DNA of 64,000 bases. Origin: Terriglobales bacterium (GTDB lineage: Bacteria > Acidobacteriota > Terriglobia > Terriglobales > Acidobacteriaceae). Positions 1 to 64,000 of this stretch are shown piece after piece. The first letter of the stretch is position 1. The number at the start of each line of letters is the position of its first letter. The notes under the pieces were generated by a model that was given only the letters and a program-made list of their open reading frames with translations, had not been told where the DNA came from and searched no databases. The translations under genes and the position numbers were made by a program. The DNA lies in assembly GCA_016185365.1 (NCBI GenBank), contig JACPNP010000017.1, positions 1 to 64,000 of the forward strand, written 5' to 3'.

Positions 1-1011
1 CTCATGCAACCGCCGGGCCACGTCTTCGCCATACGCGAGGACGGCTGCAACGTTCTGACCATACTTCCGTTTAAGGCGGTCGATCATCGCCAGCCTGTCC
101 TCGATCTCCGCAAGCCACTCGGGGGAGGCATCGAGATTGTCGGCAAAGGCCCTGGCCGTTGCGCTGACATCTTCCATTGCCGCGCGCGCGGAGGTGATCG
201 CTGCGACTGCCTCGCGGAACGACGCATCAAACCGGGCCAGCTCTTCCAATTGCCTCTCTGCCGATTTCAACAAGGCCAGCGCATTCGCTTCATCCTCGTA
301 CAACGCGCCGTACGCACCCATCGCGGCGGCGAACAATCTTTCGGAATTGGCCAGGACGCGTTTTTCCGCCTCCAGCTTCTCGTCTTCGCCATGAGAAAGC
401 TGCGCGGCCTCGATCTCTTTCTTCTGGAAGCTCCACAGGTCCACGAGGCGGAGGCGGTCCTGTTCATCGCGCTCCAGATCGGCGATCTTGCTGCGTATTT
501 CGCGGACCCGTGTGAAGGCCTCCTGCAACTCGCTCGTATCCGACCCGCAAAAACGGTCAAGAAGCGTCAGCCGCGCGGTGGAGTCGAATGTCAGGATCGA
601 TTCCAATTGCGCATGGACGGAAGCGAGATTCGGCCCCAACTGTTTCAGGACCGCAACCGTCGCGGGCTGATTATTGACGAACACCCGGCCTTTCCCGTTC
701 GCCAGGATCTCGCGCTTAAGGATGACCTCTCCTTCTCCGGGATCATCCAATCCGTTTTCAGCAAGGATGGTGGCGATGGCCCTGCCGGCGGCGCCATCTT
801 CCGCTTCAAAGACGGCGGACACGATAGCTCGTTCCGCACCGTGTCGGACCACGTCTGCGGAAGCCTTTGCGCCCAGCAAGAGAGCCAAGGCGTCGATGAG
901 GATTGATTTCCCGGCGCCCGTTTCGCCGGTAAGAAGATTCAGGCCGGGCCCGAACTCCACGGCCACGTGGTCGATGACGGCATAATTCTCAACGCGCAGT
1001 TCGCGGAGCAT
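1..1011 (-). CDS. recN: DNA repair protein RecN, N-terminal part (runs off the window)
   Basis: This is the first 337 codons of RecN, an SMC-like ATPase that acts in recombinational double-strand break repair. The start MLRELRVENYAVIDHV and the Walker A motif GETGAGKS (residues 29-36) are typical of RecN. The rest of the visible part is rich in Glu, Arg and Ala heptads, as expected for the coiled coil that follows the ATPase head. The C-terminal half with the Walker B motif lies beyond base 1. The ATG at 1011-1009 is chosen because the conserved N-terminus begins there; no strong ribosome binding site is visible. It lies 48 bp downstream of the sensor kinase gene on the same strand. Confidence 0.93.
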   Translation of the reverse strand, partial: MLRELRVENYAVIDHVAVEFGPGLNLLTGETGAGKSILIDALALLLGAKASADVVRHGAERAIVSAVFEAEDGAAGRAIATILAENGLDDPGEGEVILKREILANGKGRVFVNNQPATVAVLKQLGPNLASVHAQLESILTFDSTARLTLLDRFCGSDTSELQEAFTRVREIRSKIADLERDEQDRLRLVDLWSFQKKEIEAAQLSHGEDEKLEAEKRVLANSERLFAAAMGAYGALYEDEANALALLKSAERQLEELARFDASFREAVAAITSARAAMEDVSATARAFADNLDASPEWLAEIEDRLAMIDRLKRKYGQNVAAVLAYGEDVARRLHE

Positions 1012-1059
1012 GGCGGGGGTTGAACGCAGAATAGCACGGGCCTCGGCGCCTCGCGAGCT

Positions 1060-3555
1060 TCACACCACGCCGGGGCCTGTTCCTTGCGATTCCAGCGTCT
1101 CGCGCACCTTCGCGGCCAGGATGGCGGGGGTAAAGGGTTTCGGTAAAAGGTGTACGCCTTGCTCCACCATTCCGTGGCGCACGATGGTCTCATCGGAGTG
1201 GCCGGACATCCATAGCACCCTGGTTTCGCGCCGGATAAGACAGATGCGGCGCGCCAGTTCCAAGCCGCTTGTCCGCGGCATGACCACATCCGTGAGCAGC
1301 AAGTGAATATCAGAACTGAATTCCTGCGCCAGTGTCTCCGCATGCTCGGGTGACTCCGCCACCAGCACCCGATACCCGGACTTTTCCAGCACCGAGGCCA
1401 CATAGCCTCGCAACGCGATGTCATCTTCCACCACGAGCACCGTCTCATGCCCTTGACGTATGACCGTCAAACCGCTTCGCACAGGCTCGCTCTCCGCTCC
1501 CTCTTTCGCGACGGGCAGGTGGATCTGAAACACCGTGCCTTCTCCGACCTTGCTTTGAAACTCGATGGTGCCACCACTCTGTTTCACGATCCCGTAGACG
1601 GTGGACAGCCCAAGCCCGGTCCCTTTGCCTTGAGGTTTCGTTGTGAAGAATGGTTCAAAGACTTTTGCCTGGGTCGCGGCGTCCATCCCCATGCCGGTAT
1701 CTTCCACTCGGAGCAATACGAAGGAGCCGGGTGCGATCTCGGAATCGCCGTTGCCGGCACTCTGCCCGATCTCTGTGTTCGCAGTCTGGATCCGCAGCAC
1801 TCCGCCCCGGGGCATGGCGTCGCGCGCATTCACAGCCAGATTCATCACCACCTGCTCGATCTGCGTGGGGTCGGCTAGAACAGGATGGAGGCCGTCAGCA
1901 AACCGCAGCCGGCATTCAACGTCCTCTCCGATCAGCCGCTTCAGCATCTTTTCCATTCCGCGAATGACCGTGTTGAGGTCCACGATCCTGGGTTGCAGCA
2001 CCTGTTGCCGGCTGAAGGCCAGCAGTTGGCGCGTAAGCGCGGCCGCGCGGTCGGCCGCCGCGTCGATCTCCTGCATCCCTTCTTTGGTGTTTCCGTCTGT
2101 GGCCGTCTCCAACAGGAGTTGGCTGTATCCCTTGATCACGGTCAGTAGATTATTGAAGTCGTGGGCCACGCCGCCCGCCAGGGTACCGATGGATTCCATC
2201 CTTTGGGCCTTGCGCAACTGCTCTTCCATCTTGCGGCGTTCGGTCACGTCCACGGCGATCCCCAGCACGCCGATCACTTTGCCGGTCGAGTCCCGGTGCG
2301 GCCCTTTGGTGGAGAAATACGTCTTTGTCTGGCCCCCGATGACCAGCGAATCTTCCGTCACGCAGGCTTTGCCGGTGCGGACCACTTCGGCATCGCTCTC
2401 GCGAATGGCATGTACATTGGCCGCCGGGAAGAAGTCTTCATCTCTCCTACCGATGATCTCCTCCCTGGTGCGAGTCAAGACCTTGCAGGCCGTGCCATTC
2501 ACCAGGACGTATCGCCCTTCCAGGTCGCGCAAGTAGACGACCTCGGTCGTGCCTTCGATGATCGCTTCCAATAGGTCGCGGTTGCGCCTCAACTCATTCG
2601 TCACCCGGTCTTGCCGCTCCTGGGTGATCAGAAAACGGATGCTGGCCAGCACAAACGAAGATCCCACCAATAGGGCCGCCATCGTCGGGGCGGACGCGCT
2701 CATCCGTGACGTGACCCAAAGGATCATCAGCGGGCCCACGACCGGCGCCAGGTGCAGCGGAAGCACCTGCCGCCGTGTGCGCTTGGGCGTTTCGACTTCC
2801 ACGTGTCTCCATTCATCCTTCCAGGTGATCGCACTGATGATCAGGACGATACGAGGCACCGTCCAGAGCAGATCGAGCCAGCTACCGACCCGGTTGTGCC
2901 AGGCCGCTTCGGCATACAGGTAGATGCCGTCTGCTATCGCGTACGCAAGGAAAAATGCCGCGATCCGCGTGAATAGTCGTCCGGAATTCTGAGAAACAGC
3001 CAGCACGACTCGTGCCAGCAGGGCGGCCATCACCACACCGTCGCGTACCATCCGCATCTGCCATTCCAGGAAAGCAAGTTCCTGGCCATGGCTCTGCCAG
3101 TTGGCCGCCACGGCAAATACGGAAACGTGCAGGGCCAGGGCAAAGAGAATGACCTGGCAGAAGTCCATCACCAACGCCCAGTCCACTTTGCGTTGTCCGC
3201 TGAAAGGATCGATCAGCGTCGCCATCAACAGCGGCACCACCCAGAAGAACAGGAATTGATCACTGATCCACGGGCTGAACAGCGGCGCACCCACGACATT
3301 GTCGTAGTAAATGACGATGCCCTGCCCGGCGGTGTAGATCGCCAGGGCCACCGTGACCAGCCGCCAGACTTTGCGGGCAAACCAGCCGGAATTCCGCGCG
3401 GCGCTCCATGCGCAAAGGGTCCCGCCGATTCCCAGGGTGAATTGCAGAAGGTTTGAGATCAGAGGGCCAGGCGGCTGATCGCCATAGGCGTATAGCACGG
3501 CGGCATGCGCGAACAAACCTGTAATCGCTGCACCGATCACCACACGCCTATGCAT
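1060..3555 (-). CDS. Hybrid sensor histidine kinase (membrane sensor, PAS, HisKA, ATPase, receiver)
   Basis: 831-residue membrane-bound hybrid kinase. Residues 1-310 hold about eight hydrophobic segments without a clear periplasmic loop. A PAS domain spans about 325-440 and ends in the usual DVTERR linker. The dimerisation domain carries the phosphoacceptor His465 (GGVAHDFNN), the form common in hybrid kinases. The ATPase domain has an N box near 572-581, DTGMGMD near 619 and GTGLGLS near 645. A C-terminal receiver (705-825) has its phosphoacceptor Asp756 (LLLTDVVMP) and Lys806. No response regulator gene is adjacent, so the phosphorelay partner is unknown and the signal cannot be inferred. 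It is divergent from the tol operon across 160 bp. A 12-bp palindrome lies just upstream of the start. Confidence 0.92.
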   Translation of the reverse strand: MHRRVVIGAAITGLFAHAAVLYAYGDQPPGPLISNLLQFTLGIGGTLCAWSAARNSGWFARKVWRLVTVALAIYTAGQGIVIYYDNVVGAPLFSPWISDQFLFFWVVPLLMATLIDPFSGQRKVDWALVMDFCQVILFALALHVSVFAVAANWQSHGQELAFLEWQMRMVRDGVVMAALLARVVLAVSQNSGRLFTRIAAFFLAYAIADGIYLYAEAAWHNRVGSWLDLLWTVPRIVLIISAITWKDEWRHVEVETPKRTRRQVLPLHLAPVVGPLMILWVTSRMSASAPTMAALLVGSSFVLASIRFLITQERQDRVTNELRRNRDLLEAIIEGTTEVVYLRDLEGRYVLVNGTACKVLTRTREEIIGRRDEDFFPAANVHAIRESDAEVVRTGKACVTEDSLVIGGQTKTYFSTKGPHRDSTGKVIGVLGIAVDVTERRKMEEQLRKAQRMESIGTLAGGVAHDFNNLLTVIKGYSQLLLETATDGNTKEGMQEIDAAADRAAALTRQLLAFSRQQVLQPRIVDLNTVIRGMEKMLKRLIGEDVECRLRFADGLHPVLADPTQIEQVVMNLAVNARDAMPRGGVLRIQTANTEIGQSAGNGDSEIAPGSFVLLRVEDTGMGMDAATQAKVFEPFFTTKPQGKGTGLGLSTVYGIVKQSGGTIEFQSKVGEGTVFQIHLPVAKEGAESEPVRSGLTVIRQGHETVLVVEDDIALRGYVASVLEKSGYRVLVAESPEHAETLAQEFSSDIHLLLTDVVMPRTSGLELARRICLIRRETRVLWMSGHSDETIVRHGMVEQGVHLLPKPFTPAILAAKVRETLESQGTGPGVV

Positions 3556-3565
3556 GTAAGGCTCC

Positions 3566-3577
3566 GAACGATCGTTC
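3566..3577. promoter_or_regulatory. 12-bp palindrome upstream of the sensor kinase
   Basis: GAACGATCGTTC is a perfect palindrome 10 bp upstream of the kinase start codon, in the divergent region shared with tolQ. It could be an operator half-site pair, but chance occurrence is possible. Confidence 0.25.
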
Positions 3578-3715
3578 TTGCTCTAGAGGGCCCAGAAATC
3601 TTTATACAGGAATTCCCGGATTTGCACTGATGCCGATAGTAACCAGCCGAGCAGGCCGAGCCGGGCCCTCCCGCCGGCTTCGGACCCCTGAGAAAAGTCT
3701 TGTACACTACCCGTA

Positions 3716-4432
3716 ATGTCCACTTTGAACCTGATTTCTTTTTATGTCGGCGAAGAGATCGTCCAGATGGTCACCAACACCGGGGTGGTGGGAAAGATCG
3801 TACTCCTGATCCTCCTTGCCTTCAGCGTTTTCTCCTGGGCCATCATGCTTTCCAAATGGGGTGCCCTGCGCCGCGCCCGCGCCCAGAGCGGCCGTTTCCT
3901 GCGCGCCTTCCGCAAAGCCAATCGGCCGGCGGAATTGGTGCCCGTGGCGGAACAGTTCCGGCCAAGCCCGCTGGTTTCGGTGTTTGAAGGCGGCATGACG
4001 GAGATCAAACGCCAGGGCGGGACGGCGCGCAATATCAACGCCGTCCAACGGGCCATGCAGATCGCGTCCTCGGAAGAACTGAGCCGGCTGGAGACCCGGC
4101 TCTCGTGGCTTGCGACCGTGGGCACGGTCTCGCCGTTCATCGGACTTTTCGGGACCGTGTGGGGCATCATCGATGCGTTCCACGGACTCGGAACGGCAGG
4201 CGCGGCCACATTGCGCGCGGTCGCGCCGGGCATCTCGGAAGCCTTGATCGCCACCGCGGCCGGCCTGTTCGCCGCCATTCCGGCGGTGATCGCGTACAAC
4301 CACTTCACCCAGCGCCTGCGCGAATTCGGCGCGCGCATGGACGATTTTTCTCTTGAATTCCTTAATGCGGCCGAGCGGGACACGACACCCGCGCCGCGCG
4401 CCATGGCGGGAGAGCCCGGAGGCCCGCGGTAA
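3716..4432 (+). CDS. tolQ: TolQ, proton channel subunit of the Tol-Pal system
   Basis: 238-residue MotA/TolQ/ExbB family protein. TolQ and TolR form the inner-membrane proton channel that energises TolA during outer-membrane constriction. One membrane helix lies near residues 24-46. Two more are near 128-152 and 170-195, with the conserved family segment TVSPFIGLFGTVWGII between. It is the first gene of tolQ-tolR-tolA-tolB-pal-cpoB and its stop overlaps the tolR start by one base. ExbB is the alternative, but the Tol gene order decides for TolQ. Confidence 0.95.
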   Translation: MSTLNLISFYVGEEIVQMVTNTGVVGKIVLLILLAFSVFSWAIMLSKWGALRRARAQSGRFLRAFRKANRPAELVPVAEQFRPSPLVSVFEGGMTEIKRQGGTARNINAVQRAMQIASSEELSRLETRLSWLATVGTVSPFIGLFGTVWGIIDAFHGLGTAGAATLRAVAPGISEALIATAAGLFAAIPAVIAYNHFTQRLREFGARMDDFSLEFLNAAERDTTPAPRAMAGEPGGPR

Positions 4433-4863
4433 TGGCGTTCACCAACAGCCAGGGCCGGACGCAGACCTCGCTCTCTGAGATCAACGTGACCCCGCTGGTG
4501 GACGTGGTCCTGGTGTTGCTCATCATCTTCATGATCACTGCGCCGGTATTGCAAAGCGGCATCGAAGTGGATGTGCCCAAGACCCGCACAGTCAAAGAGA
4601 TCACCGAGGAACGATTGGTGATCACCATCGACCGGCAGCAGCGCATCTATCTGGGCAATGATCCGATCAATATCCACGAGATCGGTCCAAAGTTGAAAAA
4701 ACTCCTACGCGATCCGGAACGGATGCAGGTCTACCTTCGTTCCGATGAGAATGTGCCTTTCGGCTCGTTTGCCACTGTGATGGACGCGGTAAAACAGGCG
4801 GGTGTGACCAACATCAGCATCGTGACCCAGCCGGTCGAGACGAAGGCTGGCGGTAGGGATTGA
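4432..4863 (+). CDS. tolR: TolR, ExbD-family proton channel subunit
   Basis: 143-residue ExbD/TolR protein with one N-terminal membrane helix (about 22-40) that contains the conserved channel Asp24 in TPLVDVVLVLL. A periplasmic domain follows (about 50-140). It pairs with TolQ. The start ATG overlaps the tolQ stop (TAATG), indicating translational coupling. Confidence 0.95.
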   Translation: MAFTNSQGRTQTSLSEINVTPLVDVVLVLLIIFMITAPVLQSGIEVDVPKTRTVKEITEERLVITIDRQQRIYLGNDPINIHEIGPKLKKLLRDPERMQVYLRSDENVPFGSFATVMDAVKQAGVTNISIVTQPVETKAGGRD

Positions 4864-4871
4864 CAGACCGG

Positions 4872-5654
4872 ATGATGAGCAGCCAGAACATCTTTGAATA
4901 TCATGAGCGCTTGGGGGCCCCGTTCGCCATCGCGACCGTCCTTCACGTTGCCCTGTTTGGCACTGTCTTTGCGCTGGCCTTGATCGCCGGCCGGCCGGGC
5001 GCGGACTGGGGCTCTGGCATCTCGACGGATGGCGCGATCAGCGCGAAATTGGTGAGTAGCTCGATCCCCCTGCCTTCGCAACCGACAGAACTAGAAAACG
5101 TCTTGGCCACGCAGTCGAAAGGGGTGAGCGAATCCGAGCCTGCCAAGCCCCGGATCGAACCGGATGCCATCGCTATCCCGGATAAGATCGCGAAAACGAA
5201 AGCCAAGACACCGGCCCCGGTCACGAAGACCCCGCCCAAGCCTACACAGGAAGCCACCAACGTCGTTCCTTTCGGCCAAGGTGGGCCGGCCGGCTTCAAT
5301 TACACCCTGGTACGAACCACCATGGGCACCGGCGGTCTGGCCGCTGGTGATGACAACAGCTTTGGGACAAAATATGCCTGGTATGTAGACGCCATGCGCC
5401 GCAAGATCGCCGAGAATTGGTTCAAGTACGAAGTGGACGCGAGCATCACCAGTTCGCGACGGGTCTATCTCACCTTTGACGTTGACCGCAGCGGCACACC
5501 TTCGAACGTGGAAGTCAGTCAATCGAGTGGCGTGCCCTCGCTCGATATTTCCGCCAAACGAGCTTTACAGCGCATCGACACATTCGGCTCGCTGCCCAAC
5601 GATTATCGCGGCAGCCGGGTCTCTGTGGAATTCTGGTTCGACTACAAGAAGTAG
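4872..5654 (+). CDS. tolA: TolA/TonB-like energy transducer
   Basis: About 260 residues with a cytoplasmic start, one membrane helix (near 20-42), a Pro/Lys/Thr-rich periplasmic linker (about 85-135) and a C-terminal TonB/TolA-like domain (about 170-260, with YVDAMRRKI and VYLTFDVDRSG). It should couple the TolQR motor to TolB/Pal at the outer membrane. It is much shorter than E. coli TolA and lacks the long helical domain, so some pipelines would call it TonB. ATG codons at 4872 and 4875 are preferred over a TTG at 4860 that overlaps the tolR stop. Confidence 0.85.
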   Translation: MMSSQNIFEYHERLGAPFAIATVLHVALFGTVFALALIAGRPGADWGSGISTDGAISAKLVSSSIPLPSQPTELENVLATQSKGVSESEPAKPRIEPDAIAIPDKIAKTKAKTPAPVTKTPPKPTQEATNVVPFGQGGPAGFNYTLVRTTMGTGGLAAGDDNSFGTKYAWYVDAMRRKIAENWFKYEVDASITSSRRVYLTFDVDRSGTPSNVEVSQSSGVPSLDISAKRALQRIDTFGSLPNDYRGSRVSVEFWFDYKK

Positions 5655-5675
5655 ATTCCAACACAAGGGACCTCA

Positions 5676-6879
5676 TTGGCATCCAACTCCTCGATGAAGA
5701 GAATCGCTGCTCTCCTCTTTCTTTTTTTGGGCACAGTCTCCGCCCAGACCGATTGGATCCGTACCGGCACCGGACTCGGCGTGGAGAAAGTGCGGGTCGC
5801 GGTCGCTGATTTCAAGCCGGCCACAACGGACGCAGCGAATCCGGAACTTCTCAAGACCTTCAATGACGTCCTGTTCAATGACCTGAGTCAGGCCGGCATC
5901 TTCGACGTGGTGTCGAAAAACTTCAATCCTCTGCAGGCGCCGGGCAATCCTCAGGAACTTCGGCTGGAAGCGTGGGCCGTGCCTCCACCGAACGCCGCCA
6001 TGGTCGCCTTTGGAAATCTGGGCAAGACCGGCGATGACCTGCTGATGCAGGGCTGGCTTTATGACGTGAAAAACACCCAGTCTCCGTTCGTGCTGGGGAA
6101 GCAGTACCGCGAAAAGTCGTCCGTCGAAAGCGCGCGCAAGATCGCCCATCGCTTCGCCAATGAGATCGTGTTGCGGCTCGGCGGCGGCCTTCCCGGCATC
6201 TTTGAGAGCAAGATCGCCTTCATCAGCGCCCGCTCCGGCACTAAGGACGTGTGGGTGATGGACTATGACGGCGAAGGCCAGCATCAGCCCCTCGTTCGCG
6301 GGAACCAATTCGTCCGCGGCATGGTCGCCCCAGGGTGACGAGCTCGCATTCTCGTCATCCATGCGTGGTGACCCGGAGATCTTCGTGGCTGACGCGACCG
6401 GCGCAAACCCCAAGCGCATCACCTCCTACGCCGGTTCGGATGTCTCCCCGGTATTCAATCCCAAGACGGGCTCGCAGATCGCATTTGTCAGCGGACGCAC
6501 CGGCCTGCCCCAGATCTACATCATGGATGTGGACGGGACGAACCTCCAGCGCATGACCGACGCTGGCTACGCGGTCAGCCCGTCGTGGTCACCCAACGGT
6601 CAGTTCCTGGCCTTCGCCTGGCGGCGCAACTATGGCCCCGGGGCCCCCGGCGGGCAGGACATCTATGTGATGGACATCGCCACCCGTCGCTGGGTACAGC
6701 TCACGTTCGATTCAGGCGTCAACGATTATCCCTCGTGGTCTCCGGATGGAAGGCGTATTGTGTATGAGTCCAAACGGGGCCGGTTGACGCAGATATGGTC
6801 CATGCTGGCGGATGGCTCGGATCAGCGCTCGTTGACCCGGACCGGCGATAATTCGCAGCCCAACTGGAGCTTCAAGTAA
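5676..6879 (+). CDS. tolB: TolB beta-propeller protein, interrupted by an apparent 1-nt frameshift
   Basis: The first reading frame (5676-6338) gives a signal peptide and the TolB N-terminal domain and ends at a TGA at 6336. The second frame resumes without loss of homology at SAAWSPQGDELAF (from about 6313) and runs to 6879 through WD-like SPDG repeats (AVSPSWSPNG, DYPSWSPDG, QPNWSFK). Removing one C near 6312-6315 restores a single frame of about 400 residues, normal for TolB. Start choice: AAGGGA (5664-5669) sits 6 nt before the TTG at 5676, while the ATG at 5694 has no such site. TolB binds Pal and TolA in the periplasm. All neighbouring tol genes are intact, so a sequencing or assembly error, recent mutation or programmed +1 shift are all possible. 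Confidence 0.85.
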
Positions 6880-6913
6880 TATGAACTCGACTATTCCTAT
6901 GGAGGACTCTCAG

Positions 6914-7666
6914 GTGACCAAGAAAACGCTCTCGATCGCCCCCCGGTATTGGAGATGGATCGCCGTTCTCACCCTTTTGTTCGTGCTCGCCGGTTGTGGC
7001 AAGAAACAGCAGGCGCCGGCCCCTACACCGCCGCCTCCGCCTCCGGCTGCGCCTACGGCCTCGATCACGGCCAATCCGCAGACCATCGAGCGCGGCGAAG
7101 TCTCGCGCCTTACCTGGCGGACGGAGAACGCGACCGATGCCTTCATCGAACCGCTGGGGACCGTGGAAGCGAACGGCTCGAAGGATGTGTCTCCGAACGA
7201 GTCCACCACCTATCGTCTGGTGGCCCGTGGCGCCGGCGGCCAGCGGGAAGCCACGGTCCGCGTCACCGTGAACGCCGCGGCGGCGCCTCCGGTGAAGGAG
7301 CAGGCGCCCAGCCAGTCTGACGAGCAGTGGCTCAGTCAGAACATCAAGGACGTTTATTTCGATTACGACAAGGCGGACATCCGCGCCGACCAGCAAGCCT
7401 CGCTCGCTGCCAATGCCCGCGCCCTCAACCAGCGCACCAGCCTTCGCATCCTGATCGAAGGCCACTGTGATGAGCGCGGCTCCACCGAGTACAACCTGAC
7501 CCTGGGCGATGAGCGCGCCAATGCAGTGAAGAACGCGCTGATCGCGGCCGGCGTCAATGCCAGCCGCATCACCACCATCAGCTACGGCAAGGAGAAGCCG
7601 GTCTGCATGGAATCCAGCGAATCCTGCTGGCAGAGGAACCGCCGGGGTCACGCGGTACTGCGCTAG
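6914..7666 (+). CDS. pal: Pal, peptidoglycan-associated lipoprotein with an Ig-like insert
   Basis: 250-residue lipoprotein with lipobox LAGC (Cys28). A Pro-rich linker (33-47) and an Ig-like beta-sandwich segment (about 46-122, with LTWRTENAT and the STTYRL motif) precede the OmpA-like peptidoglycan-binding domain (145-250, with VYFDYDKADIR and GHCDERGSTEYNLTLGDERA). Pal tethers the outer membrane to the cell wall and works with TolB encoded just upstream. The GTG at 6914 is chosen because GGAGG lies 8 nt upstream (6901-6905) and the signal peptide then has normal length; ATGs at 6881 and 6899 would add residues. The Ig-like insert is absent from E. coli Pal. Confidence 0.92.
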   Translation: MTKKTLSIAPRYWRWIAVLTLLFVLAGCGKKQQAPAPTPPPPPPAAPTASITANPQTIERGEVSRLTWRTENATDAFIEPLGTVEANGSKDVSPNESTTYRLVARGAGGQREATVRVTVNAAAAPPVKEQAPSQSDEQWLSQNIKDVYFDYDKADIRADQQASLAANARALNQRTSLRILIEGHCDERGSTEYNLTLGDERANAVKNALIAAGVNASRITTISYGKEKPVCMESSESCWQRNRRGHAVLR

Positions 7667-7692
7667 CCCGGCTGTTTTCGTGTCACAATGAA

Positions 7693-7714
7693 GGGGCGTA
7701 GAGGACTACGCCCC
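7693..7714 (+). terminator. Hairpin between pal and cpoB
   Basis: Perfect 9-bp stem GGGGCGTAG/CTACGCCCC with a 4-nt loop, followed by ATCTCATTTT. It may partly terminate or process the tol transcript before cpoB. Confidence 0.55.
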
Positions 7715-7742
7715 ATCTCATTTTCGAGCATCCAATCCGGAT

Positions 7743-8564
7743 ATGACCATCAAGACCGCCGCCCGATTCACTCTGATCCTGGTCCTGACCTTGGCCGCTG
7801 TACCCATGCACGCCGGGACCAAAGAACAACTGATCCAGTTGCAGACCCAGGTCCAGGCCCTTCAGGACCAGATGGCCCGCATGCAGACCTCGTTCGACGA
7901 GCGCATGGGAGTCATGCGCAGTCTGGTGGAGCAGACGACGGACGCGGTCAATCGCCTCAATGGCAGCCTCAACGCTTTGGACAAGGGCGTGAAGGGGTTA
8001 ACGAGCGAGACCGCGAGCAAGACCGACCAGGTCTCGGCCCAGGTGCAATCCCTGCAAGACTCCGTGGATGAATTGAAGTCCCGCGTCGCCAAGCTCAGTA
8101 AGCAGTTGGAAGATATTCAGGCCGCCCAACAGAACCTGAATGCCGCACCCGCGGCCTCCGCCGGACAAGCGCCCCCGGCGGATGAGTTGTATAACGGCGG
8201 GCTCCGTGACTATACGACCGGCAAATACGATTTGGCTCAACAGGAATTCGGTGATTACTTAAAGTATTACCCGAATACAGAGTTGGCGGGCAATGCCCAG
8301 TTCTATGTCGCCGATATTCTTTTCAAACAGGGCAAATTCGACCAGGCCGTGAAAGAGTACGATCGCGTGCTTGAACAATTCCCCGGCGGGAACAAGACCG
8401 CCGCGGCGCAGTTGAAGAAAGGATTTGCCCTGATCGAGCTGGGCCGCAAGGAAGAAGCCGTGAAGGAACTGCGCAGCCTGGTCAGCCGTTATCCGCGTTC
8501 TCCGGAGGCAGTGCAGGCCAAAGAGCGCCTGCGCCGGATATCCGGGACTTCACCCGGACGCTAG
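7743..8564 (+). CDS. cpoB: CpoB/YbgF-like cell division coordinator
   Basis: 273-residue periplasmic protein at the usual place after pal. It has a signal peptide (about 1-24), a long N-terminal coiled coil (25-130, with Gln/Leu heptads) that drives trimerisation, a Pro/Ala linker, and about three TPR repeats (155-270, with DLAQQEFGDYLKYYPNTELA). CpoB links outer-membrane constriction by Tol-Pal with septal wall synthesis. It overlaps by four bases the convergent ferredoxin gene. Confidence 0.9.
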   Translation: MTIKTAARFTLILVLTLAAVPMHAGTKEQLIQLQTQVQALQDQMARMQTSFDERMGVMRSLVEQTTDAVNRLNGSLNALDKGVKGLTSETASKTDQVSAQVQSLQDSVDELKSRVAKLSKQLEDIQAAQQNLNAAPAASAGQAPPADELYNGGLRDYTTGKYDLAQQEFGDYLKYYPNTELAGNAQFYVADILFKQGKFDQAVKEYDRVLEQFPGGNKTAAAQLKKGFALIELGRKEEAVKELRSLVSRYPRSPEAVQAKERLRRISGTSPGR

Positions 8565-8902
8565 GGTTTCTTCGGTGGGCTTAGGTCCAACGTCCGCAAG
8601 CAATACTTGATCTCACCCGCGACTTCCGTCACCCGCATCCCGTCTTTCACCACCGTCTTGCAGGAAAGCGCGATGCGGCTTTGCGTGTCCGCCCCGGTGT
8701 CATAGTGCACCCGGCAATATTGGCACTCTTCGTTCCAGCAGAACCGGCCGTAAGGCACTGTTTCCGGCGCCAGGAATTGGAAGGCCCGCAGCAGGATGTT
8801 CCCTTCCGGTACTTGAAACTCCTTGCCCAGGACCGAGATCTTCACCATCTTCTCGAAGGGTTTGTAGAGCGGGCCGGGCTTGGTGCTGTAGGGCGTGCCC
8901 AT
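8561..8902 (-). CDS. Small 2Fe-2S ferredoxin-like protein
   Basis: 113 residues with the plant-type 2Fe-2S pattern C-x4-C-x2-C...C: Cys in RFCWNEECQYC (about 54, 59, 62) and a fourth in ALSC (about 80). The N-terminus (VKISVLGKEFQVPEGN) matches the beta-grasp ferredoxin fold. It probably transfers electrons. KorAB, which needs a ferredoxin, is encoded 0.4 kb away on the same strand, but KorAB usually uses 4Fe-4S ferredoxins, so a partnership is only a suggestion. Confidence 0.75.
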   Translation of the reverse strand: MGTPYSTKPGPLYKPFEKMVKISVLGKEFQVPEGNILLRAFQFLAPETVPYGRFCWNEECQYCRVHYDTGADTQSRIALSCKTVVKDGMRVTEVAGEIKYCLRTLDLSPPKKP

Positions 8903-9036
8903 GGTGCCCCGATTCTAACCGCAACCTCCGAATCCCGGCAAAACATTGCGGGTACACAGATTGATTCATCCCGCCCCGGTTGACGATGCGCCAGGCGGAG
9001 GCGCATCCTTGGGGGCAGCGGAATGCAGAGGGCCCG

Positions 9037-9228
9037 ATGAAGGACAAGGTTGAGCGGCACGACGCCGATGTCCATAAAGGCGCCGTCGAGGACGACCACC
9101 ACAATTCGACGACCGATGAGAGCAACACGTCCATGAGCGGCCAATTGCGGCACCGGCATCAGGACAAGGCCTTCGAAGGCCTGGACTCCGATTATCCCGA
9201 ACCGGGCGAGTCCCCGGAACACTCCTAA
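9037..9228 (+). CDS. Small hydrophilic protein of unknown function
   Basis: A 63-residue, highly charged protein rich in His, Asp, Glu and Ser, without membrane segments or Cys. No family is recognised. The reading could start at an ATG at 8980, but the ATG at 9037 is preceded by GAGGG and gives the more uniform composition. A strong terminator follows six bases after the stop, which supports a real gene. It is low complexity and likely disordered. A chance reading frame remains possible. Confidence 0.45.
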   Translation: MKDKVERHDADVHKGAVEDDHHNSTTDESNTSMSGQLRHRHQDKAFEGLDSDYPEPGESPEHS

Positions 9229-9233
9229 CTGCA

Positions 9234-9256
9234 AAACCCGCCGAGGTGGCGGGTTT
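9234..9256. terminator. Bidirectional rho-independent terminator
   Basis: Perfect 9-bp stem AAACCCGCC/GGCGGGTTT with a 5-nt loop. It stands between the convergent small gene and korB, and the A/T-rich stem ends serve either strand. Confidence 0.75.
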
Positions 9257-9280
9257 ATCAGCCCTCCGCGATCCCTGCGG

Positions 9281-10327
9281 CTACATCAATCCCAACATGA
9301 TCTTGTCGAGGACAGCTTTCGGCGGGCGCACCACATCCTGCGGCAGTGTTGCCAGCGGGTCTTCCGTAAGGTTCAGAAGCTCCACGAAGTTTCGCTTGTG
9401 CGTATCCAAATAAAGCACGCCGGTCAGGACTTCACCTTTCTTGCCGGACTCATGCAGCGCCGTCATGGCCCGCATCTTGTCGGTCGGATCGTAGTCCGCA
9501 TTCAGCTTCCGTAACCGGAGCAGCGATCCGTCATGCATCCGTACTTCGGTGGTCGTACCTGGCTCATAGTCCACCGTGATGTTCTCAAAATGAGGTACAA
9601 AGCCGACTTCATGCACCGGCTCCTCGTGATCTTTCATGTACTTGTAGCTCTTGGTGGAGCCTTCGTGATCATTAAAAGTGACGCATGGCGAGATCACGTC
9701 CAGGACCACGGTGCCGCGATGTCCCATGGCCGCCTTGATCATGTTGAGCAGCTGCTTCTTGTCCCCGGAGAACGACCGGCCCACGAAGGTCGCACCCAGC
9801 TCGATGGCCAGCGCGCAAATGTCGATGGCCGGCAGATCATTGATCACGCCCGTCTTGAGCTTGGAGCCAAGGTCAGCGGTCGCCGAGAATTGCCCCTTGG
9901 TCAGGCCGTAAACCCCGTTGTCCTCGATGATGTAGATCAGCGGCAGATTGCGGCGCATCAGGTGGACGAACTGTCCCGCGCCGATGGAGACCGTATCGCC
10001 ATCGCCGCTGACCGCGAGGCCCAGCATTGTCCGGTTGGCCAGAGTCGCGCCCGTGGCCACCGACGGCATGCGTCCATGCACGCTATTGAACGAGTGCGCC
10101 CGGTTCATGAAGTACGCCGGGCTCTTGGACGAACAACCGATGCCGCTCAACTTCATCACCCGTTCCGGCTGCACGCCCATGTCATAGAAGGCGTCGATGA
10201 TGCGCTCGGAAATCGCATTGTGCCCGCATCCGGCGCAGAGCGTGGTCTTGCCGCCGCGATAGTCGAGCACCTGAAGGCCGATGCGGTTGGTCTTGGGCGC
10301 CGGAGTGGTGGTCGGGGTGGTAGCCAC
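9281..10327 (-). CDS. korB: 2-oxoglutarate (2-oxoacid):ferredoxin oxidoreductase, beta subunit
   Basis: 348-residue thiamin diphosphate subunit of a 2-oxoacid:ferredoxin oxidoreductase, which decarboxylates 2-oxoglutarate (or a related acid) to the acyl-CoA with reduction of ferredoxin. CAGCGH (31-36) and the TPP/Mg motif from GDGD (108) to EDNGVYGLTKGQ (135-146) are clear. Residues 60-75 (LSGIGCSSKSP) match KorB. It starts with GTG directly after the korA stop (TAAGTG); AGGAGG inside the end of korA serves as its ribosome binding site, so the pair is coupled. Substrate choice between 2-oxoglutarate and pyruvate cannot be proved from sequence alone. Confidence 0.9.
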   Translation of the reverse strand: MATTPTTTPAPKTNRIGLQVLDYRGGKTTLCAGCGHNAISERIIDAFYDMGVQPERVMKLSGIGCSSKSPAYFMNRAHSFNSVHGRMPSVATGATLANRTMLGLAVSGDGDTVSIGAGQFVHLMRRNLPLIYIIEDNGVYGLTKGQFSATADLGSKLKTGVINDLPAIDICALAIELGATFVGRSFSGDKKQLLNMIKAAMGHRGTVVLDVISPCVTFNDHEGSTKSYKYMKDHEEPVHEVGFVPHFENITVDYEPGTTTEVRMHDGSLLRLRKLNADYDPTDKMRAMTALHESGKKGEVLTGVLYLDTHKRNFVELLNLTEDPLATLPQDVVRPPKAVLDKIMLGLM

Positions 10328-12058
10328 TTACTTGCCCTCCTGGGAGATGATGTCGTCGGTGACCGAGCGCGCGTCGATGGGCAGGCCGTTGTAATGGCGC
10401 ACGCTCCGCAACTTTGGCGTTTGGGCGCCATCGATGTCCAGCTTCAGCAGGCTGAGCATCTGCCCGTCGCGATTCTGCTCTACCAGGTAGACCCGCTCAT
10501 GCGAGGCCACGAATTGGTGCACCTCGGGAGCGAATGGATAGGCCCGAAGACGAAGGTAGTCGGTCGCCATCTGGAATTCCTTGCTTAACTGGTCACGGCT
10601 CTCGCGCACGGCAAAATCGGAGGTCCCATACGCGATGATGCCGATCTGCGATGTCCCATCCGCGACAATCTCCGGCTTAGGAACAACCGCGCGCGCGGTC
10701 TCGAATTTGCGGTTCAAGCGCTCCATATTGTGCTGATAATCGTCGCCGCGCTCGGAATACTGCGCTTTTTCGTTGTGACCGCTGCCCCGCGTGAAATACG
10801 CGGCTGCCGGATGGTCCGTGCCCGGAAGCGTGCGGTGGCCGATGGCGTCCCCATCAACGTCCTTGTATCGTGCGAATCCGCCCAGCTTTTCCAGGTCGTC
10901 TTTGCTCAGCACCTTGCCCCGATCGAGTGGCTTTTCCGGATACGCGAACGGGTCGGACATCCAGTTGTTCATGCCCAAATCGAGGTCGCTCATCACAAAG
11001 ACCGGGGTCTGCAGCCGCTCCGCCAGGTCGAACGCCGCCATGCCGAACTCGAAACACTCGGTCACATTGCCCGGCAGCAGCAACGGATGCTTGGTGTCAC
11101 CGTGGGAGAGCGTGGCGCAGAACAGAATGTCGCCTTGTGCGGTGCGAGTCGGCAAACCGGTCGAAGGACCGACGCGCTGAATGTCAAAGATCACCGCCGG
11201 GATCTCGGCGTAATACCCCAGGCCGACGAACTCCGCCATCAGCGAGATACCGGGGCCGGAGGTGGCGGTCATGGCGCGCGCGCCCGCCCATCCCGCGCCC
11301 ATCACCATCCCGATTGCCGCCAGTTCATCTTCGGACTGGACCACAGCAAAGGTGGCCTTCCCCTCCGGCGTCACTCGATACTTCTTCAGATAGTCGATCA
11401 GCTGTTCCACGACGGACGAAGACGGCGTGATGGGATACCACGTCACCACGGTCACGCCGGCGAACATCGCGCCCAGCGCCGTGGCGGCGTTGCCGTCGAT
11501 GATGATCTTCCCCGTCGTCTGATTGCTGGCTTCCACAAAGAAGGGATCGGCTTTGGTCAGCGAGGCCTTGACGTAATCAAAACCGGCGCGTACGGCCGAG
11601 AGGTTAAGTTCCATCGCCTTCTGCTTGCGCGCGAACTGCTTGCTCACTTCCGCTTCGACCCGCGCCGGCTCAATGTGAAGCAGTTCACCCACGATCCCGA
11701 CGTACACCATGTTCTTCACCAGCTTGCGCAGCTTGGCGTCCGGACACACCGCGGCCACGATCTTGTCGAAGGCCACGGGATAGAACGTGAGGTCGTTGCG
11801 CAGATCATTCAGCTTGAGCGGCTCGTCATAGACCACCACCGCGCCCGGGGCGAGGGAGAGCACGTCCTCTTTGGCCGTCTCCGGATTCATGGCGATGAGA
11901 AAGTCGACTTCCTTCTTGCGGCTGATGTATCCGCGCTTGCTGGCGCGAATCGTGTACCACGTTGGAAGGCCCGCGATGTTCGAGGGGAACATGTTCTTGC
12001 CGGACACGGGCACGCCCATGAGCAGAATCGAGCGCAGCAGGACCATGTTGGCGGTCAT
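10328..12058 (-). CDS. korA: 2-oxoglutarate (2-oxoacid):ferredoxin oxidoreductase, fused gamma-alpha subunit
   Basis: 576 residues. The gamma domain comes first (about 1-165, with GVPVSGKNMFPSNIAGLPTWYTIR), then the alpha domain (about 180-576) with TWYPITPSSSVVE, EDELAAIGMVMGAGWAG and ATSGPGISLMAE. The N-terminus looks about 15-20 residues shorter than related fused subunits, which usually start with a beta strand and a Gly/Ser-rich turn before the first helix seen here. The upstream codons stay open but do not encode that segment. AGAGGA lies about 15 nt before the ATG. A TATAAT-like box is about 105 nt upstream. Confidence 0.88.
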   Translation of the reverse strand: MTANMVLLRSILLMGVPVSGKNMFPSNIAGLPTWYTIRASKRGYISRKKEVDFLIAMNPETAKEDVLSLAPGAVVVYDEPLKLNDLRNDLTFYPVAFDKIVAAVCPDAKLRKLVKNMVYVGIVGELLHIEPARVEAEVSKQFARKQKAMELNLSAVRAGFDYVKASLTKADPFFVEASNQTTGKIIIDGNAATALGAMFAGVTVVTWYPITPSSSVVEQLIDYLKKYRVTPEGKATFAVVQSEDELAAIGMVMGAGWAGARAMTATSGPGISLMAEFVGLGYYAEIPAVIFDIQRVGPSTGLPTRTAQGDILFCATLSHGDTKHPLLLPGNVTECFEFGMAAFDLAERLQTPVFVMSDLDLGMNNWMSDPFAYPEKPLDRGKVLSKDDLEKLGGFARYKDVDGDAIGHRTLPGTDHPAAAYFTRGSGHNEKAQYSERGDDYQHNMERLNRKFETARAVVPKPEIVADGTSQIGIIAYGTSDFAVRESRDQLSKEFQMATDYLRLRAYPFAPEVHQFVASHERVYLVEQNRDGQMLSLLKLDIDGAQTPKLRSVRHYNGLPIDARSVTDDIISQEGK

Positions 12059-12162
12059 ATCGGAAGTCGTCTTTCCTCTAGGGTCAGGCTGGGCCGCTCA
12101 CACCATGACTGGATGGCCGGCGAGCACAAAGGTGACAAGTCTCGCGGAATCAATCACTTCTC

Positions 12163-12168
12163 ATTATA
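12163..12168 (-). promoter_or_regulatory. korA: Possible -10 box for korAB
   Basis: TATAAT on the minus strand about 105 nt upstream of the korA start, in an otherwise GC-rich gap. No good -35 box is seen at 16-18 bp. Confidence 0.3.
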
Positions 12169-12259
12169 CGGGACGAGGCGCGGAGAAAATGAAGCTGACC
12201 GCAGCGAATGGCAGCGAGCGCCGTTGAAAGGTAGCATGAAGGATTAAATGGCGCCCGGT

Positions 12260-12664
12260 TCAGCCCTTCTTGCGCGTTGGCTTGGCAGCTTCATAGGCCA
12301 GGCTGATCCACGCAAGGGCCGGGGTGATGTCGCCCGCGGACCTCAGCTCGAACCCGAACCATCCCTTCCCTGGTTGTGTTCCTGCCAAGACCCGTTCGTC
12401 GCTATTCAATTTCATCGCTAATTTCGCATTCAGCGTCGGGAACTTGAAGATCACCGATCGGCCCGTGAAGAGCGCGCGTTTGTCCGGCAAGCCGGCGAAG
12501 ATCACGCCCTTTCGATAAACCGCAAGCACCCCGAACATCTTTCGATAGGAGATTCCCGGCCAGGAGTCGAGTTCTGACTTGAGCAGCGCACTCCATTCCC
12601 TGACTTCCTCGGGAACTCGTTGCAGTGCCGGCCGATCCTTGCGGGGTTGTTTGCGGGAAGCCAT
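12260..12664 (-). CDS. TfoX/YjbR-like small protein
   Basis: 134 residues. The segment YRKMFGVLAVYRKGVIFAGLPDKRALF resembles the TfoX N-terminal domain (family pattern RrMFGg.g.y..g..fa). The C-terminus is Lys/Arg rich. The function is unknown; such domains occur alone in many bacteria without a competence role. The ATG at 12664 lies five bases after the stop of the DapA-like gene, so the two are probably cotranscribed. Confidence 0.7.
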   Translation of the reverse strand: MASRKQPRKDRPALQRVPEEVREWSALLKSELDSWPGISYRKMFGVLAVYRKGVIFAGLPDKRALFTGRSVIFKFPTLNAKLAMKLNSDERVLAGTQPGKGWFGFELRSAGDITPALAWISLAYEAAKPTRKKG

Positions 12665-12669
12665 GCAGG

Positions 12670-13749
12670 CTAATTTCGAATGTCGCGCATCAGGTTCTCG
12701 ATCTCTGCCTTCTCCGCGCCCGTCAACGGTGGCAGCGGCAGCCGGCAAGGACCGCCGTAGTATCCGTTCAGATCGCAGGCATGTTTCACGCCGGGCACGC
12801 CAAATTGTCCGGACACCGTCTCGGCAGCCACAGCGATGCGCCGCTGTTTCTCCTCCGCCACGGCCTGGTCGCGGTCCTTCCATGCGGCATAGACTTCGTA
12901 GCACGCGGTCGGCGCGCAGGAGGCAAAGGCCAGCAACGCCGCTGAGGCTCCTGCATCCAACGAGGGCAGTAGTTTCTCCGCCGCGCCTGCCGCCATCTGG
13001 AAACCCACTTCCTTGGTGCGCATCTTGTATTTGGGCTTGGGCGTCGTGATCGTCGCTGTTCCCACACTCGCGCCGGCCGTCGCGCCGAGCGCGCTGGCAG
13101 GGATCATGCCACTCGAAGCCGTTGCGCTTTCCGTTGCCGCCAACATCCGCCTCGTCATCGCTGCAAAGATCTCGGTGACATTGACTGTGCGCTTCACACC
13201 TGACGTCGCTTGTTTCATCGCGGCGATCTTCTCCACACTCCCGCCTGATTCTTTTATGCCCAGAATATTCGGGTGCGACGCGAGTTCCGTCACTGCCTCG
13301 TTCGGCAAGTCATAGGCCGTATACGGCGGAACGTTGTAAAGAAGCACCGGGAGCGGCGCCCGGTCAGCCACAAACCGGAAGTAGGCCACGATCGCCTCCG
13401 GTTTCGATTTCATCTGCGGACGGTAGTACGAAGGCGTGCGCACCAGGGCAACGTCATATCCGGCCTTCGCGGCGAACTCCGTCAGCGCCAGCGTCCGCTC
13501 GGCTGACTCCTGCCCCACGCCCGCCACCAGCACCTTCTGCTCGGCCGCGACCTCAGCTGCTAGTTTCAGAACCTCGCGTTGTTCGTCGTCGCCGAGATGG
13601 ACAGCTTCGCCGGTCGATCCCAGCGCCACCATTCCCGCCACCGGCGTACGCGAGTAACGGTCCACATTGTGCTCAAGTTTCTTGAGATACAACCGCCCAT
13701 CGGGATAGAACGGAGTCGTTATGGCGGGATAAATGCCCTGGAGCAACAT
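12670..13749 (-). CDS. DapA/NanA-family aldolase with a large internal insert
   Basis: 359-residue class I aldolase of the dihydrodipicolinate synthase/N-acetylneuraminate lyase family. The N-terminus (GIYPAITTPF), GSTGEAVHL (44-52), Tyr138 of LLYNVPPYT and the Schiff-base Lys166 of GIKESGG are all present. Between Lys166 and the conserved AAEKLLPSLDAGASAALLAFA segment there is an extra stretch of about 50-60 residues (189-248), rich in Ala, Ser and Thr, where family members have a short loop. The substrate is unknown; no lysine genes are near, so it may be a sugar-acid or hydroxyproline-type aldolase. Family length is usually about 290-310. Confidence 0.85.
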   Translation of the reverse strand: MLLQGIYPAITTPFYPDGRLYLKKLEHNVDRYSRTPVAGMVALGSTGEAVHLGDDEQREVLKLAAEVAAEQKVLVAGVGQESAERTLALTEFAAKAGYDVALVRTPSYYRPQMKSKPEAIVAYFRFVADRAPLPVLLYNVPPYTAYDLPNEAVTELASHPNILGIKESGGSVEKIAAMKQATSGVKRTVNVTEIFAAMTRRMLAATESATASSGMIPASALGATAGASVGTATITTPKPKYKMRTKEVGFQMAAGAAEKLLPSLDAGASAALLAFASCAPTACYEVYAAWKDRDQAVAEEKQRRIAVAAETVSGQFGVPGVKHACDLNGYYGGPCRLPLPPLTGAEKAEIENLMRDIRN

Positions 13750-13924
13750 GGGAAAAGGATAGCAGGAACTGCGTCCTGACTATAGGCATCAGGCTCTGTC
13801 TGCTTGACCCCTGATTCTTCAGTGCGGGCTGATCGCTGGCCTTGGTACTGGATTGCACTCTGTAGTGTTCCTTAACACCGTCGTACTTACTCTCTATCCA
13901 TTACGCTGAAATATCCGAAAAAGA

Positions 13925-13942
13925 GCGCGGCTTTAGCCGCGC
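13925..13942 (-). terminator. Second of two tandem hairpins after the DUF1028 gene
   Basis: GCGCGGC, TTTA loop, GCCGCGC. On the minus strand it is followed by TCTTTTT. Together with 13969-13984 it ends the DUF1028 transcript. Confidence 0.55.
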
Positions 13943-13968
13943 GTCTGTTCGCTAAGTTAAAAATGCAA

Positions 13969-13984
13969 GCCCGCTTTAGCGGGC
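13969..13984 (-). terminator. First of two tandem hairpins after the DUF1028 gene
   Basis: GCCCGC, TTTA loop, GCGGGC, followed on the minus strand by TTGCATTTTTAAC. It lies 8 bp after the stop codon. The two hairpins share loop and design, so they may also be a small palindromic repeat family. Confidence 0.6.
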
Positions 13985-13992
13985 GACACACT

Positions 13993-15069
13993 TCACAGTC
14001 CAGCAATCTTCCGGATCACCGATGGATCATCCGGCAGCAGCCCCGGCTTCGTCAGTCTGGGCACCACCTCGCGCCATTGAGGATGCATCTTGAAGGCGCG
14101 CTGGAACAGCGGCAACGACTCGTCCACCCGCTTCATGTTCACCAGCGCCACAGCGTGCCAGAAGATCATCTCCGCCAGGCGGCTCTGGTCCACGTCCGCC
14201 ATGCCCTCGATCATCTTCTCCGCGGTCGAATACTCGCGCAACGCAGATTCGTTGTCCTTGTGCTCAACGGCATCGTCACCCGCGTTCATGTGGTTGTAGG
14301 CGCGCTGCAGCGTGACCAACCGCCGTAGTTCTTTGAGCGGCGTCTCCGCATCGTCCACACGCAGATCGAAGATGCGGTCTTCCCACGGCTTGCCATTGGA
14401 TTTCGCCTTCACCACGATCAGCGCCGCCGACTGCCGCCCGCGAACGTCTCCACCCGCCGCTTGCGCCGCATCCAGCGCCGCCAGCATACGGTCGGCCAGG
14501 TCGCCTTTGGATTCCTCGAAGGCCTTGGCCATTGCCGGCCAGATTCTGTCGTTGGCCATGAGATTGGCTTGCGCGCTGAACTCGATGCAGGAATGGACCA
14601 CACCGTTTTCTCGCTTGGGAGGCGGATCGGACCGCTCGACCAGGTTCTCGACCGAACCGCACGCATCTCCTGCCGACGCAATGTCGTCTTTCCCGGTCCA
14701 GCCCGCAGCGCGTCCTTGAGCGTCTACAAACCCCGCTTGACGGACTTGTGCACCTTTGTCCTTTGTCACCAGCTCCAATAACGCATCCGGCGCGCTCTTC
14801 CCCGCTCGCATCATGTCCAATCCGAGTTTCCCGTAAGCCGGGTCGGTGAACGACTGCGTAGCCACCGCGCCCACGCCCGCCTCCGCCCAGGCCACTCGCT
14901 GCCCCACCGCGAACCAGTGCGACTGCACCGCCACTCCGATCTCCCCGGTCTGCGGATCGCGGGCCACGATGGAAAACGTATGCACCGGCCGCGGCGGCCG
15001 CAGCATCTCCTGCGCAAACAAAGGCGAGATAAACAAACTCAAAATCGCCAATCGCTTCATAGCCTTCAC
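13993..15069 (-). CDS. Secreted DUF1028 (Ntn-hydrolase-like) protein with TPR-like C-terminus
   Basis: 358 residues. A signal peptide (about 1-19, cut near LFAQ) is followed by a DUF1028 domain (about 28-235, with HTFSIVARDPQTGEIGVAVQSHWFAVG and GVGAVATQSF). This family has an Ntn-hydrolase fold and unknown activity. The last 110 residues are helical and resemble a TPR pair (ALREYSTAEKMIE, LFQRAFKMHPQW). The position where other members have a continuous loop near 155-180 holds SCIEFSAQANLMAND. It lies downstream of the M19 gene, separated by repeats. A role in peptide or amide hydrolysis is a guess. Confidence 0.8.
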   Translation of the reverse strand: MKAMKRLAILSLFISPLFAQEMLRPPRPVHTFSIVARDPQTGEIGVAVQSHWFAVGQRVAWAEAGVGAVATQSFTDPAYGKLGLDMMRAGKSAPDALLELVTKDKGAQVRQAGFVDAQGRAAGWTGKDDIASAGDACGSVENLVERSDPPPKRENGVVHSCIEFSAQANLMANDRIWPAMAKAFEESKGDLADRMLAALDAAQAAGGDVRGRQSAALIVVKAKSNGKPWEDRIFDLRVDDAETPLKELRRLVTLQRAYNHMNAGDDAVEHKDNESALREYSTAEKMIEGMADVDQSRLAEMIFWHAVALVNMKRVDESLPLFQRAFKMHPQWREVVPRLTKPGLLPDDPSVIRKIAGL

Positions 15070-15093
15070 CTCTAAGCCTTAACACCTAAGACT

Positions 15094-15112
15094 TGTCATT
15101 CCGAGCGAGCGG
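15094..15112. repeat. Repeat family A, partial copy (A1)
   Basis: TTGTCATTCCGAGCGAGCGG matches the left half of the palindromic element seen at 19373, 19752, 20104 (inverted) and 56120. The right half (CGAGGAATC) is missing and a family B element follows at once. Confidence 0.7.
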
Positions 15113-15118
15113 CACGAT

Positions 15119-15165
15119 GTAGCGCCGGCGTCCCGCCGGCTGTGGCGACGGCATCTTGCCGTCGC
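15119..15165. repeat. Repeat family B, double-hairpin element (B1)
   Basis: Two adjacent hairpins: GCCGGCGTCCCGCCGGC and GCGACGGCATCTTGCCGTCGC, joined by TGTG. A related copy is at 60486-60558 and a 16-bp piece at 52376-52391. It reaches to within two bases of the M19 stop codon, so it may also act as a 3' end hairpin. Confidence 0.75.
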
Positions 15166-15167
15166 AA

Positions 15168-16319
15168 TCATACTTTCCATATCTCGCTCAGTACCCGCAC
15201 CGCATTTCCGCCGAGCACAAGACCGATCTCTTCATCGGAATATCCGCGCCGTATCAACCCCTCTGTCAGGTCGAACATCCGCTTGGGATGGTCCAGCCCG
15301 GGAATGTCTTCCTTATCGAACTCCTTGCGCTTGAATCCGGACATCATGCGGCGGCGCAACGCCGGGGGCAGTTCATCATATCCGTCCAGGTCGATATCAC
15401 TACCTATAGCCACGCGCTCCACACCCACCAGCTTGCGAACGTGGCCAATATGGTCGAGCACATCCTCGATCGTGGCCCCGCCTCCGCGCTTGGCGAATTT
15501 CGCTACATGCGTGATGCCCATGACCCCGCCCTTGGCCACGAGTTGCCGGATCTGTTCATCGGTCTTGCACCGGGGGTGCGGATTCAACGCCCGGCACGCC
15601 GTGTGCGTGATCAACACCGGCTTCGCCGAGACGTCGATCGCCTCCTGCGTGGTGCGATCGCCGCAATGGCTGACATCGACGGCCATGCCCGTCTTGTTCA
15701 TTCGCGCGATGATCTCCCGGCCGAAGCTCGCCAGCCCCTTGTCCGGTCTCGCCATGAATCCCGCGCCGATCCGGTTCTGGTCGTTGTAGGTGAGTTGCGA
15801 TATGCGCTGACCGCGCGCGTGGAATGCGTCCACGTCTTCCACCGTGCGGAAATGGTCGGCGCCCTGCAGGCCAAACAGTATCCCGATCCGGCCGGAATGC
15901 TTCACGGAAACAAAATCACCGGCCCGGAGAACGAACTGGAAATCCTTCTTGTGGAAGAGGATGAACCGCTCCCACGCCTCCAGCACCCTGAGGGCGCCTT
16001 CGAGGGGATCGCCCCTCGGCGTCCCCCAGCCAATGTGGAAGATGTTGATGCCGGAATCTTTGTATCGCTGCAGGTCGGCAGCCGAGAAGGTTTCAGGCTT
16101 GGAAAACCACGGAACGACGGGTTGCCCGCCCAGCACATCCGTGAATGCGCCCAGCTTGAACTGGCTGAGCAGGTCCACGACCAGCGACCGCCGCACCAAT
16201 TCGATGCATCGCGCGGAGTAAGTCTCTGGCGACCACGCAAACAACGGGTATCGGCCTCGAAGCACGAATGGCGCGCCGGCAAGGAGTGTCAACCCCTTGA
16301 GTGCGCGCCGGCGGTCCAT
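15168..16319 (-). CDS. M19 (renal dipeptidase family) protein with altered metal ligands
   Basis: 383 residues with a twin-arginine-like leader (MDRRRALKGLTLLAG). The family core is clear: DVSHCGDRTT (His218), KPVLITHTACRALNPHPR (His239), GVERVAIGSDID (Asp308) and GLIRRGYSDEEIGLVLGGNAVRV. The N-terminal HxD pair, normally in a DGHND context, is replaced by VVDLLSQ (47-53). The bridging Glu, normally in a GxEG context, is Gln152 (FGLQGADHF). In the renal dipeptidase family these hold the binuclear zinc site, so metal use or activity may differ. It starts 8 bp after carB ends and is likely cotranscribed with it. Confidence 0.85.
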   Translation of the reverse strand: MDRRRALKGLTLLAGAPFVLRGRYPLFAWSPETYSARCIELVRRSLVVDLLSQFKLGAFTDVLGGQPVVPWFSKPETFSAADLQRYKDSGINIFHIGWGTPRGDPLEGALRVLEAWERFILFHKKDFQFVLRAGDFVSVKHSGRIGILFGLQGADHFRTVEDVDAFHARGQRISQLTYNDQNRIGAGFMARPDKGLASFGREIIARMNKTGMAVDVSHCGDRTTQEAIDVSAKPVLITHTACRALNPHPRCKTDEQIRQLVAKGGVMGITHVAKFAKRGGGATIEDVLDHIGHVRKLVGVERVAIGSDIDLDGYDELPPALRRRMMSGFKRKEFDKEDIPGLDHPKRMFDLTEGLIRRGYSDEEIGLVLGGNAVRVLSEIWKV

Positions 16320-16327
16320 TCCGATCT

Positions 16328-19696
<3,369 letters not shown>

Positions 19697-19749
19697 TATC
19701 CCTTCCACTCCTCGCTCTTGCTTTGAAAGGGCGCCACTAGGCACCCCAA

Positions 19750-20103
19750 TTATTTGTCATTCCGAGCCCGGCCCTTCGGGCGAGGAATCTGCATTGCCTC
19801 TGTCAACTCGTCATACCAATGTTCGGCCAAGTCGGCCCACGCGGGATTCACCCTCGTGATCAATGCGATCTTCTTCGCTCTCCTCCACTTCTTGATCTCC
19901 GTTTCCCTCGCGATCGCGTTATTCACGTACTGGAACTCTTCGGAATATACCAACCGGTTTATGTTGTACCGCTTGGTGAAGCCCGCGATCTCTCCGCGCT
20001 TGTGCTGGTAGGCACGCACATGAATGCTGTTCGTCATCCCGATATAGAGGTTTCGTGACCGGCTCGCCATGATGTACACCCAGGACCGATATTCACGCCT
20101 CAC
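19750..20103 (-). CDS. GIY-YIG nuclease-like protein between carA and carB
   Basis: 117-residue single-domain GIY-YIG protein. The VYI...LYIG motif lies at residues 9-22, followed by Arg30, His34 and a downstream Glu (ARETEIKKW, 65-73), which are the usual catalytic positions. It starts with GTG exactly where the inverted repeat at 20104-20137 ends. Its last residues ([12 protein letters not shown]) and stop are encoded by the other repeat copy at 19752-19794. A gene bounded this precisely by inverted repeats suggests that gene and repeats moved together. Family members of this size are often annotated as UvrC-like or excinuclease-like, but there is no other UvrC domain. It splits the carAB operon. 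Confidence 0.88.
19752..19794 (+). repeat. Repeat family A, left end of the GIY-YIG unit (A3)
   Basis: ATTTGTCATTCCGAGC, then a CCCG...CGGG hairpin, then GAGGAATCTGCAT. It encodes the last residues of the GIY-YIG protein on the minus strand. Confidence 0.88.
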
Positions 20104-20137
20104 ATGCAGATTCCTCGCTCTGCTCGGAATGACAAAT
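20104..20137 (-). repeat. Repeat family A, right end of the GIY-YIG unit (A4, inverted)
   Basis: ATGCAGATTCCTC, short centre, GCTCGGAATGACAAAT: the inverted counterpart of A3. It abuts the GTG start of the GIY-YIG gene. Confidence 0.88.
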
Positions 20138-20183
20138 CAATGATCAATCCATCGTTCTCACGGACGCGCCTTCATACGCGCCA

Positions 20184-20216
20184 ATTCGCAAATCGCAAAT
20201 CAACAATCGCAAATCA
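20184..20216. repeat. Short AT-rich word repeats at the carA 3' end
   Basis: Repeated CGCAAATC words run into the carA stop codon. Similar AT-rich word arrays adjoin gene 3' ends near 56270, 58875 and 63200. Confidence 0.5.
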
Positions 20217-21341
20217 CTTCCACTCCCCCATCATCCGCACGAAATCCTTGAACAGATAATGCGAATCGTGCGGCCCGGGCGACGCCTCCGGGTGATACTG
20301 CACGCTGAACAGCGGCAACGTCCGGTGACGCAGTCCCTCGAGCGTATTGTCATTCAGGTCGATGTGCGTGAAGTCGACCTCCGGGCCCTGCAGCGAATCC
20401 GGGTCCACAGCGAAGTTGTGGTTGTGCGCCGTGATCTCGATCTTTCCGGTCTGCATCTGCTTCACCGGATGGTTCCCGCCGTGGTGCCCGAACTTGAGCT
20501 TGAAGGTCTTGCCGCCCAGCGCCAGCCCCACCAGTTGATGTCCCAGACAGATGCCGAAGATGGGGACGCGGCCCATCATCTTGCGGATCGCTTCCACCGC
20601 ATAGGCGCACGGCTCGGGGTCGCCGGGCCCATTGGAGAGGAACACACCGTCCGGCTTCAGCGCGAGGACATCCTCCGCCGTGGTCTCCGCCGGGACCACG
20701 GTCACGCGGCACCCTTCCGACGCCAGCTTGCGCAGGATGTTGTGCTTGATGCCGAAGTCGTAGGCCACCACGTGGTGCAGTGGCGGCTCATCCTTCATGC
20801 CGACCACCTCGGTCGGCTCATGCGGCCGCTCGCCCGTCTCCCAGATATAGCGCTGCTTGGTGCTGACCACTTTGGCCAGGTCCATGCCGTTCATCTTGGG
20901 GAGGGCGCGGGCTTTCTCCACCAGCTTCTTCGCGTCCGTCTCGAGCGAACTGATCACACCACGCAGTGACCCGTGCTGTCGCAGGTGCCGGACCACGGCC
21001 CGGCTGTCGATGTCCGCGATGACCGGGATCTTGTAGCGCTCCAGATAGGCGTCCGTGACCTCTTGCGAGCGCCAGTTGGAGCTGACTTTGGAGAACTCGC
21101 GCACCACCAGGCCCTCGATGTAAGGCCGCGTGGCCTCCTGATCGTCGGGATTGGTGCCGTAATTGCCGATCTCAGGGTTGGTGAGGACGACGATCTGCCC
21201 CGTATAGGACGGGTCGGTGAAGATTTCCTGGTATCCGGTGAGTGAGGTATTAAAAACGACTTCCCCGTAACATTCGGCTTGGGCGCCGTAGCCTTTGCCT
21301 GTGAAGACGCGGCCGTCTTCGAGCGCAAGGATGGCTTGCAA
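20214..21341 (-). CDS. carA: Carbamoyl-phosphate synthase small subunit (glutamine amidotransferase)
   Basis: 375 residues. The CarA N-terminal domain (1-150, with [11 protein letters not shown] and NPEIGNYG) is followed by a class I glutamine amidotransferase domain with Cys265 (GICLGHQL) and His350/Glu352 ([10 protein letters not shown]). It hydrolyses glutamine and channels ammonia to CarB. The start is a TTG with GGGAGA five bases upstream; no suitable ATG lies near. It is the likely first gene of carA-(GIY-YIG)-carB-M19. Confidence 0.96.
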
Positions 21342-21415
21342 TGCGTTCTCCCGGGGTGGATTTTTAAGATTTTATCACACGCGTTTGATCCGCGTTCATC
21401 TGCGTTTATCCGCGG

Positions 21416-22450
21416 CTAAAGGTTCTTCGCAGTCCACCCCGCGCACTCACGCGTTCCCAGTGTTCCGCCGATGTCCTGCGTGGTCTTCTTCTCCCGCACC
21501 GCCTTCAGGATGGCCTCGCTGATCTTTGCGGCTTCAACTACGAATCCAAGGTGCTCCAGCATCATCGCCGCCGAGGCGATCGCTCCGATCGGGTTGGCGA
21601 TGTTCTTTCCCGCGTAAGGCGGCGCCGAGCCGTGCACCGGTTCGAACATCGAAGTCTTCCACGGATGGATGTTCCCGCTGGCGGCCATGCCCAGCCCGCC
21701 CTGAAGGGCCGCGGCCAGATCGGTGACGATATCGCCGAAGATGTTGCTGGTCACGATCACATCGAACTGCTTCGGGTCGCGCACCAGGTGCATGCATAAG
21801 GCGTCGATGTACATGTGTTGCGTCTGGATCTGGGGATACTCCGCCGCCACCAGCTTGAACACCTTCTGCCATAGTCCGCCGGAGATGGTCATGGCGTTGG
21901 ACTTGTCCGCCATCAGGACTTTCTTCCGTCCCTGTTTCTTCGCCAGTTCGAAGGCGAAGCGGATGATCCGCTCCACCGTGTGGAACTCCTCTTGAATAGC
22001 CACTTCATCCGGCGTGTCTTTTTTCAGGACGCCGCCCGCATCCATGTACGGCCCTTCGGTATTCTCCCGGACCACCACAAAGTCCACATCTTCCGGTTTC
22101 ACGCCCTTCAGCGGACACAACGACTCATCCAGCAGTTTTACCGGACGCACATTCGCGTAGAGGTCCATGGTGAAGCGCATGCCCAGCAATATCTCTTTGG
22201 CATGGATGTTGGTCGGCACGCGCGGATCGCCCAGCGCGCCGACGAATACCGCATCAAAATCGCGTTGCAGCATGGCAAAACCGTCGGCCGGGATGGTAGT
22301 GCCGTCTTTCAGATAGCGGTCGGCGGACCAGTCGAACTCGGTGAACTCCACCGCCGCGCCCGTGGCCCGCACCACGTCCAGCGCCGCGGGGACCACTTCT
22401 TTGCCGATGCCGTCACCCGGCACCACCGCGATCTTCTTTTTCGTCGCCAC
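21416..22450 (-). CDS. leuB: Isopropylmalate/isocitrate dehydrogenase family protein (LeuB-like)
   Basis: 344-residue beta-decarboxylating dehydrogenase. VVPGDGIGKEV (residues 8-18), VVRENTEGPY (about 125-134), DKSNAM (about 181-186), SNIFGDIVTDLAAAL and EPVHGSAPPYAGKNIANP are conserved. It oxidises a 2-hydroxy acid with NAD(P). 3-Isopropylmalate is the most likely substrate, but the form GALGDPRVP and the short length also fit tartrate/D-malate or homoisocitrate relatives. No other leu genes are in the window. The start codon is GTG. Confidence 0.8.
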   Translation of the reverse strand: MATKKKIAVVPGDGIGKEVVPAALDVVRATGAAVEFTEFDWSADRYLKDGTTIPADGFAMLQRDFDAVFVGALGDPRVPTNIHAKEILLGMRFTMDLYANVRPVKLLDESLCPLKGVKPEDVDFVVVRENTEGPYMDAGGVLKKDTPDEVAIQEEFHTVERIIRFAFELAKKQGRKKVLMADKSNAMTISGGLWQKVFKLVAAEYPQIQTQHMYIDALCMHLVRDPKQFDVIVTSNIFGDIVTDLAAALQGGLGMAASGNIHPWKTSMFEPVHGSAPPYAGKNIANPIGAIASAAMMLEHLGFVVEAAKISEAILKAVREKKTTQDIGGTLGTRECAGWTAKNL

Positions 22451-22499
22451 GCTTGGAAAGATATCAGAAAACCCTTGCGCCTCCGTCCTGCCACCGATC

Positions 22500-22526
22500 T
22501 TGGTTCTTTTCCTGCCCGGCTATAAT
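22500..22526 (+). promoter_or_regulatory. ygfZ: Possible promoter for ygfZ
   Basis: TTGGTT (22500-22505), a 15-bp spacer, then a perfect TATAAT (22521-22526), 14 bp before the ygfZ start. The spacer is short, so the -35 assignment is weak. Confidence 0.45.
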
Positions 22527-22540
22527 CAAATGTTCAGGAC

Positions 22541-23593
22541 ATGAAAACCGCACTCACAGAGAAGCTCGCAGCTACGGGGGCCCCCATCAAGGACTATTTC
22601 GGCGGCGAGACAGCCTCCCGTTTCGGCGACACGGCCTCCGAGTTGGCTGCGCTTAACGGCGGCTGCGGTGTCTATGACCTGGGTTGGCGTGGCAAGATCC
22701 TGGTGACCGGAGAGGACCGCGTTCGCTGGTTGAACGGCATGGTCACGAACAACATAAACGACCTTCAGCCCGGACACGGCAATTACAACTTTGTACTGAG
22801 TGCTCAGGGCCGCATCCAGGCGGACATGTTTGCCTATCAGCGCGGCCACCACATCGTTGTGGACACCGACCGCTCCCAGGTTGAAAGTTTGATCGCGTTG
22901 CTGGATCGCTTCATCATCATGGATGACGTCGAGCTTGCCGACGCGACGGAAAAACTCACCGCGATCGGTGCGACTGGCCCGCGGGCTCTGACCGTCTTGC
23001 GCGCGGCGGGGTTCGATCCGCCCGAAGCCCTCTTGACGCTCGCGGATTCGGTCTGGAACAGCACCGGGATATCGATCGTCCGCAAGACTCTGGACCCGGT
23101 CTCAACCTTCGAGATCTGGTCCGCGCCGGAAAACGCCGCCGCGCTTTGGGACGCGCTCGTCGCTGCCGGCGCAAGGCCCGTCGGCGCGGAGTCTCTGGAG
23201 ATGTTTCGCGTGCTTTCTGGTGTGCCCAAAGTCGGCCCGGACATCCGCAACAAAGATCTGCCGCAAGAGACCGAACAGAAACAGGCCATCGCCTTCGGCA
23301 AGGGCTGCTACATCGGCCAGGAGATCGTGGAGCGCATCCACGCCCGTGGCATCCTGCACCGCACGTTCACCGGGTTTGTGCTGGACGCCGCCGCGGCTCC
23401 CGGCGCGAAGGTCGAATCCGAGGGCAAGCCCGTGGGCGAGCTGACCAGCATCGTGGCCGTCCCCCGCGATGGCAGTAGTACACTTTTAGGGTTGGGTTAC
23501 ATCCGCCGCGAAGTTGCCGCGCCCGGCGTCAGGGTGAAGATCGGCGACACTACCGCCACGGTGGCGCCACTGCCCTTCCGATTCCAAGATTGA
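22541..23593 (+). CDS. ygfZ: YgfZ/GcvT-like folate-binding protein (Fe-S cluster assembly factor)
   Basis: 350 residues related to the T protein of glycine cleavage. The YgfZ signature KGCYIGQE is present (Lys254-Cys256), with the invariant Cys that distinguishes YgfZ from GcvT. YgfZ helps build or repair Fe-S clusters in a folate-dependent way. It is followed by a DUF1844 protein, a PhnP-like hydrolase and ribF with very short gaps, a likely operon. Confidence 0.9.
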   Translation: MKTALTEKLAATGAPIKDYFGGETASRFGDTASELAALNGGCGVYDLGWRGKILVTGEDRVRWLNGMVTNNINDLQPGHGNYNFVLSAQGRIQADMFAYQRGHHIVVDTDRSQVESLIALLDRFIIMDDVELADATEKLTAIGATGPRALTVLRAAGFDPPEALLTLADSVWNSTGISIVRKTLDPVSTFEIWSAPENAAALWDALVAAGARPVGAESLEMFRVLSGVPKVGPDIRNKDLPQETEQKQAIAFGKGCYIGQEIVERIHARGILHRTFTGFVLDAAAAPGAKVESEGKPVGELTSIVAVPRDGSSTLLGLGYIRREVAAPGVRVKIGDTTATVAPLPFRFQD

Positions 23594-23600
23594 GGTTCGC

Positions 23601-24158
23601 ATGAGCGAGAGCAAGAAAAGCGAGTTTGTGGTGGAGGACCGCCGCCGTTTCACCGCGGAAGGCGAATTGTCAGACACGGTGACCGAAGAGAAGGCCGCGC
23701 CGGAAGCGGCGGTCGCCGCCGCAGCGGAACCGCCGCCCGCGGTCGAAGAGAAGGATGCCGAGGTCCCGCTACCGCCGACCGCCGAACAGCAGCACGCGCA
23801 ACGCGGCGAGTACGTGACCGCAAGCAAGAAGATCGATGACTTGCTCGATGCCGCCGGCGCCAAGCGTCCGCCGAACCTTGAAGTCACCTTCGAGACCCTG
23901 GTTGCCTCCATCTACATGCAGGCCATGATGCAGCTCGGCATGATCCGGGAAGAAGGTGTGCCCCCGCGCCCGGACATCATTGGCGCGCGCCACTCCATCG
24001 ACACGCTCAGCCTGCTGCACGAGAAGACCAAAGGCAACCTCAACGAGCGTGAGTCCCACATGCTGCAGAACGCGCTGTTCGAGTTGCGCATGGCGTTCCT
24101 GGAGATCACCAACGTGCTGACCACCCAACCCCCGCCGGGTGCGCCGACCATCAAGTAG
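23601..24158 (+). CDS. DUF1844 protein
   Basis: 185 residues. The first 75 are charged, low complexity and Ala/Glu/Pro rich. The C-terminal domain (95-175, with LVASIYMQAMMQLGMI and DTLSLLHEKTKGNLNERE) matches DUF1844, a helical domain of unknown function. It starts 7 bp after ygfZ and its stop abuts the next start codon. Confidence 0.85.
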   Translation: MSESKKSEFVVEDRRRFTAEGELSDTVTEEKAAPEAAVAAAAEPPPAVEEKDAEVPLPPTAEQQHAQRGEYVTASKKIDDLLDAAGAKRPPNLEVTFETLVASIYMQAMMQLGMIREEGVPPRPDIIGARHSIDTLSLLHEKTKGNLNERESHMLQNALFELRMAFLEITNVLTTQPPPGAPTIK

Positions 24159-24929
24159 GTGAAAGCGACCCTCACAGTCCTGGGCAGTGGCACCTCGATG
24201 GGCGTGCCCACCATCGGCTGCTCCTGCGCGGTCTGCCACTCCACCGACCCACGCGACCGCCGCCTGCGCCCGTCCGTACTGGTGCAGTATGACGGCCACA
24301 ACGTCCTGATCGACACCACGCCCGACTTCCGCGAGCAGGCCATCCGCGAAAGCATCGACCACTTGGACGCGGTGCTCTACACCCACGCGCACGCCGACCA
24401 CATCCTCGGCCTCGATGACCTGCGCCCGGTCACCTTCCGCCATGAGAGCAGAGTCCCTCTCTACGCGGGTGACGAGACGGCCAGGATCATCCAATCGATC
24501 TTCCGTTACATCTTTGACGGTGATTACAAATTCGGTGGCCTGGCCCGTGTGGCCATGAATCCCCTGGGGGATGGCGTCGATCTCTTTGGCGCGCGCTTCG
24601 ATGTAGTGAAGGTCATTCACGGCGATGCGCTGATCGACGGGTTCCGCTTCGGGTCGGCTGCCTATCTCACCGACTTCAGCGCCATCCCCGAGGAGTCCAT
24701 GGACAAGCTTGAAGGCCTGGACATTCTTTTCCTCGATGCGCTCCGTTACCGTCCACACCCCACGCATTCCTCGGTCGAGAACTCGCTCGGTATTGTGGAA
24801 CGGTTGAAGCCCCGGCGCGCATTTTTCACGCACATTTCTCACGATCTGCCCCATGAGGCCACGAATGCAAAGTTTCCGCCCAATGTGCGCCTCGCGCACG
24901 ACGGCCTGAAGCTGGAGTTCGAGCTCTGA
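24159..24929 (+). CDS. PhnP-like metallo-beta-lactamase fold hydrolase
   Basis: 256 residues. The N-terminus has the PhnP-type GTSMGVPTIGCSCAVC segment, with three Cys (21, 23, 26) that can bind a structural zinc. The metal site THAHADH (75-81) and later His residues (SSVENS, FFTHISHD) follow. Relatives include cyclic phosphodiesterases and lipoyltransferase-linked hydrolases; the substrate here is unknown. It begins with GTG directly after the upstream stop. Confidence 0.85.
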   Translation: MKATLTVLGSGTSMGVPTIGCSCAVCHSTDPRDRRLRPSVLVQYDGHNVLIDTTPDFREQAIRESIDHLDAVLYTHAHADHILGLDDLRPVTFRHESRVPLYAGDETARIIQSIFRYIFDGDYKFGGLARVAMNPLGDGVDLFGARFDVVKVIHGDALIDGFRFGSAAYLTDFSAIPEESMDKLEGLDILFLDALRYRPHPTHSSVENSLGIVERLKPRRAFFTHISHDLPHEATNAKFPPNVRLAHDGLKLEFEL

Positions 24930-24931
24930 CC

Positions 24932-25885
24932 ATGCGGATCTTCCGCCATCTCGAGGAGATTCCCGCCGGCTTCGGTCCCTCCGTGGCCAGCGTCGGCAAC
25001 TTTGACGGTGTCCATCGGGCGCACCGTTCCGTGCTGGGCCAAGTGGTGGAGCGTGCCCGGCAACTACAGGCAAAAGCTGTCGCGGTCACATTCGATCCGC
25101 ATCCTGCCCGGATCTTGCGTCCGGAGTCGGCGCCGCGGTTGATCACCCCACTGCCGGTAAAGATCAAACTGCTTCAACAGGATGGCTTGGACGCGCTGCT
25201 CATCCTTCCCTTCAGCCGCGACCTCTCCCTGACCCCTCCTCGCGATTTCGCCCGTACGGTGTTGGCCGAAATGCTACGTGCTCGTGAGGTGCATGAGGGA
25301 TACAACTTCCACTTCGGGCACAAGGCCGAAGGAAACGTGCAACGCCTGGCTGAATTCGGAAAAGAGTTCGGATTTGAGGTCCGCGTGTATAAGGAAATGC
25401 GCCTGCGCGGCTGCCCGGTCTCAAGCTCGAGTATTCGCAAGTTGCTTGTCGCCGGCAATGTTGCGACCGCGCATCACCTTCTGGACCGCTCCTTCAGCAT
25501 CATCGCGCATCCCGGCCGCGGCCGCGGCTATGGGCATAAGTACACGGTGCCGACCATCAATCTGGAGCGCTATGACGAGCTTGTCCCCGGCAATGGCGTC
25601 TATGTGACCCGGACCCGGGTCGGCGGCGAGACCTTTGACAGCGTCACGAATATCGGGAACCGCCCCACGTTCGGCGAGGAGTCCTTCGCCATCGAATCGC
25701 ATTTGCTGAACTTCCGCGAGATCTCGCTCACTGCGGACACAGAGGTCGAGGTCTCATTCTTGAAGTATCTTCGCCCCGAGCAGAAGTGGCCGGATGTGGA
25801 TGCACTTCGTGCGCAGATCGCGCTCGACGTGCGCCGCGCGCGTCGCTATTTCCACCTGCTTCGGGTATTCTCAACCCCCGACTGA
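24932..25885 (+). CDS. ribF: Bifunctional riboflavin kinase/FAD synthetase
   Basis: 317 residues. The N-terminal FMN adenylyltransferase domain has SVGNFDGVHRAH (about 20-31) and FGHKAEGN. The SSSSIRKLL motif precedes the C-terminal flavokinase domain with GRGRGYGHKYTVPTINL and NIGNRPTFGE. It turns riboflavin into FMN and FAD. The start is two bases after the previous stop. Confidence 0.95.
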   Translation: MRIFRHLEEIPAGFGPSVASVGNFDGVHRAHRSVLGQVVERARQLQAKAVAVTFDPHPARILRPESAPRLITPLPVKIKLLQQDGLDALLILPFSRDLSLTPPRDFARTVLAEMLRAREVHEGYNFHFGHKAEGNVQRLAEFGKEFGFEVRVYKEMRLRGCPVSSSSIRKLLVAGNVATAHHLLDRSFSIIAHPGRGRGYGHKYTVPTINLERYDELVPGNGVYVTRTRVGGETFDSVTNIGNRPTFGEESFAIESHLLNFREISLTADTEVEVSFLKYLRPEQKWPDVDALRAQIALDVRRARRYFHLLRVFSTPD

Positions 25886-25891
25886 TCCAGC

Positions 25892-27139
25892 ATGACAAGT
25901 ACCTGGTCCCAGACCACTCCCGGTCAACGCAAGACCTTGCTCGCCGCCGCTCTGGGCTGGGCCCTCGATGCCTTTGACGTGATGCTGTACTCCCTGGTGC
26001 TCGCGCACATCATCCGCGATCTAGGGATGAGCCAGTCCAAAGCGGGATTCCTGAATACGCTTACGCTTCTGGCCTCGGGTATCGGCGGCGTTCTCTTCGG
26101 CTACATCGCGGACCGCATCGGCCGCAAGCGCGCGTTGATGTTGAGCATCCTCACGTACTCCGTCTGTTCCTTCGCCTCAGGGCTGGCCACTTCCGTCCTG
26201 ATGCTCGCGGTGTTCCGATTCATCCTCGGACTGGGCATGGGTGGGGAGTGGAACACCGGCGCTACGCTCGTCGCCGAGACCTGGCCCACCAACCTCCGCG
26301 CCAAGGCGATCGCACTGGTGCAGAGTTCCTGGGCCATCGGCTTCGCGCTGGCGGCTCTTGTTACCTATGTGGTCTTGGAACTCACCTCGAATTGGCGGTA
26401 TGTGTTTTTTGTAGGCATCTTTCCGGCCCTGGTCACGCTTTGGATACGCAAGGATGTTCCGGAATCAGAGATGTGGAAGGAGCGTCAAGTCGGCGTTCTT
26501 TCATCGTCCGGCGCACAGGAACCGACCGGTGGATTTGCGGAGATCTTCTCGCGGCCGTTTCTCCGCTCCACGATCGCGCTGCTCGCCTTGAATTTCTTCG
26601 GGATGTTCGCCTGGTGGGGTCTTTTTACATGGGTGCCGTCATACCTGTCGCTCCCGGTCGATCGCGGCGGTCTCGGCTTCGGTGAAGCCCACAAGACCGT
26701 CCTCTTGGTCGCCCTCAATCTCACCGGCATGCTTCCTGGATACGCCAGCTTCGGCTGGGTGGCAGACACAATCGGTAGGCGCAAGTCGTTTATTTTCTAC
26801 ACATTGATGGCATCACTTCTAGTGCCGATTTATGCCATGTCGCGCGATCCTTGGACCTTGCTTCTGCTCGGCACACCCGTCGCCTTCTTCGGTACCGGGT
26901 TCTTCTCCGGATCGGGGATCATCGGTAGCGAGATCTATCCCACGCGCGTGCGCGCACGCGCCCTGGGCTTTACCTACAACGGCGCCCGCACTCTCAGTTC
27001 GGTCGCGCCGTTCGTGATCGGCTGGGTGGGCCAACGCCAAGGCCTGAGCGGCGCGTTCCTGGTGTGTGCGGTGTCTTTCTTCCTCGCGGCCGTGGCTGCG
27101 ACCCAATTACCTGAGACCAAAGGCAAGCAGCTCGACTAA
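25892..27139 (+). CDS. MFS transporter, aromatic acid/sialic acid/lactate symporter type
   Basis: 415 residues with 12 predicted membrane helices. WALDAFDVMLYSL in helix 1 and the motif A-like loop GYIADRIGRKRALM (about 69-82) are typical of proton symporters for organic acids. RFILGLGMGGEWNTGATLVAE in helix 4 supports this. The substrate is unknown. It starts 6 bp after ribF but has no clear functional link. Confidence 0.85.
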   Translation: MTSTWSQTTPGQRKTLLAAALGWALDAFDVMLYSLVLAHIIRDLGMSQSKAGFLNTLTLLASGIGGVLFGYIADRIGRKRALMLSILTYSVCSFASGLATSVLMLAVFRFILGLGMGGEWNTGATLVAETWPTNLRAKAIALVQSSWAIGFALAALVTYVVLELTSNWRYVFFVGIFPALVTLWIRKDVPESEMWKERQVGVLSSSGAQEPTGGFAEIFSRPFLRSTIALLALNFFGMFAWWGLFTWVPSYLSLPVDRGGLGFGEAHKTVLLVALNLTGMLPGYASFGWVADTIGRRKSFIFYTLMASLLVPIYAMSRDPWTLLLLGTPVAFFGTGFFSGSGIIGSEIYPTRVRARALGFTYNGARTLSSVAPFVIGWVGQRQGLSGAFLVCAVSFFLAAVAATQLPETKGKQLD

Positions 27140-28104
27140 GCCGTTTCGTCTTTTTCCGGGATCTGGATGACGATGGTCGCCGCCAGCACGATCACCATTC
27201 CGATGACTTGCATCAGTCCGGTCGGCTCGCTCAACACCACCGCCGCTCCGAGGATCGCCACCACCGGTTCCAGCGACGCGGTCACAATGGCGCGGGTCGG
27301 GTCCAGACTGCGCATGCCCACCAGATAGCAAGCGAACGGCGCCAGCATCGACCACATGGAGAATACGAACAGGAATCCCCATTGCACCGGGCTGTAATGT
27401 GCAGCCAGGATCTTCCATGGAGGATTGATCACCAACCAGAATACGGCTGCGCCCGCCAGCGCGTAGAGAAAGACCGTCCATAGGCTGTGCCGGTTCACCA
27501 ATCCCGCGGCCGTGAGACTGTAGATCGCGAACGAGAATGATGCCAGAATGCTCGCCATCACTCCGGGTCCGTTGGCCTGCAATCCACTCAGGGTCGCGAA
27601 TGGGAAGGTCGGATGCAAATGTACGGCCCCGATCACCAGCGCCACGCCCAGGATCGCCAGCGCGACGCTTCCCACCCGCTCGAATGACGCTCGCTGCCTT
27701 CCGCGCAGCGCCATATAGCCCAGCACATAGATCGGCGCGGTGTACTGGATCACGATGGCGGTGGCCACGGACGTCTTGGCGATGGCGTAGTAGTAGAAGT
27801 AATTTGCGCCCGCGATGCCGGCCACGCCCATGAAAATGGCCATGGCGGCCGAACGACGCGGAAGGCGGAACGCCTCGCCCCCGCGCAGCGCGAACAGGAT
27901 CGGGGCCAGCACCAGCAGGGCCATCGTGGTGCGGCTCTGCGCCAGGATCAGGACATCGATGCGTGTCTGCTCGGCATTGGCCGCCAACAGGCCCTGAAAC
28001 GCTGCTTTTCCCAGCGTGGCGGACGTGCCCCACAGAGTGGCCGCCGCCGCGATCCACAGATATCCGCGGACCGGATGCGCGGGCCGCATGCTTGGGGTCG
28101 GCAT
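27136..28104 (-). CDS. EamA-family permease (DMT superfamily)
   Basis: 322 residues with ten membrane helices in two EamA repeats. The second repeat has DPTRAIVTASLEPVVAILGAAVVLSEP, characteristic of the family. It probably exports metabolites or amino acids. It is the last gene of the run CDF > OsmC > glutaredoxin > EamA (28 bp after the glutaredoxin) and overlaps the convergent MFS gene by four bases. Confidence 0.88.
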   Translation of the reverse strand: MPTPSMRPAHPVRGYLWIAAAATLWGTSATLGKAAFQGLLAANAEQTRIDVLILAQSRTTMALLVLAPILFALRGGEAFRLPRRSAAMAIFMGVAGIAGANYFYYYAIAKTSVATAIVIQYTAPIYVLGYMALRGRQRASFERVGSVALAILGVALVIGAVHLHPTFPFATLSGLQANGPGVMASILASFSFAIYSLTAAGLVNRHSLWTVFLYALAGAAVFWLVINPPWKILAAHYSPVQWGFLFVFSMWSMLAPFACYLVGMRSLDPTRAIVTASLEPVVAILGAAVVLSEPTGLMQVIGMVIVLAATIVIQIPEKDETA

Positions 28105-28131
28105 GAAACTTTGGATGGTAACCCGCCCGGG

Positions 28132-28371
28132 CTAGATTCCCAACATTTTGTCGAGGCGTTCGGGGTCGAAGCCGATCATTATCTCCTCGCCCACAATGAT
28201 GGTCGGCGTGGAACGGCTCTGGTATTTCCCCACCAGTTCGCGGATGGCTTCGCGGTCGGCGGACACATCGCGCTCCGTGAAAGTGATGCCTCTCTCCGAG
28301 AGGTGCGCCTTGGCCCAGGCGCAGGGCGGTCAACCGGGCTGCATGTAGACAACGACGGGTTTTTCAGTCAT
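28132..28371 (-). CDS. Glutaredoxin-like protein, probable selenoprotein (in-frame UGA at the first active-site position)
   Basis: Reading from the ATG at 28371 gives an 80-codon frame with a single in-frame TGA (28332-28330) and a TAG stop at 28134-28132. With selenocysteine at codon 14 the product is a 79-residue glutaredoxin. MTEKPVVVYMQPG is followed by the active site U-P-P-C, then the cis-proline segment STPTIIVG and GFDPERLDKML. In homologues the active site is CPPC, so the UGA falls exactly on the first catalytic Cys. A perfect 7-bp stem with loop GGGCCA starts 6 nt after the UGA, and a second stem (CTCTC/GAGAG) follows. AGGA lies 6 nt before the ATG. It stands between osmC-like and EamA genes. 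A premature stop mutation is the alternative. Confidence 0.8.
28304..28323 (-). promoter_or_regulatory. Candidate bacterial SECIS stem-loop
   Basis: TGCGCCT, loop GGGCCA, AGGCGCA: a perfect 7-bp stem with G at the first loop positions, beginning 6 nt after the in-frame UGA. Bacterial SECIS elements are stem-loops just after the UGA with a G near the loop start. The loop is about 13 nt from the UGA, at the short end of the usual range. The next hairpin (loop GGA, about 32 nt away) is an alternative. Confidence 0.55.
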
Positions 28372-28395
28372 GGAGGGTCCTGGTTCGTGCCAGTC

Positions 28396-28803
28396 TCAAG
28401 CGTATTCGATTTCGGATTTGATGGAAACTGACTTTTGTAACATCTGGGAGACCGAGCAATACTTCTCCTTGGAGAGACGGACCGCGTCTTCCATGGCCTT
28501 CTTCTCAACCTCTCCATGGACGGTGTAGATCAGCTTGATATCGGTATAGACAGCCGGAACCCCGTCGAACCGGTGTCCCTCTGCCCGCACGTCGACTCCG
28601 GTGAACTTCACCCGCTTCTTGGTCAGGATCGAGACTACGTCAGTCGCGGTGCAGGCGCAGAGCGCGATCAGGACCAACTCCATCGGGCCGGTCCCGGAAT
28701 TGCGTTTCCGGTCCGCATCCACCACAAAGGCATGTCCGCTGCTGGCGGAAGATACAAAACGCTCTCCATCGGTCCATTGCGCACGGGCTTCGACCATCGC
28801 CAT
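28396..28803 (-). CDS. OsmC/Ohr family protein
   Basis: 135 residues with the two-cysteine OsmC arrangement: LCACTATDVVSIL (first Cys) and KEKYCSVSQML (second Cys). These proteins reduce organic or lipid hydroperoxides through the Cys pair. The ATG at 28803 has AGGAGA about 7 nt upstream and lies 4 bp after the CDF gene stop. The next gene is a glutaredoxin that could supply electrons; that link is inferred. Confidence 0.88.
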   Translation of the reverse strand: MAMVEARAQWTDGERFVSSASSGHAFVVDADRKRNSGTGPMELVLIALCACTATDVVSILTKKRVKFTGVDVRAEGHRFDGVPAVYTDIKLIYTVHGEVEKKAMEDAVRLSKEKYCSVSQMLQKSVSIKSEIEYA

Positions 28804-28807
28804 TCTC

Positions 28808-30238
28808 TTATCTCCTGTTATCGGACTGCGGCTCGGTGTGTATGAGCACTTTGAATAACTCGGGGGCTTCCTGCTTGAACCGGATCTCCAATCGCGTGGA
28901 CAGGTCATGCACTTTAGCCAGCTCCGTGTCGTCCGCCAGGGTGCAGTGACAGGAAAGATAAAGGAGTCCCCGCACTCGCTTCAGGACCACCTCGTGCATG
29001 TCCAATATCCCGGGGAATTCGCGCGCTACAACGCGCAGCTTCCGCTCCAGTTCCGGATCTTTCACGATGGAATCGCCGGGCTCGATGGTCGAAGGCTCGC
29101 TCTCAATGTGCGTAAGGATGCTCTTGATCTCCGGCACCTCGGCTTTGATCTCCGCCTCGACCCGCGTGACCACATCATGCGCCTGTTTCAAGGTCAGGCG
29201 CTCATCCAGTTCCAGATGCTGCTCCACGTGTAACCGTCCTTCCAGGTCCTGCACGCTGACGTCATGGACAGCGAAGTTATGGCGCGACGCCACCGCCCGC
29301 ACCCGGTCGAAGATGTTCTCCTGCCCGGATGCCCGCGGGATGGAGATCACGGTGACATCGGCATGGGGCAGGACGTTCTGCACCGCTGCCGTCACCTCCG
29401 CCGCAACTTGTTCCGAACGCTGGAACGTAAGACGTCTTGATAGGGCCACGCCCACTTCGGCAAAGTATTTGTTTCCCGCCCGGCGGATGCGCACCCGGTC
29501 CACTTCCATCACGCCTTGCACCTGCCCGACCGTGTCCAGGATCTCGCCGCGCACGCCTTTGGGCGCGGCATCGAGCAGCGCATCGATGGTCTGGCGGGCC
29601 AATCGCCAGCTCACATGGACCACGACACCCGCCACCACCAGGGCGGCGACCGGATCCGCCTTGCGCAGCCACGAGATACCGTAATGATCGCCCGCCCAGA
29701 CCAGCGCCAGCCCAATGACCACCACGCCGCTCGACCAGATGTCCGTGCTGAAATGAAGCGCATCGGCTTCAAGCGCCTGGCTGTCATATTTCCGCGCGAT
29801 CCGGCCCAGCCGGCGGGAACGCCAGGCATCCACCATCATCGAAAGGATCAACACGCCGAATGCGGCCGGTGTCGCGTCGATGTGCACCTCCTGGAAAGCC
29901 AGCCTTTTCACCGCTTCCCATACGATCCAGAGGCAGGTCAGCAGCAACAACCCGGTCTCGAGGAACGCGGAAAAGTTCTCCACCTTGCCGTGTCCATACT
30001 GGTGGTCCGCGTCCGCGGGTTGGTCGGAGACGCGTACGGAAAAGAGCGTGATGACGGCAGCCAGGAAATCCAGGGCCGAGTGGGCCGCCTCGGAGAGAAT
30101 GCCCAGGCTCCCGGTGGTGAGTCCCACCGCGCCTTTCAGCGCGGTGATGAAGAACGCCGCAAACACCGAATTCAACGCCACCCGCCGCTTCTCCGATTGC
30201 ATCGCGTGAAGATCGGCCTGGAGCGCGGTCGCGGGCAT
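28808..30238 (-). CDS. Cation diffusion facilitator with extended C-terminus
   Basis: 476 residues. Six membrane helices carry the metal-site motifs HSALDF and HFSTDI and the loop DADHQYGHGKVE, typical of Zn/Fe/Mn efflux proteins. After the usual cytoplasmic dimerisation domain (about 215-290) two more similar domains of about 80 residues follow (HVEQHLELDERLTL; LLYLSCHCTLADDTELAKVHDL), so the protein is about 150 residues longer than typical CDFs. The ATG at 30238 fits the family N-terminus. It is the first gene of the CDF-OsmC-glutaredoxin group. Confidence 0.9.
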   Translation of the reverse strand: MPATALQADLHAMQSEKRRVALNSVFAAFFITALKGAVGLTTGSLGILSEAAHSALDFLAAVITLFSVRVSDQPADADHQYGHGKVENFSAFLETGLLLLTCLWIVWEAVKRLAFQEVHIDATPAAFGVLILSMMVDAWRSRRLGRIARKYDSQALEADALHFSTDIWSSGVVVIGLALVWAGDHYGISWLRKADPVAALVVAGVVVHVSWRLARQTIDALLDAAPKGVRGEILDTVGQVQGVMEVDRVRIRRAGNKYFAEVGVALSRRLTFQRSEQVAAEVTAAVQNVLPHADVTVISIPRASGQENIFDRVRAVASRHNFAVHDVSVQDLEGRLHVEQHLELDERLTLKQAHDVVTRVEAEIKAEVPEIKSILTHIESEPSTIEPGDSIVKDPELERKLRVVAREFPGILDMHEVVLKRVRGLLYLSCHCTLADDTELAKVHDLSTRLEIRFKQEAPELFKVLIHTEPQSDNRR

Positions 30239-30347
30239 GCCTTCCATTATGCACGATGGCTGCGCGCACGTTTGTGCTACATTGAAATCACTTCCCTTGA
30301 TACCGATGTCCAGCCTGGATCTTGGATCGAAAGCGAGCCCTCTTCCT

Positions 30348-31370
30348 GTGAAACATCTTCTTCTTATCGTTCTTGCGCTGTCCGTCTTGAGCGGCGCCCA
30401 GACCAAGACGGCGCCTAAAAAGACCGGTTCCGCCACGCAACAGAAACCTGCGGAGACCAAACCACCCGCGGCGCCGACTCAGCCGGCGACCACGCCCGCG
30501 CCGGTCGAATTGAGACCGGAATCCGTGGTCATCACCATCAATGGCGTATGCGCCGCCAATACGCCTCCGGAAAAATGCCAGTTGACCGTCTCCAAAACAG
30601 AATTCGACCGCCTGATCAAGATCGTGAATCCGGAGCTGCCCAAGGAAAAATGGCGCGAACTGGCCGGGCTTCTGGTGCAGATCTTTGCCATGTCCAATGA
30701 GGCGCTCAAGGCGGGCCTGGACCGGGACCCGGATATCTCGCAGCGCCTTCAAGTGGAAAGGCTGCGCCAGCTCGCCGAAGCCTACGGCGACCGTTTGCGC
30801 GCCGGCTACAAACCGACGGACCAGGAGGTCGAGACCGCCTACGCGGAGAACAAAGACCGTTATGAGGAGTTCCAGGTCCGCGCCATCTTCGTGCCCAAGT
30901 CCATCGGCACGGCCATCGAGTTGGAGAAGACCAAGGCGGTCGCCGAACAGATCCACACCCGCGCCGCTGCCGGAGAAGATTTCGACACGCTCCAGATCGA
31001 CGCCTACAAACTGACACAGCAGACTGCGGCGCCGCCGAAGACCGACCTCGGTTTCCGTGGCCGCGGGCGACTGGGTCCGCACGAAGCCGACATTCTTCCC
31101 CTGAAGGCTGGCCAAGTCACTGCCGTGCGTGAAGCGCCGCAGAGCTACGTGATTTATCGAGTGGAAGCCAAGCGCTTGGTTCCCTTGGCGGATGCAAAGG
31201 TCGAACTGGAGAACTACCTGGTCTCCCAGAAATACAGCGAGCGCCTGAATCAGATGCTTACCAGCATTAAGACGGACTTGAGCGCGGATTACTTTGGACC
31301 TCCGGAGCCGCCGGCGCAGCCCCAGTCCGCGCAACCAGCCGCTCCTGCGCCGGAAAAACCCAAGAACTGA
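30348..31370 (+). CDS. SurA-like periplasmic peptidyl-prolyl isomerase
   Basis: About 340 residues. The signal peptide MKHLLLIVLALSVLSGAQ starts at a GTG (30348); an ATG at 30306 is possible but would place 14 residues before it. A Pro/Ala/Thr-rich linker follows, then a helical SurA_N-like region, then a parvulin-type domain (about 200-310, with LGFRGRGRLGPHEADILPLKAGQV). The tail is Pro/Gln/Ala rich. It probably assists outer-membrane protein folding. It is divergent from the CDF gene. Confidence 0.75.
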   Translation: MKHLLLIVLALSVLSGAQTKTAPKKTGSATQQKPAETKPPAAPTQPATTPAPVELRPESVVITINGVCAANTPPEKCQLTVSKTEFDRLIKIVNPELPKEKWRELAGLLVQIFAMSNEALKAGLDRDPDISQRLQVERLRQLAEAYGDRLRAGYKPTDQEVETAYAENKDRYEEFQVRAIFVPKSIGTAIELEKTKAVAEQIHTRAAAGEDFDTLQIDAYKLTQQTAAPPKTDLGFRGRGRLGPHEADILPLKAGQVTAVREAPQSYVIYRVEAKRLVPLADAKVELENYLVSQKYSERLNQMLTSIKTDLSADYFGPPEPPAQPQSAQPAAPAPEKPKN

Positions 31371-31373
31371 AGC

Positions 31374-32480
31374 ATGGCGCCAAAGCCAACGATCGTCGTC
31401 ACCGGGGCCGCAGGCAATCTTGGCCTGCGGCTTTTGACATTACTCGGTGACTACAACATTCTCGCCCTCGACCTGCGCCCGCCCTCCGGCGATCTCGCGG
31501 GGCTCCCGCCGTTTGCATTCCATGCCACCGACCTTGGCCGGGAATCGTCCTGCGATCAGCTGATCCATCTGTTCCGCGAGCATCATGTGAACGCCGTCAT
31601 TCATCTTGCGTTCGTGATCGATCCGCTGCGCACCGGCGTGCTCGACCGGCGCCGTATGTGGCAGATCAACGTGGCCGGCACGGCGCGGGTGATGGAAGCC
31701 ATTGCCGAGGTGAACCGTCTGGGCGGGACCATCCACAAGCTCATCATTCCTGGCAGCGTTTCATCCTACGGCCCGGAACTCCCAGGCCGGGTAAAGGAAG
31801 ATTTCCCGCTCGGCGCGCACACCCTTACCTATGCCGTCCACAAGAAGGAATCAGACGAAGTCATCCGCGCGCGTGCTTCCCACCTGGGCGAATGCTCCAC
31901 ATTCTTGTTGAGGCCACATATTTTTGTAGGACACTCCATGCAGAACTACCTGGTCGGCGCCCTGCGCGGCACCCCATCCACGCATGGCCGGATCGGTCGC
32001 TGGCTCACCGCACGCGGTAAGCGTCTTCCCATGTTGCTTCCTGGCGGCGATGACTACTTGAAAAAGGAGTTTCAGTTTGTCCACGTGGATGACGTGGCCC
32101 GTTTGATCGTGCACATACTGGAGAAGTCAGACACGAAACAAGGGGTGGTAGTCCTCAATGTGGCTGGGCGCGGCGAACCCATCACCATCCGCGAGGCCGC
32201 GGAGATCACTCAGGCCCGCTTGCTCCGTCTTCCCGGCCTCTGGCTCTGCCGAAAGATCCTGAAGAAGATGTGGGATTGGGGCATCTCGCCGGCGCCGCCG
32301 GACAGCTGGCCCTATATGTGGGGCACCTACTGCATGGACCTTTCCCGTTTGGAGGGATTCCTGGGCGCAAAGTATCACCAGGTCATCCGTTACACGGTAC
32401 CGGAGGCATTGGCGGACAGCGTCATTGTGACTCCACCGTCAGAGGATCCGATGGATGGCGTCCCCGCTGCCAAGGCCTAG
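31374..32480 (+). CDS. NAD-dependent epimerase/dehydratase family protein (extended SDR)
   Basis: 368 residues. The nucleotide-binding TGAAGNLG (about 8-15) and the catalytic Tyr-x3-Lys (TYAVHKK, about 147-153) preceded by SSYGPE are present. The substrate is unknown; sugar nucleotides or isoprenoid/steroid-like compounds are typical. It starts 4 bp after the SurA-like gene and overlaps ubiE by four bases tail to tail. Confidence 0.82.
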   Translation: MAPKPTIVVTGAAGNLGLRLLTLLGDYNILALDLRPPSGDLAGLPPFAFHATDLGRESSCDQLIHLFREHHVNAVIHLAFVIDPLRTGVLDRRRMWQINVAGTARVMEAIAEVNRLGGTIHKLIIPGSVSSYGPELPGRVKEDFPLGAHTLTYAVHKKESDEVIRARASHLGECSTFLLRPHIFVGHSMQNYLVGALRGTPSTHGRIGRWLTARGKRLPMLLPGGDDYLKKEFQFVHVDDVARLIVHILEKSDTKQGVVVLNVAGRGEPITIREAAEITQARLLRLPGLWLCRKILKKMWDWGISPAPPDSWPYMWGTYCMDLSRLEGFLGAKYHQVIRYTVPEALADSVIVTPPSEDPMDGVPAAKA

Positions 32481-33265
32481 CCTTTCTTCCCTCGATACAG
32501 GCCGGCAATGCCGAAGCTATAGGGAGTCCAACTTACCTCGGTAAATCCCGCTTGTTCCATCTGTCTTGTCATCAATTTCGGCGCAGGAAATTTTTCAACC
32601 GACGCCGGCAGATAAGCGTAGGGTCCGCGCACGCCTGAGATCATTGTCCCGATCCTGGGGAGGACCTTGCGAAAGTAGAATCCATAGAGTTTCCCCAGCA
32701 AGCCGCCCGGCTCGCTGAAATCAAGTATCCCGAATTCTCCGCCTGGCCTTAGAACGCGGCGTATCTCTTCCAGTCCGGCCTGATAATTCGCCAGATTGCG
32801 GAATCCGAAAGCGGACGTGACCAGGTCAAAGTTGTTGTCCGCGAAGGGCAGATGCAGGGCATCAGCTTCGACGGCCAGGATACCCTTGCCGACGAATTTC
32901 TCGCGTCCCCGTTTCAGCATCTGGTGGGCGAAATTGGCCGCCATCATCGGCGCCGCCCCGGCGGCCGATTGTTTGCGCAAGGCCAGCGCCATGTCCCCGG
33001 TGCCGCAACAGAGGTCAAGCACGCGGGCCTCGCTACGCTGCAGTATCGGCCGGAACTTGCGCGCGGTGCGCCACCACCACAGCCGGTCGACGTTCATCGA
33101 GAGCACGTGATTCAGCAGGTCATACCGTGGCGCGATCTCATCGAACATCTTCTGCACGGCCTGGGCCGCGCTGCGCTCGTCCGCTGCGCCCTCGGGGGAG
33201 GCGCCCGACGCAGCGTGTCTTTGTGTGACGTTATCCATGTCTGTAGTATCGAACTTAGAGCGCAT
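32477..33265 (-). CDS. ubiE: Demethylmenaquinone/ubiquinone methyltransferase
   Basis: 262-residue class I methyltransferase. FDEIAPRYDLLNHVLSMNVDRLWW, VLDLCCGTGDMAL (motif I) and VTSAFGFRNLANY match UbiE/MenG. It C-methylates the quinone precursor, menaquinone in most Acidobacteriota. The start at 33265 overlaps the end of aroB by 11 bases; an ATG at 33238 is an alternative. It follows aroB on the same strand. Confidence 0.9.
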   Translation of the reverse strand: MRSKFDTTDMDNVTQRHAASGASPEGAADERSAAQAVQKMFDEIAPRYDLLNHVLSMNVDRLWWWRTARKFRPILQRSEARVLDLCCGTGDMALALRKQSAAGAAPMMAANFAHQMLKRGREKFVGKGILAVEADALHLPFADNNFDLVTSAFGFRNLANYQAGLEEIRRVLRPGGEFGILDFSEPGGLLGKLYGFYFRKVLPRIGTMISGVRGPYAYLPASVEKFPAPKLMTRQMEQAGFTEVSWTPYSFGIAGLYRGKKG

Positions 33266-34343
33266 TCACATTTGCGATCGCGCGTTTCACGATTGCGGCA
33301 TCAATGTCCTTCTTGATGACCGCTTCCCCGATATCTGTGGCCAGCACGAAGCTGGGGACTCCGCGCAACGCTTTCTTGTCTGCCGTCATGAGCCGCATTA
33401 CGCGCGCCGGTGACACTTTGATTTTTGGAAGTGGCCCCAGGGAATGCACCGCGGCGATGATGCGCTCGGCCACGGATTCAGGGGTCACTCCGGCATTCAC
33501 GCCGATCTCCGCCGCCGCGATCATCCCCAGGCCCACGGCTTCGCCATGTCGAAGCAGCTTATATCCCGTGGCAGCCTCGAGTGCATGGCCGACGGTATGC
33601 CCGAAATTAAGGACGCGCCTCAGGTCTCCTTCACGTTCATCCGCCGCGACTACGTCCGCTTTGACTCGCACGGATGCGGCGACCACCCGTGCCAATGCTT
33701 TTCGCTCTCGCCGCAGCAGCGCCGGCCCGGATCTCTCCACGAAGCGGAACAGGTCTGCATCCCGGATCACGCCGCACTTCAAGACTTCGAACAACCCTGC
33801 GCGGTACTCGCGTTCCGGCAGCGTCGCCAGCACGCTCGTATCGGCCAGGACAAGTACTGGCTGGTGGAATGCACCCACCAGATTCTTCCCTTCCGGAAGA
33901 TTCACGCCTGTCTTGCCGCCGACGGCGGCGTCCACCTGCGCCAGCAGTGTCGTGGGCACCTGAACGATCGGTACGCCGCGCAGGAAGGTGGCCGCCGCAA
34001 ATCCCGCAAGGTCGCCGACGACGCCACCACCCAACGCGATTACACAGGATCTCCTGTCTGCCCCCGCATGGACCAATTTGCGCAGCAACTCCGATAGATT
34101 GGCGAGAGTTTTTGCCGGCTCGCCGTCAGGCACTGGGACCACCACAAACTCGATCCCGGAGCGGCGCAGACTCTGTTCCAGGATCCTGCCCCACCGTTTG
34201 CGGATAGGGCTTGATGTGACCACCACCATCAGTGATGGATCCAATACCGCGCGCACCCGGCGGCCCGCGCTCGCCAACACGCCGGGGCCGATCACCACAT
34301 CATATGAGCGGCCGGGCAACGCGACAGAGATCGTCTGTGTCAT
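33255..34343 (-). CDS. aroB: 3-dehydroquinate synthase
   Basis: 362 residues. GGGVVGDLAGFAAATFLRG (about 97-115), VPTTLLAQVDAAVGGKTGVN and LNFGHTVGHALE define AroB, the NAD and metal-dependent second step of the shikimate pathway. The ATG at 34343 matches the family N-terminus; the frame is open further upstream but antisense to nadB. It overlaps ubiE. Confidence 0.95.
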   Translation of the reverse strand: MTQTISVALPGRSYDVVIGPGVLASAGRRVRAVLDPSLMVVVTSSPIRKRWGRILEQSLRRSGIEFVVVPVPDGEPAKTLANLSELLRKLVHAGADRRSCVIALGGGVVGDLAGFAAATFLRGVPIVQVPTTLLAQVDAAVGGKTGVNLPEGKNLVGAFHQPVLVLADTSVLATLPEREYRAGLFEVLKCGVIRDADLFRFVERSGPALLRRERKALARVVAASVRVKADVVAADEREGDLRRVLNFGHTVGHALEAATGYKLLRHGEAVGLGMIAAAEIGVNAGVTPESVAERIIAAVHSLGPLPKIKVSPARVMRLMTADKKALRGVPSFVLATDIGEAVIKKDIDAAIVKRAIANVNAL

Positions 34344-34422
34344 GGCAAGAGGGAGGCAGGGCGCACAATGCGAACTTCCATCATAAATGAATGCTTCCTG
34401 ATACCATCGAAGATTGCCGCAG

Positions 34423-35973
34423 ATGGAAACAGATTTCATCGTAGTCGGGGCCGGTGTGGCGGGATTGCGCGCCGCCATCGAACTGGCGGAAGCCGGACGC
34501 GTCCTGGTCATCTCCAAGCTTGAGCTGGAGGAGACAGCCACGCAGTATGCCCAGGGTGGCGTGGCCGTCGCCCTCAGCGACGAAGACGAGATCGGCCTGC
34601 ATTTGCAAGACACCCTCGCCGCCGGCGATGGGCTGGTCGACGAGGCCGCCGCGCGCGTTCTTGTGGAAGAAGGCCAGGACCGCATCCAGGAACTGATTGA
34701 CTGGGGCACGCAGTTCGATCGCACCGGTACCCGTCTCACCTTCACGCGCGAAGCCGCGCACAGCCGCAACCGCATCCTGCACGCGCACGGTGATTCGACC
34801 GGACGCGAGATCGGCCGCGCTCTGGCCGCGCGCGCTCACAGTCTCCCCAATATCACGTTCGCGGAATATGAATTTACCGCCGACCTTTTGCTCGAAGATG
34901 GCCGCGCGGCCGGCGTGTACTTGATCGACCGCTCGGCCACAGAGTCCGCGGTGCGCGCATCAGCCATCTTGCTGGCGACAGGTGGCGCCGGACAGGTCTA
35001 CCGCGACACCACCAATCCCTCGGTTGCCACCGCCGACGGCATCGCCATGGCCTACCGCGCGGGCGCGACTGTCAGTGACATGGAGTTCGTCCAATTCCAC
35101 CCGACCGCGCTCTACCTGCAGAATGCGCCTCGCTTCCTTCTCTCCGAAGCGCTGCGCGGCGAGGGCGCTCACTTGTTAAACCCCGCTCAGGAACGCTTCA
35201 TGGCGGCCTACCATCCCATGGCGGAACTTGCGCCGCGCGACGTGGTCGCCCGCGCCATCACCGCGGAGATCGACAAGACCAGATCCGGCGACACGGTTTG
35301 CTATCTCGACCTTCGACACCTCGATGCCGCGCGAGTCGCCACGCGTTTCCCTCGTATCCATGCCACATGTCTGCGACATGGCTTGGACATTACGCGGGAC
35401 TTGATTCCTGTGCGACCGGCTGCGCATTACATCATGGGCGGGGTGAAGACCGATCTATGGGGCCAGACCACGGTCCCCGGCCTGTTCGCCGCCGGCGAGA
35501 CGGCCTGCACTGGCGTTCACGGCGCCAACCGCCTGGCCAGCAATTCACTCCTGGAAGGATTGGTCTATGGGGCGCGCGCGGGAAGACGGATGCGGGCCAG
35601 TGCGAATGCGCCGCGGCGTTCCGGTCCCGCCGAGCCTCGGCCCTTGCCTCCGCTCGGGAATGCCATGTCACCCGACCAGATGATCCAGACCGTGAAGAAC
35701 ATCATGGCCCGCAATGCGGGCGTGACCCGCACGGGAGAAGGATTGAAAGAGGCCCTTTGCCTCATCGACACCCTGGCGAATCGCCTGCCCAAGCCAAACT
35801 CCCGGATCTCCGGGGAGGCCTTCAACCTTCAGCAAGTGGCTTGGTTGATCATCAAGTCGGCTCTTAAGCGCGAAGAGAGCCGCGGCGCGCACTACCGCAC
35901 TGATTTTCCCCGCCATGATGGGCAATTCAAAAAGCACTCACTGGTGCGCAACGGAATTGTCAGCTTTGCGTGA
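34423..35973 (+). CDS. nadB: L-aspartate oxidase
   Basis: 516 residues. The FAD-binding VVGAGVAGLRAAIELA is at the N-terminus. TATQYAQGGVA, FHPTALYL, RPAAHYIMGGVKTD and GAGETACTGVHGANRLASNS-like elements (AAGETACTGVHG) identify NadB, which oxidises aspartate to iminoaspartate for NAD synthesis. The C-terminal helical domain is present. ATG 34423 is preferred to a TTG at 34414. It is divergent from aroB across 79 bp. Confidence 0.94.
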   Translation: METDFIVVGAGVAGLRAAIELAEAGRVLVISKLELEETATQYAQGGVAVALSDEDEIGLHLQDTLAAGDGLVDEAAARVLVEEGQDRIQELIDWGTQFDRTGTRLTFTREAAHSRNRILHAHGDSTGREIGRALAARAHSLPNITFAEYEFTADLLLEDGRAAGVYLIDRSATESAVRASAILLATGGAGQVYRDTTNPSVATADGIAMAYRAGATVSDMEFVQFHPTALYLQNAPRFLLSEALRGEGAHLLNPAQERFMAAYHPMAELAPRDVVARAITAEIDKTRSGDTVCYLDLRHLDAARVATRFPRIHATCLRHGLDITRDLIPVRPAAHYIMGGVKTDLWGQTTVPGLFAAGETACTGVHGANRLASNSLLEGLVYGARAGRRMRASANAPRRSGPAEPRPLPPLGNAMSPDQMIQTVKNIMARNAGVTRTGEGLKEALCLIDTLANRLPKPNSRISGEAFNLQQVAWLIIKSALKREESRGAHYRTDFPRHDGQFKKHSLVRNGIVSFA

Positions 35974-35988
35974 GAAGCAACAGCGGAC

Positions 35989-37362
35989 CTACTTCCGGCC
36001 TTCCCTCTTTTGCGCCACCACCAGCCCACGAGGAGTGGGCATCAACACGACGGTGATCAAACCCTCCTGCTCCAACTTGAGGGCGGCCGCGCGCACCGTC
36101 TTCAGATGGGAGCTGGCATCGTGCATCAGGATCAGGCCGTGCGGGTTCATCTGCGGCAGGAATCGCCGGACTTCCTGTTCGCGCAGCGGCGGGTCGCTGT
36201 CGCTGAACAGCATGTCGATCTGTCCTTCCACTCTGGTCTCAAGGCTTGATTCATTCCGCGCTTCGATCCACTCGGTCAGACCTGAGGCTTCAATCCGCTC
36301 CTTGGCCTTTACGAAGACCTTGGGATCGTATTCGCAGGTGATCACCTTGCCGAAACCGTTCCGCTTCAATCCTTCCGCCAGCCAAAGCGTGCTGATCCCC
36401 ATGAATGTCCCGGTCTCGACGATCACGTTCGGCTTTGCCGTAGTCACCAGGCAGCGCAAGAACTCAAGCACCTCGACTTCCGCCGTCATGGAGTCATACA
36501 TGCTCCATCGCTCCGGATGCGGACACTCCGGCGTTGCCCGGTGATACTCCGGCTGCAGCACATCACCGCGTTGCGCAAAGTGTTCCAGTATCCGGTGCTC
36601 ACCCTTCAGAGCTTTGAATCGCTTCTTCACAACCACCAACAAGACAAGCCCACCGATCGCCGAAGCCAGCCCCATCACTTGCGCATTGCTCATCCCCAAA
36701 AAGATTTTCGGATTGATGCGGATGAACTCCACCAGGAATCGCGACAGACCGCTGAGCAGAAAGAACTCCGCCACCACATGCCCCTGCGGACGCGGCCCGA
36801 TGGTTGCTTTCTTCCCCTGCCGCCAGAGATAAATGAAGATCAATATCCCGGCGAGAAACTCATAGATCGGAGTGGGATGCACTCGCGCAGTCGTCGGCAC
36901 CAACCCATTGGGAAAACTCATGCCCCAGGGCAGTGTGGTGGGTACGCCGTAATCGCCGTCGCCGGAGACCAGACATCCGATCCGCCCGACGGCGTATCCC
37001 AGAGCCGCAGCGGGGCTCGCCGAATCCATCAGAGTGAGCAGAGGCACTTTGTAATGCCGCGCGAAGAAGACGATGGCTGCGACTCCCGCCAACAGTCCGC
37101 CGAACCATGCAAAACCATCTCGACTGAATAAAGTAATGATCGGCGCCGACAGCAATTCTCTTGGTGATTCTAAGACGTGCCACAGCTTCGCGCCTATCAC
37201 GCCGGCCACGACAATCACTCCCACCATCAGGTTCGGGTCGCAATTCATCCGGCGTCGGCGCAGGTCTTCGCGCCACACGAAGTACGCCACCATAAATGCC
37301 AGCCACATAAACAGACCGAACGTGGGAAGTTGGAGCCGCCCGATTTCGAGATACGGAAGCAT
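35989..37362 (-). CDS. lgt: Lgt prolipoprotein diacylglyceryl transferase fused to a class I methyltransferase
   Basis: 457 residues in one uninterrupted frame. Residues 1-250 are Lgt: seven membrane segments, GRIGCLVSGDGDYG (Arg127) and HPTPIYEFL. Lgt adds diacylglycerol to lipobox Cys residues such as that of Pal. Residues 290-457 form a Rossmann methyltransferase with motif I VIVETGTFMGISTLWLAE and CEYDPKVF, like small O-methyltransferases of the CmcI/TylF type. A 40-residue linker joins them, ending the Lgt domain on the cytoplasmic side. The Asn of the E. coli Lgt signature is Ser here. ATG 37362 fits the Lgt N-terminus. The methyl acceptor is unknown. Confidence 0.88.
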   Translation of the reverse strand: MLPYLEIGRLQLPTFGLFMWLAFMVAYFVWREDLRRRRMNCDPNLMVGVIVVAGVIGAKLWHVLESPRELLSAPIITLFSRDGFAWFGGLLAGVAAIVFFARHYKVPLLTLMDSASPAAALGYAVGRIGCLVSGDGDYGVPTTLPWGMSFPNGLVPTTARVHPTPIYEFLAGILIFIYLWRQGKKATIGPRPQGHVVAEFFLLSGLSRFLVEFIRINPKIFLGMSNAQVMGLASAIGGLVLLVVVKKRFKALKGEHRILEHFAQRGDVLQPEYHRATPECPHPERWSMYDSMTAEVEVLEFLRCLVTTAKPNVIVETGTFMGISTLWLAEGLKRNGFGKVITCEYDPKVFVKAKERIEASGLTEWIEARNESSLETRVEGQIDMLFSDSDPPLREQEVRRFLPQMNPHGLILMHDASSHLKTVRAAALKLEQEGLITVVLMPTPRGLVVAQKREGRK

Positions 37363-37420
37363 GCTGTCCGAGTATACGGCACGTGCGAATCGCCCCGGCG
37401 GCGGATGGTAGAGTGAGTAG

Positions 37421-38668
37421 ATGCGCAAGATCCTCAGTCATCGCGGCCTGCGGCTGATCTTTATCGCCAACATGATCTCGATGCTGGGCAGCGGACTGAA
37501 CAGCGCCGCCGTCATCTGGTACATCCTGCAGAAAACCCACTCCGAAGTGGACATCTCCTACCTGGTCGTCTTCCAGACCTTGCCGGCGATGCTGCTGATC
37601 CCCTTCACTGGCGTCTTTATTGACCGCGAAGACCGTCGCCGCCTGGTGATGTTGCTCGATGCCGGCCGCGGCCTGGTGATCCTCGTGGTCGCGATCCTGG
37701 CTCTGCGCCATCAGGTCGAACTTTGGCACCTCTACATCATGAACACCTTGGTCGCGCTGGGTTTCTGGATGTTCTGGCCCACGATCACCGCCTTGATCCA
37801 GGAACTCACGCCGGACACCGAGTTCGTGCACTCCAATACGTTCCTCATGGCCGGGGTGCAAGGCGGATGGCTCATCGCCGGGGCCATCGTCGGATTTCTC
37901 TACGATCACATCGGCCTGGGGCCGATCCTCTTGATCGATTTCGGCACCTACGTTGTCTCCTTCACGTTGTACCTGTTCGTGCGCAAGGGTAGGCACGTAG
38001 TGAGTCATCCGCCCGCGCCGGACGCGCCAGTGCATGAAAGCACGTTCGCGCATTACGTCCACGACCTGAAAGAGGGATTTCGTTACGTGCGCGCGCGTCC
38101 GGTGGTGATAGCGCTGTGCACTAGTTGGGGGCTGTTCCTGGGAGCGATGCTGAGCCAGACCATCCTCACCGCCCCGTTCAGTGAACGGATCCTTCATGGC
38201 GGCGCCGTCGGATACGGCTGGTTGAATGGCGCATGGGGCGTGGGCGCGTTTCTCAGCGCACTCTATGCCGCCAAACTCATCGAGCGATTCGGTGGCCGGG
38301 CTGTCGTCGGTGTGGGGATGGCGGCCCTCACCTTCGGAATGGCCGGTTCGCCGTTCTCCGGCATCGTCCTGATCGGCGTGCTTTTCTATTTCATCATGGG
38401 CACTGCGCGCGGCTTGCTCGGCATCGCGCTCAGCAGCACCACCATGGAGATCGTGCCCAAGCACATGATGGGCCGGGTGCAGAACACGTATTATTTTGCC
38501 GGGGTCTTGTTGCAGATCGTATTGGGACTTGCGGTCGGCATCACCGCCCACAACTGGAGCCTGACCGCCGCGTTTTATCTGATCGGGTCCGTTTACGGTA
38601 TCGCGTTCCTCTTGTCGACATTGCCGGCGCGCGCCGCCACAGCGGGTGAAACCACGGGGACCGCCTGA
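37421..38668 (+). CDS. MFS exporter (MFS_3/EntS-like)
   Basis: 415 residues, 12 membrane helices. Short loop [19 protein letters not shown] after helix 2 and the paired domain layout fit the EntS/macrolide-exporter group of MFS. It starts 58 bp from lgt on the other strand and ends 2 bp before the P450 gene, so transporter and P450 are likely cotranscribed. Possibly it exports a P450 product. Confidence 0.85.
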
Positions 38669-38670
38669 TC

Positions 38671-40014
38671 ATGACCGTCGGGCCCGACACTTCGCAACCA
38701 AAGCCGATCGGTCATCCTCTGGGAAACCTGGTCCGCTTCCGCCGCGACCCGCTGGCGTTCTTCACCCGTTCGGCTCGTGAGTTCGGCGACGCTGTGCCCT
38801 ATCGCATGGGCCCACGCCGCCTGACGCTGATCAATCATCCGGATTTCATCAAAGACTTGCTTGTGACCAGCAACCGCAAATTCATCAAGTCCCTGGTACT
38901 GCAGCGCGCAAAAAGTGTCCTGGGGGAGGGCCTGCTGACCAGCGAAGGCGAGTTCCACATGCGTCAGCGGCGTCTGGCGCAGCCTGCTTTCCACCGCCAG
39001 CGGATCGCCGGGTATGGTCAAACGATGGCTGAATACAGCGCACGCGCGGCGCAGTCGTGGCGCGCGGGACAGTCGTTCGACGTCCATGCCGAGATGATGC
39101 GCCTCACTCTCGCCATCGCCGGCAAGACACTCTTCGATGCTGACGTGGAGTCGGACGCCCGCGAGATCGGCGGCGCCATGCAGACTTTCATGGACAACTT
39201 CGGCCTGATCTTCCTGCCGTTTTCCCGGTTACTGGAGCGCATGCCGGTCCCTCCGTTCAATAACACGAAGAAAGCCCGCGCCCGGCTGGACGCGATCATT
39301 TACCGCATCATCGCAGAGCGTCGGGCCAGCGGACGTGACCACGGTGACCTGCTTTCCATGCTGCTCCACGCCCAGGATGTGGAGGGAGACGGCGGACGCA
39401 TGACCGATGAGCAGGTCCGCGACGAGTCTCTTACTCTGCTGCTGGCAGGGCACGAGACCACGGCTAATGCTCTTACCTACGCCTGGATCCTGCTTGCGCA
39501 AAACCCCGAGGCTGAATCCCGTCTGTTTGCTGAACTGAACACGCTCGGCGACCGCCTTCCCACCGTGAACGATCTCCCGAACCTGCGCTTCACGGAAATG
39601 GTCTTCGCGGAAACCATGCGTCTCTACCCGCCTGCCTGGGCGCTCGGCCGCGAGGCCCTCGAAGACCACCGATTCGGAGATTTGAACATTCCCAAGGGAT
39701 CCATCGTCCTTTGCAGCCAGTGGGTGATGCATCGTGACCCGAGGTATCACACCGACCCCGAGCGTTTTGACCCCGACCGTTGGTTGCCGGAAGCCAAGGC
39801 CGCACGGCCCAAGTTCAGCTACTTCCCGTTCGGCGCCGGCCCCCGCCAATGCATCGGCGAATCGTTCGCTTGGATGGAAGGCGTGCTGGTCCTGGCCACA
39901 ATTGCCCGTCAATGGAAGCTCCGCCTCTCACCGGATTTCCGTCTCCGCCTTAAACCCGCCATCACGATGCGGCCTTCCGGTCCTGTCCCCATGACACTTG
40001 TGTCTCGCGGTTGA
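38671..40014 (+). CDS. Cytochrome P450
   Basis: 447 residues, soluble. The I-helix AGHETT (259-264), the K-helix ETMR (314-317), and the heme loop [10 protein letters not shown] with the proximal ligand Cys394 are complete. It resembles bacterial CYP102/CYP4-like fatty acid or terpenoid hydroxylases. No dedicated ferredoxin or reductase gene is adjacent. Substrate unknown. Confidence 0.93.
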
Positions 40015-40047
40015 CCGAGTGTGCGGTCGCGGTCGAGAATCTCCGGC

Positions 40048-40461
40048 ATGAGATGCCATACGGAATACTTGACTTTTCACACCAGGAAACACCGCGAGTA
40101 CGTTCACATCACGCCGCAAGTCGATGCGATCTTGGGCAGGTCCGGCATCAAGGAAGGTATGGCGCTGGTTTCGGCCATGCACATCACCGCCGGCGTGTAT
40201 GTGAACGACAATGAATCCGGCCTGATCGAAGACATCGATCAATGGCTGGAGAAGCTCGCTCCCTTCCGCGCGGAGTACAGGCACCACCGGACCGGGGAGG
40301 ACAACGGTGACAGCCATCTCAAGGCCTTGCTCATCCATCATGAAGTGATTTTGCCCGTCACCGCGGGCAAGCTCGATCTGGGAACGTGGCAACGCGTCTT
40401 CTACGCGGAATTCGACGGCCGCAGAAGCAAGCGTGTCATCGTGAAGGTGATGGGAGAATAG
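40048..40461 (+). CDS. yjbQ: YjbQ/UPF0047 family protein (secondary thiamin-phosphate synthase)
   Basis: 137 residues. [28 protein letters not shown] and [14 protein letters not shown] are UPF0047 hallmarks, with conserved His and Asp around the metal pocket. E. coli YjbQ has weak thiamin phosphate synthase activity. The neighbouring thiD gene fits that role. ATG 40048 is chosen by homology. It converges with thiD five bases apart. Confidence 0.85.
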
Positions 40462-40466
40462 TTGGA

Positions 40467-41261
40467 CTACTTCATGCGGAACAGATGATTCATGGGGCCA
40501 CGTCCTTTGCCGATCGGATAGGCGGACGCGATCGCATCGTGGACAAACTGTTTTGCCGCGCGCACTGACTCCGCCAGGTCGCGGCCGAGTGCGAGACTAC
40601 AGGCGATCGAAGTGGCAAAAGCACACCCGGTACCATGGACCGCGCCTGACTCGACTTTCGGCAACGTGAACTGGTGTTCCTTCCCGCCCTCCAGCATCAG
40701 CAGATCCGTGTTCTCCGGCAAATGTCCGCCAGTGATGACCACGTTCCTGGCCTTCATTCCCTGAAGTCGCTTCGCAGCCAAGCTCATTTGCTCCACCGCT
40801 CCCACCGCCGATCCCGTCAAAGCTCCGGCTTCCAGGACATTCGGAGTCACGATCACCGCAAGCGGGAACAAGCGGTTTACCAGGACCTCGACCCCGGCCG
40901 GGGCCAGCAGCTCAGCCCCTGACGATGACTTCAAGATGGGGTCAAGCACGACATTCGGCCATCGGTACCGCTCAAGGGCATCTGCCACGGATGTAGCAGC
41001 CTCGCCTGAGCCAAGCATCCCCACCCGGACCGCTGCCACCTCAAAATCGCCGGCGATGGCATCTAGGGTCTCTTTTACGGTTTTGGGGCTAACCGGCTCG
41101 ACCCGATATACGCCATGAGTGTTCTGTACGGTAAGGGCGGTCAGGCAACTCACCCCATAACAACCATGAGCGGCAATCGTCTTGAGGTCAGCAGTCGCTC
41201 CCGCGCCTGAACCAGGGTCGAACCCGGAAATCGTCAAAACGATGGGAACGGGTGCCTGCAT
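40467..41261 (-). CDS. thiD: Hydroxymethylpyrimidine/phosphomethylpyrimidine kinase
   Basis: 264 residues of the ribokinase fold. ISGFDPGSGAGATADLKT (about 10-27), LDPILKSSSGAELL and AVHGTGCAFATSIA (anion hole and catalytic Asp/Cys region) identify ThiD, which phosphorylates HMP-P in thiamin synthesis. No TPP riboswitch is visible upstream; a 7-bp inverted repeat lies 13 bp before the start. Confidence 0.94.
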   Translation of the reverse strand: MQAPVPIVLTISGFDPGSGAGATADLKTIAAHGCYGVSCLTALTVQNTHGVYRVEPVSPKTVKETLDAIAGDFEVAAVRVGMLGSGEAATSVADALERYRWPNVVLDPILKSSSGAELLAPAGVEVLVNRLFPLAVIVTPNVLEAGALTGSAVGAVEQMSLAAKRLQGMKARNVVITGGHLPENTDLLMLEGGKEHQFTLPKVESGAVHGTGCAFATSIACSLALGRDLAESVRAAKQFVHDAIASAYPIGKGRGPMNHLFRMK

Positions 41262-41274
41262 ATCGACAATCTAA

Positions 41275-41296
41275 TTGATAATAAAAGACTTATCAA
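41275..41296. promoter_or_regulatory. thiD: Inverted repeat upstream of thiD
   Basis: TTGATAA, 8-bp spacer, TTATCAA: perfect 7-bp arms in an AT-rich gap, a plausible operator for thiD. Confidence 0.35.
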
Positions 41297-41330
41297 GCGT
41301 TAATCGTCCGAAAGGCCAGTAGGTACCGAG

Positions 41331-41368
41331 CGGGTGGTTACTGCACCGGTCTAGGTGCAAAATACCCG
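41331..41368. other. Nested hairpin in the thiD-rlpA gap
   Basis: Outer stem CGGGT/ACCCG and inner stem TGCACC/GGTGCA with loop GGTCTA. It lies upstream of the rlpA promoter and in the thiD leader region. No known riboswitch class was recognised on either strand. Confidence 0.3.
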
Positions 41369-41430
41369 ATTCTTAGCTCATAACTGAGTCTGAAATGCAA
41401 CAAATATTGCAAGAATATTTTTCAATAATT

Positions 41431-41460
41431 TTGACCTATCTAGTCTATTTTTCATATAAT
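41431..41460 (+). promoter_or_regulatory. rlpA: Strong sigma70-type promoter for rlpA
   Basis: TTGACC (41431-41436), 18-bp spacer, perfect TATAAT (41455-41460), within the most AT-rich stretch of the window. The predicted leader is about 65 nt. Confidence 0.75.
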
Positions 41461-41532
41461 TAGACATCCAATACATATCAGTCTGGGACCCGTTTTAGGC
41501 CCTGGTTTTTGACCCCGAAGGAGCATACCCTT

Positions 41533-42045
41533 ATGCAGCGATCTTTAGCCACGATTTTGGCGGCGGCCTTGTTGCTCGCCTCCATTGCGGCTGCCCAGGC
41601 TCCCTCTCCTGCCCCGGTCAAGAAGGAGGCCACTGGGGTGCAAAAGCCCCAGGAGCAGCCTGCCCAGCCCGCGACCCCCAAGAAGCCTGCCCAGCCCCGC
41701 AGCAAGAAGGCAAAAGCCGAGGTCGGGGTCGCCTCCTGGTATGGCGGGAGCTTTAACGGCCGCGCCACCGCCAGCGGCCAGCAGTTTGACATGAACCAGC
41801 TCACGGCCGCGCACCCGACCCTGCCTCTGGGCACCCTGATCAAGGTAACCAACCTCCGGAACGGCAAGTTCGTTGTCCTGCGGGTCAATGACCGCGGCCC
41901 GTACGTCGAGAACCGCATTGTGGACGTCAGCTATTATGCCGCCCGGCATCTCGAGTTCAGCGACCGGGGGATCGCACGGGTCAAGATCGAGACCGTGGGA
42001 TTTGAGACTTTGGCCGCCAACAAACTTACGGTCACTACTGAATAA
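41533..42045 (+). CDS. rlpA: RlpA-like septal/cell-wall protein (double-psi beta-barrel)
   Basis: 170 residues. A signal peptide (about 1-22) and a Pro/Lys/Ala-rich linker precede an RlpA double-psi barrel (65-165, with ASWYGGSFNGRATASG, AAHPTLPLGTLIKV and VNDRGPY). RlpA proteins are lytic transglycosylases for denuded glycan or related wall proteins. There is no C-terminal SPOR domain. ATG 41533 has GAAGGAG nine bases upstream. It has its own strong promoter and terminator, so it is probably monocistronic and highly expressed. Confidence 0.9.
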   Translation: MQRSLATILAAALLLASIAAAQAPSPAPVKKEATGVQKPQEQPAQPATPKKPAQPRSKKAKAEVGVASWYGGSFNGRATASGQQFDMNQLTAAHPTLPLGTLIKVTNLRNGKFVVLRVNDRGPYVENRIVDVSYYAARHLEFSDRGIARVKIETVGFETLAANKLTVTTE

Positions 42046-42061
42046 GGGACCCGGGTCCCTT
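42044..42061 (+). other. 18-bp perfect palindrome at the rlpA stop codon
   Basis: AAGGGACCCGGGTCCCTT overlaps the TAA stop and is followed one base later by the main terminator. It may stabilise the 3' end or pause ribosomes. Confidence 0.5.
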
Positions 42062-42062
42062 C

Positions 42063-42087
42063 AGGCCACATCCACCGGATGTGGCCT
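42063..42087 (+). terminator. Rho-independent terminator of rlpA
   Basis: Perfect 11-bp stem AGGCCACATCC/GGATGTGGCCT with a 3-nt loop, followed by TTTGTTTT. Confidence 0.9.
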
Positions 42088-42115
42088 TTTGTTTTCCTGC
42101 TATCATTTCGAAGTG

Positions 42116-42829
42116 ATGAACGCGGACCGCCTGATCATCGCATTGGACGTTTCATCGGCCAGAGAAGCTCAGGCCATCGTTCAAAGCATCGGCGACGCGG
42201 CCGTATTCTACAAGGTCGGTCTTCAACTCTTCACCGCGGCGGGATCATCGATCGTCCGCGAACTGACCGCCACAGGCAAGAAAGTCTTCCTCGACCTCAA
42301 GCTCCACGACATTCCCAACACCGTGGCCGGCGCTGTCCGTTCGATGGGCGGACTCAATGTACACATGCTCACCGTGCATGCCTCCGGCGGCTCGAAGATG
42401 CTGCGCGCCGCGGTCGACGCGGCCACCGGCCTTCCGCATCCTCCCACCATCCTCGCCGTGACCGTCCTTACCAGCATGGACGAAGACGATATGGCGGAGA
42501 CTGGCGTATCCAGCGGGATCACTGCCCACGTAGCTCATTTGGCCCGGTTGGCAAAGTCTGCGGGTTGTGGAGGGGTCGTTGTTTCGCCGCTTGAGATCAC
42601 CACTGCCAGGCAGGTGGTCGGTGACAGCATGGCCATCGTGGTCCCGGGGATCCGTCCTGTCGGTTCCGGCAAAGGCGACCAGGCCCGCACGGCGACCCCG
42701 GCGGACGCGATCCGCGCCGGCGCCACCCATCTGGTCGTCGGCCGGCCCATCACTGCGGCGGACGACCCACCCGCGGCCACAAGAAGCGTTCTGAATGAGA
42801 TGGAGACCCAATCCGCCCTGGTCCCGTAA
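42116..42829 (+). CDS. pyrF: Orotidine 5'-phosphate decarboxylase
   Basis: 237 residues. LIIALDVSS at the N-terminus, FLDLKLHDIPNTV (catalytic Lys-Asp network, about 57-69) and VVPGIRP place it firmly as PyrF, last step of UMP synthesis. It is transcribed away from carAB but serves the same pathway. A GTG directly before the ATG is an alternative start. Confidence 0.95.
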   Translation: MNADRLIIALDVSSAREAQAIVQSIGDAAVFYKVGLQLFTAAGSSIVRELTATGKKVFLDLKLHDIPNTVAGAVRSMGGLNVHMLTVHASGGSKMLRAAVDAATGLPHPPTILAVTVLTSMDEDDMAETGVSSGITAHVAHLARLAKSAGCGGVVVSPLEITTARQVVGDSMAIVVPGIRPVGSGKGDQARTATPADAIRAGATHLVVGRPITAADDPPAATRSVLNEMETQSALVP

Positions 42830-42836
42830 ATAGCAA

Positions 42837-42857
42837 CGCCGGCCACAAAGGCCGGCG
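42837..42857. terminator. Hairpin between convergent pyrF and the zinc-ribbon gene
   Basis: Perfect 8-bp stem CGCCGGCC/GGCCGGCG with loop ACAAA. There is no clear T-run, so termination is likely but not certain. Confidence 0.5.
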
Positions 42858-42879
42858 CCGGTCTCGGTCGAAAATCGGT

Positions 42880-43059
42880 CTACAAACGCTCGTGGAATTC
42901 GCACCCTGAGCAGGAAATGAACATCCCGGCTCCAATGCCCTTCTCCCTGTCTTTCACCCGCTTGACGATGCGTGTGGGCTTGCCGCACTTGGGGCAATCG
43001 GTGCTCTTGGTGGTGTCCATCACTTTCTTACGGTCTGCTGTCTTGGCGATCTTGGCCAT
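42880..43059 (-). CDS. Small zinc-ribbon protein
   Basis: 59 residues, beginning MAKIAKTADRKKVMDT. Two Cys pairs, CPKCG (about 22-26) and CSGC (about 50-53), separated by a basic stretch, form a zinc ribbon like the C-terminal topoisomerase zinc finger. GAGAGGA lies 7 nt before the ATG at 43059. Nucleic acid binding is likely; the role is unknown. Confidence 0.75.
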   Translation of the reverse strand: MAKIAKTADRKKVMDTTKSTDCPKCGKPTRIVKRVKDREKGIGAGMFISCSGCEFHERL

Positions 43060-43229
43060 GATTCGATCCTCTCCTGGGCTGGCTCAGCCCACGGGCCGAG
43101 CCTGCAATCTCTTCTGGGGTTCTGGCGGTTTTCCGGGCGGGGATTCTACGGGGTTCGTGAAGGACGCGCCTACCGCTGTATTTATTCTACCTTAAGCGAT
43201 TGAGTACTGTCGCCCATCCGATGGACCCA

Positions 43230-45614
43230 TCAGGGGTAGAGCAAGTATTTTCTTCGGACCCTGAGAAAGATTTCGAGGTCCTCCTGCCACTGGTCCGCCA
43301 TTCGCCGCGGGTCATTTCCATCGCGTAATGATTCGAACAATTCCCGGTTGGCGATGAGGGCCTGCGCCCCGTCCACCTTGTAATCGCCCGGGAACATGTG
43401 AACCAAGGCCGCTGCCAGATCGAACCCCATCTCCGGCGCATCCAGTTGGTTCCTGTCAGTGACGATAAGATTCACCCCGCCGCATGATTGACCCGCATAT
43501 TGGCTGGCAGTCGGAGTGAACTGGACCGGCACAAACCGCACGCCGGAGATCTGTCTGGCATTCAGATACTCGGCCAGCTCCCGCGCTTTGGCCGGGTCGA
43601 TCCATGGCGCGCCCACCAACTCGAATGGCCTATCCGTACCACGCCCGACGGATACATTCGTCTGCTCGATCAGTGCTACCCCGGTGTAAAGTGTGGCCGC
43701 GGTCAGGCTTCGGATGTTCGGCGATGGATTCACCCACATCTGTCCGGTCGAATCGAACCAGTCGCCGCGCTGCCAGCCCTGCATCTTCACCACCGTCAAC
43801 TTGGCCCCGGTCCCGCGCTCTTGATTGAACAGCGTGGCCAACTCTCCCATGGTCATTCCATGCCGCGCCGGTAGCGCATGGTAATTCACAAAACTTGGCG
43901 GAGCGTCCGACACCGGCCCCTGCACCCACACTCCCGTCACCGGATTCGGACGGTCAAGGATCACAACCTCAGCTCCCGTCTTGGCCGCTGACTCAAGCAG
44001 ATATCCGACCGAGGAAAGGTAGGTGTAAAAACGAGCGCCGATGTCTTGCAGGTCCACCACCACCACATCGAGGTCTTTCATTATTTCTTGCTTGGGCCGT
44101 CGCGCCGCATCCGATGTCCCGTACATGCTGTACACGCGCACGCCGGTCGCTGTATCAGTCTCGTCACCGATCTCGGTAGTGTCCGATTGCCCCGTTGCCC
44201 CATGCTCGGGGCTGAAGATCGCCGCTAGCCTCATCCCCGGCGCACTTGCCAGTAGATCGATCGTCCGCCGACCCTGCCGATCCAAACCGGTCTGATTGGT
44301 CAGCACGCCGACGCGAGTCACGTCCCGCTTTCCCCGCAAACCTGCAAATCCTTCCGCGACGAGTACGTCGATCCCGTTCAACACCTTCCCGTTCCGCGCC
44401 AACGGGCGTTTCATGGACGCGGCCGCTTCGTTGTATCCCGTGATCGTGTAACCACGGGCAGCGGACGCTTCATCGGTGCGAAGTGCCAGCACCGTAGCTA
44501 CCGCGTTGCTGACCTTGGTGCGAAGCGCGACCTTGCCCCAGGAGTCGCCGCCGGTATGAACTGCATTCGTCAGCAGGAGGATGTAGGTCTGCGACGAGGG
44601 ATCGATCCAGATCGACGTTCCGGTGAAACCGGTATGGCCGAACGATCCCACCGGCAATAATTCGCCGCGATTGCTGGACCATTGCGTGTCAATGTCCCAG
44701 CCGAAACCGCGCACCGCCGTGGACCAGGGCGGCTGCTGCGGCGTCGTCATCTTCTCGATCAGCTCCGGCGTGAGTATGCCCCGCTTGCTCAAAAGGGCCT
44801 GCGCGAAGATCGCCAAGTCATCCGCGGTCGAGAACAATCCGGCATGTCCGGCCACTCCGCCCATCCGCCGCGCCGTGGGGTCGTGCACCACGCCGCGCAG
44901 GAATACGCCATGCTCATCCTTCTCTGTCGGAGCGATCTTGGGCGACCATGCCTTCGGTGGAAGGAAACGCGTGTGCGTCATGTGCAGCGGCGCGAGGGTC
45001 CGCCGCGCCGCGTAATCCTCAAGCCGCATGCCGGAGAGTTTTTCTACGAGGAACCCGAGGGCCGCGTAATTGATATCGCTATAGACAAACCCCGTGCCCG
45101 GTGGGCTTGCAGGCTTCTCATCCACGATCAATTGGAACGCCGCCTCCTTGCCCTGCCATGGGTCCTTCAGGTCGAGGTCCGGTCGCAGGCCTGAATAGTG
45201 TGTCAGCAACTGCCGGATGGTGATCTCTCCCTTTCCGTTCTTCCCGAATTCAGGGATGTACTTCGCTATCGGGTCGTACAGTCGTAATTTTCCTTCTCCC
45301 AGCAATTGCATGACCGCTGGGGCCGTCACGATTGACTTGGTCATCGAAGCCACGTCGAAGATCGTGTCCAGAGTCATCGGCTCCGCCGCAGGTTCCAGCG
45401 CGCGCATCCCGTAAGCTTTGCGGTAGACCACCCGCCCTTTGTGTCCCACAAGCAGCACCGCCCCGGGGATATGATCCTGAGCGATTGCCTGCTCGATCAC
45501 GGCGTCGACATTCTCGAAGTGATGGGCCGGGGTTTTCGGCCGCGCGGCTTGCGGGAAGGCGGGAGCGAGCAACAAGGATGCCGCAACGATTCCCAATGCC
45601 GGGCGCAGGTTCAT
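43230..45614 (-). CDS. namZ: Serine hydrolase (beta-lactamase family) fused to NamZ exo-N-acetylmuramidase
   Basis: 794 residues. A signal peptide (about 1-22) is followed by a class C beta-lactamase-like domain (30-395) with Ser90-x-x-Lys93 (SMTK), Tyr178 (YSD) and the HTGFTGTS motif. The second domain (405-794) is DUF1343/NamZ, with GVLTNQTGLD, FSPEHGA, DLQDIGARFYTY and NVSVGRGTD. NamZ releases MurNAc from the non-reducing end of peptidoglycan fragments. The N-terminal domain may trim peptides. The gene is divergent, 36 bp away, from a second serine hydrolase followed by murQ, which destroys MurNAc-6-P: a coherent wall-recycling locus. Confidence 0.88.
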   Translation of the reverse strand: MNLRPALGIVAASLLLAPAFPQAARPKTPAHHFENVDAVIEQAIAQDHIPGAVLLVGHKGRVVYRKAYGMRALEPAAEPMTLDTIFDVASMTKSIVTAPAVMQLLGEGKLRLYDPIAKYIPEFGKNGKGEITIRQLLTHYSGLRPDLDLKDPWQGKEAAFQLIVDEKPASPPGTGFVYSDINYAALGFLVEKLSGMRLEDYAARRTLAPLHMTHTRFLPPKAWSPKIAPTEKDEHGVFLRGVVHDPTARRMGGVAGHAGLFSTADDLAIFAQALLSKRGILTPELIEKMTTPQQPPWSTAVRGFGWDIDTQWSSNRGELLPVGSFGHTGFTGTSIWIDPSSQTYILLLTNAVHTGGDSWGKVALRTKVSNAVATVLALRTDEASAARGYTITGYNEAAASMKRPLARNGKVLNGIDVLVAEGFAGLRGKRDVTRVGVLTNQTGLDRQGRRTIDLLASAPGMRLAAIFSPEHGATGQSDTTEIGDETDTATGVRVYSMYGTSDAARRPKQEIMKDLDVVVVDLQDIGARFYTYLSSVGYLLESAAKTGAEVVILDRPNPVTGVWVQGPVSDAPPSFVNYHALPARHGMTMGELATLFNQERGTGAKLTVVKMQGWQRGDWFDSTGQMWVNPSPNIRSLTAATLYTGVALIEQTNVSVGRGTDRPFELVGAPWIDPAKARELAEYLNARQISGVRFVPVQFTPTASQYAGQSCGGVNLIVTDRNQLDAPEMGFDLAAALVHMFPGDYKVDGAQALIANRELFESLRDGNDPRRMADQWQEDLEIFLRVRRKYLLYP

Positions 45615-45650
45615 GGTGGCAGTTCGAGAGTACCACTATAATGTGAGGTC

Positions 45651-46751
45651 TTGAATCCTCCGGTAACATCCGCGCCGACGCCCCGCCGCTCCGCGGAACA
45701 ATTCCCGAAACTCCTCCGGCTTTTGCACGATGCCATCCGCGATCACGCATTCCCCGGCGCGAGTGTGGCCGTTACGCGGGGCCAGGACCTCGAGTTGCTT
45801 GCGCATGTGGGCCGTCACACCTACGAACCGGATTCGGCTGAGGTCGATGTCGCGTCGATCTACGACCTCGCCTCTCTGACCAAGGTCATGGCCACCGTTC
45901 CCATGGCTATGGTCCTTCACCAGCGGGGACGCTTGGACCTGAAGCAGCCTCTGGTTGAGTTGCTGCCTGAGTTCGCCTTGATCAGCGACGCCCTTCGCAC
46001 CCAGGTCACTCTGGGAATGTTGCTCGCCCACACCAGCGGACTTCCGGGCTACGTTCCCCTGTTCGAACGATGCCGGACTCCGGACGAGGTATTCGCTCTG
46101 GCCTGTCATACGCATCTGCAAGACATCCCTGGGCACCGCACGGAATACAGCGACATCGGCTTCATTCTCTTGGGACGGGCCCTGGAGCGGATCGCTGGCG
46201 AAGCAATGGATTCGTTTTGCGCACGCGAGATATTTCAACCACTGTCCCTCAGCGACATTTGTTTCAACCCGCCAAACGAGTGTGAGAATCGCATCGTTCC
46301 AACGGCCAAAAGCACAAAGTCCCGCAGCCGATTGATCAAGGGAGAAGTGCATGATGACAACGCCTACGCCCTCGGCGGAGTCGCCGGCCACGCCGGACTT
46401 TTTTCCACCGCGCTCGATGTCGCCCGATTTGCAGACTGCATGTTGCGCGGCGGCGCCCCCATCCTCAAGCCGGAAACGGTGACTCTATTCACCTCGCAGA
46501 AGACCTCAGGAGGTACGCGCACTCTTGGCTGGGACACTCCCTCCGCGCCGTCGCAATCCGGCCATTATTTTTCTCCGCGCGCTTTCGGCCATCTCGGCTA
46601 TACCGGCACGTCACTATGGTGCGATCCGGAAAAGCGACTCTCAGTCACGCTTCTTACGAACCGCACCTGGCCGGATGATAGTTCCCAGGCCATCAGGCAG
46701 GTGCGCCCTGCCTTGCATGACGCTATCATCGAAGCCTTGGGACTCGCATGA
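45651..46751 (+). CDS. Serine hydrolase of the beta-lactamase/penicillin-binding family
   Basis: 366 residues without a signal peptide. Ser75-x-x-Lys78 (SLTK), Tyr166 (EYSD) and HLGYTGTS form the active site. It resembles the N-terminal half of the neighbouring NamZ fusion, so the two may be paralogues. The start is a TTG with GAGG just upstream; a TATAAT at 45637-45642 only 9 bp before it would give an almost leaderless mRNA. It overlaps murQ by four bases (ATGA), which ties it to cytoplasmic MurNAc-peptide recycling. Confidence 0.85.
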   Translation: MNPPVTSAPTPRRSAEQFPKLLRLLHDAIRDHAFPGASVAVTRGQDLELLAHVGRHTYEPDSAEVDVASIYDLASLTKVMATVPMAMVLHQRGRLDLKQPLVELLPEFALISDALRTQVTLGMLLAHTSGLPGYVPLFERCRTPDEVFALACHTHLQDIPGHRTEYSDIGFILLGRALERIAGEAMDSFCAREIFQPLSLSDICFNPPNECENRIVPTAKSTKSRSRLIKGEVHDDNAYALGGVAGHAGLFSTALDVARFADCMLRGGAPILKPETVTLFTSQKTSGGTRTLGWDTPSAPSQSGHYFSPRAFGHLGYTGTSLWCDPEKRLSVTLLTNRTWPDDSSQAIRQVRPALHDAIIEALGLA

Positions 46752-47662
46752 AGAAGCCTGCCATCTCGCGCCTCGCCACCGAGCGTCTCAACCGGGCCTC
46801 CGCCGCCCTTGACACCCTGTCCGCCATTGAGATTGCGCGCATCATCAATCACGAAGATGCACAGGTCGCCTCCGCGGTTCGAAAAGCCTTGCCCCGGATC
46901 GCGCTGGCCATCGAAGCGATCGCGGCCGCGCTCGGCTCCGGGGGACGCCTTATTTACGTCGGTGCCGGCACCAGCGGACGCATCGCCGCCCTCGATGCGG
47001 CCGAGTGCCCGCCGACGTTTGACACCGACCCGAAGACGGTCCAGTACGTGATTGCCGGTGGCGACAAGGCGCTCACCGACGCCGCGGAATACAACGAGGA
47101 TTCCTGCACGCAGGGCGCAATGGACATTGCCAAGCGAAAGCCTGGTAAGCGAGACGTTGTCGTCGGTCTGTCGGCAAGCGGACGAACACCCTACACGATC
47201 GCGGCTCTGCAGTATGCCCGCCGGCGTGGCGCGCGCACGGTCGCCGTAGTCTGTAATCGCGGCTCCGAACTGGGCCAAGCGGCACACATTGAGATCGTTG
47301 CTGATGTCGGCGCGGAGGTCCTCTCCGGTTCCACCCGCATGAAAGCCGGAACCGCCCAAAAGATGATCTGCAATATGCTGACCACGGGCGCAATGGCCAG
47401 CCTCGGCCGCGTCTACGGCAATCTGATGGTCAATGTCCACGTCAAGAATGAAAAGCTGTGGGAACGCGGTCTTGGCATCTTGATGACCGCATCCGGCGCC
47501 TCGCGCCCGGCTGCGCTCTGCGCTCTGAGAACGGCCGGCAATCAGGTCCCTGCGGCCCTGGTCATGCTCCTTACCGGTTGCACGGCGCCGCAAGCCCGGG
47601 GTGGACTCAAAGCAGCCAAGGGCAACGTCCGCAGGGCCATCGAACTGCTTGATACACTGTAG
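46748..47662 (+). CDS. murQ: N-acetylmuramic acid 6-phosphate etherase
   Basis: 304 residues. The SIS-domain signature YVGAGTSGRIAALDAAECPPTF (start about 74) is diagnostic, with the catalytic Glu in AEC. SGSTRMKAGTAQKM follows. MurQ cleaves the lactyl ether of MurNAc-6-P to GlcNAc-6-P. It is coupled to the serine hydrolase upstream; no MurNAc PTS or AnmK kinase gene is in the window. Confidence 0.95.
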   Translation: MKKPAISRLATERLNRASAALDTLSAIEIARIINHEDAQVASAVRKALPRIALAIEAIAAALGSGGRLIYVGAGTSGRIAALDAAECPPTFDTDPKTVQYVIAGGDKALTDAAEYNEDSCTQGAMDIAKRKPGKRDVVVGLSASGRTPYTIAALQYARRRGARTVAVVCNRGSELGQAAHIEIVADVGAEVLSGSTRMKAGTAQKMICNMLTTGAMASLGRVYGNLMVNVHVKNEKLWERGLGILMTASGASRPAALCALRTAGNQVPAALVMLLTGCTAPQARGGLKAAKGNVRRAIELLDTL

Positions 47663-47693
47663 TCCGGCAATAGGATTTTCCCGGACCATCCGT

Positions 47694-48995
47694 ATGGACA
47701 AATTTGTGATTCGTGGCGGTAATCCCCTGCTCGGGACCATCCGCGTGAGTGGCGCCAAGAACGCCGCGCTTCCGGCCATGGCGGCCGCGCTTCTCACCGA
47801 CGAGACCGTCGTACTGGAGAACATCCCTGACGTGCGCGACATCCAGACCGAGCGCAAGCTCCTGGTCTCACTCGGCGCCGAAGTCGAACTCGGGTATGGA
47901 CGCGCCCATCACCGCACCTCCATCAACTGTCGCAACCTGAACAAGAATCCCGAGGCCGCGTACGAGATCGTCAAGACCATGCGCGCCTCCACTCTGGTGC
48001 TCGGACCACTGGTCGCGCGCATGGGAGTGGCCCGCGTCTCCATGCCGGGCGGCTGCGCCATCGGCGCCCGGCCCATCGACTTGCACATCAAGGGACTGGA
48101 ATTGATGGGCGCCACCATCACCCAGGAGCATGGTTACATCGAAGCCCGCGCGGAACGCCTTCACGGCGCGCACATTTATTTCGACAAGATCACGGTCACC
48201 GGTACCGAAGACATCATGATGGCAGCGGCACTCGCCGAAGGCGATTCCGTGCTGGAGAATTGCGCCCGCGAACCCGAGGTCACCGACCTGGCCGATCTGC
48301 TCAACAAAATGGGCGCAAAGATCGAGGGCGCCGGCGCCTCGACCATCAAGGTTCGCGGCGTTTCCAAGCTGCGCGGCGCCAGGCACCGCATCATTCCCGA
48401 CCGCATCGAAGCCGGGACGTTCATCATCGCCGGCGCCATCAGCGGAGGCGACCTCAACGTCGCGGGCTGCGACCCGTCGCACATCCAGGCGATGCTTCAG
48501 AAGCTGGGCGAGTGCGGCATCAAGTTGCGCGTCGGCCAGGACACCGTGCGCGTCATCTCCGATGGCGCACTCAAGGCCGCCGATATCAACACCGAGGAGT
48601 ACCCCGGCTTCCCCACCGACATGCAGGCCCAGTACATGGCCCTGGCCACGCAGGCCGAAGGCGCCAGCGTCATCACTGAGAATATCTTTGAGAATCGATT
48701 CATGCACGCTCTGGAGATGGCGCGCATGGGCGCGAATATCAAGATCGAGGGCCGCCGGGCCATCGTCCGCGGCAAAACACCGCTCTCCGCCGCCGCCGTC
48801 CTCGCCTCCGACCTGCGTGCTTCGGCTTCCCTGGTGGTGGCCGCGCTTGCGGCCGAGGGCGAGACCATCATCGACCGCGTCTACCATATCGACCGCGGCT
48901 ATGAGCACATCGAGGAAAAATTGCGCGGCGTGGGCGCGCAGATGAAGCGCATCGGTGAGATGTTGCCGCGCAAAGTCAGCGTGCCGGTCGGCTAG
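47694..48995 (+). CDS. murA: UDP-N-acetylglucosamine 1-carboxyvinyltransferase
   Basis: 433 residues. The N-terminus (MDKFVIRGGNPLLGTIRVSGAKNAAL) and the loop MPGGCAIGARP carrying the catalytic Cys (about residue 119, fosfomycin target) are typical of MurA. It performs the first committed step of peptidoglycan synthesis. It lies 31 bp after murQ, linking salvage with synthesis. Confidence 0.96.
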   Translation: MDKFVIRGGNPLLGTIRVSGAKNAALPAMAAALLTDETVVLENIPDVRDIQTERKLLVSLGAEVELGYGRAHHRTSINCRNLNKNPEAAYEIVKTMRASTLVLGPLVARMGVARVSMPGGCAIGARPIDLHIKGLELMGATITQEHGYIEARAERLHGAHIYFDKITVTGTEDIMMAAALAEGDSVLENCAREPEVTDLADLLNKMGAKIEGAGASTIKVRGVSKLRGARHRIIPDRIEAGTFIIAGAISGGDLNVAGCDPSHIQAMLQKLGECGIKLRVGQDTVRVISDGALKAADINTEEYPGFPTDMQAQYMALATQAEGASVITENIFENRFMHALEMARMGANIKIEGRRAIVRGKTPLSAAAVLASDLRASASLVVAALAAEGETIIDRVYHIDRGYEHIEEKLRGVGAQMKRIGEMLPRKVSVPVG

Positions 48996-49007
48996 ACCGC
49001 TCCCGCT

Positions 49008-49940
49008 TCACGCCTCCGTGTCAGCTACCACTTCGATCTTCAGGCTCACCGGCGCGTCCGATTGCGCCAGCAGCACCGATCCCACCGCGCCCAGGACCAC
49101 CACCGACGCAAGGAACATGTGCCAGGTGATGATCTCATGCAGCAGGACCGATCCCTCTATGATCGCGACGAACGGCACCACCAGATTGACGGTGGCCGCT
49201 TTGTACGGGGATATGTGCCCTATGAGCCAGTAAAACACCGCGAACGCGATCGCTGATCCAAAGATCGCCAGGAACACCAGCGCTCCGGCCGCCTTCGGGC
49301 TCCAGTGGGACACCTGCTCGCGCTCCATCATCATGCTTACGACGATCAGGAAAACCGCGCCCACGACCAACTGGATCGAAGTCGTGACCACGGGATGCAT
49401 ATGCGGCGATTCCCGCCTTGCATAAACAGTCGAGAACGCGCTGCACAGCACCGCGATCAGGATCATCACCCCGCCGGCCAGCGTCTTCGGTGTCGCCATC
49501 AGGTCGAGCTGGAACAAGTACGCGATGCCGCCCGCGGCCACCAGGAGGCCAAGGATCGCGCCCCGGGGCACCGATTTGTTCAGGACGATCGGCGTCAGCA
49601 GCGCCGTGAGCAGCGGGGCCGTGGAGTAAAGCACCGCAGTGATTGAAGACGTGACGTACTGTTCGGAGTAGAAGATCAGGCCGTAAGGGATCGCCATCAT
49701 GGTCAGGCTGAGGACGAGTACCGCGCGCCATTCCCGGCTGTTCGCAGGCAGAGATAGCCGCTTCCACCATGCCACCGCGATGAGCACAGCGGCGCCCAGC
49801 ACGAACCGCATCCAGGCCGCGCGTAGGGGTGGGATCTCCTGCACCACCACGCGGATCGCCATCCAGGTGCTGCCCCAGATCAGACAGAGCGAGATGTAGG
49901 CCAGTTTGACTTTCATCTTCCCTACTTCTACCAAAAACAA
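49008..49940 (-). CDS. EamA-family permease (DMT superfamily)
   Basis: 310 residues with ten membrane helices and two EamA repeats (CLIWGSTWMAIR near the start; VVPFVAIIEGSVLLHE in the second). A probable metabolite exporter with unknown substrate. It converges with murA and lies upstream of the pnp terminator. It is a different subgroup from the permease at 27136. Confidence 0.87.
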   Translation of the reverse strand: MFLVEVGKMKVKLAYISLCLIWGSTWMAIRVVVQEIPPLRAAWMRFVLGAAVLIAVAWWKRLSLPANSREWRAVLVLSLTMMAIPYGLIFYSEQYVTSSITAVLYSTAPLLTALLTPIVLNKSVPRGAILGLLVAAGGIAYLFQLDLMATPKTLAGGVMILIAVLCSAFSTVYARRESPHMHPVVTTSIQLVVGAVFLIVVSMMMEREQVSHWSPKAAGALVFLAIFGSAIAFAVFYWLIGHISPYKAATVNLVVPFVAIIEGSVLLHEIITWHMFLASVVVLGAVGSVLLAQSDAPVSLKIEVVADTEA

Positions 49941-49962
49941 GAGCCGCGCTCACACGCGGCTC
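49941..49962 (-). terminator. Rho-independent terminator of pnp
   Basis: On the minus strand GAGCCGCG, 6-nt loop, CGCGGCTC, followed by TTGTTTTTGG. It lies 40 bp after the pnp stop. Confidence 0.85.
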
Positions 49963-50001
49963 CTGAAAAATCAACGAAGTGGCGCCAACCCGGATTTCGG
50001 C

Positions 50002-52344
<2,343 letters not shown>

Positions 52345-52375
52345 GGGTTCCTCTTTCTCAGGGAGAGCGTCTGTC

Positions 52376-52391
52376 GCCGGCGGGACGCCGG
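52376..52391. repeat. Fragment of repeat family B
   Basis: GCCGGCGGGACGCCGG is the exact complement of the first hairpin in B1 (15125-15140). It lies in the rpsO-pnp gap and forms a hairpin just upstream of the pnp ribosome binding site. Confidence 0.5.
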
Positions 52392-52504
52392 GCATCGGGA
52401 TGCGGGATTCATCAGGCGAGAACGTGCGTTCAAAAGATTACCGGGCGAAAGATACAACTCTCCCGCCATGTCCAAAGCGCTGGGCACTGGTTCCAGTCAG
52501 GTTT

Positions 52505-52771
52505 TTATTTACGGATGCCAAGCTTCTGGATGACTTCCTTGTAAGCGTCGGTGTCGTGCGACTTGAGGTAGTCAAGCAGACGGCGGCGGCGGCTTACCAT
52601 CATGAGAAGGCCCCGGCGGGAAGCATGGTCCTTCTGGTGGGTCTTGAAGTGCTCGGTCAATTCACCGATCCTCTCGCTCAACACCGCGATCTGCACCTGC
52701 GGACTGCCGGTGTCAGAGTTATGGGTGCGGTACTGGTCGATGACGGTTCTCTTTTTCTCGCTGGTGATCAC
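52505..52771 (-). CDS. rpsO: 30S ribosomal protein S15
   Basis: 88 residues with the S15 signature ([48 protein letters not shown]). The start is GTG with AGGAGAG about 11 nt upstream. It is followed by pnp, as in many bacteria. Confidence 0.97.
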
Positions 52772-52963
52772 TGAGACGGATGCTCTCCTACTCGATTTTT
52801 TTCCTTAAGTGTCTATTCCAGAGTAACATGCGGCTTCCGCAACTGTAAAGCCGCTGCACTGCTCCTTGTGCACGGTAGATTGCGCTAAGTTCCGCATTCG
52901 CGCGCGCCCTCGCTATAATCATTCCTTCGACATCACATCCTCTGACTCATAGAAAAGCGGCCT

Positions 52964-54508
52964 GTGTCCCTCGATCAAAAGATCTTCGAATTGCGCCTGG
53001 AAAAACTCAAGCAGATCGCCGCCCTCGGCTATCCGCTTTATCCCCATAAGTTCGATTTCACGCACACCGTCCCGGAGATCCTCGCCGGGTTCTCGGACAA
53101 GACCGGCGAGCAGCTCGAGTCCGCGCGCATCAGCGTCCGCGTGGCCGGACGGTTGATGTCCATCCGCGGCCAGGGCAAAGCCGGATTCGCCCACTTGCAA
53201 CAGGGCGGCCAGCGCCTGCAGATCTACGTGAAACTCGACGCCGTCGGCGAGAAGGCTTTCCAGCTCTATAAGCTGCTCGACCTCGGCGACCACATCGGCG
53301 TGAGCGGATATTTGTTTCGCACCCGCACCAATGAGTTGTCCATCCATGTGGACGAGATCTTCTTCCTCTCCAAGGACCTGCTTCCGCTGCCCGAGAAGTG
53401 GCACGGTCTGCAGGACGTGGAGCTTCGTTACCGCCGCCGCTATGTCGACCTGTTGATGAACACGGACGTGCGCGAGGTGTTCCTCAAGCGCGCCAAGTTG
53501 CTGCAATCCATCCGCCGGTTCTTTGACGCCCGGGGATTCATCGAGGTGGAGACCCCGATGATGCAGCCCATCGCCGGTGGCGCCGCGGCGCGTCCTTTCA
53601 CCACCCATCACAATACGCTGGATATCGACCTCTACCTGCGCATCGCGCCGGAGCTTTATCTCAAGCGGCTTACTGTCGGCGGCATGGACCGCGTCTATGA
53701 GATCAATCGCAACTTCCGCAACGAAGGCATCTCCACCCAGCACAATCCTGAGTTCACGATGCTGGAGTTCTATCAGGCCTACGCCGATTACAAGGACCTG
53801 ATGCGACTCACGGAAGAGTTTCTGAAGCAGGTCGCGCTCGACGTGAACGGCGCCACCAAGACCACCTTCAATGACGTGGAGATTGATTTTGGCAACGTCC
53901 AGCGACTCTCCATGCGGGAAGCCATCATCAGGCATTGGCCCGGGAATGCGGCGCCCGCGCCCACGATGGATGATTTCAAGTCGGCTGAAAGTGTGGCCTC
54001 GCTGGTGCATCGCTTCAATGCGCACAATCAGCACATGGCCTATGACCCGAAGGAGCCGGCCGGCAAGACCATAGCCGGACTCTTTGAGGCAGTTGCGGAA
54101 GAACATCTGATCCAGCCCACGATCCTTTATGACTTCCCGGTGGCCGTCTCGCCCCTCTCCAAGAACAAGCCGGACGAACCTGAATGGGTCGAACGTTTCG
54201 AACTGTTCATCGCCGGGATGGAGCTGGGCAATGCCTTCAGTGAATTGAATGATCCGGTGGAGCAGCGCAAGCGCTTCGAGCAGCAGCTTTCCGAGCGCGC
54301 CCGCGGCGACGAAGAGGCCCATCAGATGGATGAGGACTATGTGCGCGCCCTCTCCTACGGTATGCCCCCGGCGGGCGGCTACGGGATCGGCATCGATCGG
54401 CTGATCATGTTGCTCACCGGCTCGCCTTCGATCCGTGACGTCATCCTTTTTCCCTTGCTTCGTCCCCGCAAGCCGGAGGAAGAAACGGATGCCGAAGAGT
54501 CGCAATAG
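52964..54508 (+). CDS. lysS: Lysyl-tRNA synthetase, class II
   Basis: 514 residues. An OB-fold anticodon-binding domain (about 55-160) precedes the class II catalytic core: motif 1 near [10 protein letters not shown], motif 2 RNFRNEGIS and motif 3 [12 protein letters not shown]. It charges tRNA-Lys, whose gene lies 1.5 kb downstream on the same strand. The GTG at 52964 is the likely start. A TATAAT is at 52914-52919, without a good -35 box. Confidence 0.96.
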
Positions 54509-54546
54509 CCGGAGGTCACATCCCCTGGGCTCGCGACCGATGAACC

Positions 54547-55995
54547 ATGCCTACTGATTTTTCATTCGACGAAACTACCCGCCGCGCACTCGGCCACGAG
54601 CTTACGGAGATCCTGGATCAATATTTTTCTTCTCTGCCGGACCGCCCGGTCCAGCTTCCACTTGAAGAGCGGTCCTTTGCTCCGCTGACCGATCCCATGC
54701 CGGAGACCGGCATGGACCCGGCCCTTGCGTTGCGGGAGATCTCCACCGCCCTGATCGAAAAAGGCTTCCACGTCCCCAGCGCCAACTACTTCGGCCTGAT
54801 GAACCCCACGCCCGCGTACATGGCTGTGCTGGCGGAAGCTCTGGTCGCGGCGTTGAATCCGCAATTGGCATCGACCGCCCGCTCGCAACTGGCTTCAAAG
54901 ATCGAGAGTGAGGTCGTGCGCTGGCTCTGTGAACGGATCGGTTGGGCCGGGGAGTTCGGCGGCACATTCACCAGCGGCGGCAACGAAGCGAACTTCAGCG
55001 GCTTGGCGCTTGCATTAAGCCATCACTTTCCCACACTGGCGGAGGAAGGCGCAGCCTCGCTCGCATCGTCACCTGTGCTCTACACCTCGAGCGAAGCCCA
55101 CCATTCGCTGGACAAATCCGTCGGCCTTCTCGGCCTCGGTCGCAAGGCGTTGCGACGGATCCTGGTGAATGACCGCATCCAGCTCGATCCGGAGAATCTG
55201 GAAGCAGCGATCCAAACCGACCTCGCTGCCGGCTGCAAGCCCTTCGCCGTGATCGCCACCGCCGGTACCACCAACTCCGGCGCCATCGACGACCTGCCGA
55301 CCATCGCCACCATCTGCCGCAAGCACAGCTTGTGGTTGCATCTGGACGGCGCCTACGGTGGGGCCGCGATTTTCTCGGACAAGCACCGCGACCTGGTCCG
55401 CGGCATCGAACTCGCCGACTCCATCACCATCGACCCACACAAGTGGTTGGCCATGCCCTTTGCCGCCGGCGTCATCCTCACCTCAAAGCCGCACTTGCTG
55501 GAACAGGCCTTCGGCGTGTCGACTCCGTACATGCCCAAAGGCGCGCCCGGCTCACAGCTCGACAACTTCAAGATCAGCACCCAGTGGTCGCGGCGGATGA
55601 ACTCGCTGAAGCTTTGGCTCACGCTCCGTGTCCACGGACGCCAGGCCTATGAACAGCACATCGACCGCCAGCTTGCTCTCGCGCACGAATTTGCCGCACG
55701 CATTAACGCAAGTAACGATTTTGCGATTGCGAATCCGGTGTATGTCCACATCTTGAACATTCGCATGAAAGATCCAGCGCTTGCGGGACCATCGCTGGCC
55801 GCCGCGCATCAAACCATCGTGGATGAGGTCACCCGCAGCGGCGACCGCTGGATCTCCACTACGACGGTCGCGGAACAAAGCGTTATCCGCATCATGATCA
55901 TCAGTTACCTGACCGAGCAGCGCCATGTTGACGCGCTCTGGGACGCACTTCAGGCCGCGGCGGGCAACGCCACACGCCGCGCCGCAGCGGAATGA
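54547..55995 (+). CDS. Group II PLP-dependent amino acid decarboxylase
   Basis: 482 residues. The PLP lysine is Lys299 in TIDPHKW; GGTFTSGGNEANF and HLDGAYGG complete the cofactor site. Relatives include aromatic amino acid, glutamate and 2,4-diaminobutyrate decarboxylases. The substrate is unknown. It lies 38 bp after lysS. A second, only distantly similar decarboxylase is at 58998. Confidence 0.85.
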   Translation: MPTDFSFDETTRRALGHELTEILDQYFSSLPDRPVQLPLEERSFAPLTDPMPETGMDPALALREISTALIEKGFHVPSANYFGLMNPTPAYMAVLAEALVAALNPQLASTARSQLASKIESEVVRWLCERIGWAGEFGGTFTSGGNEANFSGLALALSHHFPTLAEEGAASLASSPVLYTSSEAHHSLDKSVGLLGLGRKALRRILVNDRIQLDPENLEAAIQTDLAAGCKPFAVIATAGTTNSGAIDDLPTIATICRKHSLWLHLDGAYGGAAIFSDKHRDLVRGIELADSITIDPHKWLAMPFAAGVILTSKPHLLEQAFGVSTPYMPKGAPGSQLDNFKISTQWSRRMNSLKLWLTLRVHGRQAYEQHIDRQLALAHEFAARINASNDFAIANPVYVHILNIRMKDPALAGPSLAAAHQTIVDEVTRSGDRWISTTTVAEQSVIRIMIISYLTEQRHVDALWDALQAAAGNATRRAAAE

Positions 55996-56030
55996 ATCGC
56001 GCGGATTCCATGTGCTAAAGTGGAAAGAGT

Positions 56031-56106
56031 GGGCACGTAGCTCAGTTGGTAGAGCAACGCACTTTTAATGCGTGGGTCGCAGGTTCGATTCCTGCCGTGC
56101 TCACCA
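56031..56106 (+). tRNA. tRNA-Lys (anticodon TTT)
   Basis: Complete 76-nt cloverleaf. Acceptor GGGCACG pairs with CGTGCTC. The D-arm contains AGCTCAGTTGGTAGAGC. The anticodon stem is ACGCA/TGCGT with loop CTTTTAA. The T-arm is GCAGGTTCGATTCCTGC. The 3' CCA is encoded. It lies 35 bp after a decarboxylase gene and 13 bp before a family A repeat. Confidence 0.98.
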
Positions 56107-56119
56107 CTCCCCAGTCATC

Positions 56120-56171
56120 TGTCATTCCGAGTGAGGTCGCGCACTTTGCGACCGAATCGAGGAATCCCTTT
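56120..56171. repeat. Repeat family A, full solo copy downstream of tRNA-Lys (A5)
   Basis: Begins TGTCATTCCGAG, has an inner GTCGC/GCGAC hairpin, and ends CGAGGAATCCCTTTG. The ends match the copy inside carB. It may have used the tRNA 3' side as a safe site. Confidence 0.85.
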
Positions 56172-56269
56172 GTTGCCGACGCCGGTCGTACCAGGTGGCT
56201 TTTGCTTTTCAGTTCTGTAGTTCCGCAGTTCCCCTATTCCGAAATTCTCTCCACGGTCCCCCTGTTGCC

Positions 56270-56312
56270 CCTGCATCTCCTGACTACTGACTTCTGACTA
56301 CCGATTACTGAC
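56270..56312. repeat. Short CTGACTAC word repeats at a gene 3' end
   Basis: Degenerate tandem words (CTGACTAC, CTGACTTC, CGATTACTGACTAC) run up to the stop codon of the YpdA-like gene. Confidence 0.5.
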
Positions 56313-57355
56313 TACAAGTCCAGCTTCTTCTTCAGATCCCCGGCGACATTTTTTCCATGGAATCGGCCGTTCTCTATGAATATCTCATTGGTCCGCGAGC
56401 CCGCCAGGATCACGCCCGCCACATAGATGCCCGGCACATTGCTCTCCAGCGATTCCGGATCGCACGCCGGCCGGTTGTGCTCCCCGAGCAGTTCGATGCC
56501 TAGTCCTTTTAGGAACTCGAAATCGGGGTGATATCCGGTGAGCGCGAATACAAAATCATTTTTCAGCTCCATCGTCCCCCCCGGCGTGCTGATGGTGACG
56601 CTGTCCGCCGAGATCTCCTGCACGGTGCTGCGGAAATAGGCTTTGATCTCCCCGTTCTTCACCCGGTTCTCGATGTCGGGAAACACCCAATACTTGATGG
56701 ACTTGCCCAACCCCTCGCCGCGATGCACCAGCGTCACCCGCGCTCCGTGACGCCACAGGTCCAGCGCTGCTTCCGCCGCCGAGTTCTTCGCCCCGATCAC
56801 GACCACATCCGTGTCATAGAACGGATGCGGCTCCTTGTAATAGTGGAAGACTTTGGGCAGCGTCTCCCCCGGGACCCCGATCACATTCGGCAGGTCGTAA
56901 TAGCCGATCGCCACCACCAGTTTGCGCGCTTTGTACTCATGCACCATCTCGCCGGCCCCGATGGTGGTCACGCGGAAACTGCCATCGTCGCCATCCACCG
57001 CCACCACCCGTTCGTAGGTGTTGACCGTCAGCTTGTAGTGTTGCGCCACATGGCGGTAGTACTGCAGAGCCTCTTCCCGCGTCGGCTTCTGGTTGGCTGT
57101 GGTGAAGGGGATGTCGCCGATCTCCAGCAGCTCCGGTGTGGTGAAGAACACCATGCCCGGCGGATAGTGGAACAGCGAATTCACCAGGCATCCCTTGTCG
57201 ATCACCACCACCTTGGCGCCCACGTTCTGCGCCTCGATCGCGCAGGCCAGTCCGGTCGGCCCGGCGCCGATGACCACCACGTCAGCCTTGGTCGGGCCGC
57301 CGCGTTTGGCCTTCACCCGCGGCAGTGTCGCGAACTCTTCCTGGGTCTTGGGCAT
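56312..57355 (-). CDS. YpdA-family FAD/NAD(P)-dependent disulfide reductase
   Basis: 347 residues. FAD-binding VVIGAGPTGLACAIE (about 27-41) and NAD(P)-binding VVIGAKNSAAEAALDL (about 185-200) are present. CLVNSLFHYPPGMVFFTTPELLEIGDIPF is the YpdA/Bdr signature. There is no CxxC redox pair as in thioredoxin reductase. YpdA proteins reduce bacillithiol disulfide, so the host may make bacillithiol or a similar thiol. It is divergent from aspA. Confidence 0.85.
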   Translation of the reverse strand: MPKTQEEFATLPRVKAKRGGPTKADVVVIGAGPTGLACAIEAQNVGAKVVVIDKGCLVNSLFHYPPGMVFFTTPELLEIGDIPFTTANQKPTREEALQYYRHVAQHYKLTVNTYERVVAVDGDDGSFRVTTIGAGEMVHEYKARKLVVAIGYYDLPNVIGVPGETLPKVFHYYKEPHPFYDTDVVVIGAKNSAAEAALDLWRHGARVTLVHRGEGLGKSIKYWVFPDIENRVKNGEIKAYFRSTVQEISADSVTISTPGGTMELKNDFVFALTGYHPDFEFLKGLGIELLGEHNRPACDPESLESNVPGIYVAGVILAGSRTNEIFIENGRFHGKNVAGDLKKKLDL

Positions 57356-57444
57356 GATGGATTCGGTGCGTCGAATATACCATCCGGTGCATTCGTTATA
57401 ATCGGGGGTTCCACGATCCTCCCCGGCGTTTTCAGGAGAACATC

Positions 57445-58872
57445 ATGTCCACGGCCATGCGCCAGGAAAAAGATTCCATCGGCTTGAAGGAGATCCCCGC
57501 GCGCGTGTATTACGGCGTTCAGACCGCGCGCGCGGTGGAGAACTATCCCATCAGCGGCATGCGCGCGCATCCCACCCTGATACGCGCTTTCGGATTGGTC
57601 AAGAAGGCCGCTGCCATGGCCAACAAGGACCTGGGTGTTGTGGACGCCAAGCGTGCCGACGCCATCATCCAGGCGGCCTCCGAAGTCGCTGACGGGAAGT
57701 GGAATAATGAATTCGTGGTGGACGTGTTCCAGGCCGGCGCCGGCGTCAGTTTCCACATGAACACGAATGAGGTCATCGCCAACCGTGCCACCGAATTGCT
57801 CGGCGGCAAGCTGGGCGAATATCTCGTCCATCCCAACGACCATGTGAACTACGGCCAGAGTACGAATGACATCTTTCCCACCGGTATGCGTCTGGGCGCG
57901 CTTCTGGAGATGGAAAAGCTTTATCCCGTGCTCGAACACCTTGCCACGGCGCTCGAATCCAAGGGCAAAGAATTCGACAAAGTGATGAAGTCAGGCCGCA
58001 CCCATATGCAGGACGCGGTACCCATCCGCTTGGGCCAGGAATTCGCAGCCTACGGTCTTGCCATCCGCAAGTGCATTGCTTCCATCCGCTCGGCGGCCGA
58101 CGAACTGCGCGAACTGGGACTCGGTGGCTCCGCGGTCGGCACCGGCATCAACACGCATCCTGACTACCGCGTCAAAGCCATCAAGGTTCTCAGCGAGATA
58201 TCCAAACAGAGACTCAGCCCCGCCGCCGACATGCGCTGGGCCATGCAATCCAATTGGCCCATGGCGGAGGTCTCTTCCGCGCTGCGCAATCTGGCGCTTG
58301 AGATCATCCGCATCTCCAACGACCTGCGCATGATCTCCTCCGGCCCGAACACCGGCTTCGCCGAAGTCAATCTCCCGGCGCTCCAGCCCGGGTCATCCAT
58401 CATGCCGGGCAAGATCAATCCGGTGATGCCCGAACTCGCCGCCATGGTCAGCTTCCAGGTAGTGGGCAATGACGTATCCGTGGCCTTGGCGGTCCAGGCA
58501 GGCCAGTTGGAACTCAACGTCATGATGCCGACCATGAGTTACAACGTGATGCAGTCCATCCTGATCCTCACCAACATGGTGCAGGTATTCACCGACCGTT
58601 GCGTCGCCGGGCTCACGGCCAATGAGGCCCGCTGCAACTTCTACGCGCAAGCTACCGTTTCGCTCGCCACGGCGTTGAATCCGTACATCGGCTATGCCAA
58701 AGCGGCGGAGATCGTGAAGGAATCGGTCGCCACCGGCCGTTCCATCATTGACATTGCGCGGGAGAAGAAGCTGCTGAGTGAGGCGGAGATCGCGGAGATC
58801 CTTGATCCCGTCCGCATGACCGAGCCCGTCATGCCGCTGGCATCCGCCAAAGCGCGGGACAAAAAGGTCTAG
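57445..58872 (+). CDS. aspA: Aspartate ammonia-lyase
   Basis: 475-residue fumarase/aspartase family protein. YYGVQTARAVENYPISG, NDIFPTGMR-type NYGQSTNDIFPT and the catalytic loop GSSIMPGKINPVMPE identify it; the first motif favours aspartase over fumarase. It converts aspartate to fumarate and ammonia. AGGAGA lies 5 nt before the ATG, and a TATAAT is at 57397-57402. Class II fumarase is the alternative. Confidence 0.88.
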   Translation: MSTAMRQEKDSIGLKEIPARVYYGVQTARAVENYPISGMRAHPTLIRAFGLVKKAAAMANKDLGVVDAKRADAIIQAASEVADGKWNNEFVVDVFQAGAGVSFHMNTNEVIANRATELLGGKLGEYLVHPNDHVNYGQSTNDIFPTGMRLGALLEMEKLYPVLEHLATALESKGKEFDKVMKSGRTHMQDAVPIRLGQEFAAYGLAIRKCIASIRSAADELRELGLGGSAVGTGINTHPDYRVKAIKVLSEISKQRLSPAADMRWAMQSNWPMAEVSSALRNLALEIIRISNDLRMISSGPNTGFAEVNLPALQPGSSIMPGKINPVMPELAAMVSFQVVGNDVSVALAVQAGQLELNVMMPTMSYNVMQSILILTNMVQVFTDRCVAGLTANEARCNFYAQATVSLATALNPYIGYAKAAEIVKESVATGRSIIDIAREKKLLSEAEIAEILDPVRMTEPVMPLASAKARDKKV

Positions 58873-58874
58873 AG

Positions 58875-58916
58875 GATTTACGATTTACGATTTACGATTT
58901 GTGATTTGTGATTTGT
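58875..58916. repeat. Six-unit 7-bp tandem repeat after aspA
   Basis: Three GATTTAC units followed by three GATTTGT units, without interruption, 3 bp after the aspA stop codon. Confidence 0.9.
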
Positions 58917-58953
58917 AAGTGGCATCGTACCTCCACCTGCTGCTGGCGATGCT

Positions 58954-59029
58954 TCAATCACTCGATTTCTCAATCACTCGATTTCTCAATCACCCGATCA
59001 CTCAATTACCCGATTACCAGATTCACTCC
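58954..59029. repeat. 16-bp tandem repeat between aspA and the decarboxylase
   Basis: Two exact TCAATCACTCGATTTC units, then two or three decayed ones (TCAATCACCCGATCAC onward), running into the 3' end of the convergent decarboxylase gene. Confidence 0.75.
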
Positions 59030-60434
59030 TGATCAATTCCCACGCCGCCCCTACATGTTCCCGCTCCGTCTGCGCCTGTCCCACGCAGAGCCGCAATGTG
59101 AATTTGCCATTCAATTTGGTGTGGGAGAGGTAGATCTTGCCACTCTGATTCAAGCGTTCCATCAATGCTTGATTCTCCTCGTCGCTGCCCTTCAACCGGA
59201 AGCACACCAGATTCAACGGCGCCGGCGCCATCACCTCGAACCGCTCGTCAGCCTTGACCCACTGCAGGAACTCCTGCGCCAGCTCTACATGGCGGCGGAT
59301 GTGATGCTGCAGCCCTTCCACCCCATAATGCCGCAGCAACAGCCACAGCTTCAGTGCGCGGAATCGCCGCCCTAATGGGATGTGCCAATCGCGGTAGTCG
59401 AACACCGCGCCTGCCATCGTGGCTTGGTTCTTCAGATACTCGGGCAGCACGCTAAGCGTCTCGATCAGCATCTTGCGATCAGCCACGTAGAACACGCTGC
59501 AATCAAAATTCGTGAACATCCATTTGTGCGGATTGAAGACATAACTGTCCGCCTGCTCCACGCCTTTCTGGGTCCATCGCAGTTCCGGACAGAGTGCGGC
59601 CGTGCCCGCCATGGCGGAATCCACGTGGAACCAAAGCCCGTGTTTCCGTGCGATCCCTCCGATCGCGCCCAGCGGATCGAGCGCATTCGACGACGTCGTT
59701 CCCACCGTCGCCATCACCAAGAACGGCTTCTTCCCCGCTCGTCGGTCCGCCTCGACCATCCGCTCCAGTGCTTCCGGACGCATGGCGAACGCCTCATCCA
59801 CATCCACCAGCCTCAGATTTTTCTTTCCGATCCCGGCGATCTTCACCGCTTTCTCAAGCGACGAGTGTGCGTGGCATGACGTATAGGCCACCAGTGTTCC
59901 GTCGCAACCAACTTCATTACTCGCGAAGTTTGTCGCCCGTTCCCGCGCCGCCAACAGCGCACACAGCGTAGCGCTTGAGGCGGTGTCCTGGATCACGCCT
60001 CCGCCGCTCCCGCTGGACAGGAAAGTCGATGGAAGCCCGAGCATCTCCACCAGCCAATCCAGGACTCGCGTTTCCAGTTCCGTGCATGCCGGGCTGGTGG
60101 CCCACAACATCCCCTGCACTCCGATACCGGATGATAAGAGGTCCCCGAGGATCGACGGGCCCGAATTATTGCTGGGAAAATACGCGTAGAAATTCGGCGA
60201 CTGCCAGTGCGTGATGCCCGGCATGACCTTCTCGTCCAGGTCGCGCAGCACTTGCTCGAAGGGCTCGCCTCTCTGTGGAGGATGCTCCGGAAACGCGGCG
60301 TACACTTCACCCGGCTCTATTTGCGACAAGACCGGGAACTTCGACACGTTCTCCTGGTAGCGCGCGATCCATTCCACCACGGCTTCCGCGTTTTTCCGGA
60401 ACTCATCCGGGGACATATGGAATGACTTATTCAT
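58998..60434 (-). CDS. PLP-dependent aromatic amino acid decarboxylase-like protein
   Basis: 478 residues from the ATG at 60434. SGSGGGVIQDTASSATLCALLAAR, HVDSAMAGTAALCPE and FNPHKWMFTNFDCS with the PLP Lys304 are typical of aromatic-L-amino-acid/tryptophan decarboxylases. Thus it could make tryptamine, tyramine or phenethylamine. The last residues are encoded within a tandem repeat array. Upstream ATGs at 60485 and 60467 give a non-homologous extension. Confidence 0.88.
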   Translation of the reverse strand: MNKSFHMSPDEFRKNAEAVVEWIARYQENVSKFPVLSQIEPGEVYAAFPEHPPQRGEPFEQVLRDLDEKVMPGITHWQSPNFYAYFPSNNSGPSILGDLLSSGIGVQGMLWATSPACTELETRVLDWLVEMLGLPSTFLSSGSGGGVIQDTASSATLCALLAARERATNFASNEVGCDGTLVAYTSCHAHSSLEKAVKIAGIGKKNLRLVDVDEAFAMRPEALERMVEADRRAGKKPFLVMATVGTTSSNALDPLGAIGGIARKHGLWFHVDSAMAGTAALCPELRWTQKGVEQADSYVFNPHKWMFTNFDCSVFYVADRKMLIETLSVLPEYLKNQATMAGAVFDYRDWHIPLGRRFRALKLWLLLRHYGVEGLQHHIRRHVELAQEFLQWVKADERFEVMAPAPLNLVCFRLKGSDEENQALMERLNQSGKIYLSHTKLNGKFTLRLCVGQAQTEREHVGAAWELIRSESGNRVIE

Positions 60435-60485
60435 AATATTCCGTGTGTCTGGATACAGGCCTGTCATGTGAATCGCTCCGCCCAC

Positions 60486-60558
60486 CGTAGCGCTGGCGCC
60501 TGCCCTGAGCGCAGTCGAATGGGTCTCGCCGGCTGTGGCGGCGGCATTTTGCCGCCGC
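60486..60558. repeat. Repeat family B copy with a nested third repeat (B2)
   Basis: Shares GTAGCG, CGCCGGCTGTGGCG and a GCGGCGGCATTTTGCCGCCGC-type hairpin with B1. The first hairpin is split by about 25 bp containing CCCTGAGCGCAGTCGAA (60503-60519), itself a widespread bacterial repeat motif. Confidence 0.7.
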
Positions 60559-60570
60559 CCCCGGCCAAAA

Positions 60571-60963
60571 TCATCCTACCCGCTGCGCAAACATGACCAA
60601 CCAGCCGTCCGGATCTGTGATCGTGAATTCGCGCATCCCGTAGAACTGGGTCTTCAACGGCGCCACGATCCTCACGCCCTTCGCGGCCAGCCGATCATGC
60701 AGCGCCTCCACCCCTTCGGTCTCGATGTACAGGGTCATGGTGCCGCCGATCGGCTTTCCCGCCAAAGTCGGCATGTCTTCCGCAACCGCTTTCTGGTCAT
60801 TGAAGAATATCTCGACCATGCCTTTTGTCACCGACCCGAACACATACGGCGCTTCGTCCGGGACCGTGAACCCTGGGTCAAAGCCGAGCACATCGCGGTA
60901 GAACGCAAGGCTGCGAGCTACATCGGATACAACAAGATTGGGCGTACACTTCAAGTGATTCAT
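60571..60963 (-). CDS. VOC (glyoxalase/bleomycin resistance-like) protein
   Basis: 130 residues in two beta-alpha-beta-beta-beta units. CTPNLVVSDVARSLAFYRDVLGF and FTITDPDGWLVMFAQ are VOC hallmarks. The metal ligands are incomplete, as in many stand-alone family members, so the function is unknown. GAGGAGA lies 5 nt before the ATG at 60963. Confidence 0.87.
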   Translation of the reverse strand: MNHLKCTPNLVVSDVARSLAFYRDVLGFDPGFTVPDEAPYVFGSVTKGMVEIFFNDQKAVAEDMPTLAGKPIGGTMTLYIETEGVEALHDRLAAKGVRIVAPLKTQFYGMREFTITDPDGWLVMFAQRVG

Positions 60964-61182
60964 GATGGTCTCCTCATGGGTTATGAGGCGGGATGGCGTC
61001 CAGACCGTTGACGGGAGGCCAGCACACCCCGGTTGCGTGTGCTCGCATCTCCTCCATCCACGGTCCCTGCGAGGAGGAACGTAGGTAGGATCTCTGATTG
61101 ACTCCGGCGAGACCCGCGAGGTACGCGCAAATATTACCATAGCTTCCGCTTTCCGCACCTCGCCTAGTACACTTTCCGCGCC

Positions 61183-63162
61183 ATGAGAATCCTGCTCTCG
61201 CTGCTTCTGCTTGCATCCCCGCTCTTCTCTCAATCCCCCACCTATGACCTGTTGATCCGCAATGGCCGGGTCGTCGACGGTTCCGGCAATCCCTGGGTCT
61301 ATGCCGATATCGGCATCACCGCTGACCGCATCGTCTTCCTCGGTAAAGTGGACAAAGATGTTACCGTCAGGCGGGTCATTGACGCCAAGGGGCTGGTGGT
61401 CGCGCCCGGGTTCATTGACATGCTCGGCCAGTCCGAGACCAGCGTCCTCATCGACAAGCAGGCGATGAGCAAGATCACTCAGGGCATCACCACGGAGATC
61501 ACCGGCGAAGGCGGATCGATCGCACCGCTCAATCAGCGCCTGATCGACGAAGCCAAGCCCTGGACCGACCATTACAGACTCACACTGGACTGGACCTCGC
61601 TGGACGATTATTTCCGCCGGCTGGCGAAGCAAGGTTCTGCGGTCAACATGGCGACGTATGTCGGCGCCACCCAGATCCGCCAGGTCGTGATCGGCGACGA
61701 TGACCGCGCCCCCACGCCTGAGGAACTAAAGGTCATGGAGCAGATGGTCAGTGACGCCATGGATGACGGCGCGCTCGGTCTCTCCACCTCGCTCATCTAT
61801 GCGCCGGCGTTCTACGCCAAGACCGACGAACTCATCGCCCTGGCCCGCGTCGCTGGTCTGCGTGGAGGCGCCTACGCCACGCACATGCGCAATGAAAGTG
61901 ACCGCATCTGGCAGGCCCTTGACGAAGCCATCCGCATCGGACGTGAGGCCCGGATCCCCGTCGAGATCTTCCACATCAAAATGGCCGGGAAGCAAAACTG
62001 GGGCAAGATGCGTGACGTGGTCGCCAAGATCGAGAGGGCCCGCGCCGAGGGCCTCGACATCACCGCCGACCAGTACCCCTACCTGGCCGGCGCGACCTCT
62101 CTGGGCGCCTCAGTCCCACCGAAATATCACGATGGCGGCACCGAAAAATTTCTCGCCCGTCTCGCCGACCCCGCGCAACGAGTAGCGATGCAGGCCGACC
62201 TCGAGAAGACCGGCGATACCGACTTCGAGAAACTCTGGCGCGGCTCCGGCGGAGGCGACGGCGTCCTCATCCTTTCCGTCCTCCAACCGGAGCTGAAGCA
62301 GTACGAGGGCAAGACCATGACGCAGGCCGCCGCCATGATGGGCAAAGACGTTTACTCCGCGCTCTTTGACCTGCTCATCGCCAGTAAGGACAACATCGGC
62401 GCCGCTTATTTCCTGATGAATGAAGACGACATGCGTTACGCCCTGCAACAACCTTGGGTCGGGGTCGGCACCGATCACGGCGCGGTAAGTACGACCGGCC
62501 CGCTGGCCGAAGGCCGGGCTCATCCTCGGGGCTACGGCTCGTTCCCAAGGATCCTCGGTAAGTATGTGAGGGAAGAAAAAGTCCTGCGCCTGGAAGAGGC
62601 CATCCGTAAGATGACCTCTCTCGCCGCCCAGCGCGTGAAGCTGGAGAATCGCGGATTGCTCCGCCAGGATTACTTCGCGGACATCACCATCTTTGACCCG
62701 GACACGGTGATCGACGTCGCCACCTTTGAGGACCCCAACCGGCCATCAAAAGGGATCGAGTACGTGATCGTGAACGGCGTGCTTGAGATCGCGGCAGGCA
62801 AGATCACGGGTGATGTCGGCGGACGCCCGCTCCGCGGTCCGGGCTGGATCAACCGTGGGGTCACACCCGATGGCATGCGACCAAAAGGCAAGTTGCAAGG
62901 CGTGGTCTCCACTGAGGATGGTTGGGCCCTCCCCCGCACCAAGGTGACTCTGTATGACGCCGCAGGCAAACAGCTTGCTGAAGTCACCAACAAGCGCGAT
63001 GGTCGCTACGAAATGATCTGGGAATCGCCTTGCAAGGGCTGCCGCATCATCGCGACCCGTCTTGGATTCAAGACCGTTGAGAAAAAGGTGGATTACAACG
63101 GGGCCAATCCTCTTTGGTTCAACTTCACCCTGCCACCTGTCCCGAAGGCAAAGAAACAATGA
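61183..63162 (+). CDS. Secreted D-aminoacylase-like amidohydrolase with a C-terminal beta domain
   Basis: 659 residues. A signal peptide (1-17) and the amidohydrolase N-terminus YDLLIRNGRVVDGSGNPW are followed by the barrel core with YATHMRNE and EIFHIKMAG (metal His residues) and VGTDHGAV (catalytic Asp). Where family members have an HxH or HxD metal pair after APGFID, this protein has MLGQSE (80-85). The last 85 residues (KLQGVVSTEDGWALPRTKVTLYDAAG) form a carboxypeptidase-regulatory-like beta domain. It probably hydrolyses N-acyl D-amino acids or dipeptides outside the cytoplasm. Confidence 0.85.
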   Translation: MRILLSLLLLASPLFSQSPTYDLLIRNGRVVDGSGNPWVYADIGITADRIVFLGKVDKDVTVRRVIDAKGLVVAPGFIDMLGQSETSVLIDKQAMSKITQGITTEITGEGGSIAPLNQRLIDEAKPWTDHYRLTLDWTSLDDYFRRLAKQGSAVNMATYVGATQIRQVVIGDDDRAPTPEELKVMEQMVSDAMDDGALGLSTSLIYAPAFYAKTDELIALARVAGLRGGAYATHMRNESDRIWQALDEAIRIGREARIPVEIFHIKMAGKQNWGKMRDVVAKIERARAEGLDITADQYPYLAGATSLGASVPPKYHDGGTEKFLARLADPAQRVAMQADLEKTGDTDFEKLWRGSGGGDGVLILSVLQPELKQYEGKTMTQAAAMMGKDVYSALFDLLIASKDNIGAAYFLMNEDDMRYALQQPWVGVGTDHGAVSTTGPLAEGRAHPRGYGSFPRILGKYVREEKVLRLEEAIRKMTSLAAQRVKLENRGLLRQDYFADITIFDPDTVIDVATFEDPNRPSKGIEYVIVNGVLEIAAGKITGDVGGRPLRGPGWINRGVTPDGMRPKGKLQGVVSTEDGWALPRTKVTLYDAAGKQLAEVTNKRDGRYEMIWESPCKGCRIIATRLGFKTVEKKVDYNGANPLWFNFTLPPVPKAKKQ

Positions 63163-63227
63163 TTCTCAGCATGCACACGCTACTTCCTTTTTCGCTAATC
63201 ACTACCCACTAATCACTAGCCACAGCC

Positions 63228-63827
63228 TTACGTGATCCCCAGCCGCCACAGCGTCAGGCTCAGGACCTCGCGCAGATAGTACGCGGCCTTCTGGCGCTGC
63301 GAGAGTGGTTTCGCCAATGGCCTGGGAGAGGCGAAGCACTCGATCCCCTGTCCGGACATCATCCTTTTGATGCGGTACATGTGGTAGGCATCGCTGACCG
63401 CAAGACAGTTGGTCAAGCCATTGGCGCGCATGATGCCGGCCACCCGCCGCGCCGAGTCTTGCGTGTCCTCGCTCTGGGTCTCCGCGATGACCATGTCCTG
63501 CGGCACACCTTTCGCGATGAGATAATCCCGTCCCACACTGCCTTCGGCGAATTTCACGTCCTCGCCATGACCGCCGGTCGCGATGATGTGTTTTGCGAGA
63601 CCGTGCTGGTACAGATCCAGGGCGTGGTCGAGCCGCGCACGGTACACAGGGGAGGGTTTGCCCGCATACTCCGCCGCGCCGAACACCACGATCACATCCG
63701 CGGTCCGTGTCTCATCCAGGCCGGCTTGCCGCGCGACCCGGTAATAGTTGATGCCTGCATAGGCGAGGAGGGCACAGAGCGCACCCAGTATGAGGATCCT
63801 GGATCTGCGGGAAGGACGGCCCGGCAT
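63228..63827 (-). CDS. YdcF/SanA-family (DUF218) membrane protein
   Basis: 199 residues. One N-terminal membrane helix (about 9-28) precedes a DUF218 domain with VIVVFGAAEYAGKPSPVYRARLDHAL, ATGGHGED and SDAYHMYRIKRMM. SanA/YdcF proteins are linked to envelope barrier function; the biochemical activity is unclear. The start overlaps the upstream tsaC stop (TGATG). Confidence 0.87.
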   Translation of the reverse strand: MPGRPSRRSRILILGALCALLAYAGINYYRVARQAGLDETRTADVIVVFGAAEYAGKPSPVYRARLDHALDLYQHGLAKHIIATGGHGEDVKFAEGSVGRDYLIAKGVPQDMVIAETQSEDTQDSARRVAGIMRANGLTNCLAVSDAYHMYRIKRMMSGQGIECFASPRPLAKPLSQRQKAAYYLREVLSLTLWRLGIT

Positions 63828-64000
63828 CAGCCCAGGACTTCCGTGATGGCGTCGATGGAGATGGCGCCTTCACGGAGGATGCGCCACCCATGTTCCGCGT
63901 CCGTCAGGTCGACGATGGTGGAGGCTACGCTGCGCGGCGTCGGCCCCCCGTCCACGATGAGCTGGATCTGGTCGCCTAGCTGCAAGCGCACATTCTCCGC
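63827..64000 (-). CDS. L-threonylcarbamoyladenylate synthase (Sua5/YrdC/TsaC), C-terminal end
   Basis: The last 57 residues of a YrdC-like protein, cut by the window end. IQLIVDGGPTPRSVASTIVDLTD and WRILREGAIS match the end of the YrdC domain, which makes threonylcarbamoyl-AMP for the t6A modification of tRNA. It is coupled to the YdcF gene by a one-base overlap. Confidence 0.85.
   Translation of the reverse strand, partial: AENVRLQLGDQIQLIVDGGPTPRSVASTIVDLTDAEHGWRILREGAISIDAITEVLG

Follow-up and report, generated by a model that had tools for sequence, protein, structure and literature searches.

A GIY-YIG nuclease gene framed by inverted CGTC/TGTC hairpins between carA and carB: a probable copy of a widespread small mobile unit

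In a Terriglobales bacterium (assembly GCA_016185365.1, contig JACPNP010000017.1), a small nuclease gene lies between carA and carB and is framed by inverted palindromic repeats. The question raised by this locus is whether gene and repeats together form an element that moves. The window, henceforth the whole 64,000-nucleotide stretch of DNA that was analysed, likely holds one copy of a widespread mobile unit, in which an Slx1-like GIY-YIG gene is placed between inverted CGTC/TGTC REPs and its nuclease acts on the hairpin. The features concerned are listed below.

16328..19696, minus strand: carB, the downstream neighbour
19375..19424, plus strand: further REP copy with tail GAGGAATCCCTTT (CCCTTT subtype), in frame inside carB
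19747..20142, no strand assigned: REP-GIY-REP unit including the 21-nt outer inverted repeats, from the inverted-repeat search, with limits set by analogy with moved copies elsewhere
19750..20103, minus strand: gene for a 117-aa GIY-YIG nuclease with its catalytic residues intact, starting at GTG and ending at TAA
19755..19794, plus strand: 3' framing REP hairpin TGTCATTCCGAGCCCGGCCCTTCGGGCGAGGAATCTGCAT, TGTC tag outward, encoding approximately the last 14 residues
20104..20134, minus strand: 5' framing REP hairpin TGTCATTCCGAGCAGAGCGAGGAATCTGCAT, TGTC tag outward, its tail abutting the start codon
20214..21341, minus strand: carA, the upstream neighbour in the operon

The 117-residue open reading frame matches PF01541 (GIY-YIG) in Pfam with E = 9.8e-14, the sole domain above the cut-off, and is intergenic, on the same strand as carA and carB. 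It is framed by two nested inverted-repeat pairs, an outer pair of 21 nt at 90% (19747-19767 and 20122-20142) and an inner pair of 15 nt at 100% (19780-19794 and 20104-20118), which correspond to the outer and the inner arms of a single REP-like hairpin at either end, of the form TGTCATTCCGAG...GAGGAATCTGCAT. The initial annotation had described a gene framed by inverted palindromic repeats whose ends match as inverted copies with different centres. A complete hairpin was indeed found at each end, and the centres differ because the loops of the two hairpins are of unequal length. The hairpins are in opposite orientation, with the TGTC tag at the outer end and the tail facing the gene. As had also been described, the start codon abuts one copy: the GTG at 20103 directly adjoins the 5' hairpin. 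The companion statement, that the last residues and the stop codon lie inside the other copy, holds for approximately the last 14 codons but not for the TAA stop (19750-19752), which falls just outside the TGTC tag though still within the 21-nt inverted repeat. On the two strands of the window together, exact TGTCATTCCGAG occurs five times, as opposed to ~0.01 expected from base composition, and the framing hairpins are therefore not a product of chance. Two more of these exact matches lie at 15094-15105 and 56120-56131.

The window protein displays the GIY-YIG fold with the conserved Y, Y, R and E residues, and Y10, Y20, R30, H34, E67 and N86 were invariant in an alignment of 35 sequences. 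Its AlphaFold model has a mean pLDDT of 85, with low confidence only in the hairpin-encoded C-terminal tail. The closest solved folds are UPF0213 BH0048 (1zg2 and 1ywl are listed among the nearest, UPF0213/Slx1-like) and Slx1, a branched-DNA nuclease. A structure-specific Slx1-like nuclease might plausibly recognise a hairpin whose foot is unpaired, and the predicted nuclease may cut at the palindrome.

Homologous GIY-YIG genes were identified in 57 of 120 relatives. A search for inverted repeats around such homologues had been proposed in the initial annotation, and 73 GIY-YIG genes, the window's genome being among those sampled, were compared for framing with 555 ORFs of the same loci that served as controls, using a strict motif of TGTCATnCnGA hairpins converging on both sides. 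Both-side converging hairpins were found at 45 of the 73 GIY-YIG genes versus 2 of the 555 controls (OR 444, p = 9e-47). When no motif was imposed and the two flanks were simply scored for their best inverted repeat, 86% of GIY-YIG genes scored at least 28 versus 3% of controls. The two GIY-YIG genes detected by Pfam in the window's genome are both framed by converging hairpins. None of 19 uvrC genes, which have the same catalytic domain, was framed, nor was either of two small genes from a different GIY-YIG subclass; framing is therefore a property of this GIY-YIG subclass rather than of small genes or GIY-YIG domains at large.

The same preference was observed at 80 further loci from many phyla, where an inverted-repeat score of at least 40 was reached in 65% compared with 2.8% of controls (p = 1e-34). 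The arms at these loci are mostly [CT]GTCAT...ATCCA, with a stem of its own in each genome. GIY-YIG genes were also found in sequence records of plasmids and megaplasmids from Alpha-, Beta- and Gammaproteobacteria, Bacteroidota and Cyanobacteria, most of them CGTC/TGTC-framed by hairpins of differing sequence, and in Novosphingobium pNL2 the framing hairpins are identical at 31 of 31 bases on both sides.

REP abundance follows the GIY-YIG gene. Across the 120 genomes searched, which include that of the window, the median count of TGTCATNCYGA was 83 with a clear GIY-YIG homologue versus 11.5 without (p = 1e-14), the counts being 80 versus 23 within the family (p = 2e-7) and 105 versus 8 in other families, with shared ancestry only partly controlled. 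REP subtype in turn follows the protein subclade: the correlation over readable matched hairpin pairs was modest across genomes (Mantel rho 0.22, p = 0.0005, shared ancestry again being only partly controlled) and reached rho 0.80 over 14 pairs within genomes. ATCTATG tails pair with the TNRSKTLYTG subclade, and CCTAGGTTT or CCTTGGTTT tails pair with NPSRTLYTG and the related subclade.

These pairings bear on the view that the GIY-YIG gene is passive cargo: another enzyme, either a RAYT or an IS transposase, would spread the CGTC REPs, and two of these REPs would sometimes carry the gene between them. Other transposases were suggested as possible movers of CGTC REPs by Di Nocera et al. 2013 (PMC3733652), nine relatives with at least 50 REPs have no clear GIY-YIG homologue detected, and a Y1-type transposase-like ORF is present in two carA-carB gaps. 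Cargo should vary, however, and a single nuclease subclass is framed across phyla; the high-scoring controls that were inspected were mostly ORFs inside REP clusters, together with two IS-type transposases and an additional GIY-YIG copy. Because REP subtype also co-varies with nuclease subclade, and no tyrosine transposase gene with CGTC REP flanks was found in the 2013 study (PMC3733652), passive carriage is considered unlikely.

It is the segment between and including the two hairpins that turns up at new sites. Oricola indica contains three unit copies in one genome that are 87-93% identical from hairpin to hairpin (~390-440 bp) and have unrelated flanks. Five Mesorhizobium units, two of them in one genome, conserve CTTCGTCATCC...GGATGACGAAG with small variants and are likewise surrounded by unrelated sequence, their different sites including Ku-LigD, dnaQ-secB and a position beside glmS (gene names read from translations). 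Two species of one genus (L057 and L096) have the unit in common but not its flanks, and the matching locus of the first species, when located in the other, holds neither GIY-YIG gene nor hairpins. Empty sites were also identified: Azospirillum lipoferum 4B carries a unit between sufB and sufC, a gap of 56-130 bp without a hairpin of this kind in four other Azospirillum, and the dnaQ-secB site occupied in L218 is empty in at least one, probably three, other Mesorhizobium. No clear excess of direct repeats, as would mark a target-site duplication, was observed outside 59 framed units, only the first base outside the tags being clearly alike on the two sides. The REP-GIY-REP unit is likely a widespread class of small mobile element present in many phyla.

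Other arrangements of the unit were noted. The inverted repeat of two Mesorhizobium loci (L216 and L218) extends tens of bases past the CGTC tags in GATTAGC-type arms, as if the unit had been inserted in, or were carrying, a larger palindrome. Tandem duplications of all or part of the GIY-YIG unit, with REPs between the copies, are present in L081, L069 and L056. The sufB-sufC gap also holds a unit in Shinella (L146, from a reading of the flanks), as it does in Azospirillum (L136). In L045 and L085 the GIY-YIG frame runs on into an enoyl-CoA hydratase-like frame downstream, which results in an apparent fusion protein. Odd GIY-YIG "fusions" with HsdR and TrmH are noted in the 2006 survey of the superfamily (PMC1564403), and these, like the fusion observed here, may represent read-through of an inserted unit.

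The empty sites also bear on a homing-type selfish gene, whose nuclease would cut at existing REPs so that repair against a REP-GIY-REP copy fills a lone REP or dimer, the REPs themselves spreading without the nuclease. GIY-YIG nucleases are classic homing enzymes, and dispersed dimers often share the outward-tag layout of the unit ends (25 tag-out versus 13 tag-in pairs, an excess that is only moderate). The empty Azospirillum and Mesorhizobium sites, however, contain no REP, which leaves homing into a pre-existing REP unsupported, and unit copies share no flanks beyond the hairpins. Homing of this type is accordingly regarded as improbable.

The 5' 12-mer, allowing up to one mismatch, gave 110 matches in the window's genome versus 5 for the reversed control, and is in this respect interspersed in many copies as CGTC REPs are. 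The tails of these abundant dispersed REPs are mostly GAGGAATCCCTTT (CCCTTT subtype) as opposed to GAGGAATCTGCAT at the unit, and descent of the dispersed repeats from the window unit is disfavoured by this tail sequence; the window copy is therefore probably not their source. The GAGGGACCTTGGTTT subtype of the second unit was found at five places in the genome. The suggestion in the initial annotation that the element spreads was borne out for the class, with its moved copies and empty sites, but not for the window copy, whose subtype is present in the genome only at its own two ends and at one one-mismatch site. The window copy is intact but may be idle or old. The REP copy inside carB (19375-19424) adds ~26 residues compared with a relative and resembles the Rickettsia palindromic elements that lie inside genes.

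The carA-carB gap seems to be a permissive landing site. GIY-YIG genes are also present beside carB in four further genomes (G054, G055, G059 and G008) and, in another family, in G112. A Y1-transposase-like (RAYT-type) ORF lies in the gap in L118 and L123, and in L118 it adjoins the GIY-YIG unit. When five carB-side genes (the window's included) were placed on a tree, at least four changes were needed, which argues against one origin for all of them, yet the AU test did not reject a single clade (p = 0.10); the carB-side genes may reflect repeated landing or, in part, vertical descent. That the GIY-YIG gene is simply a vertically inherited resident of the carA-carB gap, beside which ordinary REPs accumulated as terminators or by chance, draws support from the AU result and from at least five other genera in the sample that have a GIY-YIG gene next to carB. 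It is nevertheless very improbable, because most relatives have no GIY-YIG gene there, the two window hairpins are of matching subtype, and framed homologues occur at many unrelated sites in other genera; residency is thus disfavoured for the class and could hold for the recent history of the window copy.

The favoured explanation remains a mobile unit whose nuclease acts on its hairpins, and the following sequence of events is proposed. The nuclease would recognise its cognate hairpin, extruded or single-stranded, by the stem and the unpaired tag, and would nick or cut at the hairpin foot. Host repair or replication would then copy the hairpin-bounded segment to other sites, and segments that had lost the GIY-YIG gene would persist as dispersed single REPs and REP dimers. 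The GIY-YIG nuclease would fill the role that RAYT has for GTAG REPs, although it is an unrelated enzyme and is not known to rejoin strands. It has no HUH motif or Y1 tyrosine, and strand joining would therefore have to fall to something else.

The GIY-YIG enzyme is the best candidate for spreading the CGTC/TGTC hairpin repeats. A broader proposal, to which we give an even chance, is that of a transposase-free element class built on a minimal, structure-specific GIY-YIG nuclease, which would cut the hairpin ends of its own unit and leave the copying of the segment to host repair. This class would account for CGTC/TGTC REPs across many phyla, among them the rep-like repeats found in Neisseria and in alphaproteobacteria as well as the Rickettsia palindromic elements. 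Should the nuclease prove to move hairpins, DNA would be spread by a single cutting domain with no transposase.

CGTC REPs were defined by Di Nocera et al. 2013 (PMC3733652), who noted TGTC variants and dimers, included the Rickettsia palindromic elements, described the group as apparently having no dedicated transposase and considered that its spreading enzyme may have died out. The hairpins described here share with that superfamily a terminal unpaired CGTC/TGTC tag (TGTC, outermost, in both window hairpins and CGTC or TGTC at other loci), a stem starting AT, interspersion and frequent dimers. Several of its taxa, namely Novosphingobium, Azospirillum, Sinorhizobium, Neisseria and Bradyrhizobium, are also among the GIY-YIG loci. 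The window stem starts AT but is bulged and has a longer loop and a CTGCA tail, as compared with a norm of an 8-9 bp stem, a loop of 4-5 nt and a CCA tail; proteobacterial loci fit that norm well, for example ATTCCCGCG..GGGAATCCA. The 2013 paper makes no mention of GIY-YIG and Acidobacteria are missing from its CGTC list, a 2025 REP survey (PMC12306157) does not mention GIY-YIG, and no paper linking GIY-YIG to REPs was found in the openly searchable literature (subscription papers were outside the scope). For CGTC-type REPs, a large bacterial hairpin class, a specific candidate enzyme is now named in many phyla, with enzyme-repeat pairings and multicopy examples.

Among GIY-YIG proteins, the closest likeness is to the UPF0213/Slx1-like stand-alone proteins, which are minimal single-domain enzymes and the nearest solved folds. 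In the survey of Dunin-Horkawicz et al. 2006 (PMC1564403), bacterial GIY-YIG proteins of the stand-alone kind fall near Slx1; its accessible part gives no repeat association for them and lacks the word "palindrome", whereas the window gene is REP-framed. Free-standing homing endonucleases of the I-TevI type share the nuclease superfamily and selfish spread. In contrast to them, the window protein is a single minimal domain with no NUMOD, linker or additional DNA-binding domains, its gene is neither intronic nor an interruption of its own target, and the unit is hairpin-bounded with empty sites that hold no repeat.

The initial annotation had set the element apart from IS elements and from REP/RAYT systems, and both distinctions were upheld. 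IS elements and MITEs are likewise multicopy, with short terminal inverted repeats around one gene, but the GIY-YIG unit has no transposase, showed no target duplication at the 59 framed units, and has ends that are hairpins also existing alone. The likeness to REP/RAYT (REPtron, REPIN; TnpA-REP, Y1 HUH) is closer, with an enzyme gene framed by inverted hairpins that have a 4-nt unpaired tag, and with the same hairpins dispersed as non-autonomous copies and dimers. The window enzyme, however, is a GIY-YIG nuclease (PF01541 only) and not a Y1 HUH transposase, and the tag is CGTC/TGTC and not GTAG. The unit is built like a REPtron around another enzyme, and its enzyme and tag place it outside REP/RAYT.

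Follow-up and report, generated by a model that had tools for sequence, protein, structure and literature searches.

The glutaredoxin-like gene and its osmC neighbor

The window, a 64,000-nucleotide stretch of DNA from a Terriglobales bacterium, carries on its minus strand a short glutaredoxin-like gene whose reading frame contains an in-frame UGA, with a hairpin of the SECIS type downstream of this codon and an OsmC-family gene upstream of the start (Table 1). Read through on the minus strand from 28371 to 28132, the frame gives MTEKPVVVYMQPG-U-PPCAWAKAHLSERGITFTERDVSADREAIRELVGKYQSRSTPTIIVGEEIMIGFDPERLDKMLGI-stop, where U stands for selenocysteine (Sec); codon 14 is the only in-frame TGA, yielding the sequence QPG-U-PPC. 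The Pfam Glutaredoxin model (PF00462) matched the protein at residues 6 to 63 with 54.2 bits, in agreement with a clean glutaredoxin frame on both sides of the UGA, and the U/CxxC/S motif is found near the N terminus as U14-P-P-C17. An earlier reading of the locus, made from the sequence only, had given the correct coordinates; the strand, which it had not given, is minus. It had also predicted that standard gene calling would lose the gene. In this frame, the mechanical list of open reading frames contains only a 44-amino-acid fragment with a GTG start, so that a plain gene caller would indeed lose it. Judged from the comparison with the nearest relative, purifying selection acts on the codons 3' of the hairpin (dN of 0.19 versus saturated dS).

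Table 1. Positions of the features at the locus (window coordinates) and of further UGA-containing redox genes in the window genome
Feature	Position	Strand	Remarks
Glutaredoxin-like gene, predicted selenoprotein	28132..28371	minus	ATG at 28371; 79 codons plus stop; active site G-U-P-P-C
In-frame UGA, codon 14	28330..28332	minus	Aligns with first Cys of CPPC in Cys homologues
SECIS-type hairpin CCUCUC-GGA-GAGAGG	28289..28303	minus	Loop 32 nt after UGA
OsmC-family gene (PRK10738/YhfA-like, Cys type)	28396..28803	minus	PF02566, 71 bits; ordinary UGA stop
AhpC/TSA gene with in-frame TGA, L117	G000:C66:40915-41316	minus	
AhpC/TSA gene with in-frame TGA, L120	G000:C10:30846-31226	plus	
AhpC/TSA gene with in-frame TGA, L122	G000:C51:33525-33824	plus	

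The OsmC-family gene that had been noticed next door was confirmed by its domain match, and it lies 24 bp upstream of the glutaredoxin gene on the same strand. The sequence-only reading had added that both families include known selenoproteins. Sec-containing families of both kinds do exist; the neighboring OsmC falls outside the Sec-containing OsmC family, as its product reached 26.5 bits with the corresponding model (NF041052, cut-off 95) and internal UGA codons are absent. By sequence it is a Cys-type protein of the PRK10738/YhfA kind and no selenoprotein. Among the close UGA genes described below, 23 of 29 have an osmC homologue just upstream on the same strand, versus 3 of the 17 Cys genes. 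In the window (28372-28398), the UGA stop of osmC shares its frame with the glutaredoxin ATG, which follows after nine codons; this is probably a coincidence, because the gap lengths vary widely in relatives.

Conservation of the UGA codon and of the hairpin

Homologues were sought in 200 genomes of the same order as the window genome and were found in 101 of them. Thirty genomes showed a strong homologue with one in-frame TGA, and 22 a strong homologue without TGA. The TGA stands at codon 14 and is followed by PPC in 29 of the 30 UGA genomes (the window genome and 28 others), and all 17 genes that were read from the 22 Cys-form genomes have a Cys codon (TGC or TGT) in its place. The UGA thus sits exactly where the homologues have the first Cys of CPPC, as had been claimed, and the alignment reveals the switch between UGA and Cys codons that the claim called for. 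A TGA at the same codon in 28 other genomes is due neither to chance nor to a base error. The loci read amounted to 48, including one distant match from another phylum (L053), which was the only locus obtained when genome contigs were searched with the protein. Two distant genes also have TGA at the same codon, namely, those of G187 (U-M-F-C) and L053 (U-P-Y-C). In a phylum-wide draw of 396 genomes, close homologues (E <= 1e-15) were confined to members of the same family. The tree of the 48 proteins was poorly resolved; parsimony gave 5 Sec/Cys changes, of which no more than 2 are imposed by the starred branches.

All 29 close UGA genes have a hairpin at a constant distance from the UGA, with variants such as CCUUUC-GGA-GAAAGG and CCUCGC-GGA-GCGRGG in relatives; only two of the 29 genes have a mismatched pair (one each) in the six-pair core. 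When a seven-pair stem was considered, 93.6% of the cells were paired in the UGA forms, with 17 double-changed cells and a covariation score of 0.225, and each of these three values was reached by none of the 500 shuffles and by no slid register, controls that correct for kinship incompletely. Three of the seven pairs account for the covariation, and the count of such pairs, taken by itself, is not above that of the shuffles (110/500). The same columns in the 17 Cys genes were 43.7% paired, no better than shuffles; almost none of the Cys genes retains the hairpin. Selection on the RNA is evident from codon usage: pairing requires AGA, a rare Arg codon, which was used at 20 of 24 sites at the hairpin but at 3 of 126 in the remainder of these genes (p = 5e-18).

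Bacterial SECIS elements have been described as having a loop of 3 to 9 nt, a stem of 4 to 16 bp, a G in the first two loop positions, a spacing of 16 to 37 nt, and an MFE of at most -7.5 (PMC13188914). The window hairpin, with its GGA triloop, 6 bp, 32-nt spacing, and -8.0 kcal/mol, lies within each of these limits. Stem-loops after the UGA had been reported from the sequence alone, and two are present; the second (28303-28289) is the conserved one. The first, strong in the window and spaced 13 nt from the UGA, was rejected as the SECIS since it is not kept in relatives. The 48-nt region as a whole was not unusually stable (z = -1.44).

One Cys-type homologue (CAPC) located beside osmC, L036 of genome G126, has an 8-bp hairpin with the loop AGGT at the SECIS position, possibly a remnant of a former Sec gene after a Sec-to-Cys change. 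In three relatives (L057, L058, and L061), selD is itself a UGA gene (AAG-U-ASKL), and this Sec-type selD bears, 20 nt after its own UGA, a hairpin in which a C-G pair closes a GGC triloop similar to that of the glutaredoxin. The likeness of the C-G-closed triloops in both genes suggests one SelB specificity.

Selenocysteine genes and other readings of the UGA

The presence of the Sec genes in the UGA genomes was in concordance with the UGA form. Thus, selA was found in 29 of the 30 UGA genomes versus 61 of the 170 others (Fisher test, 9e-11), selD in 29 of 30 (p = 6e-11 versus other genomes), and selC, as an Rfam tRNA-Sec match at E <= 1e-10, in 27 of 30 (p = 5e-9), all three p values being optimistic because kinship is ignored. 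Among the genomes with the Cys form, 13 of 22 have selA, which differs from the UGA form (p = 1e-3). Genomes G101 and G189 (2.2 and 2.5 Mb) contain the UGA glutaredoxin, selA, and a Sec-type selD, and gave no clear tRNA-Sec match in a sensitive search; their tRNA-Sec was either missed in the drafts or is an unusual tRNA.

In the window genome itself, the search for the Sec genes proposed in the sequence-only reading succeeded in part. selA (561 bits) and a full-length selB (382 bits) were found; selD and tRNA-Sec (selC) were not, in an assembly that is 89.5% complete and in 70 contigs. The chance loss of both genes at 89% completeness would be about 1%, if they are unlinked, and this is the only one of the 30 UGA genomes without both. 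The 13 Rfam hits examined as tRNA-Sec candidates were ordinary Ser, His, Leu, Arg, Cys, Lys, Tyr, and Thr tRNAs according to ARAGORN, the selD-like matches looked by sequence like ThiL and PurM and were far under the selD cut-off, and an Rfam scan beside selA and selB gave nothing.

Three of the seven AhpC/TSA genes of the window genome also contain one in-frame TGA (Table 1). Their contexts are those of a peroxiredoxin (..TPTU..), a redoxin (..RGYYUPKD..), and a SelL-related protein (..RHYGUIFC..), the last scoring 120.5 bits where the cut-off is 120. From their sequences, the three are probably further selenoproteins. Several such genes, intact and each with UGA at a redox position, speak for Sec decoding being in use in this organism.

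The missing selD and selC would fit a pseudogene or a leftover from former Sec use, in an organism that has lost both genes and in which translation now stops at the UGA. We consider this very improbable, since selA and selB are intact, as are the frame, the hairpin, and the conserved residues (with low dN), and the three other redox genes with a UGA have preserved their frames. Moreover, G101, whose assembly is 100% complete, and G189 keep selA, selD, and the UGA gene without a tRNA-Sec match, in accordance with selC being missed in some drafts. Slighter still is the likelihood that a suppressor-type tRNA reads the UGA as Cys or another standard residue, making the product an ordinary CPPC glutaredoxin. 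Such a reading agrees with Cys being the alternative residue at position 14 and with the tRNA-Sec not found in the window-genome assembly. However, 27 of the 30 UGA genomes have the tRNA-Sec match, and nearly all have selA and selD; UGA is the commonest stop of the long open reading frames of the window (15 of 31) and also ends the adjacent osmC; the conserved hairpin points to SelB; and the tRNA-like matches of the window genome, 13 of 13, are ordinary tRNAs. A sequencing or assembly error giving TGA for TGC is scarcely credible, for although the window species is represented by one assembly, the same TGA, with the hairpin, occurs in 28 others.

The UGA is thus, on the comparative evidence, almost certainly read as selenocysteine. 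The hidden selenocysteine glutaredoxin with a U-P-P-C site proposed at the outset is supported by the UGA/Cys switch, the covarying hairpin, and the co-occurrence with the Sec genes.

Predicted function and relation to known selenoproteins

Taken as a whole, the gene very probably encodes a Sec-containing, glutaredoxin-like thiol oxidoreductase, with Sec inserted at codon 14 by means of SelB and the hairpin, and likely to be an electron donor to thiol peroxidases. By analogy with known biology, SelA would make selenocysteyl-tRNA from seryl-tRNA-Sec and selenophosphate; SelB with this tRNA would bind the C-G-closed GGA/GGC triloop hairpin 3' of the UGA and insert Sec at codon 14. In the resulting U-P-P-C active site, Sec would make the attack and Cys17 would act in resolution. 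The selenoglutaredoxin would most likely pass its electrons to thiol peroxidases, for instance, the adjoining OsmC protein; the gene order suggests that it may reduce this OsmC-type peroxidase. More doubtful is the further proposal that the two genes make up a system dedicated to peroxide reduction in the order, with the Sec-redoxin as the specific reductant of the YhfA-type OsmC peroxidase. Neither the pairing of a selenoglutaredoxin with osmC nor such an electron donor for OsmC was found in the literature searched.

Sec-containing glutaredoxin (Grx, PF00462, UxxC) is a listed selenoprotein family (PMC13188914), and Sec glutaredoxins with UxxC were present in the surveys of 2005-2006 (PMC1088965, PMC1794560). 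A biochemical study in which a selenoprotein Grx reduces a selenoprotein MsrA is referenced in PMC13188914, and an Acidobacteriota genome with selenoproteins is already in the literature (PMC12013277). The window gene resembles the listed family in belonging to the glutaredoxin family, in the N-terminal Sec of UxxC, and in the SECIS just downstream. It differs in its UPPC site, in the GGA/GGC triloop hairpin, in standing usually beside osmC, and in that close relatives were found here in a single order of its phylum. Its best family match, TIGR02196 (GlrX_YruB), gave 82.4 bits, under the curated cut-off of 88.55, and NF041212 (Uxx-star glutaredoxin-like [seleno]protein) gave 60.2 bits, under that of 66; therefore, no NCBIfam model names the window protein.

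A further likeness is to NrdH-type redoxins and to PDB 3zij/3zit (named thioredoxin, 57 bits), small single-domain redoxins with CPPC, an STPT loop, and a C-terminal GF motif similar to that of the window protein, but with Cys where the latter has Sec. The selenoglutaredoxin resembles a small redoxin that is NrdH-like in part, which makes thioredoxin reductase a candidate donor as an alternative to glutathione.

Sec glutaredoxins with UxxC being known, what is new here is this selenoglutaredoxin clade and its frequent pairing with osmC (23/29). One bacterial order thereby gains a selenoprotein clade that is well supported and marked by a conserved SECIS hairpin. The clade comprises Sec and Cys forms, some of the latter in genomes that keep Sec genes, and is thus suited to the study of Sec/Cys exchange. 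For its part, the osmC neighborhood suggests which protein might donate electrons to an OsmC-type peroxidase, a proposal that can be tested.
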